Positions 1 to 64,000 of a stretch of 64,000 bases of DNA are shown here, in pieces. The stretch is taken from positions 1 through 64,000 of the IMG/VR virus record IMGVR_UViG_3300021376_000045; one strand, 5' to 3'. The position numbers and the translations under genes are program-made. The notes under the pieces are model-generated. The model worked only from the letters and a program-made list of their open reading frames with translations, ran no database searches and was not told the DNA's origin. Every line of letters begins with the position of its first letter. The stretch's first letter is position 1. The stretch is from a virus.

Positions 1-589
1 CAATAAAAAATTCAAACGTATCGGGGCTTGTTTGAGGGATGTTATTGATTAATTCTACAACTTCTCTTTTTTTAAGAATTTGTAATTGTATTTTACTGGT
101 AGGGGTAATAAGAGTTACAATTTGATTTTCTATATCAGCCGGGTCCCCTACAAGAGTTCTTAAAAATATAGAAGAGTTTCTTACCCAACGTCCGTCAGAA
201 ACTTTTAGTACTTGTCTGGAAGGATAAATTACATCTGATTTTTTATTAAATAAAAGCTTAAAAAAGAGTTCGTACGAACTTTCATTTCCCTTATTATTAT
301 AAAGAGATTTAAGTTGCTTTACTGTAAACCTTTGATCCGAGGTAAGCGTTCTAGGTATTTTTTCCCCGTAAAGTTGCAAAAATCTTTCAATAAAAGAATT
401 TATAGTAGTGTCTATATCATTATATGATCTTTGATTTTGAATGAGTTCTTGCGCATATTGATCCTGTTCCAGGTATTCATAGTAAGCTCTTAAGAAAGCA
501 ACAAAAGTGGTATAATCACTTCTGATGAACTCAGGAAGTTGATTTTGAAAAACCTTAGAAAGCTTTTGTTTTATTCTTGTTGTGGTCAT
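1..589 (-). CDS. Large tail/baseplate structural protein, N-terminal part (partial)
   Basis: The gene runs off the left edge of the window, so only about 196 N-terminal residues are visible. It begins MTTTRIKQKLSKVFQNQLPE and continues with an F-I-R-S-D-Y-x-x-F-V-A-F-L-R-A-Y-Y-E-Y-L-E stretch. That pattern opens a very large virion protein seen after gene 6 in marine T4-like phages. Its ATG overlaps the gp6 stop as ATGA, so it is the next gene of the leftward baseplate operon. I infer a wedge or tail-fibre-attachment role from position only, since T4 has gp7 and gp8 here. No catalytic motif is visible. Confidence 0.75.
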   Translation of the reverse strand, partial: MTTTRIKQKLSKVFQNQLPEFIRSDYTTFVAFLRAYYEYLEQDQYAQELIQNQRSYNDIDTTINSFIERFLQLYGEKIPRTLTSDQRFTVKQLKSLYNNKGNESSYELFFKLLFNKKSDVIYPSRQVLKVSDGRWVRNSSIFLRTLVGDPADIENQIVTLITPTSKIQLQILKKREVVELINNIPQTSPDTFEFFI

Positions 590-2433
590 ACAGTAACTGC
601 AGAAACTGATATAGTAATGCCTTGCTCTACGGATGCATCGGTATTTTTAATGCTGCTATCATAAGTTATTATCTCATTTCTCACTGGAACTATATCAAAA
701 CTTTCTCGCTGATATGTTGCGTAAAATTTTATATCAAAATAACCCGATGCAAAAGCTACAGGGGTAAATTTTTCTAAAGTTAAAATACCGGTAGCATAAT
801 CTATTTGACCGATATTAGTAATTTTTAATTCTGTAAGGGTATTGAAAATAGCTACCGTTCCTACCCCGTCATAATTAACAGGAGAGGGTGCAATATCTTT
901 AATAATTACTGTTGTAGCAACCCCTGAAACATTTATAAAAAATCTTGATGATCTTAAATCTCCTGGGTGCACTCTTCCATTAAATTTAATTGTGTTTGCG
1001 GATTTAAAACTATTTTCCACATTAAGAATAGGTACTACCTCACGCATACCGGTAACATCAACGGTAGTACTTAAAATAGAGGAATCAACACCGCTTATAG
1101 TTTCTACAAGATCAGAAGCGTAGAAGCTTTTATCAAATTTATTTAAATAATTGTTAAAATAATCAACAATAGCGCTTCTAATTTGACTATTAATAGTAGA
1201 AGAGGTAGAGTCTGTTCTAACATTATCATACTTTACATTAACCTGTAAATTAACATATAAAAAGTTAGGATCTACAAATTCTGGATTTATAGTAAGTGTT
1301 TGTTTTTTATCTAAAAGAACATTTAAAATTTCATTTTTAGTAGCAAGCGGTATTGTAGCACCGTAGAAGGGCTTGGCCGAAATAAAAACTTTACCGTAAG
1401 TAGGAGGATCATTTTCCTCCCCACCCCACACTGTAATAGTTTCTATATCAGGATATGAACTTCTAATAATAGCTGAAAAGTCACCAGCTGTTACGGCTCT
1501 ATTTCTTGAGGTATTAAATAACGGGGCGTTAAATTTAATTGATGTTATTGACTCTTGAGCGGCACCCCCCGACGAAGGCGATAATGTGGTAATGGTAATA
1601 TTGGTTGAACCACCGATAGCTCCAGAGGCTGCAAAGGTCTGGGTGGTAAATATATTAGACACATTACCAGCGGTGCCTTGAGTGACGAGGTACTCTAATA
1701 TAACAATGTTTCCGGCGGCTAGTTTTTTGCCGATAACACCGTCACCAAAATAAATTTGATAGAAGCCTAGCGGGTTTTGCTCTAAAAAATAAACTTTAGA
1801 ATCCGAGGTTAATAAAGAAATATCATCAGCTTTTGTATACACCTCTAACGTAGAGTCAGAAGAAGAGGTTTGAATTTTTACAGTAAGTGTAGTGGTATCA
1901 ACACCGTTGTTAGGTATTTCAAATTTTTCCCCCGGGCCAGGATTAGCAACTGTATAGCGATATGTTAAAGGTGTGCCTTCTTTAATTTCTAGGCTTTCAA
2001 ATGTATATACACCGTTGGTAGGGGTAATGGTTACATCTTCTGTTGTTACAAATGTAAAGGCAGTTTCACCAACAGTGGTAGTAAACGGAAAAAATTTATC
2101 TATCGTTAAAGAAGCAGGACTACCGGGGGGACTATTTACTGTGAGATCGACAATAGCAGTTGCGCCTCTAGCAGAGTACGGTGTGTATCCTAAATGTTTA
2201 GCTATTGATACCGCTGACTCTCTCTTAACAGCTGAATCTAAAAACATCTCATTAGCAAGCATATTTGCTAGATAAGCATTGTAGTGGGTATTATATGACA
2301 AGACATCTAAAAGAACTGATAGACTAGAGCCTTCAAAATCATAGTCAGTAAACTCATTTTGGCTTTGTAAAAATGTTTTTAAGTTTGTCTTGATTTCATC
2401 AAAATCAAGCTCTGCTATTCTTAGATTAGGCAT
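586..2433 (-). CDS. gp6: Baseplate wedge protein gp6
   Basis: This is the T4 gp6 homologue (615 aa; T4 gp6 is 660 aa), which forms the inner ring of the baseplate wedges and is made late in infection. The N-terminus (MPNLRIAELDFDEIKTNLK, then SQNEFTDYDFEGSS and LSYNTHYNAYLANMLANE at about residues 25-60) is the strongly conserved gp6 signature. The middle third has the Baseplate_J-like pattern with NRAVTAGDF near residue 310. The gene follows gp25 with a one-base stop/start overlap, as in T4-like baseplate operons. Identification is very secure; the beta-rich C-terminal third is more divergent. Confidence 0.95.
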   Translation of the reverse strand: MPNLRIAELDFDEIKTNLKTFLQSQNEFTDYDFEGSSLSVLLDVLSYNTHYNAYLANMLANEMFLDSAVKRESAVSIAKHLGYTPYSARGATAIVDLTVNSPPGSPASLTIDKFFPFTTTVGETAFTFVTTEDVTITPTNGVYTFESLEIKEGTPLTYRYTVANPGPGEKFEIPNNGVDTTTLTVKIQTSSSDSTLEVYTKADDISLLTSDSKVYFLEQNPLGFYQIYFGDGVIGKKLAAGNIVILEYLVTQGTAGNVSNIFTTQTFAASGAIGGSTNITITTLSPSSGGAAQESITSIKFNAPLFNTSRNRAVTAGDFSAIIRSSYPDIETITVWGGEENDPPTYGKVFISAKPFYGATIPLATKNEILNVLLDKKQTLTINPEFVDPNFLYVNLQVNVKYDNVRTDSTSSTINSQIRSAIVDYFNNYLNKFDKSFYASDLVETISGVDSSILSTTVDVTGMREVVPILNVENSFKSANTIKFNGRVHPGDLRSSRFFINVSGVATTVIIKDIAPSPVNYDGVGTVAIFNTLTELKITNIGQIDYATGILTLEKFTPVAFASGYFDIKFYATYQRESFDIVPVRNEIITYDSSIKNTDASVEQGITISVSAVTV

Positions 2434-2834
2434 TATCTTAGTCTATTTAAAGTGGTTGTTACTGTAATAGGTCTTTCAAAATTATTAAGCGCAAACTCTA
2501 CCGTTACATCTATAGAGTTCTCATCCGGTTTATCAATAATTGAAAGGTTTATTAACCTTGCCCTGGGCTCGAATTTTTCTAAAGTGTCTTTAATGGTTTG
2601 TTCCATCGCAGACCGTATGATTGGATTATAATTTTCAAACAATAATGATGATATTTGACACCCTATTTCAGGGTGAAAGGGGCGTTCGTAGTTTTTAGTT
2701 AATATTAAATTACGAACAGCTGCCTTTACCGCGTTTTCATTTGATATTTTAGCAACATCATATGAAACTGGGTGCTTGGTGAAAAGCAGATTAAAATCTG
2801 AAAAATCTCTAACTGTTCGGTTAATTGTAATCAT
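2433..2834 (-). CDS. gp25: Baseplate wedge protein gp25 (lysozyme-like fold)
   Basis: This is the T4 gp25/GPW family (133 aa from the chosen start), the wedge component that links the baseplate to sheath contraction. The family core shows as RPFHPEIGCQISSLLFEN, with conserved E and G, followed by the amphipathic C-terminal half. I start at the Met preceding ITINRTVRDF. An in-frame Met 24 bases upstream would overlap the PAAR gene by 11 bases and adds residues the family lacks. It sits between the PAAR tip and gp6, the standard order for this family. Confidence 0.9.
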   Translation of the reverse strand: MITINRTVRDFSDFNLLFTKHPVSYDVAKISNENAVKAAVRNLILTKNYERPFHPEIGCQISSLLFENYNPIIRSAMEQTIKDTLEKFEPRARLINLSIIDKPDENSIDVTVEFALNNFERPITVTTTLNRLR

Positions 2835-2847
2835 AATTATATTTATG

Positions 2848-3111
2848 TCAGTTTGCAAACGTATCGGAAGAACCGGTTGCGGCGTGTCCGCAAGAAGCTT
2901 GATCTCCCTGTCTACAAACTCTTATTCCTCCCGCAAAAACATTAGTAGATGCTTGAGTCATTGTTGGATTAGCGTGTAAGCCGGTACCGTGTCCTTGTAC
3001 TGCATCTCCAAGTACCGCTACCAAACTTCCATTGCAATATACGGAAGATTGACCGCCGCCTAAAATTGTACCACCGGCTGTATCAACTCCAACTCTAGCT
3101 ACCCCTGGCAT
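2848..3111 (-). CDS. PAAR-domain spike tip protein
   Basis: An 87-aa PAAR-repeat protein, the conical tip capping the central spike in contractile tails (T4 gp5.4, T6SS PAAR). Visible features are the starting MPGVARVGVDTAGG, the glycine-rich turns, a VYCNGSLVAVLGD segment, a GHGTGLHAN segment and the late CRQGDQASCGHAA. The Cys and His residues there could bind the metal ion found in PAAR tips. Its stop abuts the start of the spike gene, so tip and needle are made from adjacent cistrons. No effector extension is attached. Confidence 0.9.
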   Translation of the reverse strand: MPGVARVGVDTAGGTILGGGQSSVYCNGSLVAVLGDAVQGHGTGLHANPTMTQASTNVFAGGIRVCRQGDQASCGHAATGSSDTFAN

Positions 3112-5327
3112 TATGCTAGACTCGTTAGCCCGGTGCTATGTCTTTTATCATTTAAAAATGTAAGCAGCTCCCCCCTGTTGGCAGCATCACTTTTATAAGA
3201 CACATGGATCCAGGGCATACCGGTTCCATAGGTTTTATACTCTAAAAGAAACTGATCGTATTTTAAAAGAGGGGCAATTTTTTTAGCAATTTCAAAATAG
3301 TCTGATTTAGCTGCCCCTTTAAACTGCATATCTACCGCTAAACCTAATGGGTGTTGGGATGTTGAGGACGATGAGCCAGCCTGTCTAAAGGCAGATGTAA
3401 CAAACATGTTTGGAAATACCGCTAAAATAGGCTCTAAAATGTTTAATGCTACCCCTTGTAAATTAAATACTATTTCCCCGTAAGTAAGACCGCGCTGGGC
3501 TACCACCGCGGTTCTAGTAACTGCTGCTTTAGAGGAAAGCATACCTAATGTATAATGTTTTGATAATTGATAATTTTCTGGCAAATAAGTTTGATTTTTA
3601 AGAGAGGGATCAGGTGTAGCAACCTTTGGGGTACCGGGTGCTGGAGATGCTTTTTCTGACTCAACTACTACCGTGGGTGTAGTTTCTTCAGCAGCTGCTA
3701 TACCTGTTTGTTCAATCTCTTTCTTTTGTTTATCGGCTTCAGCAGGATTGGATGCATCCTCAGTTTTATAAGAAGATCTATCTAAGTAGTTAGGTTGAAC
3801 CGGGTCTGGGATAGTAGTAGTTTCTTGTGCTTTTCTAATATCAGTAAGCAATCCAATATTTGAAGACTGAGCATATTTTGAATCTTTTGAAGAAGCAGCA
3901 GTACCAGACTGCATGTAAAAAGCAGAACCATCATTATTAATTGTACCCCCGGCTTTTATATTATGTGTGCTATCAGTCTGTACAAAAGTATCTTTTGATC
4001 TTACAAAATGGCTCTTTAAGGCTTGGGAGTAAATATTATTATTGGCTTTAAAATTAATATCAGTAGATGATAGAAAAGCATTTACATCGCCTTTAAGGTT
4101 CAAGTTTACATCAGCTTCTATATTTACGTTAGCACTGTGTAGATTAATTTCTTCTTTTGCAGAAATGTCAACCCGGCCGGCGGCCTGCATGGTAATATCA
4201 TTAAAACATTTAAGGTTAACGTCACCCTCAACCTCTATGGCTGCGTCTCCTCCAATAAAAACTTTTACTTCGCCTCTAACTGAAACGGACGCTGACCCGG
4301 TAATTGAAATATACCCGTTTTTGTCAACAATTTCATATGAACTACCTTTTGTTCGACGTACAATTGAGCCGTTGGCATCTATTTCAAAAAAAGTACCTGA
4401 TTTATGATATACATGTATACGTTCGGCCCCGGGTGTATCATCCAACTCTACAATATGACCGCTTTCAGACTGAATGGTTTTATTATAAGGATATTCGGCA
4501 TTAAACGGTATCGTAGGTTGTTCCCAGCTTTGCCCATTTGGAAGTTGAATACCAGTTAAGCGTTCTTTAGTTTTTTCTTGGACTACAGTACCACTAACCT
4601 CCCCTTGCGCCAGTCTATTTACCTCAGACTTACCGCTATACTCTTTTGTGGGGTAGGTTGCAGTTGGATCAATAAAACCTTTAGTTTGAGTAATTAATTT
4701 TTCTTGATTTTCTTCTGCTTTTATGTTAAAGTTTCTAGCTTCTGTAAATGCTTTACTAGCAATAGATGATGAAAAAGCTGCGTCAATTTGTGAACCAGTC
4801 AGAATGGCTGGGTTAGGGATTGTCTGAGGCGGTATAACCCCTTTAGTAAATAGATCATTTACAAATCCTGTAAGCCTAGAATCTATTCCTTTTGTTACAC
4901 CATTTAAAACTGCTACAGAAAGATTATCTTTTAGAGTGTTTAAATTTATAGCGCTTGCAAGATCAGGGGGTAAGCTATTTTCTAAATTATAAAGTACGTT
5001 AAATAAAAGCTTGTTGGTAGTAGATTGAGCAAGCTTGTTCTCAACCAACGACCCTATAGTACCTTTAATTGTATCAGAATTAAAATTCTTAGCTACCAAA
5101 TCAACAGGGTTATTTGGCCCAATTATTTTGGCAGGAATATCAGTTAGTTGTTGATTACCGGTTTCATCAATACTTTTAACAATTGATGGACTTTGCTCCA
5201 GCACCGCTTTTTCTATAGCTTGATTTACAATTACCCGGGCTGTAGGAGGTAATTTAGTAAAGTCAACCGTGCTTGATATTCTATCAAACAGGGTTGATGC
5301 TAGATTTTGAGATACTTGTTCGCTCAT
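3111..5327 (-). CDS. gp5: Baseplate spike: gp5 C-terminal beta-helix with M15 peptidase
   Basis: A 738-aa protein corresponding to the C-terminal needle of T4 gp5. Residues 1-250 are mostly helical with no recognised domain. Residues of about 290-450 hold short beta repeats (V-x-V-x-G-D/E-V motifs), the intertwined triple beta-helix signature. The C-terminus carries a D-Ala-D-Ala carboxypeptidase-type (M15) domain with the zinc-ligand pattern H659, D666 and H708 (SQHPLGLAVD and WIHVS). T4 gp5 has no M15 domain. The start overlaps the stop of the preceding OB-fold gene by four bases. Likely role: cell-puncturing needle that cleaves peptide cross-links during entry. Confidence 0.85.
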   Translation of the reverse strand: MSEQVSQNLASTLFDRISSTVDFTKLPPTARVIVNQAIEKAVLEQSPSIVKSIDETGNQQLTDIPAKIIGPNNPVDLVAKNFNSDTIKGTIGSLVENKLAQSTTNKLLFNVLYNLENSLPPDLASAINLNTLKDNLSVAVLNGVTKGIDSRLTGFVNDLFTKGVIPPQTIPNPAILTGSQIDAAFSSSIASKAFTEARNFNIKAEENQEKLITQTKGFIDPTATYPTKEYSGKSEVNRLAQGEVSGTVVQEKTKERLTGIQLPNGQSWEQPTIPFNAEYPYNKTIQSESGHIVELDDTPGAERIHVYHKSGTFFEIDANGSIVRRTKGSSYEIVDKNGYISITGSASVSVRGEVKVFIGGDAAIEVEGDVNLKCFNDITMQAAGRVDISAKEEINLHSANVNIEADVNLNLKGDVNAFLSSTDINFKANNNIYSQALKSHFVRSKDTFVQTDSTHNIKAGGTINNDGSAFYMQSGTAASSKDSKYAQSSNIGLLTDIRKAQETTTIPDPVQPNYLDRSSYKTEDASNPAEADKQKKEIEQTGIAAAEETTPTVVVESEKASPAPGTPKVATPDPSLKNQTYLPENYQLSKHYTLGMLSSKAAVTRTAVVAQRGLTYGEIVFNLQGVALNILEPILAVFPNMFVTSAFRQAGSSSSTSQHPLGLAVDMQFKGAAKSDYFEIAKKIAPLLKYDQFLLEYKTYGTGMPWIHVSYKSDAANRGELLTFLNDKRHSTGLTSLA

Positions 5328-6400
5328 CCTATTAGACTGTTAAGATCTTTCTTTTCGTTTTGATATCTTGTTCTTACTCCGGCGATTATGTTTTGACCGC
5401 TGGACTTAAAGAACGATTCTACATTTTCTATTTTATATTTTGAAACTAACTCTACTATATCTTTGTCTGATAACTGGGCTTTGTCTTTTAACGGCTCTGT
5501 AAATATACTTGTTTTATTAGGTCCAAATTGTACTGCTGTTGACCAGACTAGATCTTGAACGGCAGGGCCAAATTGAGTTAGATCTAACCCCTTGCGCTTG
5601 AGGTTATTAATCATAACATCATAATATTTTGTTTGCGTATAGTCGTGCTGATCTTTTTTAAATTCTTCTGTCTTTGTCGAAGCAATTTCTTTCCATTTAG
5701 CATCGAACGCCGGGGTAGCTGGTTTTAGACCTTCAAATAAAGAACCAAATTTAGAGTACTGAAGGTAAGATAGTAATGGGGAATTCTTACCAGAAGGTCT
5801 AGCTTTACCACTAGGCGTAAGCGGGGGTAAATAAGAAGCAAATTGATAAGTTCCGTACGATGCCCCTCCAAAATCATTTGAGGTATTATAGGCATTTATT
5901 GTACCAGGGCCTTTGCCCCCGGTTTCATATTTTTCTGATGTCTTACCCAATTCCCAACCCGGTACCGGAGGCACGCCTGATTTAACTGGATTACCCGATC
6001 CGTCTACAACAGGATTACCAGAACCATCTACTATATTACTTGTTCTTGTATTCTCAACTTCTTTTACTTCTTCAACTTGTTTAAAAGCTATTGTTGGTGC
6101 TTTGCTTCCAATGGTACCAAATATAGCGGGCTGCTGCATATCATTACCGTCTAAAAAGAAACCTATAACCCAGGTACCGGGCATAGGTCCCACTGGTGCT
6201 ATACCAATACCAGATAAGGCTGCTGAATTAATTGGTTGTATCGGTATTGCCCAAGGTAAATCTTCGGTAGGTATATCTATTTTACTGTCGGAATGATATC
6301 CGTAGATACGCACTCTTACTCGACCCATTTTTTCTGGGTCCATACGGTCTTCCACCACACCTAAAAACCAAACAAAGCCGTCTTGATTAAAAATTTTCAT
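5324..6400 (-). CDS. gp5: Baseplate hub gp5 N-terminal OB fold fused to a wall hydrolase
   Basis: A 358-aa protein. Residues 1-100 form a gp5/VgrG-type OB fold (DRMDPEKMGRVRVRIYGYH, then PGTWVIGFFLDGND). A linker near residues 123-140 repeats VDGSGNPV twice. Residues 148-358 resemble the glycan hydrolase domain found in VgrG-3/chitosanase-like spike proteins. Its SEKYETGG motif offers Glu159 as candidate acid, followed by GGASYGTYQF. T4 gp5 carries a phage-lambda/T4-type lysozyme here and continues into the needle in one chain. In this phage the needle is a separate gene overlapping by four bases. Domain identity of the hydrolase is moderately sure. Confidence 0.8.
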   Translation of the reverse strand: MKIFNQDGFVWFLGVVEDRMDPEKMGRVRVRIYGYHSDSKIDIPTEDLPWAIPIQPINSAALSGIGIAPVGPMPGTWVIGFFLDGNDMQQPAIFGTIGSKAPTIAFKQVEEVKEVENTRTSNIVDGSGNPVVDGSGNPVKSGVPPVPGWELGKTSEKYETGGKGPGTINAYNTSNDFGGASYGTYQFASYLPPLTPSGKARPSGKNSPLLSYLQYSKFGSLFEGLKPATPAFDAKWKEIASTKTEEFKKDQHDYTQTKYYDVMINNLKRKGLDLTQFGPAVQDLVWSTAVQFGPNKTSIFTEPLKDKAQLSDKDIVELVSKYKIENVESFFKSSGQNIIAGVRTRYQNEKKDLNSLIG

Positions 6401-7740
6401 ATTGTACTATTAAGAGCATCTTTAACAATTTCCATTGTCATAGTATGCTTGTAAAGATTGATTTTATGTCTGAGTGCAGTAATGATATAATTACCTGAGT
6501 AGTATTTATCCTCGTTGGTTTTAGTTGAGTCTGAGCTTGCTTTCGGTGAAACATCAGGAAAGCTAAAATAAATCATTGCTCCAACCTCGGCATCGGTTCT
6601 ACCTGGCACAGTAAGATTTAATTTAAAGTTAGCTAGCTCCATCATATTAGACATTCTATTTCCATAAATGTCTGGCATTCTTTCATTTATATTTTTTTCT
6701 AAATTATGTAGACCAGGATGAATAGGGTAAAATTTTATGTTTGTAATAGGGTTACGTGGTGTTTCGTTAGCAAAGATAGGTATGGATTTTGTACCCTGGG
6801 AGTGTTGGTAAGTTTTAAATTTCTCTACGTGATCATAATCATGAAATTCATATTTTTTATTAACAACATCTAAAGTTATAAGCCTGTTGGCTAAATAGCC
6901 GTTGCTATAATTTTGTAAATGATCAGATGTCTTTACTACATCAAATTGTTCTACCTGAAACATTTTTTCATTTAAGTCATCAGTGCCCCTAGCCACATTA
7001 TTAGGTGCATAATTGTATTTACCAAGTGTTAGCTTACCGGTTAAATTATTAAGATCAAAAATTGATTCTACTGAACCGAAATAGAACTTTTTGTTAGTTT
7101 CAAAAAATAAAAAATTACAGGCTTTACCTTCTTTAGGTATTGCCTTGCTTGCGCAAAAATTAATACACTTAAAAGGTGTCCAGCCCGGGCTAACAAACTT
7201 AATTGAATTTTCTGTCTTGGTAAATATTTCTAAAGCAGTAGAATAGGTAGAAAGCTTTAAACTCTCCCCGCTTGCTTCTAAAGTTCTTTCTGTTTTTAAA
7301 TAATCTTCATACAGCCTTTTAACAACTTCGTCTATTTTACCTGAAAAGCTTTTAGAGAGTGAGGTTAGAGTATCAATTACCGCCTCTTTAGATATAAAAT
7401 GCAAGGTATAGAGCTGGGTGTTAAGATCGGTTACAATAGCCCTATCACTAACAGCAAATATTCTAAACATCTTATAAATGTAGGAATCCAGTGAGGGGGT
7501 GCGAATTTTCATTACTAAATACTCGTCACCAACAATTGGCATTTCTTTAATTAAGTTTGTACTGTCAGATAATTGAATATTACCGTGTACAAAATTAGAG
7601 AAAATATCTTCGTAAAGATTAAGTTCAGAAAGGTAGTCTTTTATGCTATTGTACCTTCCATCAGTAGTTACAATAGCCAATAATTCTATATCTACGGCCC
7701 CAGCGGACTGTAAAGGTACTAAAGCGTTAGGTGTTGTCAT
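6397..7740 (-). CDS. gp27: Baseplate hub protein gp27-like
   Basis: A 447-aa protein immediately before the gp5 genes, with a four-base overlap. This matches the trimeric gp27 torus that holds the gp5 spike. N-terminal pattern: VDIELLAIVTTDGRYNSIKD, then LNLYEDIFSNFVHGNIQLSD and FRIFAVSDRA, as in hub proteins of T4-like cyanophages and pelagic phages (gp27/gpD-like fold). No enzymatic motif is present. Length is somewhat above T4 gp27 (391 aa). Function is assigned from family pattern plus gene order. Confidence 0.85.
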   Translation of the reverse strand: MTTPNALVPLQSAGAVDIELLAIVTTDGRYNSIKDYLSELNLYEDIFSNFVHGNIQLSDSTNLIKEMPIVGDEYLVMKIRTPSLDSYIYKMFRIFAVSDRAIVTDLNTQLYTLHFISKEAVIDTLTSLSKSFSGKIDEVVKRLYEDYLKTERTLEASGESLKLSTYSTALEIFTKTENSIKFVSPGWTPFKCINFCASKAIPKEGKACNFLFFETNKKFYFGSVESIFDLNNLTGKLTLGKYNYAPNNVARGTDDLNEKMFQVEQFDVVKTSDHLQNYSNGYLANRLITLDVVNKKYEFHDYDHVEKFKTYQHSQGTKSIPIFANETPRNPITNIKFYPIHPGLHNLEKNINERMPDIYGNRMSNMMELANFKLNLTVPGRTDAEVGAMIYFSFPDVSPKASSDSTKTNEDKYYSGNYIITALRHKINLYKHTMTMEIVKDALNSTI

Positions 7741-8228
7741 TTGTTAATAACGCTATCAAACTCACTAACAATAGTTGAAACTAACTCGGACTTAATAATT
7801 TTAATTCTTCTTTTTTCTTCATTAAGTCTATCTTCATAAGTAAAATTTGAAATAGGTGTTGAGCCTACTTCAGTGCTATTTACAACATACCCATTGACAT
7901 CCTCAAAATGATGGGTGGCGTAAATGTTAGCATATTTACCTTCGCAAAAGCGCACTAAAGAATTAGTATCTAACGGCCAATCAAATCTAGGATCTACTAT
8001 TTCATTAGCATGTAAAATAACCCAGTGAAGGGTCGGGTCGTTATAAAAGAGATCAGCTAAAATTTCAGGCGTTTCACCATCTCTAACATCGTACGTATCA
8101 AAAAAAGCAGTATTATTTACAATCTCAGAAACAAAAGCATTACGCCTTAATATATCAGGTACTACTTGCCCGGTGCGATAGTCATCTAAGGTGTATGAAA
8201 TTTTAGGAAATTTTTCAAAATAAGACAT
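7737..8228 (-). CDS. gp53: Baseplate wedge protein gp53
   Basis: The T4 gp53 homologue (163 aa; T4 196 aa), a wedge protein with a LysM-like core that joins wedge to hub. The diagnostic segment is visible as DVRDGETPEILADLFYNDPTLHWVIL followed by NEIVDPRFDWPL. It lies between gp48 and gp27 genes with four-base and one-base overlaps to its neighbours, so it is translationally coupled within the baseplate operon. Confidence 0.93.
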   Translation of the reverse strand: MSYFEKFPKISYTLDDYRTGQVVPDILRRNAFVSEIVNNTAFFDTYDVRDGETPEILADLFYNDPTLHWVILHANEIVDPRFDWPLDTNSLVRFCEGKYANIYATHHFEDVNGYVVNSTEVGSTPISNFTYEDRLNEEKRRIKIIKSELVSTIVSEFDSVINK

Positions 8229-9328
8229 TAGTACCCTTCCTTAACTCTTTCTTTTGTTAAAATTTCCACTTCTTGGAATGTTAGCGACATTCTTACTTCT
8301 ACCGGTTTACCATCATCAAACGTTGAGTATGCATCACCACCATAATCTACATTCATACTAGTACATACACAGGATGAAATTTTGTTTAAAAATTCGTTTT
8401 CTCTATCTCTATAATAATATTTAATTTCAAACTCTGAGGGGTAAATATAAAAAAGCCCTGAGGCAGAAAGCTCCGGATGCATATGAAACTTAAATAGGTC
8501 AATAATATTTTTTACATTTTGCATTTCTGCCGGGCTTGCAGGCATAAAGGTGTGACGAAAATTAAATGTTCTAAAATCTACTGACTCAAAAAACTGTTCT
8601 TTAAAAGAGTTAGTTTTTTGTTTTGTACCGAGCTCTAAGAGTCTACCCCCCTGGGCCACGCCTACGTTTTGTACTGCTTTTACTATACCGGTAATCATAG
8701 CGGCGGATGCATCTTTAGGTAAATCAGGTGAAAAAGTATCAACAGCTGAAGACCCCCCTGCAAGAAGTCCCCCTAAAGTGCCTACTGATTCAGACTGATA
8801 ATTTATGTTATATTTTACGCTAGGTGTTTCTTGAATGTGTAAAGTAATTACATCGGATAATCTTTTTAAAGTATCTTCTTTTAATATACCGGCTTTTTGA
8901 AGTACTTTAGAAGAAGCATATCCCGCAAAGGCCCCAGTTGCAGTACCAATAATAGCTTTAGTTGTTTTAGTTTTGTCTCCAAGGCCAGACAGAACACCGG
9001 ACAAACCCCCGGCCTGGGCACCTGTGATGGTGCCTGAAGCTGTAATAGCTCTACCTGTCTCGTTTGGATTTAATCTATTTTGGCCTTCACCAACTCTTAC
9101 ATTATTAAAAGTTTCTTGAAATCCCCCGTTACTTTTATTAAATTTAGACTTACCTCTAACATTAATAAAAAAAGCAATGTAATGTTGTAAATCATCGTTT
9201 ACACCTAGACCTAGGGGGTAGGTATGATTAGCTACTTTATACTTGTTTCTTGCAATATTTTGAAATTTAGACTCAAAAGATCTCCGTCTTTCATCTACGG
9301 CATCGGTAGGAACAGGGGAGTAAGCCAT
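8228..9328 (-). CDS. gp48: Baseplate tail-tube cap gp48
   Basis: A 366-aa protein, almost the length of T4 gp48 (364 aa), which caps the hub and starts tube polymerisation with gp54. It begins MAYSPVPTDAVDERRRSFES. It has a central Gly/Ala-rich hydrophobic stretch (residues of about 95-140) and a conserved C-terminus with FNFRHTFMPASPAEM and LTFQEVEIL. I chose this start because GGAG lies five bases upstream. The longer reading, beginning 57 bases earlier, would run into the divergent gp4 gene and past the late promoter. First gene of the leftward baseplate operon. Confidence 0.85.
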   Translation of the reverse strand: MAYSPVPTDAVDERRRSFESKFQNIARNKYKVANHTYPLGLGVNDDLQHYIAFFINVRGKSKFNKSNGGFQETFNNVRVGEGQNRLNPNETGRAITASGTITGAQAGGLSGVLSGLGDKTKTTKAIIGTATGAFAGYASSKVLQKAGILKEDTLKRLSDVITLHIQETPSVKYNINYQSESVGTLGGLLAGGSSAVDTFSPDLPKDASAAMITGIVKAVQNVGVAQGGRLLELGTKQKTNSFKEQFFESVDFRTFNFRHTFMPASPAEMQNVKNIIDLFKFHMHPELSASGLFYIYPSEFEIKYYYRDRENEFLNKISSCVCTSMNVDYGGDAYSTFDDGKPVEVRMSLTFQEVEILTKERVKEGY

Positions 9329-9337
9329 TAGATCTCC

Positions 9338-9345
9338 GATAAATA
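9338..9345 (+). promoter_or_regulatory. Possible late promoter for the gp4 operon (GATAAATA)
   Basis: GATAAATA differs by one base from the T4 late consensus TATAAATA. It sits 27 bases before the rightward gp4 start, where a promoter is needed. T4 late promoters rarely vary, so this is tentative. Confidence 0.4.
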
Positions 9346-9360
9346 TGAATGATAATGTAA

Positions 9361-9368
9361 TATTTATA
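9361..9368 (-). promoter_or_regulatory. T4-type late promoter of the baseplate operon
   Basis: An exact TATAAATA on the leftward strand, 32 bases upstream of the gp48 start codon. In T4 this octamer is recognised by the gp55/gp33/gp45 late transcription system, and this phage encodes gp33 and gp45. It would drive gp48 through gp6 and beyond. Confidence 0.8.
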
Positions 9369-9372
9369 CTGT

Positions 9373-9819
9373 ATGTACAAGACAACTTATAAAGGACGTT
9401 ACAGGCTCAGAAACTATCCAAAATATAAAGGAGACACAACTGATATAGTTTACAGGTCTTCTTGGGAGCTAAAGTTTATGAGGTGGTGTGACACAAATGA
9501 TTCCGTACTTGAATGGGGCTCGGAGACCGTTATCATACCGTATGTCTCCCCGGTAGATGGAAAAATACATCGCTATTTTGTAGATTTTTTTGTAAAGATT
9601 AAAAACAAAGACGGTACAATTCAGAAATATTTAGTAGAAATAAAACCTGAAAAATTTACAAAGCCTCCAGAAATCCCTAAAAAGAAAACTAGAAAATTTA
9701 TTGATGAGGTTTTTCTTTATGGCACCAATCAAGCAAAATGGAAAGCTGCTAACGAATTCTGTTTTAACCAAGGCTGGAAATTTTTAGTGCTAACCGAAAA
9801 AGATTTAGGTATAAGTTAA
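9373..9819 (+). CDS. gp4: Head completion protein gp4 (nuclease-like)
   Basis: The T4 gp4 (gp50/65) head-completion protein, 148 aa against 150 in T4. The conserved opening is KGRYRLRNYPKYKGD followed by YRSSWELKFMRWCD. The central YFVDFFVKIKN and LVEIKPEKFTKPP carry the D-x(n)-E-x-K arrangement of a PD-(D/E)XK-type fold, suggesting it trims or processes DNA ends when the head is finished. First gene of the rightward 9.4-13.7 kb block, divergent from gp48. Confidence 0.92.
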   Translation: MYKTTYKGRYRLRNYPKYKGDTTDIVYRSSWELKFMRWCDTNDSVLEWGSETVIIPYVSPVDGKIHRYFVDFFVKIKNKDGTIQKYLVEIKPEKFTKPPEIPKKKTRKFIDEVFLYGTNQAKWKAANEFCFNQGWKFLVLTEKDLGIS

Positions 9820-9823
9820 TTAA

Positions 9824-10384
9824 ATGGCAAACGTATTTGATACACTAAGAACTAAAGCTGGTGACACCCAGCGCTCGGTGCAATGGTATCAAACCCAAGT
9901 TAGAAAACTTGGCTCTATTAACCGTAATAAGCTATTAAGAGAAGGTAGGCTTACCAATGTTATATTGCCTGGTAAGATGTACATGTTTTTTTATACGCCA
10001 AAGCATAAAGAAACCCTACCTTATTATGATTTGTTCCCTCTAGTGCTACCGTTTAGAAAAGTACCAGGAGGATTTTTCGGGTTAAACTTACATTACTTAC
10101 CTTATATTATTCGTTTTAGAATATTAGGAATTTTATCTGATTATGCAACTGATGAAAAAATTGTTGAAGAGACAAGATTAAGATTAAACTGGAAAATACT
10201 ATCTAGTACATCCAGATTAAAACCGGTTCAAGCTTGTGTGAAGCATTATTTGTTTGAAAATGTAGATTCCAGATTTTTAGAAATACCGTACCCCGATTGG
10301 GTGGTAGCCTCTCAACTTCCAGTAGAAATGTTTGAAAAGCAAAACAAATCCGATATCTGGAACGATTCAAGGAAAAAATTCTAA
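9824..10384 (+). CDS. Conserved T4-like virion-assembly protein, possibly gp2 DNA-end protector
   Basis: A 186-aa protein with the pattern PGKMYMFFYTPKHKETLPYYD, then FPLVLPF and GFFGLNLHYLP. This family is widespread in T4-like phages next to gp4. Some annotations call it DNA end protector gp2, and T4 gene 2 is also a neighbour of gene 4. T4 gp2 is longer (274 aa) and I cannot confirm homology by eye. It follows gp4 by four bases and overlaps the next start (TAATG), so it is part of the same late unit. Confidence 0.6.
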   Translation: MANVFDTLRTKAGDTQRSVQWYQTQVRKLGSINRNKLLREGRLTNVILPGKMYMFFYTPKHKETLPYYDLFPLVLPFRKVPGGFFGLNLHYLPYIIRFRILGILSDYATDEKIVEETRLRLNWKILSSTSRLKPVQACVKHYLFENVDSRFLEIPYPDWVVASQLPVEMFEKQNKSDIWNDSRKKF

Positions 10385-10989
10385 TGCCAGCTCACTATTC
10401 TTTACAAAAATTTAAATCCCAGGTATTGGGTAAGGGATTAGCTAAACCTAATCGTTTTGAGGTCTTTATACCACCACCACAAGGGTTACAAAGCGGGCGC
10501 GCGGGGGGTGATATAGTCTCGCTACTATGTGAACAAGCTAGTTTTCCAATGCTTACAATTAACACTAAACCTTTTAAAATATATGGACCATCTTACCAAC
10601 GCCCAACAGGTATTGAGTATGGTGGGGAAGGGTTACCCTTTACCTTTCATGTGGATAGAGAAATGAAGGTTAAAACATTTTTTGACGAATGGATGCAATT
10701 AATTGTTAATAAAGATACCTTTAATGTAACTTATCAAAGAGAGTATATTACTGATATTACAATTAAACAATTAGATGAGGCAGACAATGTGACGTATACA
10801 GCTGTATTGAAAGATTCTTTTCCGCGAAATTTAAACTTAATGGACTTGAATCATAGTGCACAAAGCCAGACTCATCGACTAACTGTTTTATTTGCATATA
10901 GAAAATGGACCACTGTGTCCGGTAGTTTAACAGGAGGCACTGGAACAAGCTCTCTCTTTGCTGGACCAAGATCTGTTACATTTGTATAA
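10384..10989 (+). CDS. Tail-tube-fold protein (gp19/gp54-like)
   Basis: A 201-aa protein with the tail-tube fold pattern. LAKPNRFEVFIPPP is the entry strand, CEQASFPMLTINTKPFKIYGP the long hairpin, and YITDITIKQLDEADN..VLKDSFPRNLN the rear strands. It matches both the tube protein gp19 and the tube-initiator gp54. Its place beside baseplate hub genes rather than next to gp18 favours a baseplate-proximal tube initiator (gp54 role), but the length is nearer gp19. Role therefore left open between the two. Confidence 0.75.
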   Translation: MPAHYSLQKFKSQVLGKGLAKPNRFEVFIPPPQGLQSGRAGGDIVSLLCEQASFPMLTINTKPFKIYGPSYQRPTGIEYGGEGLPFTFHVDREMKVKTFFDEWMQLIVNKDTFNVTYQREYITDITIKQLDEADNVTYTAVLKDSFPRNLNLMDLNHSAQSQTHRLTVLFAYRKWTTVSGSLTGGTGTSSLFAGPRSVTFV

Positions 10990-11005
10990 TACTTTGGAGT
11001 GAATA

Positions 11006-11701
11006 ATGGGATTACCTATATTAGATGTACCTACATATGAACTTGAGTTACCGTCAACTAATAAGCTAATAAAATTTAGGCCATTTTTAGTTAAAGAGCA
11101 TAAAATTTTAATGACCCTTTCAGATGCTGATGGGGTTGAAATTTCTCGGGTAATAAAAGAATTAATTGACGCATGTACTTTTAAAAACTTAAACGTTGAC
11201 AAGCTTTCCAACTTTGATGTAGAGTTTATTTTTCTTAATTTAAGATCTAAATCAATAGGTGAAAAAGTTGACATTATTGTAAATTGTCCTTGTGGGTTTA
11301 AAATAGATCACAGTATTAATTTAAACGATATAAAAGTAATTAGAGAAGAAAGCTTTACCAATAAAATTCAGTTAAGGCAGGGGATTGGGGTAATAATGAG
11401 ATACCCTACGTTTGAAGAAAATGTTCAAATTTTAGATAATTTAAACAACTCAGTTGTGTTTGATATAGTAGCTAAATGCATTGATAGTATCTATACAGAT
11501 AAAGAATTTTTTGATAGGACTATGTTTACGGAGCAAGAAGCTCAAGATTTTTTATCCCAGCTTACTAAAGCAGAATTTGAAAAGATAGAGGAATTTTTTC
11601 TTAAAATGCCAAAAGTAGTACAACAAGTAGAAACAGTTTGCCCGGAATGTAAGGGTGTAAATAAGGTAGAAATGAAAGGGCTTGAAAATTTTTTCGTATA
11701 A
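11006..11701 (+). CDS. gp26: Baseplate hub assembly protein gp26 (T4_baseplate family)
   Basis: A 231-aa protein of the T4 gp26 family (T4 208 aa). It shows LPSTNKLIKFRPFLVKEHKILM near the N-terminus. A possible zinc site is formed by CPCGF (about residues 95-99) and CPECKG (about 215-220). It acts in hub assembly rather than staying abundant in the virion. The last codons read through a run AAAATTTTTTC just before the stop. This is a textbook slippery heptamer that would shift ribosomes into the -1 frame and add about 66 residues (separate entry). Confidence 0.85.
   Translation: MGLPILDVPTYELELPSTNKLIKFRPFLVKEHKILMTLSDADGVEISRVIKELIDACTFKNLNVDKLSNFDVEFIFLNLRSKSIGEKVDIIVNCPCGFKIDHSINLNDIKVIREESFTNKIQLRQGIGVIMRYPTFEENVQILDNLNNSVVFDIVAKCIDSIYTDKEFFDRTMFTEQEAQDFLSQLTKAEFEKIEEFFLKMPKVVQQVETVCPECKGVNKVEMKGLENFFV
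11686..11695 (+). promoter_or_regulatory. Probable -1 ribosomal frameshift site in gp26
   Basis: In the gp26 reading frame both A_AAT_TTT and T_TTT_TTC fit X_XXY_YYZ, two overlapping slippery heptamers two codons before the stop. Slipping back one base gives ...F-F-R-I-T-L-S-Q-D-N-L... and opens the following coding frame, which lacks its own plausible start. Confidence 0.65.
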
Positions 11702-11895
11702 CTCTTTCTCAGGATAATTTAGCTAATTTCTATAGAACAAATTTTTCGTTAATGCAGTTTCACAAATATTCATTAACGGAATTAGAAAATATGCTGCCCT
11801 GGGAAAGAGAGATATACGTTACATTATTAATAGATTATATTAAAGAAGAGAACGAAAAACTTAAACTTAAACAACAGCAGGCCAGAAACATATGA
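11686..11895 (+). CDS. -1 frame extension of gp26 (tail-chaperone-like; possibly gp51 function)
   Basis: The frame -1 to gp26 encodes LSQDNLANFYRTNFSLMQFH, then KYSLTELENMLPWEREIYV, LLIDYIKEENEKLKLKQQQ and a stop. The stop overlaps the next ATG as ATGA. The coding-like sequence begins before the only ATG of this frame (at 11752), and that ATG has no Shine-Dalgarno sequence, so expression by -1 frameshifting from gp26 is the simplest reading. The product would be about 296 aa. The W-E-R-E-x-Y segment resembles T-domains of phage tail-assembly chaperones. T4 gp51, a hub assembly factor, is an alternative counterpart. Confidence 0.65.
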   Translation, partial: KFFRITLSQDNLANFYRTNFSLMQFHKYSLTELENMLPWEREIYVTLLIDYIKEENEKLKLKQQQARNI

Positions 11896-13697
11896 GTAAA
11901 AATACCGCCAGACGACTTGAAGAAATGGATAAGTCTTTATCCGGTATAAACGTTTCATTAACTAAGTTTGAAGATACTTTAAAAAAATTAGATTCATCTT
12001 TAGAGAAGATTGCTACATCTTTAGGTCGTAAAGAACAGCCATCCAAAGGCGGTTTTAATTTTAATTTATTTTCTGGTAATCAAAAATCTGTCACTAATAC
12101 CGGTAATGCTGGTGGTGATAAATTGATGACTGAGCTGAGAAATGCTTTAGATAAAAATCATAAAGAAAGTTTTAAAATTTTTCAGAGTATGGAATCTCTT
12201 CTTAAAGGTATTGATGAAAAGCTCGGAAAACAAGCCGAGGGTGGTGGCGGTGGGTCTCCTTTACCGGTGCCAGTACCATCTCCCGGTACTCCCGATAAAG
12301 CAAAAAAAGGAGTTCTTGGAAAAGTAGGGAGCGTCTTGGGTAAGGTTGCACTTCCTCTTGCTGCCGTTATGGCTGGAATGGAGGCACATTCTGGTTATAC
12401 AAAAGCCGGGGAAACATTAGATTTAGAACCAGGACAAGAACCAACTTTTGGACAAAAACTAGCTGGTGCGGGCGCTGGGGTAATGTCTGGATTAACCTTT
12501 GGTATGATTGATGAAAAAAAGATGGCTCACACCTTAGCGGGTACTGGAAAGGGTAAAGAGTATGCCGCAGCAGAGCAGGCAAAAATTTCCGGCTTATCGT
12601 CCGGGGGAGATATGTTTGACAGTGGCCCGGCTCCCGATCTCGGCCCAGTTCAAGCAGCAGCCCCTGAAGCTAAAACTTCTAAACCAGTTGGCTCTGCAGC
12701 AGCAGCAGCCCTGGAAGCTACGGTTTCCAAGCCTGCAGGTAAAGAGACTAAGTCTGCATCTGTATCCACACCTGCTGCATCTAAAATACCTTCAGCTTCT
12801 AAAGGCCCATCAGCTAAAGAAAAAATGCAAGGTGAAGAAAATTTACAAAAATTAGAAGAAAAAGAAGCCGAGCTTCAAACTGTTCAACGTGAATATAAAG
12901 ATGAAATAGCCAAGGCTTCAGAAAAACTTGCTAATGATACTAAAAATTATCCGCAAGGTTTTATTGATGATCCTTCAGATCCAGAATACCCAAAAGAATT
13001 AAAAGCTGTTGATGATAAGTATAAACCAAAAATAGAAGCTTTGAAGAAAGAAATTTCTACACTTAGTAAGGCCCCTGGTATAGAAGGAGCAAAAAAGGCT
13101 CAAGCAGCTGCTGATGCCGAAGATGATGAAAAGCCATCTATAACCCCTAAAACAAAAGTAACTGGGGGTTCATCGGTTGAAAAAACAACCTCAACGGAAA
13201 CGGTTACCGGTGGTGGAGAAACAACTTCTAAGCGTACATTAACACCGGAAGCAGAAGCTGCTCAAAAAGAGCTTGCCGGTATTGATGACAAGCAGGCTGC
13301 AGAAAAGAAACAAGTAATAGATAAATTAAAAGCAGAAGGTAAAATTACAGGAGGACCTGAAGCGTCTGATTATGAAACTATACCGGAACTAAAAGAATTA
13401 AAAACTAAACAAGATGCAGAGCTAGCAGCTATCTCTGCTAAAATTGATTCTGGTACTAACTATGAAACTTCTACAATTGCACCACCACCTCAAACCACCA
13501 CTACAGCAACCACTGTCTCTTCACTTTCAGCTGAGAATAAAGACTTATCAATGGAAGCTTCTAAAGGCGGGGCACCTTCTGTAGTTTCATCTAATAATGT
13601 TCAAAATAATAATACTACCAGCTTTACCCCGTTTAAACCATTACCCCGGGGTGGCTTAAGTAGTCTCGAACGTAAGCAAGATACTGTTTCGGCATAA
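11892..13697 (+). CDS. Long coiled-coil virion protein, candidate tape measure (gp29 position)
   Basis: A 601-aa protein, close to the 590 aa of T4 gp29. The N-terminal 60 residues form heptads (ARRLEEMDKSLSGI, LKKLDSSLEKIATSLG). Residues of about 135-200 hold a Gly/Ala-rich hydrophobic segment of the type found in tape measures. The rest is Ala/Pro/Lys/Glu-rich with predicted helices and low complexity (residues 250-320 and 400-540). It follows gp26 and its extension with an ATGA overlap, where a tape measure would be expected after its chaperone. No sequence signature proves it. Confidence 0.5.
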   Translation: MSKNTARRLEEMDKSLSGINVSLTKFEDTLKKLDSSLEKIATSLGRKEQPSKGGFNFNLFSGNQKSVTNTGNAGGDKLMTELRNALDKNHKESFKIFQSMESLLKGIDEKLGKQAEGGGGGSPLPVPVPSPGTPDKAKKGVLGKVGSVLGKVALPLAAVMAGMEAHSGYTKAGETLDLEPGQEPTFGQKLAGAGAGVMSGLTFGMIDEKKMAHTLAGTGKGKEYAAAEQAKISGLSSGGDMFDSGPAPDLGPVQAAAPEAKTSKPVGSAAAAALEATVSKPAGKETKSASVSTPAASKIPSASKGPSAKEKMQGEENLQKLEEKEAELQTVQREYKDEIAKASEKLANDTKNYPQGFIDDPSDPEYPKELKAVDDKYKPKIEALKKEISTLSKAPGIEGAKKAQAAADAEDDEKPSITPKTKVTGGSSVEKTTSTETVTGGGETTSKRTLTPEAEAAQKELAGIDDKQAAEKKQVIDKLKAEGKITGGPEASDYETIPELKELKTKQDAELAAISAKIDSGTNYETSTIAPPPQTTTTATTVSSLSAENKDLSMEASKGGAPSVVSSNNVQNNNTTSFTPFKPLPRGGLSSLERKQDTVSA

Positions 13698-13699
13698 AA

Positions 13700-13720
13700 A
13701 AAGGGGCCTTGCGCCCCTTT
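13700..13720. terminator. Bidirectional terminator between convergent units
   Basis: AAAGGGGC, a five-base loop and GCCCCTTT form a perfect eight-pair stem. There is an A-run on the left and a T-rich run on the right, so it can terminate both the rightward assembly operon and the leftward gp32 unit. Confidence 0.85.
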
Positions 13721-13721
13721 C

Positions 13722-13970
13722 TTATTTTTTAGTTTCTGCTTTCTTAGGTGCTGCTTTTTTCTCAGGTGCTTTTTTCTCCACCTTCTTTACCTCTCTACAT
13801 CCATCGGCTTCTGTTTGCCCGTCTTTACAGGGCTTTTTAACATTAGCTTTAACAGGAGGTTCTTGCTTTTTCTGAGCTTGCTTGGCAGGAGGTGATGCTT
13901 TTTTTTCTGCTTGGGCAAAGGTAACAGTTGTAAAAGAAAGTAAAACTGCAGTAAGTATAGTTTTAATCAT
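13722..13970 (-). CDS. Small secreted Lys/Pro/Ala-rich protein
   Basis: An 82-aa protein. MIKTILTAVLLSFTTVTFAQA is a clear signal peptide (AxA site before EKK). The mature part is almost entirely K, P, A, E and Q with two Cys (KPCKDGQ, DGCRE) that could form a disulfide. I start at this Met because upstream residues in the same frame (MMMMNLFPIL...) would bury the signal peptide and overlap gp32 further. It overlaps the gp32 3' end by eight bases. Similar composition recurs in the peptides at 18181-18339 and 35058-35288. Function unknown; a basic periplasmic or envelope-binding protein is one possibility. Confidence 0.7.
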   Translation of the reverse strand: MIKTILTAVLLSFTTVTFAQAEKKASPPAKQAQKKQEPPVKANVKKPCKDGQTEADGCREVKKVEKKAPEKKAAPKKAETKK

Positions 13971-14856
13971 CGTTAGCCAACTTTGCAAAATAGGAAAGAG
14001 ATTCATCATCATCATCTAAATTAAACTCCTTTTTAGGTGCAGGCTTAGCAGCAACTGCTTTAGGTCTTTCTTCCGGGAGTTCAGTGTTTTCAGCGCGCGG
14101 GGTACCGCTAGGTGGTGAAAGAACACTTTCAAGCTTTGCTTTCAATTCCTCGTATGTTTTAAAATGTTTAGGATCTAGAAATTCTTGTAGTGAGTGTTGT
14201 TTGTTCCACACTTTTTCTAAATCACTGTCATCTTCTGAGAGGGCAGAAATACTTTCAAACTCAGATTTATCATAATTGCGATAACCTTCTACATTACGAA
14301 TCTTCAGTTTAAAGTTTGCACCTTTCCAAAAATCAAAAGGATTAACTGGCTCCTCATCCTCGTACTGAGGTTGCATTGCGTCTTTAATTTTATCAAAAAT
14401 CTTCTTTCCAAACTTATAGAGAAATACCTTACCTTCGTTTTCAGGGTGGGCTGGATCTTTAACAATATAAATGTTGGACACGTAGGTAAGGCGACGTTTT
14501 TGTTTGCGGGCAATATCTTTGTTTGCCTCAGTGCCTGAATTCCAAAGCTCAGTATTAAGTTCGGATACAGGATCAGGTTTACCTAAAGTCGTTAATGAAT
14601 TTTCAATATACCATTTACCGGTAGGACCTTGGAAGCCATGATTCCAAACTCTTACCCAAGGTAAATCTTCACCTTTAGGTGGGGGTAAAAAACGAACCAC
14701 AGCATAACCATTACCAGCCTTATCAACTTCAGGCTGCCAAAAGCGGTCGTCTTTTTGTGATTCTTGTTGCTGGGGGGTCGCAATCTTTTCTACTTCTTTC
14801 ATTAAGGAGTCGAAAGTACCGCGATTCTTTTTGAGTGTTGAAAAGTCTAATGCCAT
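13963..14856 (-). CDS. gp32: Single-stranded DNA-binding protein gp32
   Basis: The T4 gp32 homologue (297 aa; T4 301 aa), coating ssDNA during replication and recombination. N-terminal basic LAST-like region; core with GYAVVRFLPPPKGEDLPWVRV and NPFDFWKGANFKLKIRNVEG; acidic C-terminal tail FNLDDDDESLSYFAKL that in T4 recruits partner proteins. The T4 core holds a structural zinc through His64, Cys77, Cys87 and Cys90. This protein has no cysteine at all: the segment reads GKPDPVSELNTELW where T4 has Cys residues. It has both a sigma70-like and a late promoter. Confidence 0.95.
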   Translation of the reverse strand: MALDFSTLKKNRGTFDSLMKEVEKIATPQQQESQKDDRFWQPEVDKAGNGYAVVRFLPPPKGEDLPWVRVWNHGFQGPTGKWYIENSLTTLGKPDPVSELNTELWNSGTEANKDIARKQKRRLTYVSNIYIVKDPAHPENEGKVFLYKFGKKIFDKIKDAMQPQYEDEEPVNPFDFWKGANFKLKIRNVEGYRNYDKSEFESISALSEDDSDLEKVWNKQHSLQEFLDPKHFKTYEELKAKLESVLSPPSGTPRAENTELPEERPKAVAAKPAPKKEFNLDDDDESLSYFAKLANDD

Positions 14857-14912
14857 GTTATTCTCCGTATATGCGTTGTATAGTTACGTATAAAATGCTT
14901 ATCCACCTTATC

Positions 14913-14941
14913 ATTATATACCTTTATTTATAGTAAATCAA
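14913..14941 (-). promoter_or_regulatory. Sigma70-like promoter of gp32
   Basis: Leftward TTGATT, 17-base spacer, perfect TATAAT, about 57 bases before the gp32 start. The same architecture recurs at nine or more places in the window. Confidence 0.75.
14925..14932 (-). promoter_or_regulatory. T4-type late promoter of gp32
   Basis: An exact TATAAATA lies inside the spacer of the sigma70-like promoter, so early/middle and late transcription of gp32 would start about 12 bases apart. T4 gene 32 is likewise transcribed in several phases. Confidence 0.65.
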
Positions 14942-15594
14942 CTCACTACTAAGTCACTTTGGTAAAGTTCTGCTATCTGTGTATGTGGATATGACCAGAA
15001 GTGCTTGGTAATAATTTCACCTTTCCAAAGAAATTGTAACTCCTCATCCTTTAAGTCTTGTGAAATAGGGTATTGGTTATGTTCAATATGATTCATCTTT
15101 GGAATCATTACTAATTCATTTTCTGGATTCATTCTAAACATCCAGAAATGATGATCATAACCTTTTGAATAATGCCCAACGTGTTTTAATTCTCTATGTA
15201 CTGAAGGTACAGAGATGAAGCCTTGTTTTGAAATCGTCTGTAAGAAACGAAAAGCTGAGGGCGGGTAATGTAAATCTTCTACAGTATGGCAACACAAACT
15301 AAAATCAAACTTACCGTGTTCATTTACAAATTCTAAAATTGGCTGCCAGGTTCTTTCTTCGTGTAAATCTAGTTGAAAATGTAAAGATGAGGATGGAAGC
15401 AGTTTGTAATCAACCGTTGCATCCACAACAGGAAGTGACCAAGGGGCGGCGGCTGCGCCAACATCTATAACAGTAAATTTTTCTTTTTTTCTTTTTTCAA
15501 GTAAAAAATGTGCTATAGGATCTCTATCTAAAAGATAAGTATAAAAGCCGGTTTGACTTTTACCGTTCCCATCGTAAAAATTTTCAAATATCAC
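14938..15594 (-). CDS. SAM-dependent methyltransferase-like protein
   Basis: A 218-aa protein with a class I methyltransferase pattern: FTVIDVGAAAAPWSLPVVDA resembles motif I (hydrophobic-D-x-G), and KFDFSLCCHTVEDLHYPP resembles the motif IV region. The acceptor cannot be told from sequence; small molecule, glycan and protein are all possible. It is inserted between gp32 and the gp59/gp33 genes, which are neighbours in T4, so it is accessory. Its start overlaps the stop of the upstream small acidic protein by 11 bases. Confidence 0.6.
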   Translation of the reverse strand: MIFENFYDGNGKSQTGFYTYLLDRDPIAHFLLEKRKKEKFTVIDVGAAAAPWSLPVVDATVDYKLLPSSSLHFQLDLHEERTWQPILEFVNEHGKFDFSLCCHTVEDLHYPPSAFRFLQTISKQGFISVPSVHRELKHVGHYSKGYDHHFWMFRMNPENELVMIPKMNHIEHNQYPISQDLKDEELQFLWKGEIITKHFWSYPHTQIAELYQSDLVVS

Positions 15595-15766
15595 TTTTAT
15601 ATAATTGTTTTTCGTCTAGGTCGTATAATTCATCTTCTTCCACATCTTCATCGTCATTATCTACTAGTTCGTAAATTTGTTTACGATGCTTGCTGGTCTT
15701 ATCTGAACCTTTTACAACTTTGTGAATCTTTTTTTCTCTATCAAATTCAAAACCCTTGGTCTTCAT
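15584..15766 (-). CDS. Small charged protein of unknown function
   Basis: A 60-aa protein with a basic N-terminal half (KTKGFEFDREKKIHKVVKGS) and very acidic C-terminal half (LVDNDDEDVEEDELYDLDE). I do not recognise a family. It overlaps the methyltransferase start by 11 bases. An AAAGGAGGT sequence lies 15 bases upstream, inside the end of the preceding small membrane gene, which supports translation although the spacing is long. Confidence 0.6.
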   Translation of the reverse strand: MKTKGFEFDREKKIHKVVKGSDKTSKHRKQIYELVDNDDEDVEEDELYDLDEKQLYKSDI

Positions 15767-15775
15767 TTTAAAAAA

Positions 15776-15895
15776 TTAATTACCTCCTTTAATTAACCCA
15801 ACTACCTTATCCTTTATAGTTTGTGCCCAAGCGGGTTGTGGAACATGCCAACCTATAAAAGCGCCTACTACAATCCAAAAAATAGTTTCTAACAT
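15776..15895 (-). CDS. Small membrane protein (39 aa)
   Basis: It starts MLETIFWIVVGAFIGWHVPQ and ends KDKVVGLIKGGN: one hydrophobic helix followed by a short basic tail. The start overlaps the stop of the coiled-coil gene upstream (TAATG), and its last codons supply the Shine-Dalgarno of the next gene. This tight coupling is the main evidence that it is translated. Function unknown. Confidence 0.6.
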   Translation of the reverse strand: MLETIFWIVVGAFIGWHVPQPAWAQTIKDKVVGLIKGGN

Positions 15896-16116
15896 TAGAT
15901 TTCTCCCTCTTTGTCTGGAATAACAATATAAGGCCATGCTGTAATTCTTTTACTCATTTCTGATTGATTTTGAGCCATTTTTATAAGAAAACGCTGTGTA
16001 TCTTTTAGATGATCGGATAATGAAGAGACGCTATCTTGAAGTAAGCAGATTTCTTTTTCTAATTCAGAAATTCTATCCCTGGTTAAGTCCAACTGCTCTT
16101 CTAAAAATTCGGTCAT
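15895..16116 (-). CDS. Coiled-coil protein of unknown function
   Basis: A 73-aa protein whose residues 1-55 are heptad-rich (LEEQLDLTRDRISELEKEI) and which ends WPYIVIPDKEGEI. It overlaps the gp59 3' end by 44 bases and leads into two further tiny genes, so it belongs to the gp33-gp59 transcription unit. No recognised domain. Confidence 0.65.
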   Translation of the reverse strand: MTEFLEEQLDLTRDRISELEKEICLLQDSVSSLSDHLKDTQRFLIKMAQNQSEMSKRITAWPYIVIPDKEGEI

Positions 16117-16687
16117 ATTTTTCTTTTTTAAAATTTAAAAACGGCGCGTACTTTTTAATCAGCCTGGAAAGATCTGGCCATATTAAATCTGTATTTAAAA
16201 CTCTATCTAATTCGTCAGTAAAAGGTATAATTTTATTTAAGATAACTAGCGTTTCAATTGAAACATCATTCCTTAAATACATCTTTATTATATATGGATG
16301 TTGTTGATTTTGAGAAACAAGTAAATCTTCAAACTTAATTTCTTTTTTACCTGAAAAAATAATAAGTTTTTCTATTTCTTTTTCAAACGTATAGGATAAA
16401 GATTCTATACGTTTTTTCCATCCCATGTAACGATCTCTAGCTTCAGTATCAAATACCCCACCCCATCGATCACCGGATACAAAATTTGCTACTAAAAATT
16501 CTACTACGTCTTTATCCGAGTACTGCTCAGCCACCCTTCTAATAGCAATTAAATCTCTACGTTTCAAAAAAGATTGTTTTGACGCCCGCACCCGGCCTTG
16601 CAATTTAATAGCATCATATTGATCGGTAGTAAAATGTAACCTTAGTGCTAAGTAGTACCGATAAACCTCAAACGGCTCCATAATCAT
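16073..16687 (-). CDS. gp59: DNA helicase loader gp59
   Basis: The T4 gp59 homologue (204 aa; T4 217 aa), which loads the gp41 helicase on forks covered with gp32. The order of conserved blocks matches: YRYYLALRLHFTTDQYDAIK (T4 VYKLYLMIKQHMNGKYDVIK), KRRDLIAIRRVAEQY, LVANFVSGDRW and KRIESLSYTFEKEIEKL. It follows gp33 with a four-base overlap, as in T4. The first Met or the third residue Met could be the start. Confidence 0.9.
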   Translation of the reverse strand: MIMEPFEVYRYYLALRLHFTTDQYDAIKLQGRVRASKQSFLKRRDLIAIRRVAEQYSDKDVVEFLVANFVSGDRWGGVFDTEARDRYMGWKKRIESLSYTFEKEIEKLIIFSGKKEIKFEDLLVSQNQQHPYIIKMYLRNDVSIETLVILNKIIPFTDELDRVLNTDLIWPDLSRLIKKYAPFLNFKKEKYDRIFRRAVGLNQG

Positions 16688-16944
16688 ATAGGTAAATGGC
16701 CACGGGGCTTTATCATATTTGCCTGCTCGGCTTCAATCTGTATTTTTTCTTTTAGTTTTTGATTAACCAACGGTCCTACGGCTTCAATATCAATATCCAC
16801 CTCATTACAATAATTAATTATTGCATCCATATAGGTGATATTAAGTTTTGTTACCATTCCATCAATGTACAAAGCAAATTCGTTTGGAGACCGAAATCTT
16901 TTTGTAATTATTAAAGCATCTGTAAGTTGTTCTTTTTCGTCCAT
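16684..16944 (-). CDS. gp33: Late transcription co-activator gp33
   Basis: An 86-aa protein. The FALYIDGMVTKLNITYMDAI helix region and the C-terminus IEAEQANMIKPRGHLPI match gp33 of T4-like phages. Gp33 binds the RNA polymerase flap and links it to the gp45 clamp for late promoters. Position immediately before gp59 is as in T4. The presence of gp33 and gp45 supports calling TATAAATA sites in this window late promoters. Confidence 0.85.
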   Translation of the reverse strand: MDEKEQLTDALIITKRFRSPNEFALYIDGMVTKLNITYMDAIINYCNEVDIDIEAVGPLVNQKLKEKIQIEAEQANMIKPRGHLPI

Positions 16945-17255
16945 TATACAAAGAAAATTATACCTAGCATTATAGCTTGTATTGCAAAACCTACTCCAAT
17001 AGTAACTACCATCAGCATATCTTTAAGTATAGCTGATCTAAAGAAAAATATCAATAACGACATCCAAAGTAAAAGAATAATATCAAGCGGGGGCATCTTT
17101 TCTGATAATCCAGACATGATGGCTAAAAAACTTGGCACTGTGGCCATATTAAGTAAGACTACCCCAAGCCAGGACAAGGTATCAGCTGTAGTTTTAGAAA
17201 ACGTATCAGTAAACGTTTTTAATTTTTGCACAATTGAATTAAGCTTTTCTTCCAT
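16944..17255 (-). CDS. Small membrane protein, holin candidate
   Basis: A 103-aa protein. A charged N-terminal 25 residues is followed by three hydrophobic segments (about 29-46, 57-72 and 80-103). Its start shares a base with the stop of the SleB-type endolysin upstream, so it would be co-expressed with the lysin. That linkage and topology make it the best holin candidate here, but I see no holin family signature. Confidence 0.55.
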   Translation of the reverse strand: MEEKLNSIVQKLKTFTDTFSKTTADTLSWLGVVLLNMATVPSFLAIMSGLSEKMPPLDIILLLWMSLLIFFFRSAILKDMLMVVTIGVGFAIQAIMLGIIFFV

Positions 17256-17791
17256 TATACCCTCTCACCGTAAAAAATATGTCTTCCAATTTTTGTAATC
17301 TTAGGTTTATTCCAATTAGGCTGGATGTAATCAGCGTGATAGTACATTGCCTTATGTAAGGAAGGTAATCTATAGTTTTCTAATAGTACTTTTTTTGCCA
17401 CCTCCATTGATTCTGTATAATGGGATGCACTTCTAGGTACTTTAGGACCTTCTTCACAATACCATGAAAATTGACAAATAATTTTACTATAGACCACGTT
17501 TTTCTGAAATACTACACCGCAAATATCAGATGGAAATTTACCTGACTCTACTCTATTAAGAGTAACCTGGGCTACTGCAACCTTTCCTTCAAAAGGTTCT
17601 TGTGCAGCCTCAAAGTAAATGTTTTTGGCCAAGCATGTAAGTTGCTTTTCTCTTTCAGCCATAGAAATGGGAGTTGAATTATACTTAAAAGTTTTAAGAT
17701 AATTAAACTTGTTGTTAGTAATAGTCATTACACCGGTAAGTACTATAGCTAGTAATACTACCTTTATAAGAATGTTTATTGGTGTTACCAT
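17255..17791 (-). CDS. Cell-wall hydrolase, SleB/Hydrolase_2 type, with N-terminal signal-anchor
   Basis: A 178-aa protein. Residues 5-24 are a hydrophobic signal-anchor. Residues of about 52-178 are a Hydrolase_2 (SleB) domain, with LAKNIYFEAAQEPFEGKVAV containing the conserved glutamates E61 and E65, then LNRVESGKFPSD, CQFSWYC and AMYYHADYIQPNW. SleB enzymes cleave glycan strands of peptidoglycan. The single N-terminal helix is consistent with a SAR-type endolysin that stays inactive in the membrane until depolarisation. AGGAG lies seven to eight bases before the start. Confidence 0.85.
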   Translation of the reverse strand: MVTPINILIKVVLLAIVLTGVMTITNNKFNYLKTFKYNSTPISMAEREKQLTCLAKNIYFEAAQEPFEGKVAVAQVTLNRVESGKFPSDICGVVFQKNVVYSKIICQFSWYCEEGPKVPRSASHYTESMEVAKKVLLENYRLPSLHKAMYYHADYIQPNWNKPKITKIGRHIFYGERV

Positions 17792-17808
17792 TGGTTCTCC
17801 TTCTTAGG

Positions 17809-17832
17809 GGGGATGTCGTAAAGACCATCCCC
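17809..17832 (-). other. Intercistronic hairpin before the endolysin
   Basis: GGGGATG and CATCCCC flank a ten-base loop between the upstream gene's stop and the endolysin's ribosome-binding site. No U-run follows, so it looks like an RNA-processing or translation-modulating element rather than a terminator. Confidence 0.45.
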
Positions 17833-17843
17833 TTGTCGTTAGA

Positions 17844-18113
17844 TTACTTCTTGGTGGTAGCTTTATGTTCTACCGGGATTTGAGAAACGAAGCCATTTAA
17901 GGTTTGAGCCTTAGCAATAATATCGGCTTCGGAGGGATAGGCTGGAAAGCCTGGGTGATCTGGAGGTACTTGACCTGCATGTCTAGCATTTTCTACCTTG
18001 ACTTGCCAGTCATTGCCAATGAGTTCACGTTTTCCATAATAATCTTGCTCCAGCATTGTTTGCGCCATTTTTAAAAGTTCAAGGCGAATCTCGAACGGTG
18101 TCATATTACTCAT
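17844..18113 (-). CDS. Conserved T4-like phage protein of unknown function
   Basis: An 89-aa protein beginning MSNMTPFEIRLELLKMAQTM, a conserved opening in marine T4-like phages. The middle is YYGKRELIGNDWQVKVE and the end is a Lys-rich tail. I start here because AAAGGAG lies six bases upstream; a longer frame extension has no such signal. Soluble and mostly helical. Function unknown. Confidence 0.75.
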   Translation of the reverse strand: MSNMTPFEIRLELLKMAQTMLEQDYYGKRELIGNDWQVKVENARHAGQVPPDHPGFPAYPSEADIIAKAQTLNGFVSQIPVEHKATTKK

Positions 18114-18180
18114 GTTTACTTCTCCTTTGTGTATGTGTGTAAAAAACAGGTGGTTTAAAGGTCCACCCAAACCTTATTAA

Positions 18181-18339
18181 TTACTTCTTAGCTGCTTCTT
18201 TTTTCTCAGCAGGCTTGGCTGCATCTTTCTTTACTTCAGCTTTCGGAGCATCTTTTTTCTCAGCCGGCTTAGCAGGAGCCTGAGCAAGAGCTGCAATGGT
18301 AAAAGTAGAAGCAACAATAGCGGCGATAATTGATTTCAT
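18181..18339 (-). CDS. Small secreted Lys/Ala/Pro-rich peptide (52 aa)
   Basis: Begins MKSIIAAIVASTFTIAALAQ, a textbook signal peptide with cleavage after ALA. The mature 32 residues use only A, P, K, E, D and V in AKPAEKKDAPK-type repeats. AAGGA sits seven bases before the ATG. It lies immediately downstream of the tmRNA coding piece and may be co-transcribed with it. Such peptides are common in betaproteobacteria and resemble the 82-aa protein at 13722-13970. Function unknown. Confidence 0.65.
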   Translation of the reverse strand: MKSIIAAIVASTFTIAALAQAPAKPAEKKDAPKAEVKKDAAKPAEKKEAAKK

Positions 18340-18507
18340 TTTATTTCCTTATAAATTAAAAAATTTACAACTCCACATCAGCTCGTCACCATCGATACTA
18401 TCTAAGGCCACCTTCTGAGGTAAGGAGATAGTCACCAGGCAAGGACTTACTAATTCGTTCTGGTTGATTCTGTTGCCAAGTTCAACCAGAAAAACTCCGG
18501 TCAGCGT

Positions 18508-18540
18508 TTAGGCTGCCAGTGCAAATCTTTCGTCGTTTGC
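18508..18540 (-). other. tmRNA proteolysis-tag reading frame (ANDERFALAA)
   Basis: Ten sense codons from the GCA resume codon to TAA encode ANDERFALAA. The terminal LAA is the ClpXP/ClpAP degradation signal. The tag is of the betaproteobacterial/gammaproteobacterial type, unlike alphaproteobacterial or cyanobacterial tags. Confidence 0.92.
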
Positions 18541-18646
18541 GTTTAACGTTTTGTTTCTTCGGCTGAGCAGTCCCAACCCTAACGGCTTTCACATTGCCGA
18601 GTCGTCTATCTCTCTACTCATTGCCCTGTCGAGTCTATTCACCCCC

Positions 18647-18692
18647 ATCAGAAGCATACCACACTACTGCAACATACAATTAGATATGCTTT
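18647..18692 (-). other. tmRNA intervening segment
   Basis: These 46 bases separate the 3' CCA of the acceptor piece from the 5' G of the coding piece. AAGCATA and TATGCTT at its two ends can pair and extend the acceptor stem in the precursor, as expected of a segment removed by tRNA-type processing enzymes. Confidence 0.8.
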
Positions 18693-18894
18693 TGGTGGAG
18701 GTGGGGGGATTCGCACCCCCGTCCAGAACACTTTTCAATAAACTTCATACGACTATAAATTAAGCATTCTACAACGGTGTAAGTACAATCGTTTACCACT
18801 ACAGTAATCGTTAACTTACCGTATCTACCCTTTGTAGATAGGGACGTTAGTTAAACGTCTTTCTCTGCCATGCTTAAGTTATAAACAGTAGTAA

Positions 18895-18902
18895 TATTTA
18901 TA
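18895..18902 (-). promoter_or_regulatory. T4-type late promoter of the tmRNA
   Basis: An exact TATAAATA about 18 bases before the first paired base of the acceptor piece. Transcription would start near 18888, giving an almost leader-free precursor. It suggests tmRNA synthesis is controlled by the phage late system. Confidence 0.7.
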
Positions 18903-18964
18903 TAACCTTAATCTCAACCCCCAACATATAAATTTTAACGTTAAGGCAATAGAAAATCCACTAA

Positions 18965-19050
18965 GATTACTGGGTTTCGGTAAAAAACTTTACCGTAACA
19001 GAAAATTAATTAAAATTACTAGGTTTTGGTAAAAAAACGTTACCGTTACG
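18965..19050. repeat. Imperfect direct repeat with internal hairpin
   Basis: Two about 37-base copies start 49-50 bases apart. They share the pattern ATTACT-GG-GTTT-GGTAAAAAA-TTACCGT-AC. The first contains the inverted repeat CGGTAAA/TTTACCG. The second copy overlaps the last codons of the neighbouring periplasmic protein gene, so the first looks like a duplicated, non-coding 3' end. Confidence 0.6.
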
Positions 19051-19338
19051 CCCTGAGGCAATAATACACAAGTAACTATTATTTTCAACACTTAATAATG
19101 CAGTAAATGTTTCACTTTTTTTATTAAAAAACAAACTAAACATCCGCTCAGCTCCATCTGCCACATCTTTACCAATAAAGATCGGTACCTCGTCAAAATG
19201 TTTTATAAAGTCTAAGGCTTTTGGAGATAATTCACATACAATGGGTAATAAGGCATTAACTGCTGTATCTTTAGCCTGTAACGGTTTGATAATTATTAGA
19301 CTCGTAAAGATCGCGATAATACAAAAGATTCTTAACAT
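19006..19338 (-). CDS. Secreted/periplasmic protein of unknown function
   Basis: A 110-aa protein starting MLRIFCIIAIFTSLIIIKPL with a signal peptide ending LQA. The mature part has two Cys (PIVCELS and YLCIIAS) that could pair in the periplasm. The Met used here gives a proper signal peptide; the longer reading adds 14 polar residues in front. The 5' end overlaps the exonuclease-like gene by 68 bases in another frame, which is long but occurs elsewhere in this compact genome. No family recognised. Confidence 0.65.
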   Translation of the reverse strand: MLRIFCIIAIFTSLIIIKPLQAKDTAVNALLPIVCELSPKALDFIKHFDEVPIFIGKDVADGAERMFSLFFNKKSETFTALLSVENNSYLCIIASGRNGNVFLPKPSNFN

Positions 19339-19942
19339 AATCGTCTCTTTTTTGTTTAAAAATTTGTGGTGGGTTATCATCCACAGAAACTAGAATGACG
19401 ATTTTACTCACTGGTATTTTAAACTGCTCTTCAAACATAATTGCGTATGCCGAGCATTGCATAAAATAATTTTCTATATACTCTTCTTTTTTAGGTCTAG
19501 AAGATGTCTTAAAATCTATAATTGATAGGTTACCATCAAACTCACCGATACAATCCACTGTACCCGCCAGCCTTAGATGATCGGAGTACATACGAGTTTC
19601 TTGAGCATGTATATTATTTATTTGATGTAAAACGGTCTTGAATTGTTCAAAACGTTCTTTCTCTATAGGAGTACGAAATTCAACCTCTTTATTGTCGAGA
19701 TAATTCTCACATAATTTATGAAATGCAGTACCTCTTGTAGATGCGGCCGTGGTAATTTTTTGTGCCTGTTCATGACCAATTTTATTTCGCCACTCTTGAA
19801 TACCGCGTTTACTGTACTCAGAAAGAACAGTAGTAACCGAAGGGTATTTGTTACCCTCCGGTGTTAAATAGTAACGTGTACCGTTTTCGTTTAGTTGTTT
19901 TAATTTAGGAACTTCACGGTCAAGCTTTACATGATGAAACAT
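19271..19942 (-). CDS. PD-(D/E)XK exonuclease-like protein (Cas4/RecB type)
   Basis: A 223-aa protein with the PDDEXK_1 layout. GTAFHKLCENYL (His in motif I) is near residue 72. LAGTVDCIGEFDGNLSIIDF then KTS, near residues 125-150, carries D, D and K. EYIENYFMQCSAYAIMFEEQ (Q-x-x-x-Y motif) follows. Such nucleases are common in marine T4-like phages and probably act on DNA ends in recombination or host DNA degradation. In T4 itself nothing equivalent sits between 33 and dsbA. Confidence 0.85.
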   Translation of the reverse strand: MFHHVKLDREVPKLKQLNENGTRYYLTPEGNKYPSVTTVLSEYSKRGIQEWRNKIGHEQAQKITTAASTRGTAFHKLCENYLDNKEVEFRTPIEKERFEQFKTVLHQINNIHAQETRMYSDHLRLAGTVDCIGEFDGNLSIIDFKTSSRPKKEEYIENYFMQCSAYAIMFEEQFKIPVSKIVILVSVDDNPPQIFKQKRDDYVKNLLYYRDLYESNNYQTVTG

Positions 19943-19947
19943 AATGT

Positions 19948-20586
19948 TTAATGATGCCCTGAAAGCACCTCTATAGCGTGATTGTAATGTTTGATTCTAT
20001 CTTCTAAACCTATAGTACCACCGTTAATTTTTTTAGTAAGTGTCATTATATCATTAGCATCGGCAAACTGATTAAGTTTATTTCGCGCCCAAAACCAGCA
20101 GGCAGAATGAATGGCGTAGTAAGGATCTAAAAGTAAATCAGGGTCTTCTAGTAAAGTTTCATCTTGAAAGAGCGCCTGAGAACAGGCACGATAATTATCT
20201 TTACCGGTTAGTTGAAGTAGCCCGCGACCTCGATATTTCCAACCGTCACCAGTTTCTTCTGCCCCATTACCCATTCTACCCCCGTAGGATTTATTTGCGA
20301 TAGCCTGGGGGTTACCAGCATACCGCTCAGCAATCCCGGCCGGGTAACGCTGGGGCCAGAGTTTAGTTAAGGTGGCGGCTTTATAATTTAGATTTTCTTC
20401 TAACATCGAAAACCCGCCTGATTCATGAGCGCATTGAGCAACGAAAGCTGCCACGCGCTGTATGGTGCTGATTTCGTATTGAGGTAAAGCCTCAACCATG
20501 CTTTCGTACCAGGCATCAGACCCACCAAGTGCTCTTGGAACTAAGGCCCGAACCTGATCGGCAGTAAATTCAAATTGAAACGACAT
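19948..20586 (-). CDS. GH19 chitinase-like endolysin
   Basis: A 212-aa GH19 lysozyme. CAHESGGFSMLEENLNY includes the catalytic glutamate E55 and a second acidic candidate E63 or E64. WKYRGRGLLQLTGKDNYRA and LLDPYYAIHSACWFWARN are family signatures. It cuts the glycan of peptidoglycan. It has no signal peptide, so it needs a holin or other export route, unlike the SleB-type lysin 2 kb away. Two unrelated endolysins in one phage is notable. Confidence 0.92.
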   Translation of the reverse strand: MSFQFEFTADQVRALVPRALGGSDAWYESMVEALPQYEISTIQRVAAFVAQCAHESGGFSMLEENLNYKAATLTKLWPQRYPAGIAERYAGNPQAIANKSYGGRMGNGAEETGDGWKYRGRGLLQLTGKDNYRACSQALFQDETLLEDPDLLLDPYYAIHSACWFWARNKLNQFADANDIMTLTKKINGGTIGLEDRIKHYNHAIEVLSGHH

Positions 20587-20606
20587 TCATCTTCCCCTTA
20601 TTATTT

Positions 20607-20915
20607 TTAAACTGCAAACGATGATCCGCAACCGCAATGAGTTTTTGCATTTGGATTAGAAATTACAAAAGAAGAGCCTTGAAGCTTATCTGTTTTATAA
20701 TCAATAGTTGCACCATCAAAATACTGCATACTTATAGAATCAACTAACAGGTTTTCAATTATAAAATCATCTTCATTTTTATCATCTTCCATTGTAAAGC
20801 CATACTGAAAACCGCTGCAGCCACCGCCTTTTACAAAAGCCCTTACGTATTTTGAATCTTCACCCAAAAGAATTTCATTAATTTGAGCATGGGCACTCGG
20901 TGTTACAGTTAGCAT
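20607..20915 (-). CDS. erpA: A-type iron-sulfur carrier, ErpA-like
   Basis: A 102-aa HesB/IscA-family protein with the three cluster ligands C33 ([11 protein letters not shown]), C94 and C96 (HCGCGSSF). The stretches [11 protein letters not shown] and [15 protein letters not shown] follow bacterial ErpA more closely than IscA. A-type carriers take Fe-S clusters from the scaffold to target enzymes. It overlaps the iscU gene by 38 bases and so is translationally coupled to it. HesB-like genes are known in marine phages; pairing with a full IscU is the unusual part. Confidence 0.92.
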
Positions 20916-21288
20916 ATTTTTCCTTGTAATTATTTATTGCCGCTTTAATAGCATCTTCAGCCAATATAGAGCAGTGTATTTTGACAGGAGGGAGTGCTAA
21001 CTCCTGGGCAATTTGAGTATTCTTAATAGTTGATGCCTCATCAAGAGTTTTTCCCTTGACCCACTCGGTAACAAGGCTGCTTGAAGCAATGGCCGATCCA
21101 CAACCGTAAGTTTTAAAACGGGCGTCAGTAATAATTCCATCTTCATTTACTTTTATTTGTAGCTTCATTACATCGCCACAAGCTGGCGCCCCAACCATAC
21201 CCGTACCCACAGTAGGATCTTCTTTATCAAAAGACCCTACATTTCTTGGATTTTCGTAATGATCAATAACTTGATTAGAGTACGCCAT
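20878..21288 (-). CDS. iscU: Iron-sulfur cluster scaffold protein IscU
   Basis: A 136-aa IscU. The cluster ligands fall at the same numbers as in E. coli: C37 and D39 (GAPACGDV), C63 (TYGCGSA), H105 and C106. The LPPVK motif at 99-103 that binds the HscA chaperone is intact, so the protein looks fully functional and able to plug into the host Isc machinery. Odd feature: a Cys-rich C-terminal tail (CNTECPCSN) absent from typical IscU. Its stop is within erpA and its start abuts phoH. Confidence 0.95.
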
Positions 21289-22064
21289 TATTTATTCTCA
21301 AAATCTTCGTGTTTTAACTTGGCTAATATATAGTCTTTAACTAGACTACTTCTTACAATATCTTCAGCTGAGAATTCAATTTTTGTAAAAGCACTCATAT
21401 GTGCAGCAATATCAAAAAACTTTAATAGACCAGATTTATCATTAGCTTTTCTAAGATCGGTTTGTCTATAATCACCGCACCAAATAATTTTAGAACGATA
21501 TCCAACCCGCGTCATTACAGTATCTATTTCTTCAAAGTTCATGTTTTGCATTTCATCAACAATAATAATTGCATCATCAAATGACATACCTCTGATAAAA
21601 GATGTAGAAATAAATTCTATATGCCCCTGCTCCATAAGTCTATCATAAGCATCTTTTCTTTCAAAAAGCGTATGACAAATTTGATGATAAGGTTGTTGAT
21701 ATATATCTAATTTTTCGTCTATGTCCCCGGGAAGATGTCCCATCTCCCTGGTTTGAACTGCTGAACGAACAATAATTATTTTTTGGAAGGGATTTGTTTT
21801 ATCTAAAACTTCCTCTAGGGCTTTGTAAAGAGCTATAAATGTTTTACCGGTACCCGCAACTCCATGCAAAGCGATAAAATAATCACCTCTTTTGTAAGCG
21901 TTATAAAAAGCTTTTTGATTTTCTGTTAATGGTTCAAATGTTTTTAAATGATCTGGTTTTATCCTTAATGTATTACCTACTGCTGTCTGTTTTGAGCTTG
22001 TCCTACTTTCTAGTTCTTCGTTGTGATGTACTACAGCTAATTTGGCAGCTCTTTTATTAGACAT
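21288..22064 (-). CDS. phoH: PhoH-like ATPase
   Basis: A 258-aa PhoH-family P-loop protein. Walker A is GVAGTGKT at residues 68-75, followed by VRSAVQTREMGHLPGD. Walker B is IIIVDEMQNM, and WCGDYRQTD follows. PhoH genes are frequent in marine phages irrespective of phosphate status; in bacteria PhoH proteins are linked to RNA handling. Shares a base with the iscU start. A terminator lies just upstream, so this unit (phoH-iscU-erpA and beyond) may start here. Confidence 0.93.
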   Translation of the reverse strand: MSNKRAAKLAVVHHNEELESRTSSKQTAVGNTLRIKPDHLKTFEPLTENQKAFYNAYKRGDYFIALHGVAGTGKTFIALYKALEEVLDKTNPFQKIIIVRSAVQTREMGHLPGDIDEKLDIYQQPYHQICHTLFERKDAYDRLMEQGHIEFISTSFIRGMSFDDAIIIVDEMQNMNFEEIDTVMTRVGYRSKIIWCGDYRQTDLRKANDKSGLLKFFDIAAHMSAFTKIEFSAEDIVRSSLVKDYILAKLKHEDFENK

Positions 22065-22083
22065 GTGATCCCTTTACAAAAAA

Positions 22084-22111
22084 AAAGATCGCCTGTCAAA
22101 GGACGATCTTT
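22084..22111 (-). terminator. Rho-independent terminator
   Basis: AAAGATCG/CGATCTTT stem with an inner CCT/AGG pairing, followed leftward by a run of nine T. Ends transcription of the gene at 22142-22387. Confidence 0.85.
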
Positions 22112-22141
22112 ATGTTAAGTTTAAGTTAATTTTATTTACAC

Positions 22142-22387
22142 TCATGATCTAGAGAGTTTATCCTTTAAGTTACTTTTGTAATTAGCGGAACTAATTTTGG
22201 ATAATACCTCCTTAAAACCATCATCATTTCGGCGAATACCTAATCGTACAGAATCACCCATTGCAGGCGCTCCAATAATAGGTTCTAAATAGGTATTATC
22301 AGTAAGATATATTTCGCGATCTTTCCACGACATAAGTTTATCAAACACCTCGCCGGTTTCAATATTTCTAAAAGTATAGGTAGGCAT
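22142..22387 (-). CDS. FmdB-like N-terminal phage protein of unknown function
   Basis: An 81-aa protein starting MPTYTFRNIETGEVFDKLMS, which resembles the N-terminal strand pair of FmdB-type proteins but lacks the zinc-binding Cys. GWKEVLS-like GFKEVLSKISSANYK follows. It is common in T4-like marine phages. The chosen start fits the family; 15 extra upstream residues (MEKKGYTGLVFINKD) would overlap the next gene by 37 bases. Confidence 0.7.
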   Translation of the reverse strand: MPTYTFRNIETGEVFDKLMSWKDREIYLTDNTYLEPIIGAPAMGDSVRLGIRRNDDGFKEVLSKISSANYKSNLKDKLSRS

Positions 22388-22392
22388 ATCTT

Positions 22393-22400
22393 TATTTATA
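22393..22400 (-). promoter_or_regulatory. T4-type late promoter octamer, very close to a start codon
   Basis: An exact TATAAATA ends six bases before the MPTYTF start, so the transcript would begin at or beside the ATG (leaderless). It overlaps the end of the upstream gene. May be chance or a true leaderless late promoter. Confidence 0.45.
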
Positions 22401-22929
22401 AAAACCAGACCGGTGTATCCCTTTTTTTCCAATGTGCAAAGGAACGCTTATCCCCTTTATAGTAATTACGATAGCTTTCTACTGAGTCAGTAGTTTTGTA
22501 ATGATCAGGCATTGCTGGAGGGGGATCTGAAAGCCATCCTAGTATAGGTATGTTGTTAGGTAGTTTGGCAAACCAGGGCTTCATTCTTTCCGTAGAGTGT
22601 GGTTTGTCATACCTGAAAGAATATTCTTTTAACATTTCTTGCCAAAGAGAATATAGCCAAAGATAGTGAGAGGAAGAACTTCTAACCCAGAGACCTGAAG
22701 GATGCTTAAAGTGTGAAGCTTTCCAAATTATATTCTCTCTCTCGTCAGGTAATAACCATCGTTGAATATTTCTGTTATTGATAGTTTTACCGTAATAAGG
22801 GGCACCGTCTAGTACCCGGTGGGCAGTGGACATTAGTTGACCGTATTCCAAAACCATTTTAACAACATGCTTATCAACATGTTGTCTGGCACAATCCGCA
22901 GGGTTATTACTTAAATAAAATATATTCAT
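22396..22929 (-). CDS. Conserved phage protein, possibly pyrimidine-dimer glycosylase-like
   Basis: A 177-aa protein beginning MNIFYLSNNPADCARQHVDK and continuing HVVKMVLEYGQLMSTAHRVL. It is widespread in marine phages and often annotated as related to Pyr_excise (T4 endonuclease V-like) proteins. I can see the conserved H, D, K and E residues of that N-terminal block, but not a decisive catalytic motif. The end has AHWKKRDTPVWF. Gene identity is firm, function tentative. Confidence 0.7.
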   Translation of the reverse strand: MNIFYLSNNPADCARQHVDKHVVKMVLEYGQLMSTAHRVLDGAPYYGKTINNRNIQRWLLPDERENIIWKASHFKHPSGLWVRSSSSHYLWLYSLWQEMLKEYSFRYDKPHSTERMKPWFAKLPNNIPILGWLSDPPPAMPDHYKTTDSVESYRNYYKGDKRSFAHWKKRDTPVWFL

Positions 22930-23114
22930 TAAACAGTTTTAAAGATAGGAAGATCAATAGCATATACATCAAATGCTATCATATCTTCTTTATTATCTTC
23001 TATAACTTTAGTTTTAGCAAGCTCCAGTTTTTCATCTGTACTGAAGATACCTACATTTAATGTTTTTTTAGTGCGCCCAAGCTTATCTAAAATTCTATAC
23101 TCAAGATTATACAT
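22929..23114 (-). CDS. Small protein of unknown function
   Basis: A 61-aa protein, MYNLEYRILDKLGRTKKTLN through AIDLPIF. A short alpha/beta pattern with no recognised domain. It overlaps dsbA by eight bases and abuts the following gene, so it sits inside a tightly packed unit. Confidence 0.65.
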   Translation of the reverse strand: MYNLEYRILDKLGRTKKTLNVGIFSTDEKLELAKTKVIEDNKEDMIAFDVYAIDLPIFKTV

Positions 23115-23391
23115 TATTTACTTTTCCTAGAGTTGTCTCACCAGTAATTTTTTCGTACATTCGTTCAAATTCTTCATTGTCAGCAACTTCTCTAGAAAAA
23201 TTTTGCTTATGGTATGTCTTAACTAATTTACGAAAAGTCTTTTTATTAAGTTCCATTTCTTCACAAACTTTATTAATAGACTTTTTAATATAATCCCGCT
23301 CTTCGTCTATACGAGAAAGGCTAGCAGAAAGTTCATCTAAAACTTTTTTAATTGAACGATTAAATTCAGGGTCTTTTTCCCATCTCATCAT
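23107..23391 (-). CDS. dsbA: dsDNA-binding protein DsbA-like
   Basis: A 94-aa protein aligned by eye with T4 DsbA (89 aa), a small DNA-binding protein that acts at late promoters. The matching block is ERDYIKKSINKVCEEMELNK then KTFRKLVKTYHKQN and EFERMYEKI, against T4 YNELIKDIRIRAKDELG...FNRLLALYHKDN...ELYDTVF. In T4 dsbA lies between 33 and rnh; here it is still just before rnh with unknown genes between. Confidence 0.75.
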   Translation of the reverse strand: MMRWEKDPEFNRSIKKVLDELSASLSRIDEERDYIKKSINKVCEEMELNKKTFRKLVKTYHKQNFSREVADNEEFERMYEKITGETTLGKVNNV

Positions 23392-23395
23392 AAAC

Positions 23396-23749
23396 TTATC
23401 TCCTCATATGTGATAATTCTTCTGCATCGGCTTCTTTAAAAACCGGAACTAAATTAGACTTATGCATAGTAGCAATACCTAGCAAAGCATCGCCAGTATA
23501 TACATTTCTATTAGCAGAGGTAGTAACTGCACCCTTAGTACCTGAATCTCGGCTAGGATAATTTACCGTTTCCCGTCTATAAGGTTTAATAACCTCTACC
23601 GGGCTTTTATCTTTACCTGTAAGAGTTTGCTTAGATTTACCGGTAGGTTTAATTCCGTGTTTTTTACACCACTCGGCATATTGATCACGCTCGGCTTTAG
23701 ACTTAAGCTGAGGTTTGACTTTAGATTTAGTACTGTAGTAAATTAGCAT
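23396..23749 (-). CDS. Conserved T4-like phage protein of unknown function
   Basis: A 117-aa protein from MLIYYSTKSKVKPQLKSKAE, basic, with WCKKHGIKPTGKSK and a C-terminal NRNVYTGDALLGIATMHKSN motif seen in many T4-like phages. The six residues before the chosen Met are dropped because the Met is close to the promoter and typical of the family. A sigma70-like promoter lies 23 bases upstream. Confidence 0.7.
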   Translation of the reverse strand: MLIYYSTKSKVKPQLKSKAERDQYAEWCKKHGIKPTGKSKQTLTGKDKSPVEVIKPYRRETVNYPSRDSGTKGAVTTSANRNVYTGDALLGIATMHKSNLVPVFKEADAEELSHMRR

Positions 23750-23771
23750 AATATAACACCCTTTCACATTT

Positions 23772-23800
23772 ATTATATACTACAACTCAAAGTAAATCAA
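23772..23800 (-). promoter_or_regulatory. Sigma70-like promoter
   Basis: Leftward TTGATT, 17 bases, TATAAT, preceded by GTAACGTAAAC. The GTAACG element also precedes the promoters at 26671, 45649 and 58265. Confidence 0.8.
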
Positions 23801-23802
23801 GT

Positions 23803-24246
23803 TTACGTTACTACTTCCAATGGAGGCAAAGTACCTGGAAAGGCAGCACGTACAATATCTTCTTTAATAGTTTTATATTTTTTAGTTAGCTTTCTGTCTT
23901 TAGCTAACACTAAAACTTCTGCTTCCGAGACATGCAGGCTCTCTAACAGCTCGATAAAAAGAGATTCTTTTTTAAGTTTAGGGAGGTTTGTTTTAGGATC
24001 TAGCCAAATATAAAACCGGCGATATTCCGTAACCAAATTTGATTCTTGATAACCAATTGGCTTATCCCATTCTTTCTTATAAGGGGGTTCCCCTTCAGGT
24101 AAATTCATAATAACATTAGGATCAAAATTGATTCGAAGAACTGCTTTAAGGACCGGTGAGGTGTGTTTGGTAAGTACCTTAATTTTTTCTTCTTTTGTTT
24201 TAGCCTTATCGGCCTGGTCAAGTATTTCTGAGAGTAGTAAATACAT
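23803..24246 (-). CDS. Conserved T4-like phage protein of unknown function
   Basis: A 147-aa protein, MYLLLSEILDQADKAKTKEE then KVLTKHTSPVLKAVLRINFD. This block is found in a conserved family next to rnh in marine T4-like phages. It overlaps the RNase H stop/start by one base. Helical, no catalytic motif. Function unknown. Confidence 0.75.
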   Translation of the reverse strand: MYLLLSEILDQADKAKTKEEKIKVLTKHTSPVLKAVLRINFDPNVIMNLPEGEPPYKKEWDKPIGYQESNLVTEYRRFYIWLDPKTNLPKLKKESLFIELLESLHVSEAEVLVLAKDRKLTKKYKTIKEDIVRAAFPGTLPPLEVVT

Positions 24247-25130
24247 TAGAATTCCTCAATATGTTCAATCATTTGTTTTAGTCTATTATCTATAAAATAA
24301 TTAAGAAGCTGACTTTTATCTTTAACTGGATAATTTGTAAAAATATTTATAATATTTTCTTGTATGTCTTTAGGAATCATAGTCAGATCAATTAACAATT
24401 TATTTCTATAATAATTTCTTAAAAATGTAGAATTAGTAGGTAAACTATCAATACCCTTAGTCCATTCTGCTAATTTTTTAGAAGAGATAGATTTCTGTCT
24501 TTCTCCGTTCACTATGGCATCGTCAGCCGTAAGAACGTTAGGAATACCGTCTCCTTTATCCCCCTTAATAATATGTTCTAAAACATACTGCTGGGCGGTT
24601 GTATCTGGTTTTAAAAATTTCTTAGTTACCGGTGAATACTGTTTTACATGTTTAAAGCTTTGAAGCTGTATAAAATCATGATCACCGGATATAATAAGAA
24701 CCGGGTTAGGTTCCGAAATAAGCGTGCCTTCTTTTATATCATTTTCTTCCGACCAGAAAACTAAAGAGGCAATAATATCATCAGCTTCTGCTCCTTCAAC
24801 ATCAATAACCCTGTAAGGAAAGAACGTGCTTAGCTCTTTCTTTATCATATTAATGGTATCAAAAATTAAAGCCCAGTCAAACCCGGAATCCTCTCTTACC
24901 TTTTTTCTATTTGCTTTATAGTATGGAAACTCTTTTTTACGCCAATACTTTCTATTATCACAGGCAATTACAACCTCACCATATTCTTTAGAAAATTTTA
25001 CTTTATGACTACGAATGGTATTAATAACCATATGGCGAAGTAAATTAGGATCTATTTCAATATCTTTTCTCGTCCCTATCTCCGCCATTAAGTTGGAAAT
25101 TATAGTCTGTGAATAGTCAATAATTATCAC
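24246..25130 (-). CDS. rnh: RNase H / 5'-3' exonuclease (T4 Rnh family)
   Basis: A 294-aa flap-endonuclease-family protein (T4 Rnh 305 aa) that removes RNA primers and flaps. Metal-binding acidic residues lie in MIIIDYSQ, VIACDNRKYWR, VEGAEADDIIASL, LIISGDHDFIQLQ and KGDKGDGIPN (the helix-three-turn-helix region). All are present, so it should be active. Overlaps the upstream gene by four bases. Confidence 0.93.
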   Translation of the reverse strand: MIIIDYSQTIISNLMAEIGTRKDIEIDPNLLRHMVINTIRSHKVKFSKEYGEVVIACDNRKYWRKKEFPYYKANRKKVREDSGFDWALIFDTINMIKKELSTFFPYRVIDVEGAEADDIIASLVFWSEENDIKEGTLISEPNPVLIISGDHDFIQLQSFKHVKQYSPVTKKFLKPDTTAQQYVLEHIIKGDKGDGIPNVLTADDAIVNGERQKSISSKKLAEWTKGIDSLPTNSTFLRNYYRNKLLIDLTMIPKDIQENIINIFTNYPVKDKSQLLNYFIDNRLKQMIEHIEEF

Positions 25131-26209
25131 TTTAGGGCTCTAATAATTAAACACTCTTCATTAATCCTACCGTTAACAGGTGAATCTTTAGTAGAAAGTT
25201 CCCCTATAAGTTTACGTAGAGGTATCTTTCCTAACGTAAGAACTTGTTTGAGAATAGTATCTGGCTTTCTAAGTGTTTTTTGTTCACAAAGGTCAGGGTC
25301 ATAGTTTTGCAATGATGAGTTTTTTACCTGTATACCTGTAACGGAATCAGTGCGGTATACGGAAAGCTTTTTATTTTTTGTATTGTATACCCAGACCTGT
25401 GATGATCCAATTATATCGGTAGGTACAATGGATTTAATACTTAATGATGTATCTTCTTTTTTGTACTTTAACTTTTCCACCTGCTGGGCAGGAGATTTCG
25501 TTTTTTTAGCTTTAGGTTTACGATTAGCTTTTTTAAACTGAGCGTACCGTTCTAAATCTTCTAACCACGCACTAGTAGTTTTAATTAGCTGGGTAATTTT
25601 ACGTTTACCTAGATTAGAATAACCTTCTTTAATCTGATCATCCGCACTGGAATAAACCTCAATGTAAAGACCTGCTTTTTGTTTTATCCAGGTATCAATG
25701 TACGGACAATATTGAACAGGAATATGACGGTATTGTAGATCTTTGTAAAGATCAAACTCTTTGTCACCTGTAATAATTTCATCTATTACCCCTTCTAGTT
25801 CCCCTATGTATTCTTGAATTTTTTCTTCCATAAAGTCTCTTACGGAAGGTCTTACAACCCTTTCTTCAATTTTTTTTTCAGGTAACTCTGGCTTACGAGT
25901 TAAAATTTTTTTAATATAATTGTTTAAATTATTCTGATGCTTCTCAGAAAGTACTGTTCCATTGCTTACCATTCTAGCAACCCAGCCCCAGGTATTAATA
26001 ATTTCACTATCTGAAGCCCGGTCTAATATTTTACCGGCGTCTTTATTAACGGTGTGAGTAATAAAGTGACGTAAATAAGATCGCGCGTCTTTTTTTTCTT
26101 TCTCTTGATTGTACCAATTAAATGCTATAGCCAGCCTGGAATTATAGTCTTCTAGAGAGCAAGAAAATGGGCCCGGTTCAGGACCGTAAGGCAAAATTAC
26201 TCTACTCAT
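25127..26209 (-). CDS. Conserved T4-like phage protein of unknown function (360 aa)
   Basis: It starts MSRVILPYGPEPGPFSCSLE. Features are LARHF-like SYLRHFITHT, an acid-rich middle, a basic linker (KKANRKPKAKKTKSP at about 230-245) and a C-terminal IVPTDIIGSSQVWVYNTKNK block followed by RKPDTILKQVL. Orthologue-sized proteins sit near rnh in marine T4-like phages. No domain that I can name. Confidence 0.65.
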   Translation of the reverse strand: MSRVILPYGPEPGPFSCSLEDYNSRLAIAFNWYNQEKEKKDARSYLRHFITHTVNKDAGKILDRASDSEIINTWGWVARMVSNGTVLSEKHQNNLNNYIKKILTRKPELPEKKIEERVVRPSVRDFMEEKIQEYIGELEGVIDEIITGDKEFDLYKDLQYRHIPVQYCPYIDTWIKQKAGLYIEVYSSADDQIKEGYSNLGKRKITQLIKTTSAWLEDLERYAQFKKANRKPKAKKTKSPAQQVEKLKYKKEDTSLSIKSIVPTDIIGSSQVWVYNTKNKKLSVYRTDSVTGIQVKNSSLQNYDPDLCEQKTLRKPDTILKQVLTLGKIPLRKLIGELSTKDSPVNGRINEECLIIRALK

Positions 26210-26210
26210 A

Positions 26211-26495
26211 TTAAAAACTCACTCTGATAAGTGAATCAAATCTAAACGAGCGCCACTCCTGTTTGTCTAAATCAAAAACCGGGCACGTCTCTTCATTCAC
26301 CGTTTTTACTTTGTCTGTTTTCTTTTCATAATTTTGAGTTAGCTCTGATTTTAACGTACAGATCATTTTACGCTCGGTACCGTCTTTTTTAGTAAAATAG
26401 ACCGTAACAGGGCCGTAGACAAGATGGCTTTTTAACCATTTACGAAAAATATCCTTCTCACTTTCTGACCAATCTTTATAACGTGTGTGTTCCAT
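26211..26495 (-). CDS. DUF2693-like small protein
   Basis: A 94-aa protein. It combines WLKSHLVYGPVTVYFTKKDG, ERKMICTLKSEL and a C-terminal VFDLDKQEWRSFRFDSL. This pattern (a small beta-barrel ending in S-F-R-x-D-S) matches a family found in many T4-like phages and annotated DUF2693. Precise role unknown. It overlaps the RMF-like gene by 20 bases. Confidence 0.75.
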   Translation of the reverse strand: MEHTRYKDWSESEKDIFRKWLKSHLVYGPVTVYFTKKDGTERKMICTLKSELTQNYEKKTDKVKTVNEETCPVFDLDKQEWRSFRFDSLIRVSF

Positions 26496-26664
26496 TATCT
26501 ACCTCAAGTTCAATGTCGGCATCTTCCCAGCCGTGTTTCCACGCCTCATAGCGACAGGTTTCAAAATCTAAAAAAAAGGGATTTACAAACAGATCACACA
26601 TACGAGCATCCCACCCCTGGGTATAAGTTTGCTCGTAAACATTGTCTACTTGAAATAACCTCAT
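26476..26664 (-). CDS. Small RMF-like protein from a leaderless transcript
   Basis: A 62-aa protein from MRLFQVDNVYEQTYTQGWDA. The pattern G-W-D-A-R...N-P-F...E-A-W-K-H-G-W-E-D-A is reminiscent of ribosome-modulation-factor-like domains. I start here rather than six residues upstream (MSYNSYM) because the TATAAT box ends six bases before this ATG. The mRNA should therefore begin at or next to it, and the longer start lies outside the transcript. The RMF resemblance is a motif impression only. Confidence 0.55.
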   Translation of the reverse strand: MRLFQVDNVYEQTYTQGWDARMCDLFVNPFFLDFETCRYEAWKHGWEDADIELEVDNGTHTL

Positions 26665-26670
26665 ATAACT

Positions 26671-26699
26671 ATTATAGCTCAAACCAAGCTGTTAATCAA
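26671..26699 (-). promoter_or_regulatory. Sigma70-like promoter giving a leaderless mRNA
   Basis: Leftward TTGATT, 17 bases, TATAAT, with GTAACG upstream. The -10 box is six bases from the downstream ATG. Confidence 0.75.
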
Positions 26700-26702
26700 G
26701 CG

Positions 26703-27641
26703 TTACTTTCTAAACACTTTATCTAATATTTCTTTTGGTATAGAGTGGATACGAGAACGCTCTATATTTACGTTACTATTTTTTGTAATGCGGCGATAGA
26801 GCTCTTTACTCCAGCTTTCTTTTTCTTTAACCGGAGGCAACGGTTCTTCAGTACGCATACGAATTCCGTCTTCTTGAGTCATATCAATTACAACGTCCTC
26901 ACCTGAATCAACTATATATTCTTCACCTGATTCTGTTTTTATTGTAACTTTTTGTGAGGGTGGTTTAACATTTTTAAAATTATAAAATGAAATATTAGCA
27001 GCTATAAGAAGTAAAATGGCTAGAGGATCAAATACAAATATAAGGGTAATAATCACCCATCTAACTGCTTTATTCATTAAAGCGTCATCAGACTCACCGT
27101 AAATAAATTCTGTAATATATTTTAGCGGTCCTACCTCGGCGTCTAATTTATTTTTACTTTGTAGCAGGGGGGCTTTTTGCTGTAACACTTCTTTAAGCTC
27201 GTTTTGAGCTTGAGTAATCTCTCTACCAATTCGATTATTAACCGTGGTAGTTTTATCATCTTGTTTAAGTAAAAAATCAATTTTTTGTTTTAAAATTACT
27301 TCTCGCTGCTCTAATATTTTAAGTTCAATATTTGTGGTACCGGCATTAGTAGTTTGTTCAATGTGTGCTTTAGAAAGGTAACCAAAAATACCCATTGATG
27401 TAATAAGTGATAGAATAACTACGGCTACGATAAAATAATATTTTATAGTTTTCGGGGCTACATCCCAAAAACGATACAACCAGGATGCCGTAACCAGTTT
27501 AGCAGCTTCCAATACCGACCCCATTACAGCAATTGCAATAGGTACTGAAGAAAAAATAGCTATCAAACCTACAATAGAAAAATACGCTGCTACTGCAGAA
27601 ATAGCAAGCGCTGTAAAAAGAGTAAGTAAAGCAAATATCAT
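26703..27641 (-). CDS. Multi-pass membrane protein with periplasmic/cytosolic coiled coil
   Basis: A 312-aa protein. Three hydrophobic segments fall in residues 1-95, then a polar coiled-coil region (about 105-165, NIELKILEQREVILKQKIDF), a fourth helix (about 190-215) and a charged tail. It is conserved in marine T4-like phages with unknown role. It overlaps the GIY-YIG gene by four bases. Confidence 0.7.
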   Translation of the reverse strand: MIFALLTLFTALAISAVAAYFSIVGLIAIFSSVPIAIAVMGSVLEAAKLVTASWLYRFWDVAPKTIKYYFIVAVVILSLITSMGIFGYLSKAHIEQTTNAGTTNIELKILEQREVILKQKIDFLLKQDDKTTTVNNRIGREITQAQNELKEVLQQKAPLLQSKNKLDAEVGPLKYITEFIYGESDDALMNKAVRWVIITLIFVFDPLAILLLIAANISFYNFKNVKPPSQKVTIKTESGEEYIVDSGEDVVIDMTQEDGIRMRTEEPLPPVKEKESWSKELYRRITKNSNVNIERSRIHSIPKEILDKVFRK

Positions 27642-28036
27642 AGCTTTATATGTGAACTAGTTACTTTAATTTGTATCCAGTTATTATACCATTTTTCTTT
27701 GTTTTCTAACACCCCTCTGGTAAATTGCTCTTTAGCTTCTAGGTAATTAGTTGTACCTTTATTTACGCACAGGTGTAATATTTCTCTAGTAAAACTTTCA
27801 TATCCTAAAGTATCCACTTCTAATTTTAGCTCATCAGAAGAAGACCAGTATTCTCGCCAGTCTGACTCTACCTTGTAGCGCCGTCTTACCTTCTTAACTT
27901 GTTTACGTTTGCTTGACCAGAAAAACTTTTTACCAATATACTGCCTCCCGTTTATTTTATTTGTAATGAGGTAAACAAAACCGTAAAAAGAACCAGGATC
28001 TGTATAAGGCTCACCATTATAAATCCAATCATTCAT
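27638..28036 (-). CDS. GIY-YIG-like endonuclease
   Basis: A 132-aa protein with FYGFVYLITNKINGRQYIGK then KFFWSS, a degenerate GIY-YIG motif (FVY...YIG) followed by the basic patch RKQVKKVRRR and a conserved Glu near YLEAKEQF. T4-like phages carry similar stand-alone nucleases, with roles in host DNA breakdown or homing. No flanking intron is visible here. Confidence 0.75.
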   Translation of the reverse strand: MNDWIYNGEPYTDPGSFYGFVYLITNKINGRQYIGKKFFWSSKRKQVKKVRRRYKVESDWREYWSSSDELKLEVDTLGYESFTREILHLCVNKGTTNYLEAKEQFTRGVLENKEKWYNNWIQIKVTSSHIKL

Positions 28037-28175
28037 AATCTTCTAAATCGTCCTTTTCCTCCGAAATTTCAAATCCACAAAAAGGACAAAACATTACTTC
28101 ATAATATGACTCGTCAAGATTATACTTTACTTTAAAATCAGCATCGCAGCTTTCACATTGAAAGGATTTCTGCAT
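28029..28175 (-). CDS. Small zinc-ribbon protein (48 aa)
   Basis: Begins MQKSFQCESCDADFKVKYNL and continues to FCPFCGFEISEE. Two Cys pairs (C7/C10 and C30/C33) make a rubredoxin/zinc-ribbon knuckle pair. The start follows the next upstream gene closely, and the end overlaps the GIY-YIG start by eight bases. Zinc ribbons of this size recur in T4-like phages; target unknown. Confidence 0.75.
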   Translation of the reverse strand: MQKSFQCESCDADFKVKYNLDESYYEVMFCPFCGFEISEEKDDLEDYE

Positions 28176-28182
28176 TATAGTC

Positions 28183-28626
28183 CTAATTAATTAGTAATTT
28201 TTCTGCTTCGGCATCTACTACTCTCTGTCTTAATTCCGTAGTAGAAAATGTGTGTTCGCGTTTATTAAAATAAAACTTAATACCTCTGGTAATACATTCC
28301 TGTCTACCTGTAAATGATTTGTTTTCGTACTCATCACCTAATATTCTTAAATCTATAGGGTACGACATTAATATATCAATTAAATCTTTTTCTGTAGCAT
28401 ATACTATTATTTCATCGACAAACTTACAAGCCTGTAGTTGAACATATCGTTCAAAAATACTTTGTACTGGCTTATTTTTTTCTTTACGATCTAAAGTAGG
28501 GTCTGTTTGTAACCCTACAATTAAATAATCTACTTGAGCTTTAGCTTCCTTAAGCATAATTATATGACCGGCGTGAAACAGGTCAAAGGTGCTACATGTA
28601 AATCCAACTTTCATTTCATTCTTCAT
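28183..28626 (-). CDS. Cytidylyltransferase-like nucleotidyltransferase
   Basis: A 147-aa protein of the TagD/GlpCTP type. VGFTCSTFDLFHAGHIIMLK has the H-x-G-H nucleotide-binding motif, and the late STTELRQRV corresponds to the R-T-x-G-I-S-T-T-like motif. It would transfer CMP to a polar alcohol such as glycerol-3-phosphate or a related substrate. Which one cannot be told. Initiation may be at MKNEM or at Met5; the first overlaps the deaminase stop by four bases. Confidence 0.85.
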   Translation of the reverse strand: MKNEMKVGFTCSTFDLFHAGHIIMLKEAKAQVDYLIVGLQTDPTLDRKEKNKPVQSIFERYVQLQACKFVDEIIVYATEKDLIDILMSYPIDLRILGDEYENKSFTGRQECITRGIKFYFNKREHTFSTTELRQRVVDAEAEKLLIN

Positions 28627-29027
28627 ACTTGATCAACCTCCACACCGCTCAGAGTAAGAAAATTTACCCCGCTATTATCTCTATAGGGGGTTCTATAAAA
28701 TAATTTTTTTATACCTGCTCCAAATATAAGTTTAGCACACTCAATACAAGGAGAATGTGTAACAAACATTGTGGCATTTTCCCCTGCTTCCGTTGAGCGC
28801 GCTAATTTAGCTATTGCGTTAGCTTCAGCGTGAATTACCTCTGGTTTAGTTTTATTATCTTCATCTTCACATTTATTATCCCAACCAGAGGGGGTACCGT
28901 TATAGCCTATACTAATAACGCGACTGTCTTTTACTATAATAGCACCGACCTGTAAGCGTTTGGCGTAGGATAAACGCGCATATGTTTCTGCTACAGCCAT
29001 ATGCGCTTGAACCATTCTACTGTTCAT
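28623..29027 (-). CDS. dCMP deaminase
   Basis: A 134-aa zinc deaminase. The ligand motif HAEAN supplies H66 with catalytic E68, and SPCIECAK supplies C94 and C97. It converts dCMP to dUMP, feeding the ThyX encoded 4 kb away and so making dTTP. The T4 enzyme (gene cd) is longer (193 aa) and has an allosteric segment; this compact form lacks it. Confidence 0.9.
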   Translation of the reverse strand: MNSRMVQAHMAVAETYARLSYAKRLQVGAIIVKDSRVISIGYNGTPSGWDNKCEDEDNKTKPEVIHAEANAIAKLARSTEAGENATMFVTHSPCIECAKLIFGAGIKKLFYRTPYRDNSGVNFLTLSGVEVDQV

Positions 29028-29029
29028 AA

Positions 29030-29125
29030 TTAATGAAACTGTTCTTCCTCTGTTGAACCTCTCATTGCAGACGTAGAAGCCTCTTGCTCAATTTGTTCTG
29101 CTTGCCATTCTTTTTGTTTCTGCAT
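29030..29125 (-). CDS. Small acidic peptide (31 aa)
   Basis: MQKQKEWQAEQIEQEASTSA then a Glu-rich end. A GGGGT lies five bases before the ATG and the reading frame fills the gap between nrdB and the deaminase exactly. The frame can be extended upstream across the nrdB end, but that part would be out of place. Gln/Glu-rich, no known function. Confidence 0.4.
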   Translation of the reverse strand: MQKQKEWQAEQIEQEASTSAMRGSTEEEQFH

Positions 29126-29135
29126 TTTTACCCCA

Positions 29136-30125
29136 TTAAGCTGCTTTACCCCAAACATCGGTCCAATCCCCAGACAGTGCTCCTTTAGCATAATCTGTGG
29201 CCCTATTTTCAAAAAAGTTTGTATGTGTAGGGGCGTTAATCATTTCCTCTACCCATGGTAGAGGATTCTTCTTACGTTTAAATATACCCTTTAAACCCAA
29301 ACTAATTAGTCTTCTATCAGCAATATATCTAATGTATTCTTTTACCTCTTCTTCTTTTAACCCTTCGATTCCCCCAGTGCTGAAAGATAGTGAAATAAAC
29401 TTATCTTCAAGATCCACCATCTTCTCCGCAATCGTGTAAATTTGTGATTTAAGCTCGTCATTCCATATTTCCTTATTTTCTTCTATGTAATTACGAAATA
29501 ATTTTATCATTGATTCACAGTGCTGGGTCTCATCAACAATTGACCAGGTAACAATTTGTCCCATCCCTTTCATTTTTCCATGCCGTGCGAAATTTAACAG
29601 CATGATGAAAGAGGAAAACAACTGCATGCCTTCGGTAAAAGCAGAAAACACCGCAATGTGGGTAGCTGTATTTTCTTTAGTTGTATTTTTTTGTGATATA
29701 TTCATAACGTAATCATGCTTTTGTCTCATGGCCTCATACTCTAAAAACTGATTATAAGTGGTTTCTGGCAAACCCAGTGTTTCAATTAAATGAGAATAAG
29801 CAGCAACGTGAAGTGCTTCTCTTGCAGCAAAGCCAAGAAGCATCATACGAACCTCTGGCTGTGGAAAATATGGTAAATAATTTTTTACATACCCCCCGGC
29901 AACATCAATATCCCCTTGGGTAAAAAATCTAAAAATATGAGTAAGGAAATTGCGTTCCTTATCGTTTAATTTTTTCTTCCAATCTTTTACGTCCTCTAAC
30001 ATCGGGACTTCAGTATGAAGCCAATGAGATTGTTCGTGTTTTAACCATGCTTCATATGCCCATGGATACGAAAACGGTTTAAAATGTGTTCTGTCTTCTG
30101 TTAAATCATACTTTTTCTTTGACAT
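29136..30125 (-). CDS. nrdB: Ribonucleotide reductase beta subunit (class Ia)
   Basis: A 329-aa R2 protein. Di-iron ligands are visible as E103 and H106 (REALHVAAY), E165 (FTEGMQ) and E199/H202 (VDETQH), with D72 or D74 as the first. Tyr110 aligns with the radical tyrosine Y122 of E. coli (E-x-x-H-x-x-x-Y), so it is a class Ia enzyme rather than Ic. It works with NrdA to make dNDPs. A 43-residue basic gene separates it from nrdA. Confidence 0.95.
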   Translation of the reverse strand: MSKKKYDLTEDRTHFKPFSYPWAYEAWLKHEQSHWLHTEVPMLEDVKDWKKKLNDKERNFLTHIFRFFTQGDIDVAGGYVKNYLPYFPQPEVRMMLLGFAAREALHVAAYSHLIETLGLPETTYNQFLEYEAMRQKHDYVMNISQKNTTKENTATHIAVFSAFTEGMQLFSSFIMLLNFARHGKMKGMGQIVTWSIVDETQHCESMIKLFRNYIEENKEIWNDELKSQIYTIAEKMVDLEDKFISLSFSTGGIEGLKEEEVKEYIRYIADRRLISLGLKGIFKRKKNPLPWVEEMINAPTHTNFFENRATDYAKGALSGDWTDVWGKAA

Positions 30126-30257
30126 TTATCTTCCTCGACCTGTTACTTTTTTTATTGGTTTTTGAACAAATGTAGGTCTCTTTGGTGCCTGTTTGTGTTT
30201 GGAAGGCACAAAAGATGGTGTTTGTTGTGGTTTTTGTGGTTGCTTTTTCTGTTCCAT
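30126..30257 (-). CDS. Small basic protein between nrdA and nrdB (43 aa)
   Basis: MEQKKQPQKPQQTPSFVPSK then HKQAPKRPTFVQKPIKKVTG, with net charge above +10. GAGGGAT inside the end of nrdA is a good Shine-Dalgarno eight bases from the ATG, and its stop is right before the nrdB start. The placement implies co-expression with the reductase. Composition suggests binding to nucleic acid or an acidic partner. No family known to me. Confidence 0.6.
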   Translation of the reverse strand: MEQKKQPQKPQQTPSFVPSKHKQAPKRPTFVQKPIKKVTGRGR

Positions 30258-30258
30258 A

Positions 30259-32055
30259 TCATCCCTCGCATGCTAGACAAGTATCGCCTTCTACTAGCGC
30301 TTTCATATCTAGTTCTTTAATTACTTCTCTTTCGATTTTCTTTGCTACTTTATCTGCCTTACCTATTTTTTCACTACGACAGTAATAAAGTGTTTTTAAT
30401 CCTAACTTCCACGCCATAAAATGAACCACGTGTAAGTACTTTACGTTTACGTCGGGTCTAAAAAAGAGGTTAACGGATTGCGCTTGGTCAATGTGATGTT
30501 GTCTGTCAGCTGCGTGCTCCACGATCCATCGCTGGTCAATTTCCATACTCGTTTTGAATACATCTTTTTGCCAGTCATCGAGGATGTCGAGATGTTGTAC
30601 TGATCCGTCGTTAGCAATAATACTTGACCAGATTTCATTGTACTCCAATTTTGAATCGGCATCACATTTCTCCTTAATTATTTTATCTAGGTACCGGTTT
30701 TTATTCAGGTGAGCACCTGATAAAGTGTCCTGGCGATAAGCATTGGCACGATAAGGTTCAATAGAAGGACTAGTATTGCCCATGATAATGGAAGAAGAAG
30801 CATTGGGAGCAATAGCCATAAGATGACTAAACCTAAGCCCAGTACCCTTAGCATCAAGAGCCTCGCCTCTTTCCAATCCAAGCTGTCTATTAGCCTCATT
30901 TAACCTTTCCCTTATGTGTTTGAAGATTCTGTTGTTTGCAGACTTTGCAAGAGCGGACTCAAAAGCAAGATTATTCCTTTGTAAATAAGCATGGAAGCCA
31001 AGAGCACCCACACCAATAGAGCGCTCACGAATTGCACTATATTTGGCCCGGTCAACGTGTATAGGAGCATTATCGATAAAGTACTGAAGTACGTTATCAA
31101 GCATTTCTGCCATGTCTCGCAGAAAAAGTTTGTCATTTTTCCAATCATCAAAGTACTCCAAGTTAACAGAAGACAAGCAACATACAGCAGTGCGCTCTCT
31201 ATCTGTAGGTAAAATAATCTCACTACAAAGATTAGATTGTTTAATTGAAAGACCTAATTTTTTTTGAAACTCTGGCATTGCTCTATTACTAGTATCAATA
31301 AAATGAAGATAGGGCTCCCCCGTCTGCATTCTAATATCGAGTATACGTTGCCATAGCTCTCTTGCAGAAACGATCTCTCTTGTTTCCCCGGTATGCGGGT
31401 CTTTTAAATGCCAGTCGTCATTAGCATGAGAGTCTTGCATACACTTTTCAATAACCTGCATAAAATCATCGGTAATATTAATACCGTGATGCAGATTTAA
31501 TGTTCTCATATTAGGATCACCTGTTGGTTTCCTCATCTCTAAAAATATAAGTATATCAGGGTGGCTGATATCAAGATAAGCAGCGTAACTGCCACGTCTG
31601 GTGCGGCCTTGCCGGTAAGCAAGACTAGAAGCATCATAAGTCCGAAGGTGAGGCATAACACCAACAGATTTGTCGTCAGCCGAACGAATTCCAATACCGA
31701 TTCCAACTCCCCCTCCTAACATTGAAAGCCAGTTAACCTCAGAAAGGGTATTCACTAATCCTTCAGCTGAATCGTCAAGATAGGGTAAAAAACATGAAAT
31801 GGGCAAGCCGCGCTTGGAGCGGCCAAATGATAAAATGGGAGTAGAGTATGATAGCCAGTGCTTGGATGAATAATCATACAGACGCTGGGCGTGTTCTGAG
31901 TTGCTGGAAAAAGCTTTAGAAACGTAAGCTAACCTTTCTTGTGGTGACTGCTCATCTTCTCTCATATAAGATTCTTTTAATCTTTTCTTACCTAACTCGT
32001 CAAATAAAGAATCTTGAGAAAAGTTTACCTCTATACCGTGCACTAGGTCGGTCAT
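30259..32055 (-). CDS. nrdA: Ribonucleotide reductase alpha subunit lacking the ATP-cone
   Basis: A 598-aa R1 protein. Active-site cysteines are C88 (PISCFL), C277 (NLCSEI) and C292 (AVCCLSSVNL), and the C-terminal redox pair is C593/C596 in CLACEG. Compared with E. coli NrdA (761 aa) the N-terminus is about 100 residues short, removing the ATP-cone that mediates dATP shut-off. The chain is also shorter internally. The enzyme should therefore escape overall feedback inhibition, an advantage for phage dNTP supply. Confidence 0.95.
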   Translation of the reverse strand: MTDLVHGIEVNFSQDSLFDELGKKRLKESYMREDEQSPQERLAYVSKAFSSNSEHAQRLYDYSSKHWLSYSTPILSFGRSKRGLPISCFLPYLDDSAEGLVNTLSEVNWLSMLGGGVGIGIGIRSADDKSVGVMPHLRTYDASSLAYRQGRTRRGSYAAYLDISHPDILIFLEMRKPTGDPNMRTLNLHHGINITDDFMQVIEKCMQDSHANDDWHLKDPHTGETREIVSARELWQRILDIRMQTGEPYLHFIDTSNRAMPEFQKKLGLSIKQSNLCSEIILPTDRERTAVCCLSSVNLEYFDDWKNDKLFLRDMAEMLDNVLQYFIDNAPIHVDRAKYSAIRERSIGVGALGFHAYLQRNNLAFESALAKSANNRIFKHIRERLNEANRQLGLERGEALDAKGTGLRFSHLMAIAPNASSSIIMGNTSPSIEPYRANAYRQDTLSGAHLNKNRYLDKIIKEKCDADSKLEYNEIWSSIIANDGSVQHLDILDDWQKDVFKTSMEIDQRWIVEHAADRQHHIDQAQSVNLFFRPDVNVKYLHVVHFMAWKLGLKTLYYCRSEKIGKADKVAKKIEREVIKELDMKALVEGDTCLACEG

Positions 32056-32080
32056 TTATACTGCTCCAGTTTAATTTTTT

Positions 32081-32509
32081 TTATTTTTTATCTTTATTAC
32101 TATCTGTATTCACAGGCTCATAATAATTTTTGTACTTAAGTAAAATAGTGCGTTGTGTGTTTATAAAATTTCTTAATTCTGCTATTGTTAACGCTAACTC
32201 TTCATACCCCTCATCTGTTAAACTAAACAATACCGTATCAACATTTTGTTCCTTCAAAGACTTCCATACCGCTTCACTATTCTCCGGAGTAATAATAATC
32301 CATTTAGGTGCAGATACTTTTGGTACCGATGGGTCTGTTAAATTTAAACGAGTTCTTTCAACTGCTTGTTTTTTTATCTCGATTGGTTCAACCCCTTTCC
32401 AACCGAACGACGAACACCCACTAATTAGGGTTGGAATAAGAAGGATTAATAAGTGACGGACATTCACGATTGGCCTCTGTTGGGGTTTTAGCTGCTTTTT
32501 CTTTTTCAT
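32081..32509 (-). CDS. Outer-membrane spanin (Rz1-like lipoprotein)
   Basis: A 142-aa protein. After a polar leader (KKKKQLKPQQRP) comes LLILLIPTLISGCSSF, a type II signal with lipobox Cys at about residue 32. The mature part is Pro/Lys/Glu-containing and helical at the end. Its 5' end overlaps the inner-membrane partner by 89 bases in another frame, the classical Rz/Rz1 arrangement. It would fuse inner and outer membranes in the last step of lysis, which implies a Gram-negative host. Confidence 0.7.
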   Translation of the reverse strand: MKKKKQLKPQQRPIVNVRHLLILLIPTLISGCSSFGWKGVEPIEIKKQAVERTRLNLTDPSVPKVSAPKWIIITPENSEAVWKSLKEQNVDTVLFSLTDEGYEELALTIAELRNFINTQRTILLKYKNYYEPVNTDSNKDKK

Positions 32510-32888
32510 TCAATGGCGCACCAGCTGCTAACTCTAAACATCTTATAGCATTTTCCGTGCCACGATTAATTAATTTTTCCGCTACTTCTGGTTTTTGATA
32601 TGCAAACGCACCAAAGTCTCTTTTATCAAACTTTGATGTTAACGTGTTAACATCTTGTTTTTGCTTCTCGTTTTGTTGTTGAAGCTGTTTGTTAACTTCT
32701 TGAATCTGTGTAATATCTTTTTGAATGGAATCTAAAAGAGCTTGCTGCTCTTTGATACCGTCTTGAAGTTTCGCATTATTGTTTTCTGAAATTGCTAAAT
32801 CAGCTTTTAAATTCATTGCATACCAACCGCCACCAGCTACAATTAAAATAATGACGAGTATTAATATGAGACGAATAGATGCGAACAT
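32421..32888 (-). CDS. Inner-membrane spanin (Rz-like)
   Basis: A 155-aa protein. One N-terminal helix (residues 5-24, LILILVIILIVAGGGWYAM) is followed by a long coiled coil (about 30-90, EQQALLDSIQKDITQIQEVN then KQLQQQNEKQKQD). A Cys-containing C-terminal domain (CLELAAGAPL, then RECPS) follows. Topology, overlap with the lipoprotein gene and similar proteins in phage lysis cassettes support a spanin. Here the pair is 15 kb from the endolysins. Confidence 0.7.
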   Translation of the reverse strand: MFASIRLILILVIILIVAGGGWYAMNLKADLAISENNNAKLQDGIKEQQALLDSIQKDITQIQEVNKQLQQQNEKQKQDVNTLTSKFDKRDFGAFAYQKPEVAEKLINRGTENAIRCLELAAGAPLNEKEKAAKTPTEANRECPSLINPSYSNPN

Positions 32889-32896
32889 TTTATTTA

Positions 32897-33643
32897 TTAA
32901 ATAGAGGGGACAAATTCTGTAGCCATCGGAAATATTTTTGCAATTACTTTAGCACACTCACGCGCAATCAAAATGTGCTCTTTTTGAGTACCGTTAGCCG
33001 CTCTCAACTGTATATAATGAATCCAGGATCTCAACGTACCGTTCATATAAAGTCTAGACTTAGTTAGACCTTCCGGTAGAACTGCTCTGGCCTGCTCTTT
33101 AGCGATGCCTTTGCTTATGGCCCATGTATATATGTCTTTTGCCTTTTGGAGGTAATCCCGTTGCAAGTTCTCCCATTGGTAAGCTATTTGCCTATGTTGG
33201 TCATTAGTAATATCTAACGAGGTGCTGTTTTGTCTATTAGTAATGTCTTGAAGCCTTGCCTCTCGCAAAACGAAATCGAGCTCTTCAGCAGGGTTAGCAT
33301 ATCGCTGGCTAAATTCTTGGAATGAAAATGATCGGTGTCTAAGAATTTGTCTTGCAATATCTCTTGTTGTCTCAATTTCAAGGCAGACGGAGACCATTTC
33401 AAGCGGGGACCAGTGTTGGTGTTTAATAAGGTATCGTATAAGTTTTTCGGATGTCTCTTTGTTGAACTGATTGGATGGATTGGAGACACGGGCGCAGAAG
33501 GCAACAAGTTCTGTGGTGTTCTCGGCAAAGTATTCAGATGGCTGTGAATAGGAAATAAGCTGTACATTTGTAACCTCGTCTATCACTCTTTGGCTCCACA
33601 TTTCTTCGTTTTCTAAAACTTCTATATCTAACATCTTTTCCAA
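32897..33643 (-). CDS. thyX: FAD-dependent thymidylate synthase ThyX
   Basis: A 248-aa ThyX. The signature R-H-R-x7-S is seen at R102-S112 (RHRSFSFQEFS), followed by QRY. It methylates dUMP using FAD and methylene-THF. It replaces the T4 td gene, as in many marine T4-like phages. The start could also be Met4. The 5' end overlaps the primase gene by 16 bases. Confidence 0.95.
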   Translation of the reverse strand: MEKMLDIEVLENEEMWSQRVIDEVTNVQLISYSQPSEYFAENTTELVAFCARVSNPSNQFNKETSEKLIRYLIKHQHWSPLEMVSVCLEIETTRDIARQILRHRSFSFQEFSQRYANPAEELDFVLREARLQDITNRQNSTSLDITNDQHRQIAYQWENLQRDYLQKAKDIYTWAISKGIAKEQARAVLPEGLTKSRLYMNGTLRSWIHYIQLRAANGTQKEHILIARECAKVIAKIFPMATEFVPSI

Positions 33644-34641
33644 GCCATAAATTTTGCTTTTGCTGTTAGACCATTGAATGTATTTTTATCTACCAGCTGT
33701 ATTATATTTTTACCACTCAAAACCATATCATTAATATCTTTTTCTACTATAGTTTGTGGCCATATAACTACATTATAACCTAAATCTATGTTTTTTTCTA
33801 TAATTTTACAAACCTCTTTATTACGGGGCTGATTATCAAATATCATAACCAGCTTATTTTTTTCTATATTAAGTGTATTAACTTTATCAAAAGATGTACC
33901 GGATACCGCAATACAATTTTCTAAAAATAAACTATCTAAAGGACCTTCCGTAATATAGACTGTACGGGTTTTATCTACATTACTTATTCCAAAGATAAGC
34001 GGGGTGTCTTCTTTAATTTTAACCGTAATGTATCGAAGTGCTTCACCACGTAAAGCTCTACAGGTAACTCCAGATAACTGGCCGAAATTATCATAAAACG
34101 GTAATATAATCCTAGGTTCTTCACCTTTTATACTCTCTTTGTACTTATCACTTAGTTGAACTATATTTTTAATATTCTCTATAAAATAAAGATGTTTAAG
34201 TTTATTATCAGGTATTTTACGTTGTAGACAGAACTGTACCGCTTCATGGTTCTTATCTAATGTATCTACTCTTGTAAGTAATTTATCTAATAAATTTTCT
34301 TCCTTGGTCTTAAATTTAGGTTCTTCAAATTTAACTTCGGGTATAGAGTTTGATAATTTTAAATTACCCTCACTATATTTTTCAAAGCTATATTGGGAGT
34401 AGAGATTATTATCATGCTGTTTAAGGAAATTAGCAAAACTAAGCGATACATCACAATTATAACACTTATATCTTAAGTCTGTCTTATAAGCGAAAAAATA
34501 ACCTCTTGCTTTACGCTTATTTTTCTGTGAGTCACCGCAAATAATACACCGGCAGTTAAACGTAAAATCTTTCTTCTTTTTAAATAAAGGAAGACGATTA
34601 CTGAATAACATTAAATATTTTTGATCAAGATACAATGACAT
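33628..34641 (-). CDS. gp61: DNA primase gp61
   Basis: A 337-aa T4 gp61-like primase (T4 342 aa). The zinc finger has C30/C32/C35 and C60/C63 (CRCIICGDS and KCYNCD). The TOPRIM part has YITEGPLDSLFLE and LVMIFDNQPRN. It makes pentaribonucleotide-type primers with gp41 helicase. First gene of a unit led by a sigma70-like promoter and a hairpin. Confidence 0.93.
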   Translation of the reverse strand: MSLYLDQKYLMLFSNRLPLFKKKKDFTFNCRCIICGDSQKNKRKARGYFFAYKTDLRYKCYNCDVSLSFANFLKQHDNNLYSQYSFEKYSEGNLKLSNSIPEVKFEEPKFKTKEENLLDKLLTRVDTLDKNHEAVQFCLQRKIPDNKLKHLYFIENIKNIVQLSDKYKESIKGEEPRIILPFYDNFGQLSGVTCRALRGEALRYITVKIKEDTPLIFGISNVDKTRTVYITEGPLDSLFLENCIAVSGTSFDKVNTLNIEKNKLVMIFDNQPRNKEVCKIIEKNIDLGYNVVIWPQTIVEKDINDMVLSGKNIIQLVDKNTFNGLTAKAKFMAWKRC

Positions 34642-34649
34642 AGATAAAA

Positions 34650-34669
34650 AAGGTCTCCTGAGAGACCTT
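34650..34669 (-). terminator. Terminator hairpin directly ahead of gp61
   Basis: AAGGTCTC/GAGACCTT stem with four-base loop, followed leftward by six T. It ends one base after the -10 box of the gp61 promoter. A transcript from that promoter would start inside the hairpin and escape it, while read-through from upstream genes would be stopped. Confidence 0.8.
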
Positions 34670-34670
34670 A

Positions 34671-34699
34671 ATTATAATATAAGATAGTTATTTAATCAA
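34671..34699 (-). promoter_or_regulatory. Sigma70-like promoter of the gp61-thyX unit
   Basis: Leftward TTGATT, 17 bases, TATAAT. The -35 lies in the last codons of the upstream gene. The initiation point would be near 34664, within the terminator stem. Confidence 0.75.
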
Positions 34700-35058
34700 C
34701 TACCAAATATATTTTCAAACCGAATGTGTGCAAGCAGATAACCAAATACTAAAGCTCCTCCCATTATCATCCATCTCCATTTTTCAATAGTTTGAATTTT
34801 TTCACTAATCACTTGATGCTGGGTACTACTAGCAATAGTTTGCTCGTCGAGTTTGGCAATTACTTTTTCATGCTTGGAATCAATGTCATGCCGTAGGTCG
34901 TCTCTTAAATCACTAATTCTGGAATGCAAAGTAGTATAGTTAGAGTCAATTTTTTGCTCTATTTTTTCCATATTAGTAGATATTGAATTTACTTGGGATT
35001 CCAGCACTGTAACTCTCACGGAATTATCTGTACCGTTTCTAGCCATAACCGCTTCCAT
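34696..35058 (-). CDS. Coiled-coil protein with C-terminal membrane anchor
   Basis: A 120-aa protein. Heptads run from about residue 15 to 88 (VLESQVNSISTNMEKIEQKI), and one hydrophobic helix at 95-112 (WMIMGGALVFGYLLAH) follows. The topology resembles XhlA-type haemolysin/holin accessory proteins, but no clear family match. Shares a base with the upstream stop. Confidence 0.65.
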   Translation of the reverse strand: MEAVMARNGTDNSVRVTVLESQVNSISTNMEKIEQKIDSNYTTLHSRISDLRDDLRHDIDSKHEKVIAKLDEQTIASSTQHQVISEKIQTIEKWRWMIMGGALVFGYLLAHIRFENIFGS

Positions 35059-35288
35059 TATTTCTTTTTAATTTTAGGTTTGGGAGGCGCCTTGGGTTTA
35101 GCAGGTTTTTCTTTAGCAGAAGTTTCTTTTTTAGCCACAGGTTTTTCTCCAGTAGGAAAAGGCCAGGTTGAAGATACAGGCGGAGTTACCGCTACTTCAA
35201 CTGCTTTTTTTGTAGGGCCATCAAGAGGGTGTTTTTCACCTTCAACGGGAGGGGTACTTGAAAACAAATCTTTTATAAATTTAAACAT
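35058..35288 (-). CDS. Lys/Pro-rich small protein
   Basis: A 76-aa protein. MFKFIKDLFSSTPPVEGEKH is amphipathic. The C-terminal 30 residues are K, P and A (KPKAPPKPKIKKK). No signal peptide, unlike the other two basic low-complexity proteins of this window. Could be a membrane-surface or nucleic-acid binding tail protein; function unknown. Confidence 0.6.
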   Translation of the reverse strand: MFKFIKDLFSSTPPVEGEKHPLDGPTKKAVEVAVTPPVSSTWPFPTGEKPVAKKETSAKEKPAKPKAPPKPKIKKK

Positions 35289-35814
35289 AATTAACCTCTT
35301 TACGTTTTAGTAATTTAGGGCGTTTACCTGGACGCACACCAACTGTTTCTTTATCTAAACCAGCAACTCCAGGGGTTGCAGCAGCATTATTCGCCGGCGC
35401 TTCTTCTACGTATTGTTTAAATGTAAGTGTCTTTTTATTCTCTAAAAGATCTTTAGTAATATTAATTTCTTCTGTTAAATCTGTTTTTAATTTATTTAAA
35501 TATTGAAACTCTAGATCTATTGGCTCTATTTTCTTTTCTGTATACTCTCTTATAAGCGATAATGCTGCTGCATAGGAAACTAATTTTTTATTTTCAACCG
35601 GTACTTTTTCTATAATTCTCTTAATTCTAAAAATCATTCTATGAAGAATAGTATAGGCCTGTCTTTCATTATCACCGGTAAGAGAATTCATTGATTTAAG
35701 TTCTTTACCGTTTTTATCAATTATACCTAATCTAAAGGCGTCAGTGTCCTCAAAAGGTGTAGTAAGTAACCTTAGGATACGATAAGCAATAACTGAATCT
35801 ACAAAACGTCCCAT
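35281..35814 (-). CDS. Conserved T4-like phage protein of unknown function (177 aa)
   Basis: MGRFVDSVIAYRILRLLTTP followed by FEDTDAFRLGIIDKNGKELK is a well-conserved block in marine T4-like phages. The C-terminal segment FKQYVEEAPANNAAATPGVA ends in a basic tail. Overlaps both neighbours by one to eight bases. Proteins of this cluster are often found in virions, so a structural or head-associated role is plausible but unproved. Confidence 0.75.
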   Translation of the reverse strand: MGRFVDSVIAYRILRLLTTPFEDTDAFRLGIIDKNGKELKSMNSLTGDNERQAYTILHRMIFRIKRIIEKVPVENKKLVSYAAALSLIREYTEKKIEPIDLEFQYLNKLKTDLTEEINITKDLLENKKTLTFKQYVEEAPANNAAATPGVAGLDKETVGVRPGKRPKLLKRKEVNYV

Positions 35815-36203
35815 TAGATTTTTCTAAGTGTTTTAGCAATAGTAGGATCAATGCTAATTTCTGTCTCGTTTATTAAACTACCGTCCCGATCAATAACTTT
35901 GTCAGGCATAAAATTTAAAAATACTAAAAACGTTTTAAGTTGAGGCCAGAATTTCTTTTCTATTTTATAAAAAAGCATTCTAGAAGCAGCTTCTGAACCA
36001 AATAAATTGTAAATAATTATAAGGTGGTTAAGAATAAGTCTTTCTTTCAAGTCCTTACCTCCTTTAAATTTTCTAAACAATCTTTTAAGATATCTAAATC
36101 GCTTAAGATCGTCATTAAATTCTTCAATACCTTTGCATGTAGGATTATCATAATATTTCATCGCATACATTGTAAAGGTACTCTCATTGAGCTCAAATTT
36201 CAT
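35814..36203 (-). CDS. Conserved T4-like phage protein of unknown function (129 aa)
   Basis: MKFELNESTFTMYAMKYYDN then CKGIEEFNDDLKRFRYLKRL and ERLILNHLIIIYNLFG. This family is a constant companion of the gene downstream of it. Basic, all-helical, no enzymatic motif. Confidence 0.75.
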   Translation of the reverse strand: MKFELNESTFTMYAMKYYDNPTCKGIEEFNDDLKRFRYLKRLFRKFKGGKDLKERLILNHLIIIYNLFGSEAASRMLFYKIEKKFWPQLKTFLVFLNFMPDKVIDRDGSLINETEISIDPTIAKTLRKI

Positions 36204-36204
36204 A

Positions 36205-36651
36205 CTAATATACTAACGTTGCTGTTCCTCCAATTACATACCATTTACTGTTTGTAAATAATAATGTAGCAGTATCACCAGCTGTATCAAAAATAACGTT
36301 TGCATTGCCGCCTATATTAGACTTTAGCAGGGTATAAGAACCCCCGGATGCCGAAGTCATAACTACTATTTTTACTTGATTGGGTGTACCTTGAGGTATA
36401 TTTAAAATACCTTGAGAGGCATCTACAGACAAGTGTGTAATTTGTTTGCTAGGATCAATTAGACCAGGGGTAGAAAGCGACTGAATATTTGTATCAAGCT
36501 GAATGTTACCCTGTAGTCTAACATTGCCTAAATTTTGAGCAATAGTAGAAAAAGCAATTTTTTTGCTTGAATTAGATTGAACAAGATAAAGAAGGTCGCT
36601 ACCCCCTATAGAGGTAGCGGCCGTAAGTTCACTTACTTTTGAGTCAGCCAT
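36205..36651 (-). CDS. Probable virion surface/structural protein
   Basis: A 148-aa protein, MADSKVSELTAATSIGGSDL then LYLVQSNSSKKIAFSTIAQN. This opening is typical of phage appendage or decoration proteins with a trimeric N-terminal segment. The rest is beta-rich and Ser/Thr/Gly-rich (SASGGSYTLLKSNIGGNANV). Located with two other probable virion proteins. Confidence 0.6.
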   Translation of the reverse strand: MADSKVSELTAATSIGGSDLLYLVQSNSSKKIAFSTIAQNLGNVRLQGNIQLDTNIQSLSTPGLIDPSKQITHLSVDASQGILNIPQGTPNQVKIVVMTSASGGSYTLLKSNIGGNANVIFDTAGDTATLLFTNSKWYVIGGTATLVY

Positions 36652-36654
36652 TTA

Positions 36655-37185
36655 TTACGCGTCAGGGTATTGTGTATCGTCAGCTGCATCAGTTTGCAGA
36701 ACACCCGTAGCATTGGCATTAAAGTTCTTAGAAAGTGCAACCAGAACTTCAGACTTAACACGACGCTGGGAGTACGCATCTGTATAAACAGTTGAATGTA
36801 CCCATCCGGTATGTGCGGTGGTGTTAGTCTGTAGCGTGGCGTTAGCCGTACCAGCCACTGCAATCTCATTCTTATCTACACCGTATACATTTTGAATAGA
36901 GTAGTTGTTTGCAGGGAAAGCAACGTTAGCAACATACTTCGGGCCCTGTTGAACAAAAGCTGTAACGTTAGCTGAGGTAGTAGATGATAGATCGGTAAGA
37001 TAGAGCTGGGTATTGGAAACAACATTTTGAACCTGATATTTGTTTGAAGCAATGGTAATGTAATCACCAGCGTCAATATCAATTAAAAAAGCTGATGAGT
37101 TGAACCCGTTTACTACATCCGAGGTAGTAGAGGTTGTTACTGTACCAGAAATTTGTACACTATCTAGTATGCCCCATGAAGACAT
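36655..37185 (-). CDS. Probable virion protein of unknown function
   Basis: A 176-aa beta-rich protein, MSSWGILDSVQISGTVTTST with repeated V-T-T-S and a C-terminal AYSQRRVKSEVLVALSKNFN block ending in DAADDTQYPDA. The SQRRVKSEVLVALS motif recurs in marine T4-like virion proteins. Specific role unknown. Strong GGAG-type site (AAGGAGAT) precedes the start. Confidence 0.6.
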   Translation of the reverse strand: MSSWGILDSVQISGTVTTSTTSDVVNGFNSSAFLIDIDAGDYITIASNKYQVQNVVSNTQLYLTDLSSTTSANVTAFVQQGPKYVANVAFPANNYSIQNVYGVDKNEIAVAGTANATLQTNTTAHTGWVHSTVYTDAYSQRRVKSEVLVALSKNFNANATGVLQTDAADDTQYPDA

Positions 37186-37196
37186 CTTTTATCTCC

Positions 37197-37862
37197 TTAT
37201 TCTTCGTCTTTTTTACCAGCAGTACCCATGTTTTGAACTTTTCTGGATGTACCGTGGTGTATGTATTTTCGGCGAACCCCTGATTCCTTATCGGTCACTA
37301 CATATTCTGCATGGGGTTTGCCATCCCTTGTACTATATTTAGGCATTGAGACCTTGTGACCTGCGGAAGAATGTGCTTTTACTCTAGCTTCAATATCTGA
37401 TCTAGTTACTTCTTCAACGAAAATACTTTCATCCTGATCTTTAAAAGCACGGTTAGCAAACTCAATTGCTTGGTCTTCACCAACAAGTTTTTTAGCAGCT
37501 AAGAGGTAGTCTCCGAAGTTATACGTTTCTTTTAACTCAATATCAAACGCTTTATGAAAAATAATTGTCTCTTCAACTTCATCGTCTAATTCTACGTTCT
37601 CTTTCATAGCTTTCTTTTTAGCTATGGCTATTGCGGCCTGCTGTTCAGGAGAGGTAGCTTCTTCAACTTCATCTTCTTTTTTTGCTTTTTTACCTTTGCG
37701 AAGCATTTCAAAATCTTTAGCTGTAATTTCGTCTTTTTCAGGCTCATGCACGTCAATTTTTTGCTGGTTCGGGTGCTTGACTGTCTCGTCAACTTTATTT
37801 TCTTCTTTATGTCCAAGCATGACCGCTAGGACGGCTCTTTGTAATTCTTTATCGCGGTTCAT
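37197..37862 (-). CDS. Conserved phage protein with Glu/Lys-rich linkers
   Basis: A 221-aa protein. The N-terminal 110 residues are highly charged, including the AIAIAKKK helix (SPEQQAAIAIAKKKA) that also appears in the next upstream gene. A folded part follows (IELKETYNFGDYLLAAKKLV then AIEFANRAF). The end has KYIHHGTSRKVQNMG. Similar charged proteins of marine T4-like phages are head-associated; I cannot assign this one. Confidence 0.6.
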   Translation of the reverse strand: MNRDKELQRAVLAVMLGHKEENKVDETVKHPNQQKIDVHEPEKDEITAKDFEMLRKGKKAKKEDEVEEATSPEQQAAIAIAKKKAMKENVELDDEVEETIIFHKAFDIELKETYNFGDYLLAAKKLVGEDQAIEFANRAFKDQDESIFVEEVTRSDIEARVKAHSSAGHKVSMPKYSTRDGKPHAEYVVTDKESGVRRKYIHHGTSRKVQNMGTAGKKDEE

Positions 37863-37871
37863 TTTTTTTCC

Positions 37872-38792
37872 TTAGTCTAGTTTTGATACTGGAGTTGAAG
37901 ACCAATACTTGCAGCTCCAGTACCTGGCCTTCCATTTAGGTCCTGGGTTATCGCAGTTATGACGAGCTCTAAAGCTACGCCTTCTTTCGGGATCGTCTCT
38001 CTTAATAGAAAGATTTGGATCTCCGAAACTTACCTTCACCACGTTGCCCTTATCATTCTTTACATATACTGCTCGCTTTTTTGGGCCACCTGGTGTTAAA
38101 AATGGTTTATTAAGAGTCTTACCATCATTAGCTTCAGCAATCTCTCCCCAATCCTCATATAACTCTTTGCCATTGGATGTAAATACCTCTTCGACAATTC
38201 CAAGCTCAGAATCATCTACTAATTCACAAGAAACTTCTTCAGCAGTTCTCCAACTACCACCCTTGGATTTATACCACTTTGCTGCCCACCCATTTGCATA
38301 AGCAGAAGGATAGACATCAAACTTTGACTTAGCCAAAGCTTTTGCTCTTGACCAGAGTTCGGGGTTCGTGGGAGCACTTTTTTCAACTAATAAACCTTCT
38401 CTTAAATTAGAAAAAGTTTTTTGTAATTGTACTTTATCTATATCTTCTTTCTGAGGTCCTGGATCTTTGCCTTTCTTTTTACCTGCCTTTATTAATGCAA
38501 TAGCAATTGCAGCTTGCTGAGCTGGATTAGCAGCTTCCGTTTTAACATTCACTGGTGCTCCCCCTTTTCCTGGCCTATCAGCCACGGGATCTTCTCTTCT
38601 TTTTCTTCTAGCAGCAGTTGCTCTATCATCCTTTGACATAGCTCTTGCTTTAGCTAAAGGCAAACATTTTGGCTTTCCTTCACCTGGTTCCCTTGCACAA
38701 GGTCTAGCTATCTCACCTTTCGTATTGATACGAACCCAATTGCCCTTTGGGTGAGACTTACTAAACCAATGTCTTAAATCTTCTAAAATCAT
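37872..38792 (-). CDS. Multi-domain conserved phage protein (DUF5872-like segment)
   Basis: A 306-aa protein joining three conserved phage blocks. Residues of about 1-80 are KGNWVRINTKGEIARPCARE to ADRPGKGGAP. Residues 140-180 are WSRAKALAKSKFDVYPSAYA then NGWAAKWYKSKGG, a DUF5872-like block. The C-terminal block is RAVYVKNDKGNVVKVSFGDP to DPERRRSFRARHNC and ARYWSCKYW. Each occurs separately in other phages. The shared AIAIA helix links it with its neighbour. Cys-containing ends hint at metal binding. Confidence 0.65.
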   Translation of the reverse strand: MILEDLRHWFSKSHPKGNWVRINTKGEIARPCAREPGEGKPKCLPLAKARAMSKDDRATAARRKRREDPVADRPGKGGAPVNVKTEAANPAQQAAIAIALIKAGKKKGKDPGPQKEDIDKVQLQKTFSNLREGLLVEKSAPTNPELWSRAKALAKSKFDVYPSAYANGWAAKWYKSKGGSWRTAEEVSCELVDDSELGIVEEVFTSNGKELYEDWGEIAEANDGKTLNKPFLTPGGPKKRAVYVKNDKGNVVKVSFGDPNLSIKRDDPERRRSFRARHNCDNPGPKWKARYWSCKYWSSTPVSKLD

Positions 38793-39019
38793 TAGACTAA
38801 TGAGCCAACTAAACTAACAGCCGCAACTGCCCAACGAAGCGTAACCTCATCTTCTGCTAAACCGTTAGCACGATAAGAGGCTAGAACTTCTTGAGCAAGC
38901 GCATCTTTATCTTCTTTACTAATTGTGCCAGCTTGAAAATCACTCACAATGCCAGCAAACTCTCTTGCTAAATCACCGCGAATAGATTGCTCATTAATGT
39001 ACTGGAAAATTTCGTCCAT
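38792..39019 (-). CDS. Small hydrophobic/helical protein
   Basis: A 75-aa protein from MDEIFQYINEQSIRGDLARE. A helical acidic N-terminal part is followed by a hydrophobic C-terminal helix (LRWAVAAVSLVGSLV). I start at this Met because it overlaps the lipoprotein stop as TAATG. Recurs in marine T4-like phages. Function unknown. Confidence 0.65.
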   Translation of the reverse strand: MDEIFQYINEQSIRGDLAREFAGIVSDFQAGTISKEDKDALAQEVLASYRANGLAEDEVTLRWAVAAVSLVGSLV

Positions 39020-39384
39020 TATCTTCCACTCCATGCTTCTTGAATAATTTTCATTCTCGTCTTACTTAAGTTTATCCAACGCTGACATACTGCTTCATTG
39101 CTTTCTTGAGCTTTGTTCAAATTATCTACTATTGCTTTTGTAGAAACTTTTTGAGGATCATTTCTAAATTCAGCATACCTGTTGAGCCAATCAGCATTAG
39201 CCTGAGCTTGTAGAAAAGTATTTTTATCATTACACTGTACTTTATCTAACCCTATTTGCAAATTTACCCAACCTGATACTAATCCGGGGTCATGATCCCT
39301 AGGTAAGATAGATTTAACCGTTGCAATGGTAGCACATCCGCTAAGGGAACTTGACAGTAGTAAGATTGCAATTACTTTTTTCAT
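39019..39384 (-). CDS. Small lipoprotein of unknown function
   Basis: A 121-aa protein. MKKVIAILLLSSSLSGCATI is a lipoprotein signal with lipobox LSGC (Cys17). The mature part has two further Cys (VQCND, AVCQRW). Likely anchored to the outer membrane's inner face of the infected cell or used in superinfection exclusion or lysis. That is a guess from localisation only. Confidence 0.7.
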   Translation of the reverse strand: MKKVIAILLLSSSLSGCATIATVKSILPRDHDPGLVSGWVNLQIGLDKVQCNDKNTFLQAQANADWLNRYAEFRNDPQKVSTKAIVDNLNKAQESNEAVCQRWINLSKTRMKIIQEAWSGR

Positions 39385-39406
39385 TTAAAAGCCTTAAAAA
39401 ATGTTT

Positions 39407-40321
39407 TCATCTCTTACCACGTCTTATGTTAGCAATTCGTTTCTGTTCTATAGAACGTAAATGAGGTAACATTTTCATAGCAATTACATTTTGATAATTT
39501 TTCATTCTTGCCACTTGCTGCTCTACACGATCTTTTTCTGCTGCCGATAGAGTAGATTTATTTCTACCTCTTAAAAATCTTTTATACATTGCCCGGCGTG
39601 CAGCTACTACCGCTCTTTTCTTTAAAACTTCCATTGAAGAAGATCTTCTAAGTTTTAAAGTTTTAGCTATATTTCTTCTTCCTTTGAAGCGTGAAAAAGC
39701 TTGTTTTCTTCTTAACCGTGACTGAGCGCTTATTTTTTCTTGAATTACTTCTTCACTTACTTCTTCATCTTCTTCTGAATCTACTTCTACTAGCTCGGAC
39801 TCATCGTAAAGATCTACAACATCTTCCCACTCTATAGTATCAACTATTTCGTTTATCTCATCTTCCGAAATAGATTGTTCGTCATTTTTTTTTTGACCTT
39901 CTTCTTTTAAAAACGAGCTAAAAGAAATAAGGGTGCTTTCTTGGCGTGCAGCCCGGATATTATCTACCATTGGATAGAGACGACCTGCAGCGCTTGCTCT
40001 TGCCTGAGTTTCTTCTTCTACTTCTCTAACATCAGATACCGGTACGTGGGCATACGGAAAATTACTTAAGGTAGCATCATCATGACCAAGCAATTTTATC
40101 ATAGCATCAACATGTTTTTTCATATACTCCTCATGCTGATCTAACACCCCCAACGACTGAAGGGCATCATGAGCTCTAGACATTTCATATGAAAAATTAT
40201 GAATGTCTAAAGATGTAGCCATGCCCGATTCTTGCGCTCTTTTTTCATAAAAAAGATAGTTGTCAGTAGCTTCAAGAGCTGTTTTAAGTAATTCGTGCTG
40301 TATGCGGAGATCTGTATTCAT
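39407..40321 (-). CDS. Conserved phage protein with basic C-terminal domain
   Basis: A 304-aa protein from MNTDLRIQHELLKTALEATD. Helical N-terminal half, acidic linker (about 165-205, rich in E and D), then a very basic C-terminal 110 residues (RRKQAFSRFKGRRNIAKTLK, YKRFLRGRNKSTLS). The same C-terminal block is found in proteins of many T4-like phages. The Met used overlaps the Dps stop as ATGA. Possibly a capsid-core or DNA-associated protein. Confidence 0.65.
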   Translation of the reverse strand: MNTDLRIQHELLKTALEATDNYLFYEKRAQESGMATSLDIHNFSYEMSRAHDALQSLGVLDQHEEYMKKHVDAMIKLLGHDDATLSNFPYAHVPVSDVREVEEETQARASAAGRLYPMVDNIRAARQESTLISFSSFLKEEGQKKNDEQSISEDEINEIVDTIEWEDVVDLYDESELVEVDSEEDEEVSEEVIQEKISAQSRLRRKQAFSRFKGRRNIAKTLKLRRSSSMEVLKKRAVVAARRAMYKRFLRGRNKSTLSAAEKDRVEQQVARMKNYQNVIAMKMLPHLRSIEQKRIANIRRGKR

Positions 40322-40749
40322 TTTGTTATAGCCCTTAACATCCAAGCTTGTTTTTCGTGTGCCTGTATCCTGTCTTGCAGATAGTTGGAAATGCCAAATT
40401 CACTAACTTGTTCAGCTTCATTATATGCCGTTACTAGCTGGGCAAGGTATAAATCATTATCACTTCTTAATTGAGCAAGCATTTCTTTTGCTTGAGGTAT
40501 GTTTTCGGTTTCTTTTAAAGAAGAAAGGCTAATTAGTTTAGATAGCGACGTAGGGGCAAACACATCCAACGTTCTTAATAATTCTGCAATAAAATCTATA
40601 GAAGAATACACCTCTGTATAAAAGTTACCTATAAAATCATGATATTGTGCAAAATCTGATCCCTCAACATTCCAATGAAAGGAATGAGCTTTAAAGTACA
40701 GTAAATAAGAATCAGCTAAGGTCTTGTTAAGAGTATCTGCTAAAGCCAT
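40318..40749 (-). CDS. dps: Dps-like ferritin (DNA-protection protein)
   Basis: A 143-aa Dps-family protein. AHSFHWNVEGSDFAQYHDF and YTEVYSSIDFIAELLRTLD contain the ferroxidase-site residues of Dps (H in FHW, H-x-x-F, D-x-x-A-E) shared between subunits. The N-terminal Lys-rich DNA-binding tail of E. coli Dps is absent. It probably stores or oxidises iron and limits hydroxyl radical damage. With iscU/erpA it is a second iron-handling gene in this window. Confidence 0.85.
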   Translation of the reverse strand: MALADTLNKTLADSYLLYFKAHSFHWNVEGSDFAQYHDFIGNFYTEVYSSIDFIAELLRTLDVFAPTSLSKLISLSSLKETENIPQAKEMLAQLRSDNDLYLAQLVTAYNEAEQVSEFGISNYLQDRIQAHEKQAWMLRAITK

Positions 40750-40750
40750 T

Positions 40751-41755
40751 TTATAGCCCAGTATATTGTTTAAATTGCATACGTCTTAAATGATCAGGTT
40801 TCATTGCTAAACCAGCTGCCACTTGAGTGTGAACATCGTCAACTTCATGCCCGGTAGGCTCTCCTAACAGCTCCCCTGATCGAATCGTTTCAATCATGGC
40901 TTTAAATTGAGTGTATGCCATTTTGCACATATCAAAGTGCTTGGTTTGAATACCGTCATACTCCAACTGCAGGGTCTCTTCCATTAACTTGCGTCGCTGT
41001 TCGTTGTTCATTAAAAGAACTGGTAATTTTTGTTCTTTAATGGTATTTAAGAATTTATACAACGATTCTCCTGGGGTTATTTTTTTCATATGATCGGTAC
41101 CTTTTTTCTCCCCCCACTGATACTTAGAAACTTTTAAATGTGGGTCGTAGATTTCGCTTACTCCTAAAGCTTTTCTGGTTTGATGATATACTTCTTCTTT
41201 ATGTTTATTGGAAAGTTTGGACATTAACCCAGACTTAAATTTTTCTTTATTACCTGCAATTGCATGAGAGCGAAGTTTAGTGCCTGACATTCCTTCAGCG
41301 CCTTCAGCATCGGGATCTCTGTGGCCGGCCGATACTACTTTAATAGATTTAAAATTGTATAAAGCTTTAGGGTGGGTACCGTTATACTCGTTAAGCTTTT
41401 TATGATATTCCTCTACTCTGTCGGACCCGGCTACCATTACTAAATGTTTATGTCCCTGCTCATGTAAATGTTTTGCAATATGAAGCATGGATGGCATTTC
41501 TTTTGACGAAGCCGCAACATGTGCATTTGGATAAGCATGTTTAATTAAAGCAACTTTATGCTCTGATGTTAAAGGGTTCTTTTTAGAATCCTGTGAGTGT
41601 GAGGTAAAAATATGAGGCTTTACTTTATGTTCTTTTGCAACTTCAGCAGTTTTATCAAATAACTTTTCATGACCGGTAGTAGGCGGGTTATTTCTACCGT
41701 AAGTAAAAACAGCCGTTTTTTCTTCCGCTTCTTGTAAAAAAGTTAATGTAGCCAT
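40751..41755 (-). CDS. NMN adenylyltransferase/cytidylyltransferase-like protein
   Basis: A 334-aa protein. Residues 14-180 form a nucleotidyltransferase fold: VFTYGRNNPPTTGHEKLFD (T-x-G-H), VMVAGSDRVEEYH, and MSGTKLRSHAIAG, equivalent to the I-S-S-T-x-x-R motif. The C-terminal half (about 235-334) is an extra helical domain with KLMEETLQLEYDGIQTKHFD. It could act in NAD or cofactor metabolism, or be a virion-associated relative as in other marine T4-like phages. Confidence 0.75.
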   Translation of the reverse strand: MATLTFLQEAEEKTAVFTYGRNNPPTTGHEKLFDKTAEVAKEHKVKPHIFTSHSQDSKKNPLTSEHKVALIKHAYPNAHVAASSKEMPSMLHIAKHLHEQGHKHLVMVAGSDRVEEYHKKLNEYNGTHPKALYNFKSIKVVSAGHRDPDAEGAEGMSGTKLRSHAIAGNKEKFKSGLMSKLSNKHKEEVYHQTRKALGVSEIYDPHLKVSKYQWGEKKGTDHMKKITPGESLYKFLNTIKEQKLPVLLMNNEQRRKLMEETLQLEYDGIQTKHFDMCKMAYTQFKAMIETIRSGELLGEPTGHEVDDVHTQVAAGLAMKPDHLRRMQFKQYTGL

Positions 41756-41783
41756 CGGTTTTTTTTAAATAATGTATTATTTA

Positions 41784-41975
41784 TCATTTTTTAGAATGCA
41801 TATTAATATACCAATGTGCTAACTGCTTTTTTCGGGGTGAAGCACTATCAGATGAACGTATTTTCTTCAATTGTACAATGGTTTTACCCTTTAAACCATG
41901 CCTGGCCATATCCCCTTTATCCTGAGGATTTTTGTTATCCATAAAATTTTCTCTAAGACCTTTAAATGTTTTCAT
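41784..41975 (-). CDS. Small conserved phage protein (63 aa)
   Basis: MKTFKGLRENFMDNKNPQDK, then GDMARHGLKGKTIVQLKKIR and ASPRKKQLAHWYINMH. The motif set is strongly conserved in marine T4-like phages. Basic. No function known. Upstream lies a 69-base gap containing a rightward sigma70-like sequence that does not serve this gene. Confidence 0.75.
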   Translation of the reverse strand: MKTFKGLRENFMDNKNPQDKGDMARHGLKGKTIVQLKKIRSSDSASPRKKQLAHWYINMHSKK

Positions 41976-42044
41976 AATTTTTTAAAAATTTCTGTTGACT
42001 TTTTGTTGACCTGGCTGTAGAATTTCTCTTGTCAGCCGTTTAAG

Positions 42045-43208
42045 TTATGTTTCCCTAGCAGCAAAGTTAAGGCGACTGAATTCATTACGATCTATTAGTT
42101 TAGTTGGTCGATTATTGATTACTGCTACATGCCCCTCAGGTTTGACTTGTTTACCATTTACTGTATGATGGAAAGTTTGGTGAGAAGAAAGAGCATTTAC
42201 TAAGACATTTTTTGCGTCCTGTAGGTGCTTATGAAGTGCAAAAGTATTTTCAAAATGCTTTTCATTTTTGCTAACATGAGCAATAGCGTTTTGACCTGAA
42301 GACATTTGTCTTTGCTTACCGGCTTCTGACTTTAATGCTAAAGCTTTTTTGCGGTACACCTCTTCTAAGTACTTTTTTAATCCTTCTACTGTCGGGGTAG
42401 TTTCGTTTTTAACCGTGCTGTTAATATACGTTTTTATATGCTCAACCTGTCCCTCTAAGTGATTATAGTCAGGGAGTTTGGTGTGAGCGGATACAGCTTT
42501 TTTCATATGCTCATTGAATTGTTTTTGTGCTTCCGGGGTATAGTGAGCATTTTTTGTTTCAAACTTAGGTGAGATTAGATGAACATCGGTATGTTTTCCA
42601 AAATGAGAAAGATCAGCATTATATTCAGCTTTCATGTCTTGAAGTTTATTACCGTGGTAGGCAGTATGTACAACAACCCCAATTTTAGAATTTTTAATCT
42701 TCTCACCTTCTTCCGAATTCTTTTTTGTAGAATATGTAATTAAATTAGGCTTAAAGTGGTAACTATCACCTTTAGCCTCTACATCACTGTCTGCTTTATT
42801 ATACATTAAGTCCCCTTGATACACCCCTCTATGTGGAGCTACCTTTGGAAGATGATGTAAAGCAGCTTTTAATTTTTTTACCAGGCCGGGAGCATGGCCA
42901 TGATTTTTTTCAATATCAGCTTCTGTGTAATTAAGTTTGGGGTTAACGTTAAAAACGGATTTTGAAGCAACAAAAAATCTTCCATTCTCAGGGTGATGCC
43001 CGAACACAACAGAGGGGGAACCGTCATACTTGGTAGAAATAGATACTTTAGATTTTTTGCCTGTAAGTGCTTCATGCACACCATGCAAGGTATTGAAGGT
43101 ATGCTGAAAGCCTTCGTGGCCGGCATTGATAGGGTGATCTTCAGCATGCTCTAGGTGAGTTAGTTTTTCTTCTGTTGCTTCTGATAAAAATGACGTAAGG
43201 GTTAGCAT
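42045..43208 (-). CDS. DUF6267-like protein with ligase-type KxDG motif
   Basis: A 387-aa protein. VSISTKYDGSPSVVFG (K60-Y-D-G63) looks like motif I of ATP-dependent nucleic-acid ligases. RFFVASKSVF and GVYQGDLMYN resemble motifs Ia/III, and KIGVVVHTAYHG a motif IV-like strand. The C-terminal half is helical. Proteins of this type (DUF6267) are common in T4-like phages with no proven role. A nucleotidyltransferase or RNA-ligase-like activity is an inference from these motifs. Confidence 0.65.
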   Translation of the reverse strand: MLTLTSFLSEATEEKLTHLEHAEDHPINAGHEGFQHTFNTLHGVHEALTGKKSKVSISTKYDGSPSVVFGHHPENGRFFVASKSVFNVNPKLNYTEADIEKNHGHAPGLVKKLKAALHHLPKVAPHRGVYQGDLMYNKADSDVEAKGDSYHFKPNLITYSTKKNSEEGEKIKNSKIGVVVHTAYHGNKLQDMKAEYNADLSHFGKHTDVHLISPKFETKNAHYTPEAQKQFNEHMKKAVSAHTKLPDYNHLEGQVEHIKTYINSTVKNETTPTVEGLKKYLEEVYRKKALALKSEAGKQRQMSSGQNAIAHVSKNEKHFENTFALHKHLQDAKNVLVNALSSHQTFHHTVNGKQVKPEGHVAVINNRPTKLIDRNEFSRLNFAARET

Positions 43209-43213
43209 CGTAA

Positions 43214-43933
43214 TTAAATGTTAAACTTGATCTTAAAAGCGGTTCTTAAAATACCACGCAGATCACCCTTTTTTATACCTTTTTCAGGAATATCTCGTCT
43301 ATAGTATTCAACACCATAAGATGCGAGCGAGGATGATTTAATATCAGAAGCGGATAGTTTCTTTACATTGGGTAAAGGGGAACTCCCACTTCCAGTATAC
43401 CAATCGTAAATTTTATTATCATGTACAATACAAAAAAACTTATCATCTTTCTCAGCAAAATGCTGCATTAGTAAATCGTATGTTGTTTTTAAAACTGAAG
43501 AGTTAGTAGATCTATAAAAGGGTGGTAGTTTACCACCTCTGGAAGTTACTCCTGTATCTAATGGAAACCCAACTGTTAAATCACCTGTTTTATTTCTATA
43601 AAAATCGATACCATACAGAAATTCAGAGCCTGCAAATGCACGGGGTATTCTTATCCCTTCTGCAGTCACCATAGATTTAGCTAAAGTGTTTAAGTAATAA
43701 AAATCGTTAGCTAATCTCGATACACTAATATCAAAAATACTAACATCGCTTCTTATATCTTTTGTACCTTTTACCTCTACATTATATGCAGTATTTTTTA
43801 TTTTAAGCACAATATCAGTAACGTTAGAGCCGGGAGGGGCGATAGAGACAATTTTTGCCCCGTATTCCTTTTCAAAAAAATTAGCTACTGTTTTTTGACC
43901 GGAAGCTCCAGAGCTAACTCTTGCCTGAACCAT
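43214..43933 (-). CDS. PD-(D/E)XK-like nuclease family protein
   Basis: A 239-aa protein. N-terminal GQKTVANFFEKEYGAKIVSI then NVTDIVLKIKNTAYNVEVKG gives the spacing D-x(n)-E-V-K of a PD-(D/E)XK core. The remainder (YGIDFYRNKTGDLTVGFPLD, CIVHDNKIYDWYTG) is specific to T4-like phages. AGGAG lies six bases before the start. Substrate unknown. Confidence 0.6.
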   Translation of the reverse strand: MVQARVSSGASGQKTVANFFEKEYGAKIVSIAPPGSNVTDIVLKIKNTAYNVEVKGTKDIRSDVSIFDISVSRLANDFYYLNTLAKSMVTAEGIRIPRAFAGSEFLYGIDFYRNKTGDLTVGFPLDTGVTSRGGKLPPFYRSTNSSVLKTTYDLLMQHFAEKDDKFFCIVHDNKIYDWYTGSGSSPLPNVKKLSASDIKSSSLASYGVEYYRRDIPEKGIKKGDLRGILRTAFKIKFNI

Positions 43934-43967
43934 TTTATCTCCTTTTTTTATATTTATTAGATAAAAA

Positions 43968-43987
43968 AACCCCTCTTGCGAGGGGTT
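43968..43987 (-). terminator. Rho-independent terminator
   Basis: AACCCCTC/GAGGGGTT stem around TTGC, followed leftward by seven T. It closes the two-gene unit 44005-44482. Confidence 0.88.
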
Positions 43988-44004
43988 AAGTTGGTCATAA
44001 ATAA

Positions 44005-44250
44005 TTATTCAATATTTATATCTTTCATCTCTTTGTGTCTATAAAACTCTACTATCTTATCCTTTAACATCGCTGGTATTTCAATATAAGGGTATTCACA
44101 GAAAAAAGGACAAGAATTGGAAGGTGTAAGACCTCTCCAGGAATAAGTTATTAGGAACTTGTAAGCAAGTATTCTGTCTTCTTTTTTAGAAACATTAAAC
44201 CTTCTCTTCTCTATTATTCTCTCTGACAACCTCTGTGGAGTATACATCAC
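44005..44250 (-). CDS. Small protein of unknown function
   Basis: An 81-aa protein, MMYTPQRLSERIIEKRRFNV then LAYKFLITYSWRGLTPSN. It overlaps the DUF6899-like gene by 56 bases in another frame. One CPFFC pair could bind metal. No family recognised. Confidence 0.55.
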   Translation of the reverse strand: MMYTPQRLSERIIEKRRFNVSKKEDRILAYKFLITYSWRGLTPSNSCPFFCEYPYIEIPAMLKDKIVEFYRHKEMKDINIE

Positions 44251-44482
44251 CGTTTTCCAGTATTTTTAAGTCTTCATAAGGGGTAGCAACACGTCTATAA
44301 AACTCTTGTTTGGCACACTCTAATACACCGATTATATTATTAATTGTTTGATACCTCAACCCTTCTTGGTTCATATACTCGTTACAAATATAAGAAATAA
44401 GATAGTTTAATTCACCTACGTTTTCAGGTTTAAAGTAAGCGCCCTGAAGTATTCTTCTGCTTTCTTTTGATATATACGGCAT
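44195..44482 (-). CDS. DUF6899-like conserved phage protein
   Basis: A 95-aa protein, MPYISKESRRILQGAYFKPE then GELNYLISYICNEYMNQEG and YQTINNIIGVLECAKQEFYR. This matches a widespread small phage family (DUF6899) with a start MPYI and a central G-E/D-L-N-Y motif. Soluble and helical. Located directly after the tRNA-Arg gene. Confidence 0.8.
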   Translation of the reverse strand: MPYISKESRRILQGAYFKPENVGELNYLISYICNEYMNQEGLRYQTINNIIGVLECAKQEFYRRVATPYEDLKILENGDVYSTEVVRENNREEKV

Positions 44483-44488
44483 AATGTT

Positions 44489-44565
44489 TGGCCTGTCCTA
44501 GAGGACTCGAACCTCTGACCTACGGCTTAGAAGGCCGTTGCTCTATCCAGCTGAGCTAAGGACAG
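44489..44565 (-). tRNA. tRNA-Arg (anticodon TCT)
   Basis: The cloverleaf is complete: acceptor CTGTCCT/AGGACAG with discriminator G and encoded CCA, D-arm TAGCTCAGCTGGATAGAGC, anticodon arm ACGGC-CTTCTAA-GCCGT, T-loop GGTTCGAGTCC. It reads AGA/AGG, the favoured Arg codons in this AT-rich phage and rare in many hosts. Confidence 0.95.
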
Positions 44566-44584
44566 ATGTTCGAAATTTATTAAC

Positions 44585-44603
44585 CCCGGTTACGACATCC
44601 GGG
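44585..44603 (-). terminator. Possible terminator/processing hairpin between HTH gene and tRNA
   Basis: CCCGG and CCGGG around nine bases, followed leftward by GTTAATAAATTT. The U-run is poor, so it may instead aid tRNA processing. Confidence 0.35.
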
Positions 44604-44652
44604 AACACTTTTTAGCATCATAAAGACGGTGTTCGATTGTTTGTTTCAACTA

Positions 44653-44901
44653 TTAGTTGAAAACGGCGCTGCCTTGAGCAGCGAAAGCTGCAGCTACCAT
44701 AGCGCGCGAAGGCCGGCCAAGGCGGTAGGCTGTAAAGCCGTTTTTACCAGTGTTGCTGTAGATGGCGTATCCCATGGAGCGGAGCTCGGAGATGCGCGCG
44801 GCAACCGTACCTTCAGTAGTACGAAGCTGGTTAGCGATGGCGGTAGCAGAGAACTGCTTGCCAGTTTTGAGTACGTTAAGTACTTTAGTTTGAATCGACA
44901 T
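44653..44901 (-). CDS. Winged-helix/HTH DNA-binding protein
   Basis: An 82-aa protein. SIQTKVLNVLKTGKQFSATA, IANQLRTTEGTVAARISELR and MGYAIYSNTGKNGFTAYRLG form an HTH plus wing (residues of about 5-65), ending in RAMVAAAFAAQGSAVFN. It is highly conserved in marine T4-like phages. Probably a transcription regulator. GGAA-type site upstream; higher G+C than its neighbours. Confidence 0.85.
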   Translation of the reverse strand: MSIQTKVLNVLKTGKQFSATAIANQLRTTEGTVAARISELRSMGYAIYSNTGKNGFTAYRLGRPSRAMVAAAFAAQGSAVFN

Positions 44902-44942
44902 TATCTATTTCCTTATGTGAAAATGCCCCGCCACAAAAAAGA

Positions 44943-44973
44943 GTATAACAGGCGGCGGTCTTTCCTGTTATAC
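44943..44973 (-). terminator. Rho-independent terminator
   Basis: GTATAACAGG/CCTGTTATAC ten-pair stem with an 11-base loop, followed leftward by CTCTTTTTTG. Located nine bases past the stop of the gene at 44982. Confidence 0.85.
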
Positions 44974-44981
44974 CCATGAAA

Positions 44982-45299
44982 TTAAGCAACAATAAGTTCT
45001 TTAAGTTGCTCAACTTCTTTATCTACAAGAGGCCTTACAAATGTAATTTTAGGCTTATTACTTTTTTCTTTCTTAGATTGAATTTCAACAATCTCAGAAA
45101 CGTACTTAGTAAATTGACCGGTGTTGAGAAGAAACTCACAAGCATGCCACTTATCCATCGGCTGAGGTAACTCAACCAGCTGAATATCAGTGTCACCTTG
45201 CTTTTGTAGATTTTTGATACGAAGGACTAAGTCCGAGCAAAAGCGAACCTTAACTCGACCCTCGTTAATAGATACACCGGCTACGGTAAACTTAGACAT
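44982..45299 (-). CDS. Conserved phage protein of unknown function (105 aa)
   Basis: MSKFTVAGVSINEGRVKVRF then CSDLVLRIKNLQKQGDTDIQ and WHACEFLLNTGQFTKY. I start here because GGAG lies six bases upstream and the promoter box falls inside the longer reading. Sigma70-like promoter and terminator frame it as a single-gene early unit. Found in other marine T4-like phages. Confidence 0.7.
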   Translation of the reverse strand: MSKFTVAGVSINEGRVKVRFCSDLVLRIKNLQKQGDTDIQLVELPQPMDKWHACEFLLNTGQFTKYVSEIVEIQSKKEKSNKPKITFVRPLVDKEVEQLKELIVA

Positions 45300-45323
45300 C
45301 ACCAACTCCTCATTCAATATAAA

Positions 45324-45352
45324 ATTATAGATCAAACCAAAACGTAAATCAA
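45324..45352 (-). promoter_or_regulatory. Sigma70-like promoter
   Basis: Leftward TTGATT, 17 bases, TATAAT, about 25 bases before the start codon of the 105-aa gene. Confidence 0.8.
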
Positions 45353-45365
45353 GTATTTTGGTAAA

Positions 45366-45629
45366 TTAAACGCCGTAACCTTGGCCGGCCATTAAGTAAT
45401 TATTTACCTTAATAAGCATAGTATTTTTGCTTTTAGCATTATTAAGTTCAGTAATAAACCGATCTTTGGTTGTGCGTTTGCCTGAAGATTGTTCTATGAT
45501 AGAAATACATGTAATACGAAACTCTTCAGAACTCTGAGTTTCAAAGCTCTGGTAGAGCTGTTTAAGTCCGCTGTTTCCAACGGTGTCGTTTTTTATACGA
45601 GCTTTTGAACTATTCTGTGTCTGTATCAT
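45366..45629 (-). CDS. Conserved small phage protein (87 aa)
   Basis: MIQTQNSSKARIKNDTVGNS then GLKQLYQSFETQSSEEFRIT and a C-terminal MLIKVNNYLMAGQGYGV. Start chosen for GGAG six bases upstream and because the promoter lies just beyond. It has its own sigma70-like promoter, suggesting early expression, possibly host-directed. No domain recognised. Confidence 0.7.
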   Translation of the reverse strand: MIQTQNSSKARIKNDTVGNSGLKQLYQSFETQSSEEFRITCISIIEQSSGKRTTKDRFITELNNAKSKNTMLIKVNNYLMAGQGYGV

Positions 45630-45648
45630 ATAATCTCCTAACATTTAT

Positions 45649-45677
45649 ATTATATGATAGGTCATGAAAAAAATCAA
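45649..45677 (-). promoter_or_regulatory. Sigma70-like promoter with GTAACG upstream element
   Basis: Leftward TTGATT, 17 bases, TATAAT, preceded by AGTAACGTAACAG. The block around -35 is nearly identical to that of the promoter at 58265. Confidence 0.85.
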
Positions 45678-45688
45678 CTGTTACGTTA

Positions 45689-45841
45689 CTAATCTAATTT
45701 GTCAAGATCGTCCATCGTAATAAGACGTTTTTCTAAAAACAAGTTCACAACACCAGTAACGCCTGCTATTTTTCCCCAGAGAAAGCAGAAAAAACAGGCG
45801 CCAAGCAATAATAATATTTGCGCTATGTCCGACCAGGGCAT
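45689..45841 (-). CDS. Small membrane protein (50 aa)
   Basis: MPWSDIAQILLLLGACFFCF, then LWGKIAGVTGVVNLFLEKRL and an acidic end. One hydrophobic helix of about 18 residues. It follows the metallopeptidase-like gene by nine bases. Its 3' end carries the promoter's upstream element. Function unknown. Confidence 0.5.
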   Translation of the reverse strand: MPWSDIAQILLLLGACFFCFLWGKIAGVTGVVNLFLEKRLITMDDLDKLD

Positions 45842-45850
45842 ATTGTGTCC

Positions 45851-46492
45851 TTATACTTGGACGTAAGGAAGCCAGAGGTAAGTTTTCTTAAGAAGACGAG
45901 CTTTAATGGGATCCCAGTTCTCACCTTTAAACGTCTTCTTGTAGTAAGAATAAGACCAGAGTTTCTTACGTTGATTGAGGGTTTTTAAAACATTATAGGG
46001 ATGATGTTTTGGATAGTAAAACTTTATTTCCATAGCAATATCATGCGCGTAAGCATCTATTTCATCAAAATCTGACAGATACTCCTTTTCTTCAGATCTT
46101 GGTCTTCGTGATTCTCTAAATTCAAGTGAAGATCTATCCATTTCTGACCCGTCTCTATGTTGCCATTGTAACTGGTGAATTGTTTCATGCTGGCATACTT
46201 GTGAAATAGAAAATTTAAACTCTCGCCAACGACTCTCATTTATATGCAAAGTTTTACAGGTTTCAGATAGATTAAAAATTACATACTTTGTATTAACATC
46301 CATATCGTAAAGACCGGATACGGAGTATTCATTGCGTTTATAGTCTTTGTACGTTTCGTATTTAAATCTAAATGGCAGCGGTTTTTTGAATGCTCTGTTA
46401 AGAACGTCGCAAATATAGAAATATGAAGACGGCTTAGTTAGCCTATCTTTTTTAGATTCTAAAATTTGGTTGATCTCGCCTGCTAGAAACAT
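45851..46492 (-). CDS. HExxH metallopeptidase-like protein
   Basis: A 213-aa protein. H102-E-T-I-H106 (QVCQHETIHQLQWQHRDG) is a zincin motif; the downstream FDEIDAYAHDIAMEI could supply the third ligand. It lacks a signal peptide and would act inside the cell. Related proteins in marine T4-like phages are unassigned. A late promoter lies 18 bases upstream of the start, so it may mature virion proteins or act at lysis. Confidence 0.6.
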   Translation of the reverse strand: MFLAGEINQILESKKDRLTKPSSYFYICDVLNRAFKKPLPFRFKYETYKDYKRNEYSVSGLYDMDVNTKYVIFNLSETCKTLHINESRWREFKFSISQVCQHETIHQLQWQHRDGSEMDRSSLEFRESRRPRSEEKEYLSDFDEIDAYAHDIAMEIKFYYPKHHPYNVLKTLNQRKKLWSYSYYKKTFKGENWDPIKARLLKKTYLWLPYVQV

Positions 46493-46509
46493 ACGAATTC
46501 TCCTCTGGT

Positions 46510-46517
46510 TATTTATA
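46510..46517 (-). promoter_or_regulatory. T4-type late promoter
   Basis: An exact TATAAATA in the last codons of gp41, 18 bases before the metallopeptidase-like start. Confidence 0.7.
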
Positions 46518-47919
46518 TTTTTATACCTGAGAAGTCTTTTTTGGGTTTGAAGTGTTTTGTGAAACTGAAATCGGGAGCTGACGTCTCATCTGAGTCTGCA
46601 CCGGAATCTATAAGATTTTTTTGAGCTGAAGATTCTAGATCAAAAAGCTTCATCTTGGCACGATCAATGCCAATCATAAATCTCTTATAAAATGTAGGGT
46701 CATTATAGCGGTTTTTCAACTGCTTGACCATTATTTGGTTTAGCTGCTCGAGCTCTTCTGTACTAATAAGCGCAAACATAAAGTCTGCTGTTGCCGGTAG
46801 ACCGAAAGATTCGGATGTATCAGTCAGTTCCACATCAGTGTTCGAGTAACCTGAACGCGTTGTCTGTGTAGCTGACACGATAGGTAAATTAAATTCTACA
46901 GCAAGACCTCGTAACTCTTCAGCTATGGCCTTAACATATGTATAGGAATTGACACTTCCACCAGGCTTAAATCTAGAGGATGCGCAAATGTTAAGATAAT
47001 CCACAAAAATTATGTCTGGTTTAAATGATCGTTTTAACGCCAGCTCATTTAACAAGCCTTTAAAGTGACCTACATGGGCTGAAGCAGTTGGGTATTCTTT
47101 AATAATTAATTTACCGTGAGTTCGATCAGATAACTTTTTCATCCTATTTTCGAACATACTTTTAGACAGGTCTTTTAGCTGATCAATATCTATACTGAGT
47201 AGATTAGAATCAATACGCTCGGCAATTCTCTCCTCAGCCATCTCTAACGTAATATAAAGTACGTTTTTACCTTTGGCTATACAACTAGCGGCCACATGAC
47301 ACATAAAAAGGGATTTACCGACCCCGGTACCGGCTAGTGCAATGTTAAGAGTCTTGTTAGGTAAGCCCCCCTGGGTAATTTTATTAAATAGATCCAAATC
47401 AAAAGGAATGCGAGATTCTATTCTGTGATAAAAATCATATCTTGATTCTGAATCATCGAAGTAGTCATGACCCACTGATGTATCAAAACATACCCCAAGG
47501 GCTTCTTGAAGTAAAGATGGTATACCGTCTTTGGTATGTTTTTTATCGTTACCTTCAAGTATGCTAATAGATTGTAGAATGGCATTGTAAACGGCCTTGT
47601 CTTTACAAAACTTTTCTGTTTCGTCTACTAGCCAACTCTCTTCATTTACCTCATGCACACGTAACGTAGCGGTAAGTTCAATGGCTTCTTTAAAAGTACC
47701 CTCCACTAAATTACTATTTTGTAGGGTAATGGTAAGAGCTTCAACGGTTGGGGGCTTATTGTACTTGGCAATAAACTCATTTATTGCATTAAAAACAACC
47801 CTGTCTTTCTCGTCACTAAAATACTGATCTTTTAAGAAAGGAATTACCTTTCTCATATATGATTCGTTATGAATCAGATTTTTCAGTATCGTTGTTTCGA
47901 GTCTGTTCATAGTTATCAA
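46513..47919 (-). CDS. gp41: Replicative DNA helicase gp41
   Basis: A 468-aa DnaB-family helicase (T4 gp41 475 aa). Walker A GTGVGKS near residue 195, LEMAEERIAERID, Walker B region PDIIFVDYLNICAS, and the ring-interface arginine region RSGYSNTD. It works with gp61 as the primosome and is loaded by gp59. Overlaps the small upstream gene by 53 bases. Confidence 0.95.
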   Translation of the reverse strand: MITMNRLETTILKNLIHNESYMRKVIPFLKDQYFSDEKDRVVFNAINEFIAKYNKPPTVEALTITLQNSNLVEGTFKEAIELTATLRVHEVNEESWLVDETEKFCKDKAVYNAILQSISILEGNDKKHTKDGIPSLLQEALGVCFDTSVGHDYFDDSESRYDFYHRIESRIPFDLDLFNKITQGGLPNKTLNIALAGTGVGKSLFMCHVAASCIAKGKNVLYITLEMAEERIAERIDSNLLSIDIDQLKDLSKSMFENRMKKLSDRTHGKLIIKEYPTASAHVGHFKGLLNELALKRSFKPDIIFVDYLNICASSRFKPGGSVNSYTYVKAIAEELRGLAVEFNLPIVSATQTTRSGYSNTDVELTDTSESFGLPATADFMFALISTEELEQLNQIMVKQLKNRYNDPTFYKRFMIGIDRAKMKLFDLESSAQKNLIDSGADSDETSAPDFSFTKHFKPKKDFSGIKI

Positions 47920-48169
47920 TGGCTTCTTTCAGAATATCGTTTACAATAATCTCTAAAGTGTTTTTAAACAAGTCACTCTTTTCTAAATCTTCCTCTAAAA
48001 TTTCGGGTTTATAAATCACATGATAATCAACGGAAAGCTCACCACTAGAATCTTCTTTTAAATCTAGCTTTTTAATCTGAATGACTACCTCACTAAACTC
48101 CCCGTCAATAATTTCCACCCCCCAGCTCTCACCCTCAACCCAGGGTTTATAGAGGTCATTCCTCAGCAT
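47867..48169 (-). CDS. Acidic protein between uvsX and gp41
   Basis: A 100-aa protein from MLRNDLYKPWVEGESWGVEI. Mixed beta N-terminal half, and an acidic helical C-terminal half. The start is chosen for AGGAG seven bases upstream; two earlier Mets lie on or before that site. T4 has gene 40 between uvsX and 41, but this shorter soluble protein does not resemble it clearly. Confidence 0.65.
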   Translation of the reverse strand: MLRNDLYKPWVEGESWGVEIIDGEFSEVVIQIKKLDLKEDSSGELSVDYHVIYKPEILEEDLEKSDLFKNTLEIIVNDILKEAIDNYEQTRNNDTEKSDS

Positions 48170-49214
48170 TTGCATACTCCTGATCAATGTCTAAATCATC
48201 AAAATCATTGGACATTATGCTAGAGCTAGAAACCTGATATGACTTTTCTATAAATTGCTGGAAATTTTTAGAGGATAAAATAGGTATCCAGAATTCTTTA
48301 GTGTATGTTTCTTTAGCTCTAAACTTTTGTTCTTCCCCTTTACGGGAGTACCAACCGTTGGAAGGCTTGGTAACAAATCCCCCCTCAAGAGCAACATCAA
48401 GTAAGCCAGACCATTTACTAATACCGCCCTCAAAAGATACCTCAACCGGTATTTTAGATTTTTCCCTCACATAGCGTGACTTCTCAATATTAATAATAAA
48501 ATTATACCCCGTTAGATCACTGCCGTCTTTTTCCTGTTGTCGACCAATAATGTAAATATTGTCAGCTGAATAGTACACACCTGTACCACCGGAAACAATA
48601 TCCTTTGGAAACATACCGATTTCTTTATAGGTATGATTAACCACAACCATTGGAATATCTTTAAGTGTAAGATGAGGGGTTACCATTCGAAAGAGAGACT
48701 TAAGTTGCTTAGCTCTCGACATATCTGCAACTGACTTGCCGTCTAGAGCATCCTCTACTTCTTTTTTAGAAGCTAAGTTACCCACTGAATCAATTATGAT
48801 AATAACATGATCACCGCGTTCAATGTTATTGAGCTGGGCCATAGCATCATGCTTAAGCTGCTCAATATCAGTAATAGGAGTATGCAATACACGGGTAGTA
48901 TCAATACCGAATGAATCAAAATAAGACTGAGGTGAACCGAATTCTGAATCATAAAATAATACTACCGCATCACTGTACTTTTCTAAGTACGATTTAGCTA
49001 ATAATAACGCAAAAGCAGTCTTAAAATGTTTAGACGGCCCAGCAAATACTGTTAACCCAGGTGACAACCCTCCATCCAGACGCCCGGAAAGAGCTACGTT
49101 AATCATTGGAACCGGGGTCTGAATCAAGTCTTTAGCGTTAAAGAACTTAGACTCTTTTAATATCTCAGAGTCACGTATCGTAGAATTCTTTTTTAATTTA
49201 TCAAGTAATGACAT
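48156..49214 (-). CDS. uvsX: Recombinase UvsX (RecA/Rad51-like)
   Basis: A 352-aa UvsX (T4 391 aa). Walker A GPSKHFKT, catalytic Glu region FYDSEFGSPQSYF, Walker B VIIIIDSVGNLASK, and MVVVNHTYKEIGMFPKD. It catalyses strand exchange in recombination-dependent replication with gp32. I start at MSLLDKL, six bases from GGAG. The C-terminus is acidic (FDDLDIDQEYANAEE). Confidence 0.95.
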   Translation of the reverse strand: MSLLDKLKKNSTIRDSEILKESKFFNAKDLIQTPVPMINVALSGRLDGGLSPGLTVFAGPSKHFKTAFALLLAKSYLEKYSDAVVLFYDSEFGSPQSYFDSFGIDTTRVLHTPITDIEQLKHDAMAQLNNIERGDHVIIIIDSVGNLASKKEVEDALDGKSVADMSRAKQLKSLFRMVTPHLTLKDIPMVVVNHTYKEIGMFPKDIVSGGTGVYYSADNIYIIGRQQEKDGSDLTGYNFIINIEKSRYVREKSKIPVEVSFEGGISKWSGLLDVALEGGFVTKPSNGWYSRKGEEQKFRAKETYTKEFWIPILSSKNFQQFIEKSYQVSSSSIMSNDFDDLDIDQEYANAEE

Positions 49215-49234
49215 AACCACTCCTAATTTCTTAT

Positions 49235-49263
49235 ATTATAGCATAACCAAAAAAATAATTCAA
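49235..49263 (-). promoter_or_regulatory. Sigma70-like promoter of uvsX
   Basis: Leftward TTGAAT, 17 bases, TATAAT, 20 bases from the uvsX start codon. Confidence 0.8.
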
Positions 49264-49265
49264 GC

Positions 49266-49712
49266 TCAATTACACCAACTTTGTTTAGCTTCACCGTAAT
49301 ATTCTCTTGCAAAACCATTTTGGATTAACATCATTCGTAAGGACTTACCGTCCAAAACTATATCCCCTAAGACCCGACCTCCAAATTTATCCCAGTCCAT
49401 AAGTAAGACTTGGCGCTTCTTAGCTTGTGTAACCTGTTGGGTAGCAAATTGGGTAGCCGCCTTACCTCTGGCGTCCTCAGCTGGGCACTGGGCGCGATGA
49501 CCTTTTTCGGGAGTATCAACACCAAAAATTCTTACTGCGAGCTCTTTAGGTAAAGGATCTGGTAACCAAGGAGCTCTAAAAGCTACCGTGTCTCCGTCCT
49601 TTACTCTTGTAATTTCAACGTCATATAAAACACCGGGTTTTTGTTTTTGTGCTTGTGCGGGAGCTGTGATTACTATTGTAAATACCGCAGCTATAAAAAT
49701 ATACCATTTCAT
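49266..49712 (-). CDS. Secreted thermonuclease-like (SNase) protein
   Basis: A 148-aa protein. MKWYIFIAAVFTIVITAPAQ is a signal peptide (AQA site). The SNase domain has VKDGDTVAFRAPW, RIFGVDTPEKG, a FGGRVLGDIVL and NGFAREYYG. Catalytic Arg/Asp/Glu equivalents (R in VRIFG, D in GVDTPE, E in DTPEKG, R in GGRVLG) appear present. It overlaps the polymerase stop as ATGA, so it is expressed with polymerase yet exported to the periplasm, where it could degrade incoming or released DNA. Confidence 0.85.
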   Translation of the reverse strand: MKWYIFIAAVFTIVITAPAQAQKQKPGVLYDVEITRVKDGDTVAFRAPWLPDPLPKELAVRIFGVDTPEKGHRAQCPAEDARGKAATQFATQQVTQAKKRQVLLMDWDKFGGRVLGDIVLDGKSLRMMLIQNGFAREYYGEAKQSWCN

Positions 49713-52219
49713 CCGAATAATCCTTCCAATGTGGCTTGTTCTTTTACTTGCCACCCAATGCAGCTAAGTAAAGAGTTGAGGGGGTCAAGAAACGATTTTT
49801 CAAACATCGTGTCATAATCTATGTAATCATGAAGCTTGAACTCAAGAGGTACTTCATTTGCAAATGTAATCACGTGTGTCCCTAGTGGATTGGGCTCACG
49901 TAGGTAAAGAAACTTAATTTTATCACCCTCTTGAATTAACTGATACTTTTTTTCAAGATTGTTTGTAGCAACTAAATGATTATATATTAGCGCCCCTCTT
50001 ACATGAATAGGGGTACCTTTACGAAATATGGAATTAGGATCACTGTACTCTTTAATGCCGTTAACTCCTCTAGGAAAAGCAATCTCTTCCGGATTAAGTT
50101 TTCGCCATTTTACTTCTAGATCGCTTACATATTTTTTAAGTGTATCTTCATCTTTAGTCAGTGCAATAGAAACTGCTTCCTTAAGCGCTTTTCTTACAGG
50201 CGCCGGAGTAGAAGATCTTACAATCTCCATGCCTAATACTTTTAATTTAGGTGTTTCATAACTCACCCCTTCTGAATTATAAACGTTTACAGCGTATCTC
50301 TTCTTAGCAATCCAAATACCTCTATCGGCAATAATTTCCCGCTTAAACTTAATTTTTTTCTGATACGTGTTTGTGTATGTTAAGAGGTTGTCACAAGCTT
50401 CGTTTATAATTGGCTCAATTTGCTCATTACTGTACCTATCGAGTTTTTCTACAATTTTAATTTTTTCTAGATCAGGCATATTTTTCTTTACCAGATCCCC
50501 TAGGGTAATATACGTAGAATCGGTATCAGAATAGAAAGAGTATTCCTTACCTTTTGTTTTAGTTTCTGTGCTGACAAACTCATTTAGTTTTTTTGCTATA
50601 GAACGAATAATAAGCTGACCGGTCATTGTAATACCTTCAGCAATTCGTATATCATAATATCTAAAAAACACATTACCCATGGCACCGTAAAGTGAATTCA
50701 TTAAAATTTTAGCAGCCATTTGCTTTGAGTTTAAACTAGATATTAGACCTAGGTACTTAGGGTCTTTCGTCTTTTCGTATTTTTTTTGAGCATCAAGCAT
50801 TTGCTTTTTAGCTTTTTGACGCTCGCTAAAATAAAATTCAATTAGTTCAGGAAATATTCCTTTTTTATCTCTTCTAAAACACTGCCCGTTGGCAGTCATT
50901 GCGTGATTATTATTGTGGACATTATCAGTATTAAATTCTCTATCAATAAGTCGTTGAATAGAACGCTCATCATCGGCAAGATATTTCTGCCCGTCTACTA
51001 ATGTTTCTGGCGACATATTCCACGACATAATAATAGACGGATAAAGAGAAGTGGCATCAAACGATATAACCCAGTCATATTGTCCGGGCTTGGGTTCTTT
51101 TACAAACGCACCTATGATCTGTCTATCGGCAGCTGGATCTACTGGAGGGGGGTTATGTACTATAATATTCTCTTTTAAAAGTTTATTATAAAGGATACAA
51201 TCCCAAGTTCTTACTGATGAAAAAATATCTGTATAATTACACTTGGCATCATATGCCATTGTAAGAATAAGATTAATAATTTTCATCTTATCCTCCAATT
51301 GGTCTACAAGCTCAACGTCTACAATATTATAATCTACAAACAGTTCCCAATCCTTGGTATAAAATTCTTTAAAGGAACCGTAGTCATGTTTAATCTTCTC
51401 TTTACCCAGCTCTTCTTGCGCGACAGTATCTAGTCTATAATTTTCAACCATCTTATAAGAAAACTTTTTATAAAGATCAAGAAAATCAAGAATAGAAATA
51501 CCAGACCAGTCGTATGCAAGTTGAGTTCGACCCCTTGCATACGGAACTTCATGAGTGCGAATATTACCCCACGGGGAACATTCGTCTAAAGCCTTCTCAC
51601 CTAGCACCCGAAGTATGCGCGAAGACAAATAAGCAATATCAAACAGCTGGACGTTCCAGCCAGTTATAATATCAGGGTAGTTTAATTTAAATTCATTAAT
51701 AAATTTTCTCAGTAAATCAAACTCATCAGTACATTGAACGTAGTTAACATTTTCCTGTTTGACTAAGTACGGTTTGCATCCAAAAGAAATAATTTGCTTG
51801 GTATTAAAATCTTGCATTGAAACAAGAAGAATTTCTTCTTGGGCGTTTCGTGAATCAGGAAAGCCGTATTCAGTAGAAGTTTCAATATCGATGGTCACTA
51901 TTTTTAATAGTGACATATCAAAACTGATCGTACCAGGAAAAAGTTTACTAATGAATTGGTAACTGTAGTTATAGTTACCGTAGATTGGAAAGTTACTTAC
52001 CTCTTTATACTGATTAACAAAATCACGTGCTTCCATCATAGTGTTAAACTTGACTTTATCAAGATTCTCACCCCACATGGTCTTATATTTGGATTCTTTA
52101 CCAGTTCGTACATAAAGAACTGGCTGAAAGGGTATTTTCTGATTTACTCTTTTTCCGTCCTTAAATCCTCGAAAAAAGACATTATTACCCCTACTAAAGA
52201 CATTGGTATAGAAGAGCAT
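49709..52219 (-). CDS. gp43: DNA polymerase gp43 (family B)
   Basis: An 836-aa family B polymerase (T4 898 aa). Exonuclease motifs are VTIDIETS (ExoI), WNVQLFDIAYLSSR (ExoII) and VDYNIVDVELVDQL (ExoIII). Polymerase motifs are SFDATSLYPSI (A), KILMNSLYGAMGN (B) and FYSDTDSTYI (C). The C-terminus LLSCIGWQVKEQATLEGLFG includes the clamp-binding end. Its promoter is a TTGACT-N17-TACAAT. No intron or intein interrupts it. Confidence 0.97.
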   Translation of the reverse strand: MLFYTNVFSRGNNVFFRGFKDGKRVNQKIPFQPVLYVRTGKESKYKTMWGENLDKVKFNTMMEARDFVNQYKEVSNFPIYGNYNYSYQFISKLFPGTISFDMSLLKIVTIDIETSTEYGFPDSRNAQEEILLVSMQDFNTKQIISFGCKPYLVKQENVNYVQCTDEFDLLRKFINEFKLNYPDIITGWNVQLFDIAYLSSRILRVLGEKALDECSPWGNIRTHEVPYARGRTQLAYDWSGISILDFLDLYKKFSYKMVENYRLDTVAQEELGKEKIKHDYGSFKEFYTKDWELFVDYNIVDVELVDQLEDKMKIINLILTMAYDAKCNYTDIFSSVRTWDCILYNKLLKENIIVHNPPPVDPAADRQIIGAFVKEPKPGQYDWVISFDATSLYPSIIMSWNMSPETLVDGQKYLADDERSIQRLIDREFNTDNVHNNNHAMTANGQCFRRDKKGIFPELIEFYFSERQKAKKQMLDAQKKYEKTKDPKYLGLISSLNSKQMAAKILMNSLYGAMGNVFFRYYDIRIAEGITMTGQLIIRSIAKKLNEFVSTETKTKGKEYSFYSDTDSTYITLGDLVKKNMPDLEKIKIVEKLDRYSNEQIEPIINEACDNLLTYTNTYQKKIKFKREIIADRGIWIAKKRYAVNVYNSEGVSYETPKLKVLGMEIVRSSTPAPVRKALKEAVSIALTKDEDTLKKYVSDLEVKWRKLNPEEIAFPRGVNGIKEYSDPNSIFRKGTPIHVRGALIYNHLVATNNLEKKYQLIQEGDKIKFLYLREPNPLGTHVITFANEVPLEFKLHDYIDYDTMFEKSFLDPLNSLLSCIGWQVKEQATLEGLFG

Positions 52220-52224
52220 ACACT

Positions 52225-52253
52225 ATTGTAAAATGAAATAAAGAAGAAGTCAA
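52225..52253 (-). promoter_or_regulatory. Sigma70-like promoter of gp43
   Basis: Leftward TTGACT, 17 bases, TACAAT. The -10 box is five bases from the polymerase ATG, so the mRNA would be nearly leaderless. Confidence 0.65.
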
Positions 52254-52262
52254 CTGTTTTTT

Positions 52263-52270
52263 TATAAATA
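52263..52270 (+). promoter_or_regulatory. T4-type late promoter of the envelope-protein operon
   Basis: An exact TATAAATA on the rightward strand, 59 bases before the start at 52330. It is divergent from the polymerase promoter and their -35/-10 regions almost abut. Confidence 0.8.
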
Positions 52271-52329
52271 TACGGTCTATCTATAATTATAGAAGACAAA
52301 ATTTGTAAAATCTACTTTCCAGGAACCAA

Positions 52330-53205
52330 ATGAAGAAAACATTTTTTAAGGTTTTCTTTGTTATGGCTACATCACTTACGTCAGCTATTGCTCAAACAAC
52401 GTATGATTCGAAAACACTGGTAGACACTAATAATAATAGTACCAGTACAAGCACTGTTAATTCTACCAACAATAACACATCGACCTCTACCTCCACGAGC
52501 ACGTCGACGGTTAACTCCACCTCTACTAACGTAAACACCAATAACAACGTTAATAGTGGGACTCAGACCTTTAATAACAATAACCACAACACCGGTACGG
52601 TTACTTATAACAACAACAACGTTAACACCGGTACAATGACGTATAACAATAATAATGTTAATACGACTAATTCAGATAATAAAAATACCAATGTTAATAC
52701 CTCTAATTCCAACAACATTAATACAAACATTCAGCAAGGTGAAATGACGAATAGAAACATTAATGATAATAGAATTGATCAAAGAGTAATCTCTCCTCCA
52801 CCTACAGCTATTGCTCCTGCAATGATGTCTGGGGGTAATAACGACTTATGTACTACTGGTACGTCTGGAGCTGTACAAACGCAAATTTTGGGTGTGAGTG
52901 CTGGTGGGACAGTTAGGGACTTAAATTGTGAGAGATTAAAGCTTTCAAAAACACTCTATGACATGGGTATGAAAGTAGCAGCTGTTGCAACAATGTGTCA
53001 AGATAGAAGGGTGTTTGATGCGATGTGGGCAGCAGGAACTCCTTGTCCTTTTGATGGAGAAATCGGTCAAAAAGCAAGAACATTGTGGGAAACTAATTTA
53101 GATAAGTGGCCAAAACACGAAGAAGTAAAAACAGATGATACATTTAAGAAAATTGGTATTGGTGCTCTCATGGGCGCTGTTGTTTATAAGCTTTTCGGCT
53201 TCTAA
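52330..53205 (+). CDS. Secreted Asn/Thr/Ser-repeat protein
   Basis: A 291-aa protein. Signal peptide MKKTFFKVFFVMATSLTSAI (AIA-Q). Residues of about 30-145 are low complexity N/T/S, including STSTST runs and a repeated TYNNNNVNTGT unit. The folded C-terminal part (about 170-260) has LCTTGTSGAVQTQILGVSAG, NCERLKLSKTLYDMGMKVAA and CQDRRVFDAMWAAGTPCP with four Cys. It ends in a hydrophobic helix (GIGALMGAVVYKLFGF). The C-terminal domain recurs in marine T4-like phages. Exported during late infection; function unknown. Confidence 0.75.
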   Translation: MKKTFFKVFFVMATSLTSAIAQTTYDSKTLVDTNNNSTSTSTVNSTNNNTSTSTSTSTSTVNSTSTNVNTNNNVNSGTQTFNNNNHNTGTVTYNNNNVNTGTMTYNNNNVNTTNSDNKNTNVNTSNSNNINTNIQQGEMTNRNINDNRIDQRVISPPPTAIAPAMMSGGNNDLCTTGTSGAVQTQILGVSAGGTVRDLNCERLKLSKTLYDMGMKVAAVATMCQDRRVFDAMWAAGTPCPFDGEIGQKARTLWETNLDKWPKHEEVKTDDTFKKIGIGALMGAVVYKLFGF

Positions 53206-54604
53206 AGCTGAGCCTCTAGACCCAAACCAAGTCTATAATACTGGTAACCTAGTATTACCCACTCCCTATGGTGGACCTACACCATGGGTGAATGGTGTTT
53301 ATCAAAATGAACTAACTTGCTGGGCCTTTGGACTTTTTGGCTATTGTGGACCTAATCCAATTGTAAGACCAGGCAACAATATAAACTTTTCTTATGGATG
53401 GACAGACCTCTATCAATCCCAATCTATAGCTAATGTACTTCCTAACTCAGGTACTGGATTGAGAGTGAATGGATATAATTTTGGATTTCAGGCTAAAAAT
53501 GGAAATGGTTGGGATGATGGTAGAACTGATGTACTGTATGCATATGTACAATTCAATAAACCCGATGGATCGTTATTATTAAATCATACTCATAATCTTA
53601 CTTACCAATTTAACTGGACACAATTTAACTATAACCATAATTTCTCCACACCCTACCTAGCGAAAGATATTGGAACATTTAGATATGGTTTTGTTGGTAA
53701 GGATAACAATTTCTGGGCTGGTCCATACGGGCCAGAAATTAATAATGTATCTTTTAGCTTAAAATATTCGGTAGACCCATGTACAGTAAATGTACTAAGT
53801 TCACCTTCTTGTCCGGGTTATTTAGAAGCATTGGCAAAACTTAATAAACCTGCGCCTGCGCCTGTATCTGAACCTATCACAACTACTTCTTTACCGGTAG
53901 TAAATTCCTCTTCTACTGCTAATACATATTCTCTAATTACTACTAACCCTGGTCAAGCAAAACAAAATACAACACCAGCTCCTACTACCTCGGTAAATAA
54001 TACTAATATAACTACACCTTCTTTAAATACAATTTTAGGAATAGTAAGAGCTGAACAATCTAGAATTACTGCAGTAGAGACTTCTACTGTACAGCAAGCA
54101 AACGAATCAGCTACAACTGCTTCTGTACAAGCCCAGCAGACTGCGGAGAGAGTTGCATCATTAGCTTCCTCTTCTTCAGGTACAGGTTTAGGGTTATCAG
54201 CAGGACCGGCAGTATCATACACCTTGCTTCAAGCCCCGGGACAGGGTTCAGTTATTTCATCAGAAGTTTCTTTAGTAGGACCTAACCCTATTAAAGATCA
54301 AATTGACAACGCCCTTCAAAATCAACAAAACCAAGTTCAAGAAAACCAAAATCAAAAACAAATAGAGGTAAAAAGAAACGTTCAAGACAATGATGCAGCC
54401 GCTGGAGTTAGCATAGCAATGCTTGCCAAACAACCCCCAGGGTTTGAATTATATTCTATAGGGATGAGAGAAAATAATTTTTATCCCCCTAAAGAAATAT
54501 ATAGAGAACAGAGAGTTGTAGATAATGAAAGAGTATTACGACAATTAAATAATAGAAGTGATAGACTACATCAGGAGATGGTGAATGAACAATATAAAAA
54601 TTGA
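53135..54604 (+). CDS. Secreted conserved phage protein (489 aa)
   Basis: It starts with MIHLRKLVLVLSWALLFISF, a signal peptide ending SKA. The N-terminal domain is aromatic- and Asn/Gly-rich, beta-type (about 30-225, with Cys pairs). A Ser/Thr/Pro linker and Gln/Asn-rich helices follow. The C-terminal KEIYREQRVVDNERVLRQLN is a motif found in marine T4-like phages. The start overlaps the upstream gene by 71 bases; that Met is the only one giving a signal peptide. Likely periplasmic or outer membrane associated. Confidence 0.75.
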   Translation: MIHLRKLVLVLSWALLFISFSASKAEPLDPNQVYNTGNLVLPTPYGGPTPWVNGVYQNELTCWAFGLFGYCGPNPIVRPGNNINFSYGWTDLYQSQSIANVLPNSGTGLRVNGYNFGFQAKNGNGWDDGRTDVLYAYVQFNKPDGSLLLNHTHNLTYQFNWTQFNYNHNFSTPYLAKDIGTFRYGFVGKDNNFWAGPYGPEINNVSFSLKYSVDPCTVNVLSSPSCPGYLEALAKLNKPAPAPVSEPITTTSLPVVNSSSTANTYSLITTNPGQAKQNTTPAPTTSVNNTNITTPSLNTILGIVRAEQSRITAVETSTVQQANESATTASVQAQQTAERVASLASSSSGTGLGLSAGPAVSYTLLQAPGQGSVISSEVSLVGPNPIKDQIDNALQNQQNQVQENQNQKQIEVKRNVQDNDAAAGVSIAMLAKQPPGFELYSIGMRENNFYPPKEIYREQRVVDNERVLRQLNNRSDRLHQEMVNEQYKN

Positions 54605-54935
54605 TAGACCGGAAACACGTGGATCAACCCCTATTCAAACAGAAGCGACTTTTTTCCCCGGTGTTATTAACACCGAATCTAATGATATAGACCTTAATAA
54701 CGACGGGATAGTAAGCACAAAGGAAGAAAAGTTGTATGAAAGAAAAGCTGCTAACAGAAGAAGAATGGCTTGGGTTTCTTTAATTGCAATGATTATATCA
54801 GCATTTGCAATTATGTTTTTAATTCCAGAAACCAGGTTACAAAAAATTAACTCAATGTTAGATCTTTATTGGATATCGTTGGGCGGTATCGTGGGTGCGT
54901 ACGTAGGAATTAGTACCTGGATGTCAAAACGATAA
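54585..54935 (+). CDS. Two-helix membrane protein with an EF-hand loop
   Basis: A 116-aa protein. Residues 36-47 read DLNNDGIVSTKE, matching every position of a canonical EF-hand calcium loop (D1, N3, D5, G6, hydrophobic 8, E12). Then a basic turn (KAANRRRMAW) precedes helices at about 58-80 and 92-110 (YWISLGGIVGAYVGIST). It overlaps the previous gene by 20 bases. It could be a calcium-responsive pore or lysis regulator; this is speculation from the motif. Confidence 0.7.
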   Translation: MNNIKIDRPETRGSTPIQTEATFFPGVINTESNDIDLNNDGIVSTKEEKLYERKAANRRRMAWVSLIAMIISAFAIMFLIPETRLQKINSMLDLYWISLGGIVGAYVGISTWMSKR

Positions 54936-54945
54936 AAGGAACAAA

Positions 54946-55476
54946 ATGGGAGAAGAAATTAAAGACGTCAATAAAAAAGTTGACGAGATGGAGGCGGCGG
55001 TAAAAAAATATGCCTCTAAAGACACAGTAATTAGTATAGGGGGGTACGAATTTACTCCTGCTAAATTAATGGTAGCTTTTACTATTGTATCTTCTATTCT
55101 TGGTGGACTGTATGGTGCGTTTGAAATTTATAAGTCCTATCAGGATATGAAAACTAAAATAGAAAAATATGTAGCACCCGACCTAAGTGAATTTGATAAG
55201 AGATTAGAAGTAATTGAAAAGAATCAAAAATCAACTACTGATGCATTAAAGGATGGCGCAGCGAAGACCGCTGACTACACTCGTGACATAAAAAATGATC
55301 TAAAAAATGACATACGTCGTTTGGAAAGCGTGGTAGAACAAGTTGAGCGAAGCTCTAAACAAATGCAAAGGGAAGTCAATCAGAGCTTAAAAGAGCAAGA
55401 TAGTGAATTAAGACAGATTAGAAAAGAAACTGACGATAAAATTAAAAAGGCTCTGGACAACCCGTTAGCAAAATAG
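54946..55476 (+). CDS. Membrane protein with long coiled coil
   Basis: A 176-aa protein. Polar N-terminus, one hydrophobic helix (about 37-62, LMVAFTIVSSILGGLYGAF), then coiled coil to the end (KTADYTRDIKNDLKNDIRRL and further heptads). The layout resembles inner-membrane spanins or phage envelope-spanning proteins. AAAGGAAC precedes the start. Confidence 0.65.
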   Translation: MGEEIKDVNKKVDEMEAAVKKYASKDTVISIGGYEFTPAKLMVAFTIVSSILGGLYGAFEIYKSYQDMKTKIEKYVAPDLSEFDKRLEVIEKNQKSTTDALKDGAAKTADYTRDIKNDLKNDIRRLESVVEQVERSSKQMQREVNQSLKEQDSELRQIRKETDDKIKKALDNPLAK

Positions 55477-55484
55477 GAGGGTTA

Positions 55485-55931
55485 ATGGCCGAACCTAAAC
55501 CTCCTAGTATTGCTAAAATGGCAGTAGGAACAATAAAGGAAGCAAAAGAAGCTGGCGAAGAACTTGGAAGAATGATTGTTGAAATGCAGGCTCAAAACGA
55601 GCGGCAAATAAGACAACATCAAATAAAAGTATTAAATGATAGGCGCGAGGCAAGAGCACACGATCGGCAGTTAGATCAACGGGCTTTAAATGAATGGATA
55701 GCTGAGAAAGAACGTGCCAAGAATTTAGAGCAAGTTAAGGCTGATGTGGAAAAAACTTACGGCAAAGGTTCCTGGGAAAAAATACAGGCCACTAAAGCTA
55801 AAATGAAGCAGATAGAAGCTGAAGACAAAAAACATGCTGATGAACTTAGAAACCAAATGAACGATTTATTTTGGTGGTGTTTGGGAGCAGCCGCATTAAT
55901 TACATATGTCTTTAAATTGTATAAATCATGA
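55485..55931 (+). CDS. Charged coiled-coil protein with C-terminal membrane helix
   Basis: A 148-aa tail-anchored protein. Helical, strongly charged residues 15-125 (ERQIRQHQIKVLNDRREARA) and a single C-terminal helix (FWWCLGAAALITYVFKLY). GGAGG lies five bases before the start. Conserved among marine T4-like phages, role unknown. Confidence 0.65.
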   Translation: MAEPKPPSIAKMAVGTIKEAKEAGEELGRMIVEMQAQNERQIRQHQIKVLNDRREARAHDRQLDQRALNEWIAEKERAKNLEQVKADVEKTYGKGSWEKIQATKAKMKQIEAEDKKHADELRNQMNDLFWWCLGAAALITYVFKLYKS

Positions 55932-56005
55932 GACCAGCTCATATATTTGCTATTTTTAGTATATTTTTAGCACTGTTTTTAATTTGGATTGAACATCAAA
56001 AATAA
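55928..56005 (+). CDS. Small membrane peptide (25 aa)
   Basis: MRPAHIFAIFSIFLALFLIW then IEHQK: one hydrophobic helix. Its ATG overlaps the preceding stop as ATGA, so it would be translated by re-initiation. Too short for family assignment. Confidence 0.45.
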   Translation: MRPAHIFAIFSIFLALFLIWIEHQK

Positions 56006-56013
56006 CATAAATA
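56006..56013 (+). promoter_or_regulatory. Possible late promoter (CATAAATA)
   Basis: CATAAATA, one base from the consensus, 23 bases before the start at 56037. Would give a second late start within the operon. Confidence 0.45.
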
Positions 56014-56036
56014 CAGTAGTAATTTAGGAAAGTGGA

Positions 56037-56315
56037 ATGAACGATAAAAGACTATTTAAATGGCTTGGTTTGTTAATCTTATTACCGCTTGCTTTAGCAA
56101 TTTTTGGTGGTGATCGATTCAGGTATCCCTGTCAGGACCCGGCTAACTGGGATAAGGAGCTCTGTAAGTTACCTTTCTGTGATGTAACTAGAACCTGCCC
56201 AGAACATATCTTTAAAGGCGGTAGAGACCCAAGGCTCGGTCCTCCTAAAGACCAACCGATAGCACCTACCTCTCCAACCCCACAACTATCTCAACCAACG
56301 GTGAATTGCAAATGA
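56037..56315 (+). CDS. Membrane-anchored Cys-containing protein
   Basis: A 92-aa protein. N-terminal anchor (about 9-24, WLGLLILLPLALAIF) is followed by a Cys-rich external segment (YPCQDPANWDKELCKLPFCD, then TCPEHIF) and a Pro-rich tail. Four cysteines suggest disulfides in the periplasm. The block PCQDPANWD recurs in marine T4-like phages. Confidence 0.7.
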   Translation: MNDKRLFKWLGLLILLPLALAIFGGDRFRYPCQDPANWDKELCKLPFCDVTRTCPEHIFKGGRDPRLGPPKDQPIAPTSPTPQLSQPTVNCK

Positions 56316-56884
56316 ACTTTTTCAGTTATGTATTAAGTTATTTTAAGAAAGATAAGGGAGCTGTTCCTGTGGAAGAAAAACAATCTGACTTTATGTACAC
56401 CGAAGATCAGTTAATGGCTAGATTAAGATTCTTTATAGGAATTTGTCTTGCCCTCACCCTAACTGGAATTGTATTCGTGGTACTATATTCCATAATTTTT
56501 GTTACTCAACCCCTTAACGCTATCTCCCCCATTGATCAGAAATTTTTTGAACTTATCATTCCTATTGCCACATTTTTAACTGGTACCTTATCAGGTATTA
56601 TGTTAGCTGGAAACGATAAAGATGCAAAAATGAAAGCGTTAGATATGGCAGCAGGATCAAACAAGCCTTCCTCGCCTTCTCCCATCGGTGGGAGCCCTAT
56701 TGCACCAATTAGACCAATGGGAATGGCCTCCACAATGGGAATGGCCCCCACAATGGGAATGGGTACAAATACATCAACCATGGCCTCTAGCCCTATGGGG
56801 GGAATGTCACCTGCAGTAGATGAGGATGGAGCTGTAAGACCGGTGGTAAGAAGACCGGTTACTCCCAGGATTGATGAAGTATGA
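56312..56884 (+). CDS. Two-helix membrane protein with Met/Pro-rich tail
   Basis: A 190-aa protein from MNFFSYVLSYFKKDKG. The conserved DFMYTEDQLMARLRFFIGIC leads into helix 1 (about 41-66); helix 2 is about 80-100 (IIPIATFLTGTLSGIMLAG). The tail holds M-G-M repeats (STMGMAPTMGMG). The YTEDQLMARLRFFI segment is shared by marine T4-like phages. ATGA overlap with the upstream gene selects this Met. Holin-like topology but no proof. Confidence 0.7.
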   Translation: MNFFSYVLSYFKKDKGAVPVEEKQSDFMYTEDQLMARLRFFIGICLALTLTGIVFVVLYSIIFVTQPLNAISPIDQKFFELIIPIATFLTGTLSGIMLAGNDKDAKMKALDMAAGSNKPSSPSPIGGSPIAPIRPMGMASTMGMAPTMGMGTNTSTMASSPMGGMSPAVDEDGAVRPVVRRPVTPRIDEV

Positions 56885-56961
56885 TTATGGATTACTATGT
56901 AAGAATGTTTCTTTGGTGGTGGTACTTACCATTTGTAATACTCGGTAGCAAAGACGACTAG
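56881..56961 (+). CDS. Small membrane peptide (26 aa)
   Basis: MIMDYYVRMFLWWWYLPFVI then LGSKDD: a short Trp/Tyr-rich hydrophobic segment. ATGA overlap with the preceding gene, and its stop shares a CTAG with the convergent gene. Supported by the tight packing only. Confidence 0.45.
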   Translation: MIMDYYVRMFLWWWYLPFVILGSKDD

Positions 56962-57428
56962 TCCCAAAGACCACGGTAATATTTTCCAAATAGACGAAGG
57001 CCATTATCAATACGCTTATTGTGTGCGGTAAGGCCTTCTTCGTCTACTTTAATTTTTTTTAATTGATCTATAAAATCTTCACCCTCGTCTACTTCTGAGT
57101 GATCAAAAAATTGAGCATCGTCATTTTCTGACGAAAGCTGGGTAAACGCCCAGATCATTTCTTCTAACACCCAATCCCACCGTTTAAAATAATTATCATC
57201 CACCCCATGCTCCTTTACTGGTGGTGCTGATGTAGACTTTAATTCTTCCGGAACATCATTATTATCAACAGCTGGTCCCCCGTGGGTGGTTTCTTTTAAT
57301 TGCTTTAACATAGGTACGATAATTAAAGCAAGTGTATGATCCATAGACCATGTGTCCCATGGGTCTATTTGTATTTTTACTACCCGTTCTTTATCTTTTT
57401 TAGGGTAAGTGCCTATTCTTACTTTCAC
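56958..57428 (-). CDS. Conserved T4-like phage protein of unknown function (156 aa)
   Basis: MKVRIGTYPKKDKERVVKIQ, then IDPWDTWSMDHTLALIIVPM and FKRWDWVLEEMIWAFTQLSS are strongly conserved blocks of a common phage family. Residues of about 100-135 are acidic. Overlaps the AbrB-like gene by 29 bases. Soluble. No activity known. Confidence 0.85.
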   Translation of the reverse strand: MKVRIGTYPKKDKERVVKIQIDPWDTWSMDHTLALIIVPMLKQLKETTHGGPAVDNNDVPEELKSTSAPPVKEHGVDDNYFKRWDWVLEEMIWAFTQLSSENDDAQFFDHSEVDEGEDFIDQLKKIKVDEEGLTAHNKRIDNGLRLFGKYYRGLWD

Positions 57429-57597
57429 GCTGTTCCTTGGATTGGTTACGAGCTGAAATGTACCCGTTTTTAAGCGAGAATACTATAGCATCACCTTCTC
57501 GCCAATCTTGATCCTTACAAAATTCAGGAGTAAATTCTAAAATACTATCCCCTGAGTTATCTTCGGCGTTTAAAATTTTTGCTGTATATGTTTTCAT
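57400..57597 (-). CDS. AbrB/SpoVT-like small protein
   Basis: A 65-aa protein. YTAKILNAEDNSGDSILEFT, then DWREGDAIVFSLKNGYISAR resembles the swapped-hairpin AbrB fold (W-x-x-G-D-x-I/L...G-x-I). Such phage proteins are presumed DNA-binding or regulatory. It follows the tRNA-Ile2 gene in transcription order... that is, it lies immediately beside it on the same strand. Confidence 0.65.
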   Translation of the reverse strand: MKTYTAKILNAEDNSGDSILEFTPEFCKDQDWREGDAIVFSLKNGYISARNQSKEQRESKNRHLP

Positions 57598-57603
57598 ATT
57601 GTT

Positions 57604-57680
57604 TGGTAGGCCCGGAGGGGCTTGAACCCCCGACCAAGCGATTATGAGTCGCCTGCTCTGACCAACTGAGCTACAGGCCC
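57604..57680 (-). tRNA. tRNA-Ile2 (anticodon CAT, reads ATA after lysidine modification)
   Basis: Acceptor GGGCCTG/CGGGCCT with A73 and encoded CCA, D-arm TAGCTCAGTTGGTCAGAGC, anticodon arm GGCGA-CTCATAA-TCGCT, T-arm GGGGG-TTCAAGC-CCCTC. The anticodon arm and following TTGGTC are those of bacterial tRNA-Ile2 rather than elongator Met, so host TilS would convert CAT to read ATA, a common codon in this phage. Confidence 0.9.
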
Positions 57681-57688
57681 AATTAGGG

Positions 57689-58240
57689 TTATCGTATTAC
57701 TGTAGTTCGCTGAACGTTGACGTAGGAACCAGGGTTATAGGGAAGGGCAGTAGTACGTACTCTACCATCCAAAATATACGTTACATTATACCCTACAACA
57801 ATTTGTTGAAGTTGATTGGAATAAGAAGTCATGCAACGCGTTTGATAGACCGGTTGAGATTGATGATGATAATCACCTACTACTATCTCCCTACTTTGGC
57901 GAGAACGCGAATAGTCGTCTCCCATTTTAGCGCCTATAACAACACCAGCAATTCTTGCAACTTCTCGGCCGGTACCACCTCCAATTTGATTACCGATAGC
58001 TCCACCAACAACAGCACCAACGAGACCACCAGTACTTCCAAAAACAGTGTCGTTAATAGCACCGATGACACCGCCTGAAGATTGATGTTGTTGAGAGTAA
58101 ACAGGCTGTTGATTGCAGGAGTTTTGCGCCACCGTTACAGGTTCATTACGTATAATTGGTTCGACATGAGTAACAGGGGCTAGCTCAGCGTGAACAGCAG
58201 CACTAACAAGTAGTAAAGATGCAACAACGGTTTTTTTCAT
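57689..58240 (-). CDS. Glycine-zipper surface protein (YcfJ/17-kDa antigen-like)
   Basis: A 183-aa protein. Signal peptide MKKTVVASLLLVSAAVHA. Residues of about 58-110 are a 2TM glycine zipper (GGLVGAVVGGAIGNQIGGGT, then GREVARIAGVVIGAKMGDDY). A C-terminal domain with CMTSYSNQLQQIVVGYNVTY follows. It closely resembles bacterial YcfJ-type envelope proteins, so host origin by transfer is likely. It has its own sigma70-like promoter, suggesting early export and possible envelope modification or superinfection exclusion. Confidence 0.8.
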   Translation of the reverse strand: MKKTVVASLLLVSAAVHAELAPVTHVEPIIRNEPVTVAQNSCNQQPVYSQQHQSSGGVIGAINDTVFGSTGGLVGAVVGGAIGNQIGGGTGREVARIAGVVIGAKMGDDYSRSRQSREIVVGDYHHQSQPVYQTRCMTSYSNQLQQIVVGYNVTYILDGRVRTTALPYNPGSYVNVQRTTVIR

Positions 58241-58264
58241 AAAAATCTCCTAATCAATAACTAT

Positions 58265-58292
58265 ATTATATAGTATCGCAGGAAAAAATCAA
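58265..58292 (-). promoter_or_regulatory. Sigma70-like promoter of the glycine-zipper gene
   Basis: Leftward TTGATT, 16 bases, TATAAT, preceded by GTAACGTAACAG, as at 45649. Confidence 0.8.
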
Positions 58293-58316
58293 CTGTTACG
58301 TTACTTATTAAATTTA

Positions 58317-58514
58317 CTAGATAGAGCTAGTAAAATGGCTAATTTTTTTAAGAGCGTCTCTACGCATCAAAAAACGTCTGTTATTGTCTTTTTTATATAC
58401 AGTAATATAATCGACCCCATCAATTGATTGTACTTTAGTATAGTCATCACAAACCCAGATTTCTGAATTTAAAGGGTTTAATAGTGTTACTGGTACTTTT
58501 TTATTTTTATACAC
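58317..58514 (-). CDS. Small basic phage protein (65 aa)
   Basis: MYKNKKVPVTLLNPLNSEIW then VCDDYTKVQSIDGVDYITVY and NNRRFLMRRDALKKI. Beta-rich, basic end. Conserved beside the next gene in T4-like phages and overlapping it by eight bases. Function unknown. Confidence 0.7.
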   Translation of the reverse strand: MYKNKKVPVTLLNPLNSEIWVCDDYTKVQSIDGVDYITVYKKDNNRRFLMRRDALKKISHFTSSI

Positions 58515-58827
58515 GGTGATGGAAAACTGTACCTGGTGATTGCTGGGTTGGAACTACAATCCCTGTACCAAAAAGACGATTGTATTGGTTATATAGTTCT
58601 TCAACTGGTTCCTCATTCCAAACTACCTGGGTGCGTGACAAAGTTACGGCATGCTCTTTGGTATAAGGGGCGTATGGAAGCATTCCCATTGAAACTCCAT
58701 CAGGCGATTTATCAGATCGAACTAATTGAAGTATGCAAGGAGTCTTTAGGGTAATTGTTGTATCTGTTTCTAAAGAAACATCAGCAATAATTTCTTCACC
58801 AGTTATGATTTTTAATAATCTAATCAT
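58507..58827 (-). CDS. Conserved phage protein, possibly Sm-like fold
   Basis: A 106-aa protein. MIRLLKIITGEEIIADVSLE opens like an Sm/LSm strand pair (G-E-x-I-x-x-D). MGMLPYAPYTKEHAVTLSRT and QVVWNEEPVEELYNQYNRLF follow. Very common in marine T4-like phages. The Sm impression is weak and function is unknown. Confidence 0.7.
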   Translation of the reverse strand: MIRLLKIITGEEIIADVSLETDTTITLKTPCILQLVRSDKSPDGVSMGMLPYAPYTKEHAVTLSRTQVVWNEEPVEELYNQYNRLFGTGIVVPTQQSPGTVFHHRV

Positions 58828-58894
58828 TTGCCAGGCTTTCTATAAATTTGTGTGCAATAACTTCATTGTAAAAAAGTTTAAATCTAACTTCCAT
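58820..58894 (-). CDS. Possible 24-aa upstream peptide
   Basis: MEVRFKLFYNEVIAHKFIES then LAND, ending eight bases inside the next gene (ATGATTAG overlap). It could couple translation to the following gene. Shine-Dalgarno weak. Confidence 0.35.
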   Translation of the reverse strand: MEVRFKLFYNEVIAHKFIESLAND

Positions 58895-58929
58895 TGTATA
58901 CTGATTCTGACAAACAATCAATATCTGAT

Positions 58930-58967
58930 CGTCGAGGGAGCTGGCCTTTATAAGCCAGTCCCCGACG
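58930..58967 (-). other. Strong hairpin in the gap upstream of the Sm-like gene
   Basis: CGTCG, GGG and CTGGC pair with GCCAG, CCC and CGACG around an eight-base loop, about 13 pairs. No T-run follows on either strand, so a structured leader or processing site is more likely than a terminator. The rest of the 257-base gap (58828-59084) shows nothing else beyond the 24-codon frame. Confidence 0.55.
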
Positions 58968-59084
58968 CGTACTACTCTTAACGAGCAAAGATACATTACT
59001 CCCAGTCAATATTGAAAATGAGTTCGATGTTTAGCTCGTTTTTTTTGTACTTCTAAAAACGAATTGTAAAAATTTTTAAAAAAA

Positions 59085-59612
59085 TTATTTAACTTCTTTA
59101 GCATTTGATTTTTCGGTCAAAAGTTCAGGCTTTAATTTCTTTTGCTTTATTTCTTCAACCATATTCTCATCTGCAATTTCAATTTTACGAGCTTTCCTAT
59201 GCTCAGGTATAAATCTTTCTAAAGCAATTTTAAGCATGCCATTGATCATTGACGCACCTTGAATAACGATTTGATCATCAATAGCAAAACTTCGTGTAAA
59301 AGCACGAGTTGCAATACCTTTGTAAAGAAACGACTGTGTGTCATCTTTAGCCGTACCTTTAACAATAAGGCGATCACCTTCCAGCTCAATTTCAATATCT
59401 TGCTTCGAGAAACCAGCCACAGCTAACTCAATAACATATTTGGTATCTGAAGTTTTGTAGATATTATAGGGCGGGTAATTAGGAATATTTTTTGTGATAT
59501 CATCATGCAATTTTGCCAGTCTTGTAAACTGGTCATCAAAGCCTACAAAAAATTTATCCATATCCTTAAACGAAGGGCCAAAGAAATTAGACAAAGTAAG
59601 AGCGTTACTCAT
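59085..59612 (-). CDS. Small heat-shock protein Hsp20 (alpha-crystallin)
   Basis: A 175-aa Hsp20. NIPNYPPYNIYKTSDTKYVI begins the alpha-crystallin domain; AVAGFSKQDIEIELEGDRLI and KGIATRAFTRSFAIDD follow; the conserved MINGMLKIALER closes it. The C-terminal tail is Lys/Glu-rich. Hsp20 is a frequent T4-like cyanophage and pelagic phage gene that keeps proteins soluble, possibly assisting scaffold or capsid folding. Follows the phasin-like gene by 17 bases. Confidence 0.93.
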   Translation of the reverse strand: MSNALTLSNFFGPSFKDMDKFFVGFDDQFTRLAKLHDDITKNIPNYPPYNIYKTSDTKYVIELAVAGFSKQDIEIELEGDRLIVKGTAKDDTQSFLYKGIATRAFTRSFAIDDQIVIQGASMINGMLKIALERFIPEHRKARKIEIADENMVEEIKQKKLKPELLTEKSNAKEVK

Positions 59613-59629
59613 TATTTTTCTCCTAGCAA

Positions 59630-59857
59630 TTACTTAGATACTTTGAGAGCTTTGGACAGATCGAAGTTTACCAGCTCTTCACTAACTTTTGTTGCAACGT
59701 CATAGGTCGATTTTGCAACAACTTTAGTAAAGTTGGTTTGAGCATCGATAAATGCTTTGAGAGGTTTTTTGTAGTCTTCTTGTTTGACAAAAAAGTCAAT
59801 ATAGGAAGATTTAGAGGATTGAACTGCGTCAATAAATGAATTAATAAAAGTCAACAT
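59630..59857 (-). CDS. Phasin-like small helical protein
   Basis: A 75-aa protein. MLTFINSFIDAVQSSKSSYI, then AFIDAQTNFTKVVAKSTYDV and ATKVSEELVNFDLSKAL give an all-helical amphipathic pattern like phasin-type proteins. Shared by marine T4-like phages. First gene of the hsp20 unit; AAGGAGAA precedes the ATG. Confidence 0.6.
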   Translation of the reverse strand: MLTFINSFIDAVQSSKSSYIDFFVKQEDYKKPLKAFIDAQTNFTKVVAKSTYDVATKVSEELVNFDLSKALKVSK

Positions 59858-59911
59858 AGGTTTCTCCTTGTTAAGCGAGTTAAAAATGCTACCCTATCGG
59901 CGTAGCGGCAA

Positions 59912-59949
59912 TTGGTGGTTTTTACTGAACCACCAAACAGAGACGTCTC
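59912..59949 (-). promoter_or_regulatory. Structured 5' leader of the hsp20 unit
   Basis: TTGGTGGTT/AACCACCAA nine-pair hairpin with a seven-base loop, preceded in the transcript by the ten-base palindrome GAGACGTCTC. Both lie between the predicted transcription start (about 59958) and the ribosome-binding site. A regulatory leader is likely. Confidence 0.55.
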
Positions 59950-59964
59950 CCGACGTGTTCTATT

Positions 59965-59993
59965 AATATATATGCTTTAATCGTCAAAATCAA
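59965..59993 (-). promoter_or_regulatory. Sigma70-like promoter of the hsp20 unit
   Basis: Leftward TTGATT, 17 bases, TATATT, overlapping the end of regA. Confidence 0.7.
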
Positions 59994-60408
59994 CTCTTTT
60001 TTTACCAATATTATATTTTGTCTGTAAATCCCAGTCATCCTTTTCTTTAAAAGCGATAACTTTAATTTGTGAAAGAGGGGCAAAATCGGTAAAAAGATTT
60101 TGGTTTAAAATATTAATTAGTCCCCAATCAGACAGTAGCTTTGCAATGGTGTTACGACGCTGGAGGTCGTTGTCTGTGAGATCAGCAAGTTTACCATCAA
60201 GGGCAAATAATTCTTTAAAATGAACTATAAAGTAGCGGCCCTGTTTATGTAGTATATGACAGGATTGATAAAGTATTTTTTCCTTACGAGAAGCCACGCC
60301 GATTCTGGTAAGAGTTTCTCTAACCTTTAAGAAATCATCCGGCTTTACAAGCGTTACTTCTAACGGCTCGTACCCAGGCATGTCAATTTTGAAAAAATCA
60401 TTTGACAT
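59977..60408 (-). CDS. regA: Translational repressor RegA
   Basis: The T4 RegA homologue (143 aa; T4 122 aa). LEVTLVKPDDFLKVRETLTR, then IGVASRKEKILYQSCHILHK, GRYFIVHFKELFALDG and LLSDWGLINI match block by block. It binds initiation regions of early mRNAs, including clamp and clamp loader genes, to shut off translation. It has an N-terminal extension of about 15 residues relative to T4. Overlaps gp62 by 11 bases as in the T4 45-44-62-regA order. Confidence 0.95.
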   Translation of the reverse strand: MSNDFFKIDMPGYEPLEVTLVKPDDFLKVRETLTRIGVASRKEKILYQSCHILHKQGRYFIVHFKELFALDGKLADLTDNDLQRRNTIAKLLSDWGLINILNQNLFTDFAPLSQIKVIAFKEKDDWDLQTKYNIGKKRVDFDD

Positions 60409-60850
60409 TACTTCCGCCTTTTTCTAGTTTTTGTTTTAAATAATTTAATTGGGTCTGAGATAGAATGGTTAGAGCTTGGCGGGCTTTATCTATGCTGTAG
60501 CCATAGTATGCTTTTACGATTTCTATCGATTCATGTTTTTCGGCCTTAATCCACTTATTAAATCGTTTTCTCGGCCGAATAGTATTTATAAGAAAGTGAA
60601 ACTGTAACTTTTTATCCAGATGGGAACGGGAATTCATCTCATTGGCAAAAATCACTGTATCTGAGCCATAGGACAACCCTTTGTTTATTAGATAAGGTAT
60701 ATACTGCTTTTCTGACCATTCGTCAACAATTAAATCTTCTTTGGAATAGTTTATAGCGTTTAAAAAATTAAACGGATTAATAGAAGGGGCTTTATAAACC
60801 TCCTCCTCTATCGTTTCAACGGGTGTACCAAATACGTTGTTTATATCCAT
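60398..60850 (-). CDS. gp62: Clamp loader small subunit gp62
   Basis: A 150-aa protein (T4 gp62 187 aa). PFNFLNAINYSKEDLIVDEW, then YGSDTVIFANEMNSRSHLDK, IRPRKRFNKWIKAEKHESIE and ALTILSQTQLNYLKQKLEKG are the marine T4-like gp62 signature. With gp44 it loads the gp45 clamp. Overlaps regA and the membrane gene by about ten bases each. Confidence 0.9.
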   Translation of the reverse strand: MDINNVFGTPVETIEEEVYKAPSINPFNFLNAINYSKEDLIVDEWSEKQYIPYLINKGLSYGSDTVIFANEMNSRSHLDKKLQFHFLINTIRPRKRFNKWIKAEKHESIEIVKAYYGYSIDKARQALTILSQTQLNYLKQKLEKGGSNVK

Positions 60851-61131
60851 AGCATTCTTAACAGACCAATAGTATCTATAGTAGTTAGCAGGATATAGTT
60901 TGCAAGCATTCCAAAGCTCTTCCTAGTCCAAGCAGCCCAAGCATACAAAGCGCAGCCAGCAATCCACACAGGGTAAAGTACCAAAAGGGGTGGATTGGGA
61001 ACCGTGAAAGCCATGGTAATGGAACAACCAATACTAATAGCCCAAGCAAGCAGCTCAACACAAAACCTAAATTTATTAGATACAAAATCATTTTTTATCC
61101 AATCAAAAACTCCATATAAAATATCATTCAT
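60841..61131 (-). CDS. Membrane protein inserted between gp44 and gp62
   Basis: A 96-aa protein. Three hydrophobic segments: FCVELLAWAISIGCSITMAF, PPLLVLYPVWIAGCALYAWA and MLANYILLTTIDTIGLLRML. T4 has no gene here, but marine T4-like phages do. PnuC-like spacing is suggestive but not proof. Coupled to gp44 and gp62 by four- and ten-base overlaps. Confidence 0.75.
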   Translation of the reverse strand: MNDILYGVFDWIKNDFVSNKFRFCVELLAWAISIGCSITMAFTVPNPPLLVLYPVWIAGCALYAWAAWTRKSFGMLANYILLTTIDTIGLLRMLWI

Positions 61132-62060
61132 TTAAGCTCTACTGATGCCATAATTTCTGTGAGACAAGCTACGAGATTTATTTCTTGATCCGCTACAAAT
61201 GCAGATTTATACTGATAGTCAGCTACGGTGAGAACTAACTGCGGTACTTGGTTGGTAATAGGAACCAGGGTATCGTATATTTTTCTAAATAGAGAAACAG
61301 GATCATTGTCCAGGTTATGTACAACCCATGTTCTCATTTTTTTCCAGTCTTTGCCTTTAAGGGAAGCTACTAATTCATTCATGTTAGCTTCACCTAAATT
61401 AATTAATATACCCTCGTCAATGAGCCCGGCCTGGGAGTAGCGCTGTAACTCGTTAAGTGTTCTACGAAAATCAGGAAAGTGTTTCTCTACAACTTTAGCT
61501 ACTACTTTTTTATCAAATTCTATTTTTTCCGTATTAAGTATATTTACAATACGAGTAAAAAATGAACCAGCTATTTTTTGCTTTTCATCTTTAGGTATTT
61601 TGAATTCGATAACCGCACACCTAGAATGTAACGGGGGGATGATACGATTTTTAAAATTGCAGGTAAAGATGAAACGGCAGTTATTGGCAAATTCTTCTAT
61701 AAATCCGCGCAACGCCGGCTGGGTAGAGTTAGGATTGAGGTAATCAGCCTCGTCTAGAATAACTACTTTTGTGTTACCGGTAAAGGAAACAGTAGATGCA
61801 AATGACTTGATTTTAGTACGAAGAACATCAATACCGGATTCTTCTGAACCGTTAATTATAATGTAGTCAGAGTTTAGCTCTTCACAAAGTGCTCTAGCTA
61901 CGGTTGTCTTACCAGTACCGGCTGTACCGCATAGAAGTAAGTTTTGTATTTCACCATTTGCAACTAGATTTTTAAAATACTCTTTTTGCTCTGCTGGAAG
62001 TATACAGTCATCAACAGTTAACGGGCGGTATTTTTCCACCCAGAGGAAATGCTCGTTCAT
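61128..62060 (-). CDS. gp44: Clamp loader ATPase gp44
   Basis: A 310-aa AAA+ protein (T4 319 aa). Walker A GTAGTGKT near residue 45, Walker B VVILDEADYLN, sensor 1 FIFTCNFKNRIIPPLHSRC with the SRC arginine finger. It opens and loads gp45 with gp62. Ordinary in every respect. Confidence 0.97.
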   Translation of the reverse strand: MNEHFLWVEKYRPLTVDDCILPAEQKEYFKNLVANGEIQNLLLCGTAGTGKTTVARALCEELNSDYIIINGSEESGIDVLRTKIKSFASTVSFTGNTKVVILDEADYLNPNSTQPALRGFIEEFANNCRFIFTCNFKNRIIPPLHSRCAVIEFKIPKDEKQKIAGSFFTRIVNILNTEKIEFDKKVVAKVVEKHFPDFRRTLNELQRYSQAGLIDEGILINLGEANMNELVASLKGKDWKKMRTWVVHNLDNDPVSLFRKIYDTLVPITNQVPQLVLTVADYQYKSAFVADQEINLVACLTEIMASVELK

Positions 62061-62080
62061 AATATAGCCTTATAATCAAT

Positions 62081-62752
62081 TTAAAGTACCGAACCCGGTT
62101 CACAAGCAATCCAGTATTGTAGCTGTTTAGACTCATGCTTAAAGTGTAAAAACTTTGCCTTACCATTTGGTGTCTTAGCTACTGATACTTCATAAGCATC
62201 TGGAATAATTTTTAAATTTTCTACAGCAATAAAAATATCAAAGTTATCAAATGACGTCCCAAGTTGTTTACAAAAATTAGATGCGGTATCGTTTTTTCTG
62301 TCACTTACTTGCAACGTTACACTTTGATTTTTATTAGTAACTGAAATGGTAGGAGCACCCGTAATGGCTGCTGCCTTCATTACCATTTGTACATCTTCAG
62401 CGGCCAGTTTAAATTTATAAACATCTACGTGTTCAATTTCTCCGGAAGGGGCCCCGGTAACTAGGTCAGGATTAGAATAGAAATATTCGAACTTACCAGC
62501 GTTGCTTGTTACTGTAAGACTTTTATCACCAAACTCTACGTCCTGATTCTCCATCAGTGTTAACATCGCCAACAAAGAATTAAGATCGTAAATAGCAAAC
62601 TCGTTAGGGATAGATTCTTTAATTGTTGCCTTAACAAAAATATTTTTTGCATTGGAGATTGTACTAATATTATCACCGGGCTTAAAAATAATATTAGTAT
62701 TAATACTAGCAAAATTTTTTAAAATTAATAATGTTTCACTGCCGACTTTCAT
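62081..62752 (-). CDS. gp45: Sliding clamp gp45
   Basis: A 223-aa trimeric clamp (T4 228 aa). ETLLILKNFASINTNIIFKP, then NEFAIYDLNSLLAMLTLMEN and the late QLGTSFDNFDIFIAVENLKI match gp45. It provides polymerase processivity and, with gp33 and gp55, activates late promoters. First gene of the replication block here. Confidence 0.95.
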   Translation of the reverse strand: MKVGSETLLILKNFASINTNIIFKPGDNISTISNAKNIFVKATIKESIPNEFAIYDLNSLLAMLTLMENQDVEFGDKSLTVTSNAGKFEYFYSNPDLVTGAPSGEIEHVDVYKFKLAAEDVQMVMKAAAITGAPTISVTNKNQSVTLQVSDRKNDTASNFCKQLGTSFDNFDIFIAVENLKIIPDAYEVSVAKTPNGKAKFLHFKHESKQLQYWIACEPGSVL

Positions 62753-62772
62753 AATGACTCCACATAATAAAA

Positions 62773-63534
62773 TTAATTATAAAGGACATACTGCTCCTGT
62801 TCAACTTCTTTCCATGGTAACTTACCGTTATAGTAATCCATCATGGCTTTGTTACCTTGTAAGAAAAACTCCCCCTGCACAGAATCACTTCTACTACCTA
62901 CTCTATAATTAAGAGTATATTCCTTAGTACATCCAAACTTATTATAATTCTGTAAGAGTAAATTAGAAATTAATCTATCTACCTCCGGCTGCTCTTTAGG
63001 GTGACGTGCTCGACGATACCAGCATGGTGAAAGGTTTACTGCTAAATGCTTAGGTAAAAACCAACAACCAACGTCAATAAAGTTATCTTTAAGTACTGAC
63101 TGCCACATACCTAGAGACTCACAGTCATCATTACAGATAAAAATTTTATTACTATCTACTATTTTTCTAAAAGTATAAGCCCAGATATTACCTTTTTGTA
63201 TTTGCTTAACAAGCAGTTCAACGTGATTAGGTTCTAGCCAATTGTCTTCGTCGAGAAAACAAAAATAATCTCCATTTACTAAAAAAGTAGCAGCTCCGTA
63301 TATCCGATGGCCGTTATAGTTATCAAAACCGGTTGCATAAGGTAGAGTCGTTATTTTTCTTTTTTTATTAGAAAAGTTGCTTAAAATATTGCGTGCTTTT
63401 TTCTCTCTCTCTTCTCCATCAATAACTACAAAATGCTCTACATTTGTATATGTTTGTCTATCAACAGAATCAACAACATCTTTTAGATATTGATTACCTG
63501 TTGTAGGGGTTATAATGACGACTTTAGGGTTCAA
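62773..63534 (-). CDS. Glycosyltransferase family 2-like protein
   Basis: A 253-aa GT-A fold protein. VVIITPTTGNQYLKDVVDSV then NVEHFVVIDGEE begin the fold; YFCFLDEDNWLEPNHVELLV supplies a D-x-D-like DEDN; C-terminal CWYRRARHPKEQPEVDR. It probably transfers a sugar to phage DNA, virion protein or host surface glycan. The acceptor is unknown. Overlaps the next gene by 11 bases. Confidence 0.75.
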   Translation of the reverse strand: MNPKVVIITPTTGNQYLKDVVDSVDRQTYTNVEHFVVIDGEEREKKARNILSNFSNKKRKITTLPYATGFDNYNGHRIYGAATFLVNGDYFCFLDEDNWLEPNHVELLVKQIQKGNIWAYTFRKIVDSNKIFICNDDCESLGMWQSVLKDNFIDVGCWFLPKHLAVNLSPCWYRRARHPKEQPEVDRLISNLLLQNYNKFGCTKEYTLNYRVGSRSDSVQGEFFLQGNKAMMDYYNGKLPWKEVEQEQYVLYN

Positions 63535-64000
63535 TTTTAACTCCAGCTATAATATTTCTATCAAATACCCTTAAGTATGGAATTTGATATTTGTGTCTAA
63601 AATACCAAATATCTGCTTCAGAAATTTCAAACCTTTGAGTTATAGGGTTACAATGTTTCACAACTATTTTATCTACTACTGCTACATAACCGCCAAATAT
63701 TGTCTGACCATTTTGACTTGAAAGTATTTTTTCAAATGCGTACTCTAGACCGTATCCCATCTTATAGGGGCTTGTGTCAAACTCATTACAAATAACATTA
63801 TATGCTCTTTGAGAAAAGAACGGGCACATTATTTCAACGGTATTGAATAATCTAAAATCAAATTGCGGTTCAGTTGCTAAGAAGTCAACATGAGAGGGAT
63901 GTCCTTCTCTGCTATACGAAGGCTGAAATAAATCAAAATTATGTTCTCTTCCCATCGCAAACAACGTTGCAATATCTTCTGGCGTTGTGAGAATATCATC
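63524..64000 (-). CDS. Glycosyltransferase/DUF707-like protein, C-terminal part (partial)
   Basis: The frame stays open to the right window edge, so the N-terminus is missing; the visible part is 158 residues. It contains DLFQPSYSREGHPSHVDFLA, TVEIMCPFFSQRAYNVICNE and YGLEYAFEKILS, then VVDKIVVKHCNP. The S-H-x-x-F...V-E-I-M-x-P-F pattern is that of phage DUF707/GT-like proteins. Paired with the GT2-like gene downstream, it suggests a two-step glycan modification. Apparent TTG or ATG starts inside the visible part are probably not the true start. Confidence 0.65.
   Translation of the reverse strand, partial: DDILTTPEDIATLFAMGREHNFDLFQPSYSREGHPSHVDFLATEPQFDFRLFNTVEIMCPFFSQRAYNVICNEFDTSPYKMGYGLEYAFEKILSSQNGQTIFGGYVAVVDKIVVKHCNPITQRFEISEADIWYFRHKYQIPYLRVFDRNIIAGVKIEP

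Follow-up and report, generated by a model that had tools for sequence, protein, structure and literature searches.

Given that the tmRNA gene considered here is encoded in two pieces and lies among phage genes, its presence raises two questions: where did the gene come from, and what could it do for the phage? The window, that is, the entire analyzed stretch of 64,000 nucleotides, is part of a 68,395-bp IMG/VR virus record that encodes DNA polymerase gp43, gp32, a DnaB-like helicase, baseplate wedge gp6, ribonucleotide reductase, gp59 and gp33, so its source is clearly a T4-like phage. A second record (L037) is essentially identical to this one across 12 kb.

A complete circularly permuted tmRNA gene

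The earlier note, made from the letters alone, had described a two-piece tmRNA with an encoded CCA, an acceptor piece preceding the coding piece, a seven-base acceptor stem with the G3-U70 wobble, a 46-base intervening segment and the tag ANDERFALAA. Every one of these features was found, on the minus strand, and the presence of a complete circularly permuted tmRNA gene in the window is confirmed (Table 1). ARAGORN calls a permuted tmRNA with this tag at 18785-18417. Three Rfam models match the region above their gathering thresholds, namely tmRNA_permuted (RF04321; 131.9 bits, E 1.4e-25, gathering 47), beta_tmRNA (RF01850; 96.6 bits, gathering 84) and alpha_tmRNA (81.4 bits, gathering 50), whereas cyano_tmRNA, with 38.8 bits, stays under its threshold of 70. 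The acceptor piece, with its encoded CCA, is located ahead of the coding piece on the same strand, the acceptor strands GGGGGTG and CACCTCC form 7 of 7 pairs including G3-U70, and the in-frame tag has a resume codon, a stop and an AA end. The leader segment 18890-18755 is predicted to fold with -35 kcal/mol. A simple scan detected no intrinsic terminator past the tmRNA gene, and the search of the window for a glutamine riboswitch gave no match even at E 5.

Table 1. Elements of the tmRNA gene and its neighbors in the window
Feature	Position	Strand	Evidence or remark
PD-(D/E)XK exonuclease, upstream neighbor	19271..19942	-	phrog_298 3.8e-79; PF12705
T4-type late promoter motif TATAAATA (candidate)	18895..18902	-	exact match
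Leader and 5' part of acceptor piece (putative)	18732..18894	-	good alignment with relatives limited to the last ~35 nt
3' half of tRNA-like domain (T arm, 3' acceptor strand), CCA at 18695-18693	18693..18731	-	ARAGORN; Rfam RF04321, RF01850
Intervening segment, 46 nt, self-complementary ends AAGCATA / TATGCTT	18647..18692	-	expected to be removed
5' half of tRNA-like domain, start of coding piece GGGGGTGAATAGACTCGACA, G1 at 18646, 5' acceptor strand GGGGGTG	18621..18646	-	ARAGORN
Tag frame GCAAACGACGAAAGATTTGCACTGGCAGCCTAA, ANDERFALAA and stop	18508..18540	-	
3' hairpin TTCTGGTTGA-(ACTTGGCAACAGAA)-TCAACCAGAA	18458..18491	-	
3' tail (putative)	18417..18457	-	ARAGORN boundary only
gp33-like late-transcription coactivator, downstream neighbor	16684..16944	-	PF16805 5.8e-19
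gp59-like helicase loader, downstream neighbor	16073..16687	-	phrog_269 1.4e-62
gp32-like single-strand DNA-binding protein, downstream neighbor	13963..14856	-	PF08804 2e-45

Several other reading frames of the window, all on the minus strand, deserve mention. Directly past the tmRNA, a 52-aa frame (18182-18339) begins like a signal peptide and ends in repeats of K, A, P and E (MKSIIAAIVASTFTIAALAQAPAKPAEKK...). Two genes past the tmRNA there is a 108-aa frame (17844-18170), listed with a TTG start and nearer 89 aa in relatives, which is 94% identical to its copy in L010, compared to only 50% for the nearby exonuclease; searches of Pfam, PHROG and the phage records gave no match for it. The baseplate hub/lysozyme (phrog_430) is seemingly split into two overlapping frames (3111-5327 and 5324-6400), the shorter of which has a VgrG3-like C-terminal domain (188 bits).

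Relatives at the same locus

Comparison of the tmRNA region with 50,697 phage records by blastn yielded no match, and kin were therefore sought through the tag pattern and through a neighboring protein. A pattern scan with the tag region yielded 68 viral contigs, in which ARAGORN called 49 permuted and 8 one-piece tmRNAs. The second scan was seeded by the neighboring exonuclease alone and is thus independent of the tmRNA; a tmRNA was called by ARAGORN in 38 of the 80 loci found this way, all of them permuted. Of the exonuclease loci, 43 extend as far as a gp33 gene on the same strand. ARAGORN called a tmRNA in 27 of these, and an Rfam permuted tmRNA was detected in 6 of 15 exonuclease-gp33 loci without such a call (that of L199 sits upstream of the exonuclease). 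Altogether, with L221 left out, at least 33 of the 42 T4-like exonuclease-gp33 loci carry a tmRNA, every one permuted and none one-piece.

In the loci measured, the exonuclease always lies upstream of the tmRNA and on its strand (63 of 63), and gp33 (48 of 48), gp59 (41 of 41) and gp32 (32 of 32) follow downstream; the window has the same arrangement. Distances between the tmRNAs, computed with the tag removed, correlate with those of five neighbor proteins (r 0.22-0.41; none of 2000 permutations reached as high). Taken together with the fixed locus, this correlation points to long residence and mostly vertical descent, although its moderate size leaves room for exchange. These observations suggest that the permuted tmRNA has long been a nearly standard component of one T4-like lineage and was not recently taken from a host.

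The acceptor stem and the helix formed by the ends of the intervening segment are preserved through compensatory changes in the 71 distinct phage copies. All seven acceptor pairs form in 70 of the 71 copies, spanning 13 stem sequences, with position 4 being G-C, C-G, G-U or U-A, and the paired fraction is 0.996, compared to 0.80 (maximum 0.855) with shuffled partners. The helix of the intervening segment averages 8.9 bp in the same copies versus 5.9 bp after shuffling. The loop of the 3' hairpin is identical in 29 of 78 phage copies and its stem covaries (8.3 versus 4.5 bp shuffled). Because all three elements covary, the RNA is under selection as a structure. One group of phage permuted tmRNAs (L161, L156 and L172, and also L167 and L168) lacks an encoded CCA, with ends consisting of CACCTCCAC followed by TT or TC, and would need addition of the end after transcription; the unusual tags GAYNAPLALAA and DNNYMSFATSYALAA occur in this group.

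Phage two-piece tmRNAs are already known in kind, from the OM43 phage Melnitz and the Pelagibacter phage Mosig. The statement of the earlier note that phages usually carry one-piece tmRNAs is weakened by a published survey of 133 unique structures from phages, of which ARAGORN classed 53 as two-piece (PMC9004378). Phage sequences in the tmRNA database number 79 (PMC11915505). The Methylophilales phage Melnitz (MZ577097; PMC9004378) resembles the window in being T4-like, in the permuted form of the gene and in its locus, where PhoH, the PD-(D/E)XK nuclease, tmRNA, gp33, gp59 and gp32 follow one another in this order. It differs from the window in the tag (ANDNYVPVDYALAA instead of ANDERFALAA), in the length of the intervening segment (142 versus 46 nt) and in the best-scoring older Rfam model (alpha_tmRNA instead of beta_tmRNA). 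In addition, it has a glutamine riboswitch in the 3' part of the tmRNA, which is absent from the window and was seen in Melnitz alone among 11 related loci scanned. Mosig (MT647606) is likewise T4-like and has a permuted tmRNA in the order nuclease-tmRNA-gp33-gp59-gp32, with other genes in between; its ARAGORN tag is GEDNFALAA and its intervening segment is 44 nt long. Elsewhere in the Mosig genome (8380-8587), a manA RNA motif (RF01745, 64 bits) lies between an unknown gene and a rubrerythrin gene.

The nearest kin of the window's gene are the copies in three IMG/VR contigs (L010, L017 and L026), which are 92% identical to it outside the tag and share its tag and neighbors, but have a 68-nt intervening segment and one-mismatch late motifs 52-56 nt upstream, compared to the exact motif at 171 nt in the window. 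ARAGORN also detected unannotated permuted tmRNAs with intact tags in Alcaligenes phage vB_Af_QDWS595 (L142 2954-3330; ANDNVYAAAA), a member of the Schitoviridae that infects a betaproteobacterium, and in Synechococcus phage BUCT-ZZ01 (L141 3717-4135; ANDETFSMALAA); unlike in the window, no exonuclease or gp33 is annotated beside either gene. In the literature that we searched, two-piece tmRNAs are described for some marine phages and are explained by host acquisition or gene exchange. That literature does not state that the gene is nearly standard at a single locus throughout this lineage, how widely its tags vary or that a late motif recurs upstream of it.

Origin of the gene

The earlier note had attributed the gene to acquisition from, or adaptation to, a betaproteobacterial host. 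Outside the tag, the window's tmRNA shares 92% identity with the copies of L010 and L017, compared to 57% with the closest gene of beta type and 52% with the closest of alpha type. Alpha-type here denotes permuted genes that come from the phylum to which an alphaproteobacterial MAG belongs and that mostly have ANDN- tags. A careful tree was built from 67 rows and 202 columns, with the longest branches left out and without the named host tmRNAs of cyanobacteria, SAR11 and OM43. In this tree, the window falls among the phage copies, the 9 beta-type genes form their own clade (support 100/100) on a long branch, and the beta-type and alpha-type genes each occupy one side of a branch; in the best tree, phage copies surround both bacterial clades. 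Given that the AU test rejected none of the constrained topologies (window with beta-type genes, p 0.15; window with alpha-type genes, p 0.06; all phages as one clade, p 0.08), the deep order of the tree is unsettled. A first quick tree had been discarded when constrained searches gave trees up to 53 log units better, and a tree that included one-piece genes and tag codons was set aside for questions of origin, since beta-type and one-piece genes may be pulled together by the tag codons that they share.

A recent gain from a betaproteobacterial host that has a permuted tmRNA itself would account for beta_tmRNA being the best of the three older Rfam models and for ANDERFALAA being the usual tag of beta-type permuted genes, and the AU test does not reject the corresponding grouping. 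The window shares with the RF01850 family the gene form, the tag and a score above the family threshold; however, true beta-type genes score 160-311 bits on this model, far above the window, and form the separate long-branched clade described above, with 57% identity at best compared to 92% for phage copies at the same locus. Moreover, Melnitz and Mosig have this locus too, with tags of alpha-like or unusual type. Such an acquisition is therefore highly unlikely, and the betaproteobacterial derivation put forward in the earlier note is not borne out. Recent acquisition from any sampled bacterium is unlikely as well, whereas an old acquisition from a bacterium may have taken place. The CAT-anticodon tRNA of the window reaches no more than 87% identity with the tRNAs in 60 genomes from the beta-type order, a comparison that has no control group and says nothing firm on the host. 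The probability that the gene is host DNA or an assembly artefact, with a bacterial tmRNA joined to a viral contig, appears negligible: host DNA can occur in IMG/VR contigs, and seven one-piece copies from viral contigs fall among bacterial one-piece genes in the tree that included such genes, but the window's tmRNA is flanked by phage genes on both sides, the L037 record repeats it, and this reading is contradicted by dozens of contigs and two cultured phages, Melnitz and Mosig, that show the same gene order. A broader proposal is that T4-like phages hold an old reservoir of permuted tmRNAs, from which the permuted form spread among bacterial lineages; the phage genes would then exceed the alpha- and beta-type bacterial genes in diversity and be paraphyletic to them. 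The position of the phage copies around both bacterial clades in the best tree fits this proposal, but a single clade of all phage copies is not rejected, and we regard it as improbable. The best explanation is probably that the window carries a tmRNA that functions in two pieces for the phage and is an old gene, kept mostly by vertical descent in the lineage that includes Melnitz and Mosig.

Late motif, tags and proposed function

The earlier note had proposed ribosome rescue late in infection on the basis of an exact late promoter upstream. The motif is indeed exact and is enriched in relatives, but in the window it lies 171 nt upstream of the acceptor domain, compared to the usual distance of about 35-50 nt in relatives, and the count of TATAAATA in the whole window is at chance (9 versus 10.8 expected). 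Most of the 171-nt leader fails to align with relatives, and the proximal zone, the usual position of the motif, contains no match with fewer than three mismatches. Among the phage copies, 21 of 81 have an exact motif within the 310 bp upstream, compared to 0.03 expected per region, and a motif with at most one mismatch is found in the 40-nt zone at the ARAGORN start of 43 of 78 copies versus 3.8% of random 40-nt stretches from the same loci. In Melnitz (~7985), the exact motif is 38 nt upstream of the acceptor domain; the authors of the Melnitz study argued from a predicted early promoter (PMC9004378). The 260 nt upstream of the Mosig tmRNA contain no late motif within one mismatch. Late expression of the window's gene is plausible because relatives show such strong enrichment of the motif ahead of their own tmRNA genes; as judged from these motifs, late control is well supported for the lineage and less so for the window's own copy.

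The most likely function is rescue of stalled ribosomes late in infection with the help of host SmpB. Host RNA polymerase, together with phage T4-type late factors, would transcribe a single precursor, from which host tRNA-processing enzymes would trim the CCA end, cut ahead of G1 and remove the 46-nt segment. The products would be an acceptor RNA and a coding RNA joined by the acceptor stem; the processing is proposed by reference to known permuted tmRNAs, and the pairing is evident from sequence and covariation. The host alanyl-tRNA synthetase would charge the molecule via G3-U70, host SmpB would bring it to ribosomes stalled on broken mRNAs, and ANDERFALAA would direct the partial protein to host proteases; we infer both the benefit to the phage and its timing. 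SmpB (PF01668) was found in none of 7 phage records, compared to 10 positives among 14 control genomes, so that the function would depend on the host.

The exonuclease-seeded set contains 26 distinct tags with intact frames, of which 23 end in LAA, 2 in IAA and 1 in VAA. The middles differ widely at this one locus (ANDSRFALAA, ANDNFADEDYRIAA, GAYNAPLALAA and others). Constant ends with changing middles fit a working degradation tag. Within the order that includes G275, 62 of 399 genomes contain ANDERFALAA itself; we take this order to be betaproteobacterial because the beta_tmRNA model gives 251.5 bits for the tmRNA of G275. Of 61 genomes belonging to the same family as G275, 26 have a permuted gene that scores above threshold, mostly with the tag ANDERFALAA or ANDERFAIAA. 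Adaptation to a host that uses ANDERFALAA is plausible; that part of the earlier proposal gains from the frequency of the tag in this order and loses from the fact that all 30 of the ANDERFALAA loci fetched from the order are one-piece. A search of bacterial genomes for the exact tag DNA gave two matches, one in an Alphaproteobacteria MAG and one in a contig of an archaeal MAG; ARAGORN calls no tmRNA at either.

Two other roles were considered. The RNA could be a decoy that competes for SmpB, or that is charged and yet inhibits the tmRNA of the host; the reported precedent is mycobacteriophage DS6A with its CDS-less tmRNA (PMC11915505). The reliance of the phage on host SmpB would suit such a role, but a decoy needs no tag, and the frame is intact in the window and in the other phage copies, always ending in LAA, IAA or VAA, which makes this reading very unlikely. 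Alternatively, the tag could serve the phage's own ends, either by altering the fate of tagged proteins or through selective tagging of host proteins for amino-acid recycling, as proposed for the Melnitz tmRNA (PMC9004378). The wide differences between tags at one locus are in line with this possibility. However, the window's tag is a common bacterial one, the protease-type ends are preserved, and tmRNA tagging acts on stalled ribosomes, not on chosen proteins; we accordingly give it very little credence. The survey suggests that one T4-like lineage has this gene almost as standard, always close to the gene of the late-transcription coactivator, with tags that vary and a late promoter that recurs. 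It makes testable why these phages supply ribosome rescue of their own at a late stage of infection and whether their tags match those of the hosts, and it bears on how the permuted gene form reached several bacterial lineages. One copy (L011 1275-1696) has a 20-residue ARAGORN tag, EGRNPSKTLNANDERFALAA, which is longer than those of its relatives; its true resume codon may be at ANDERFALAA.
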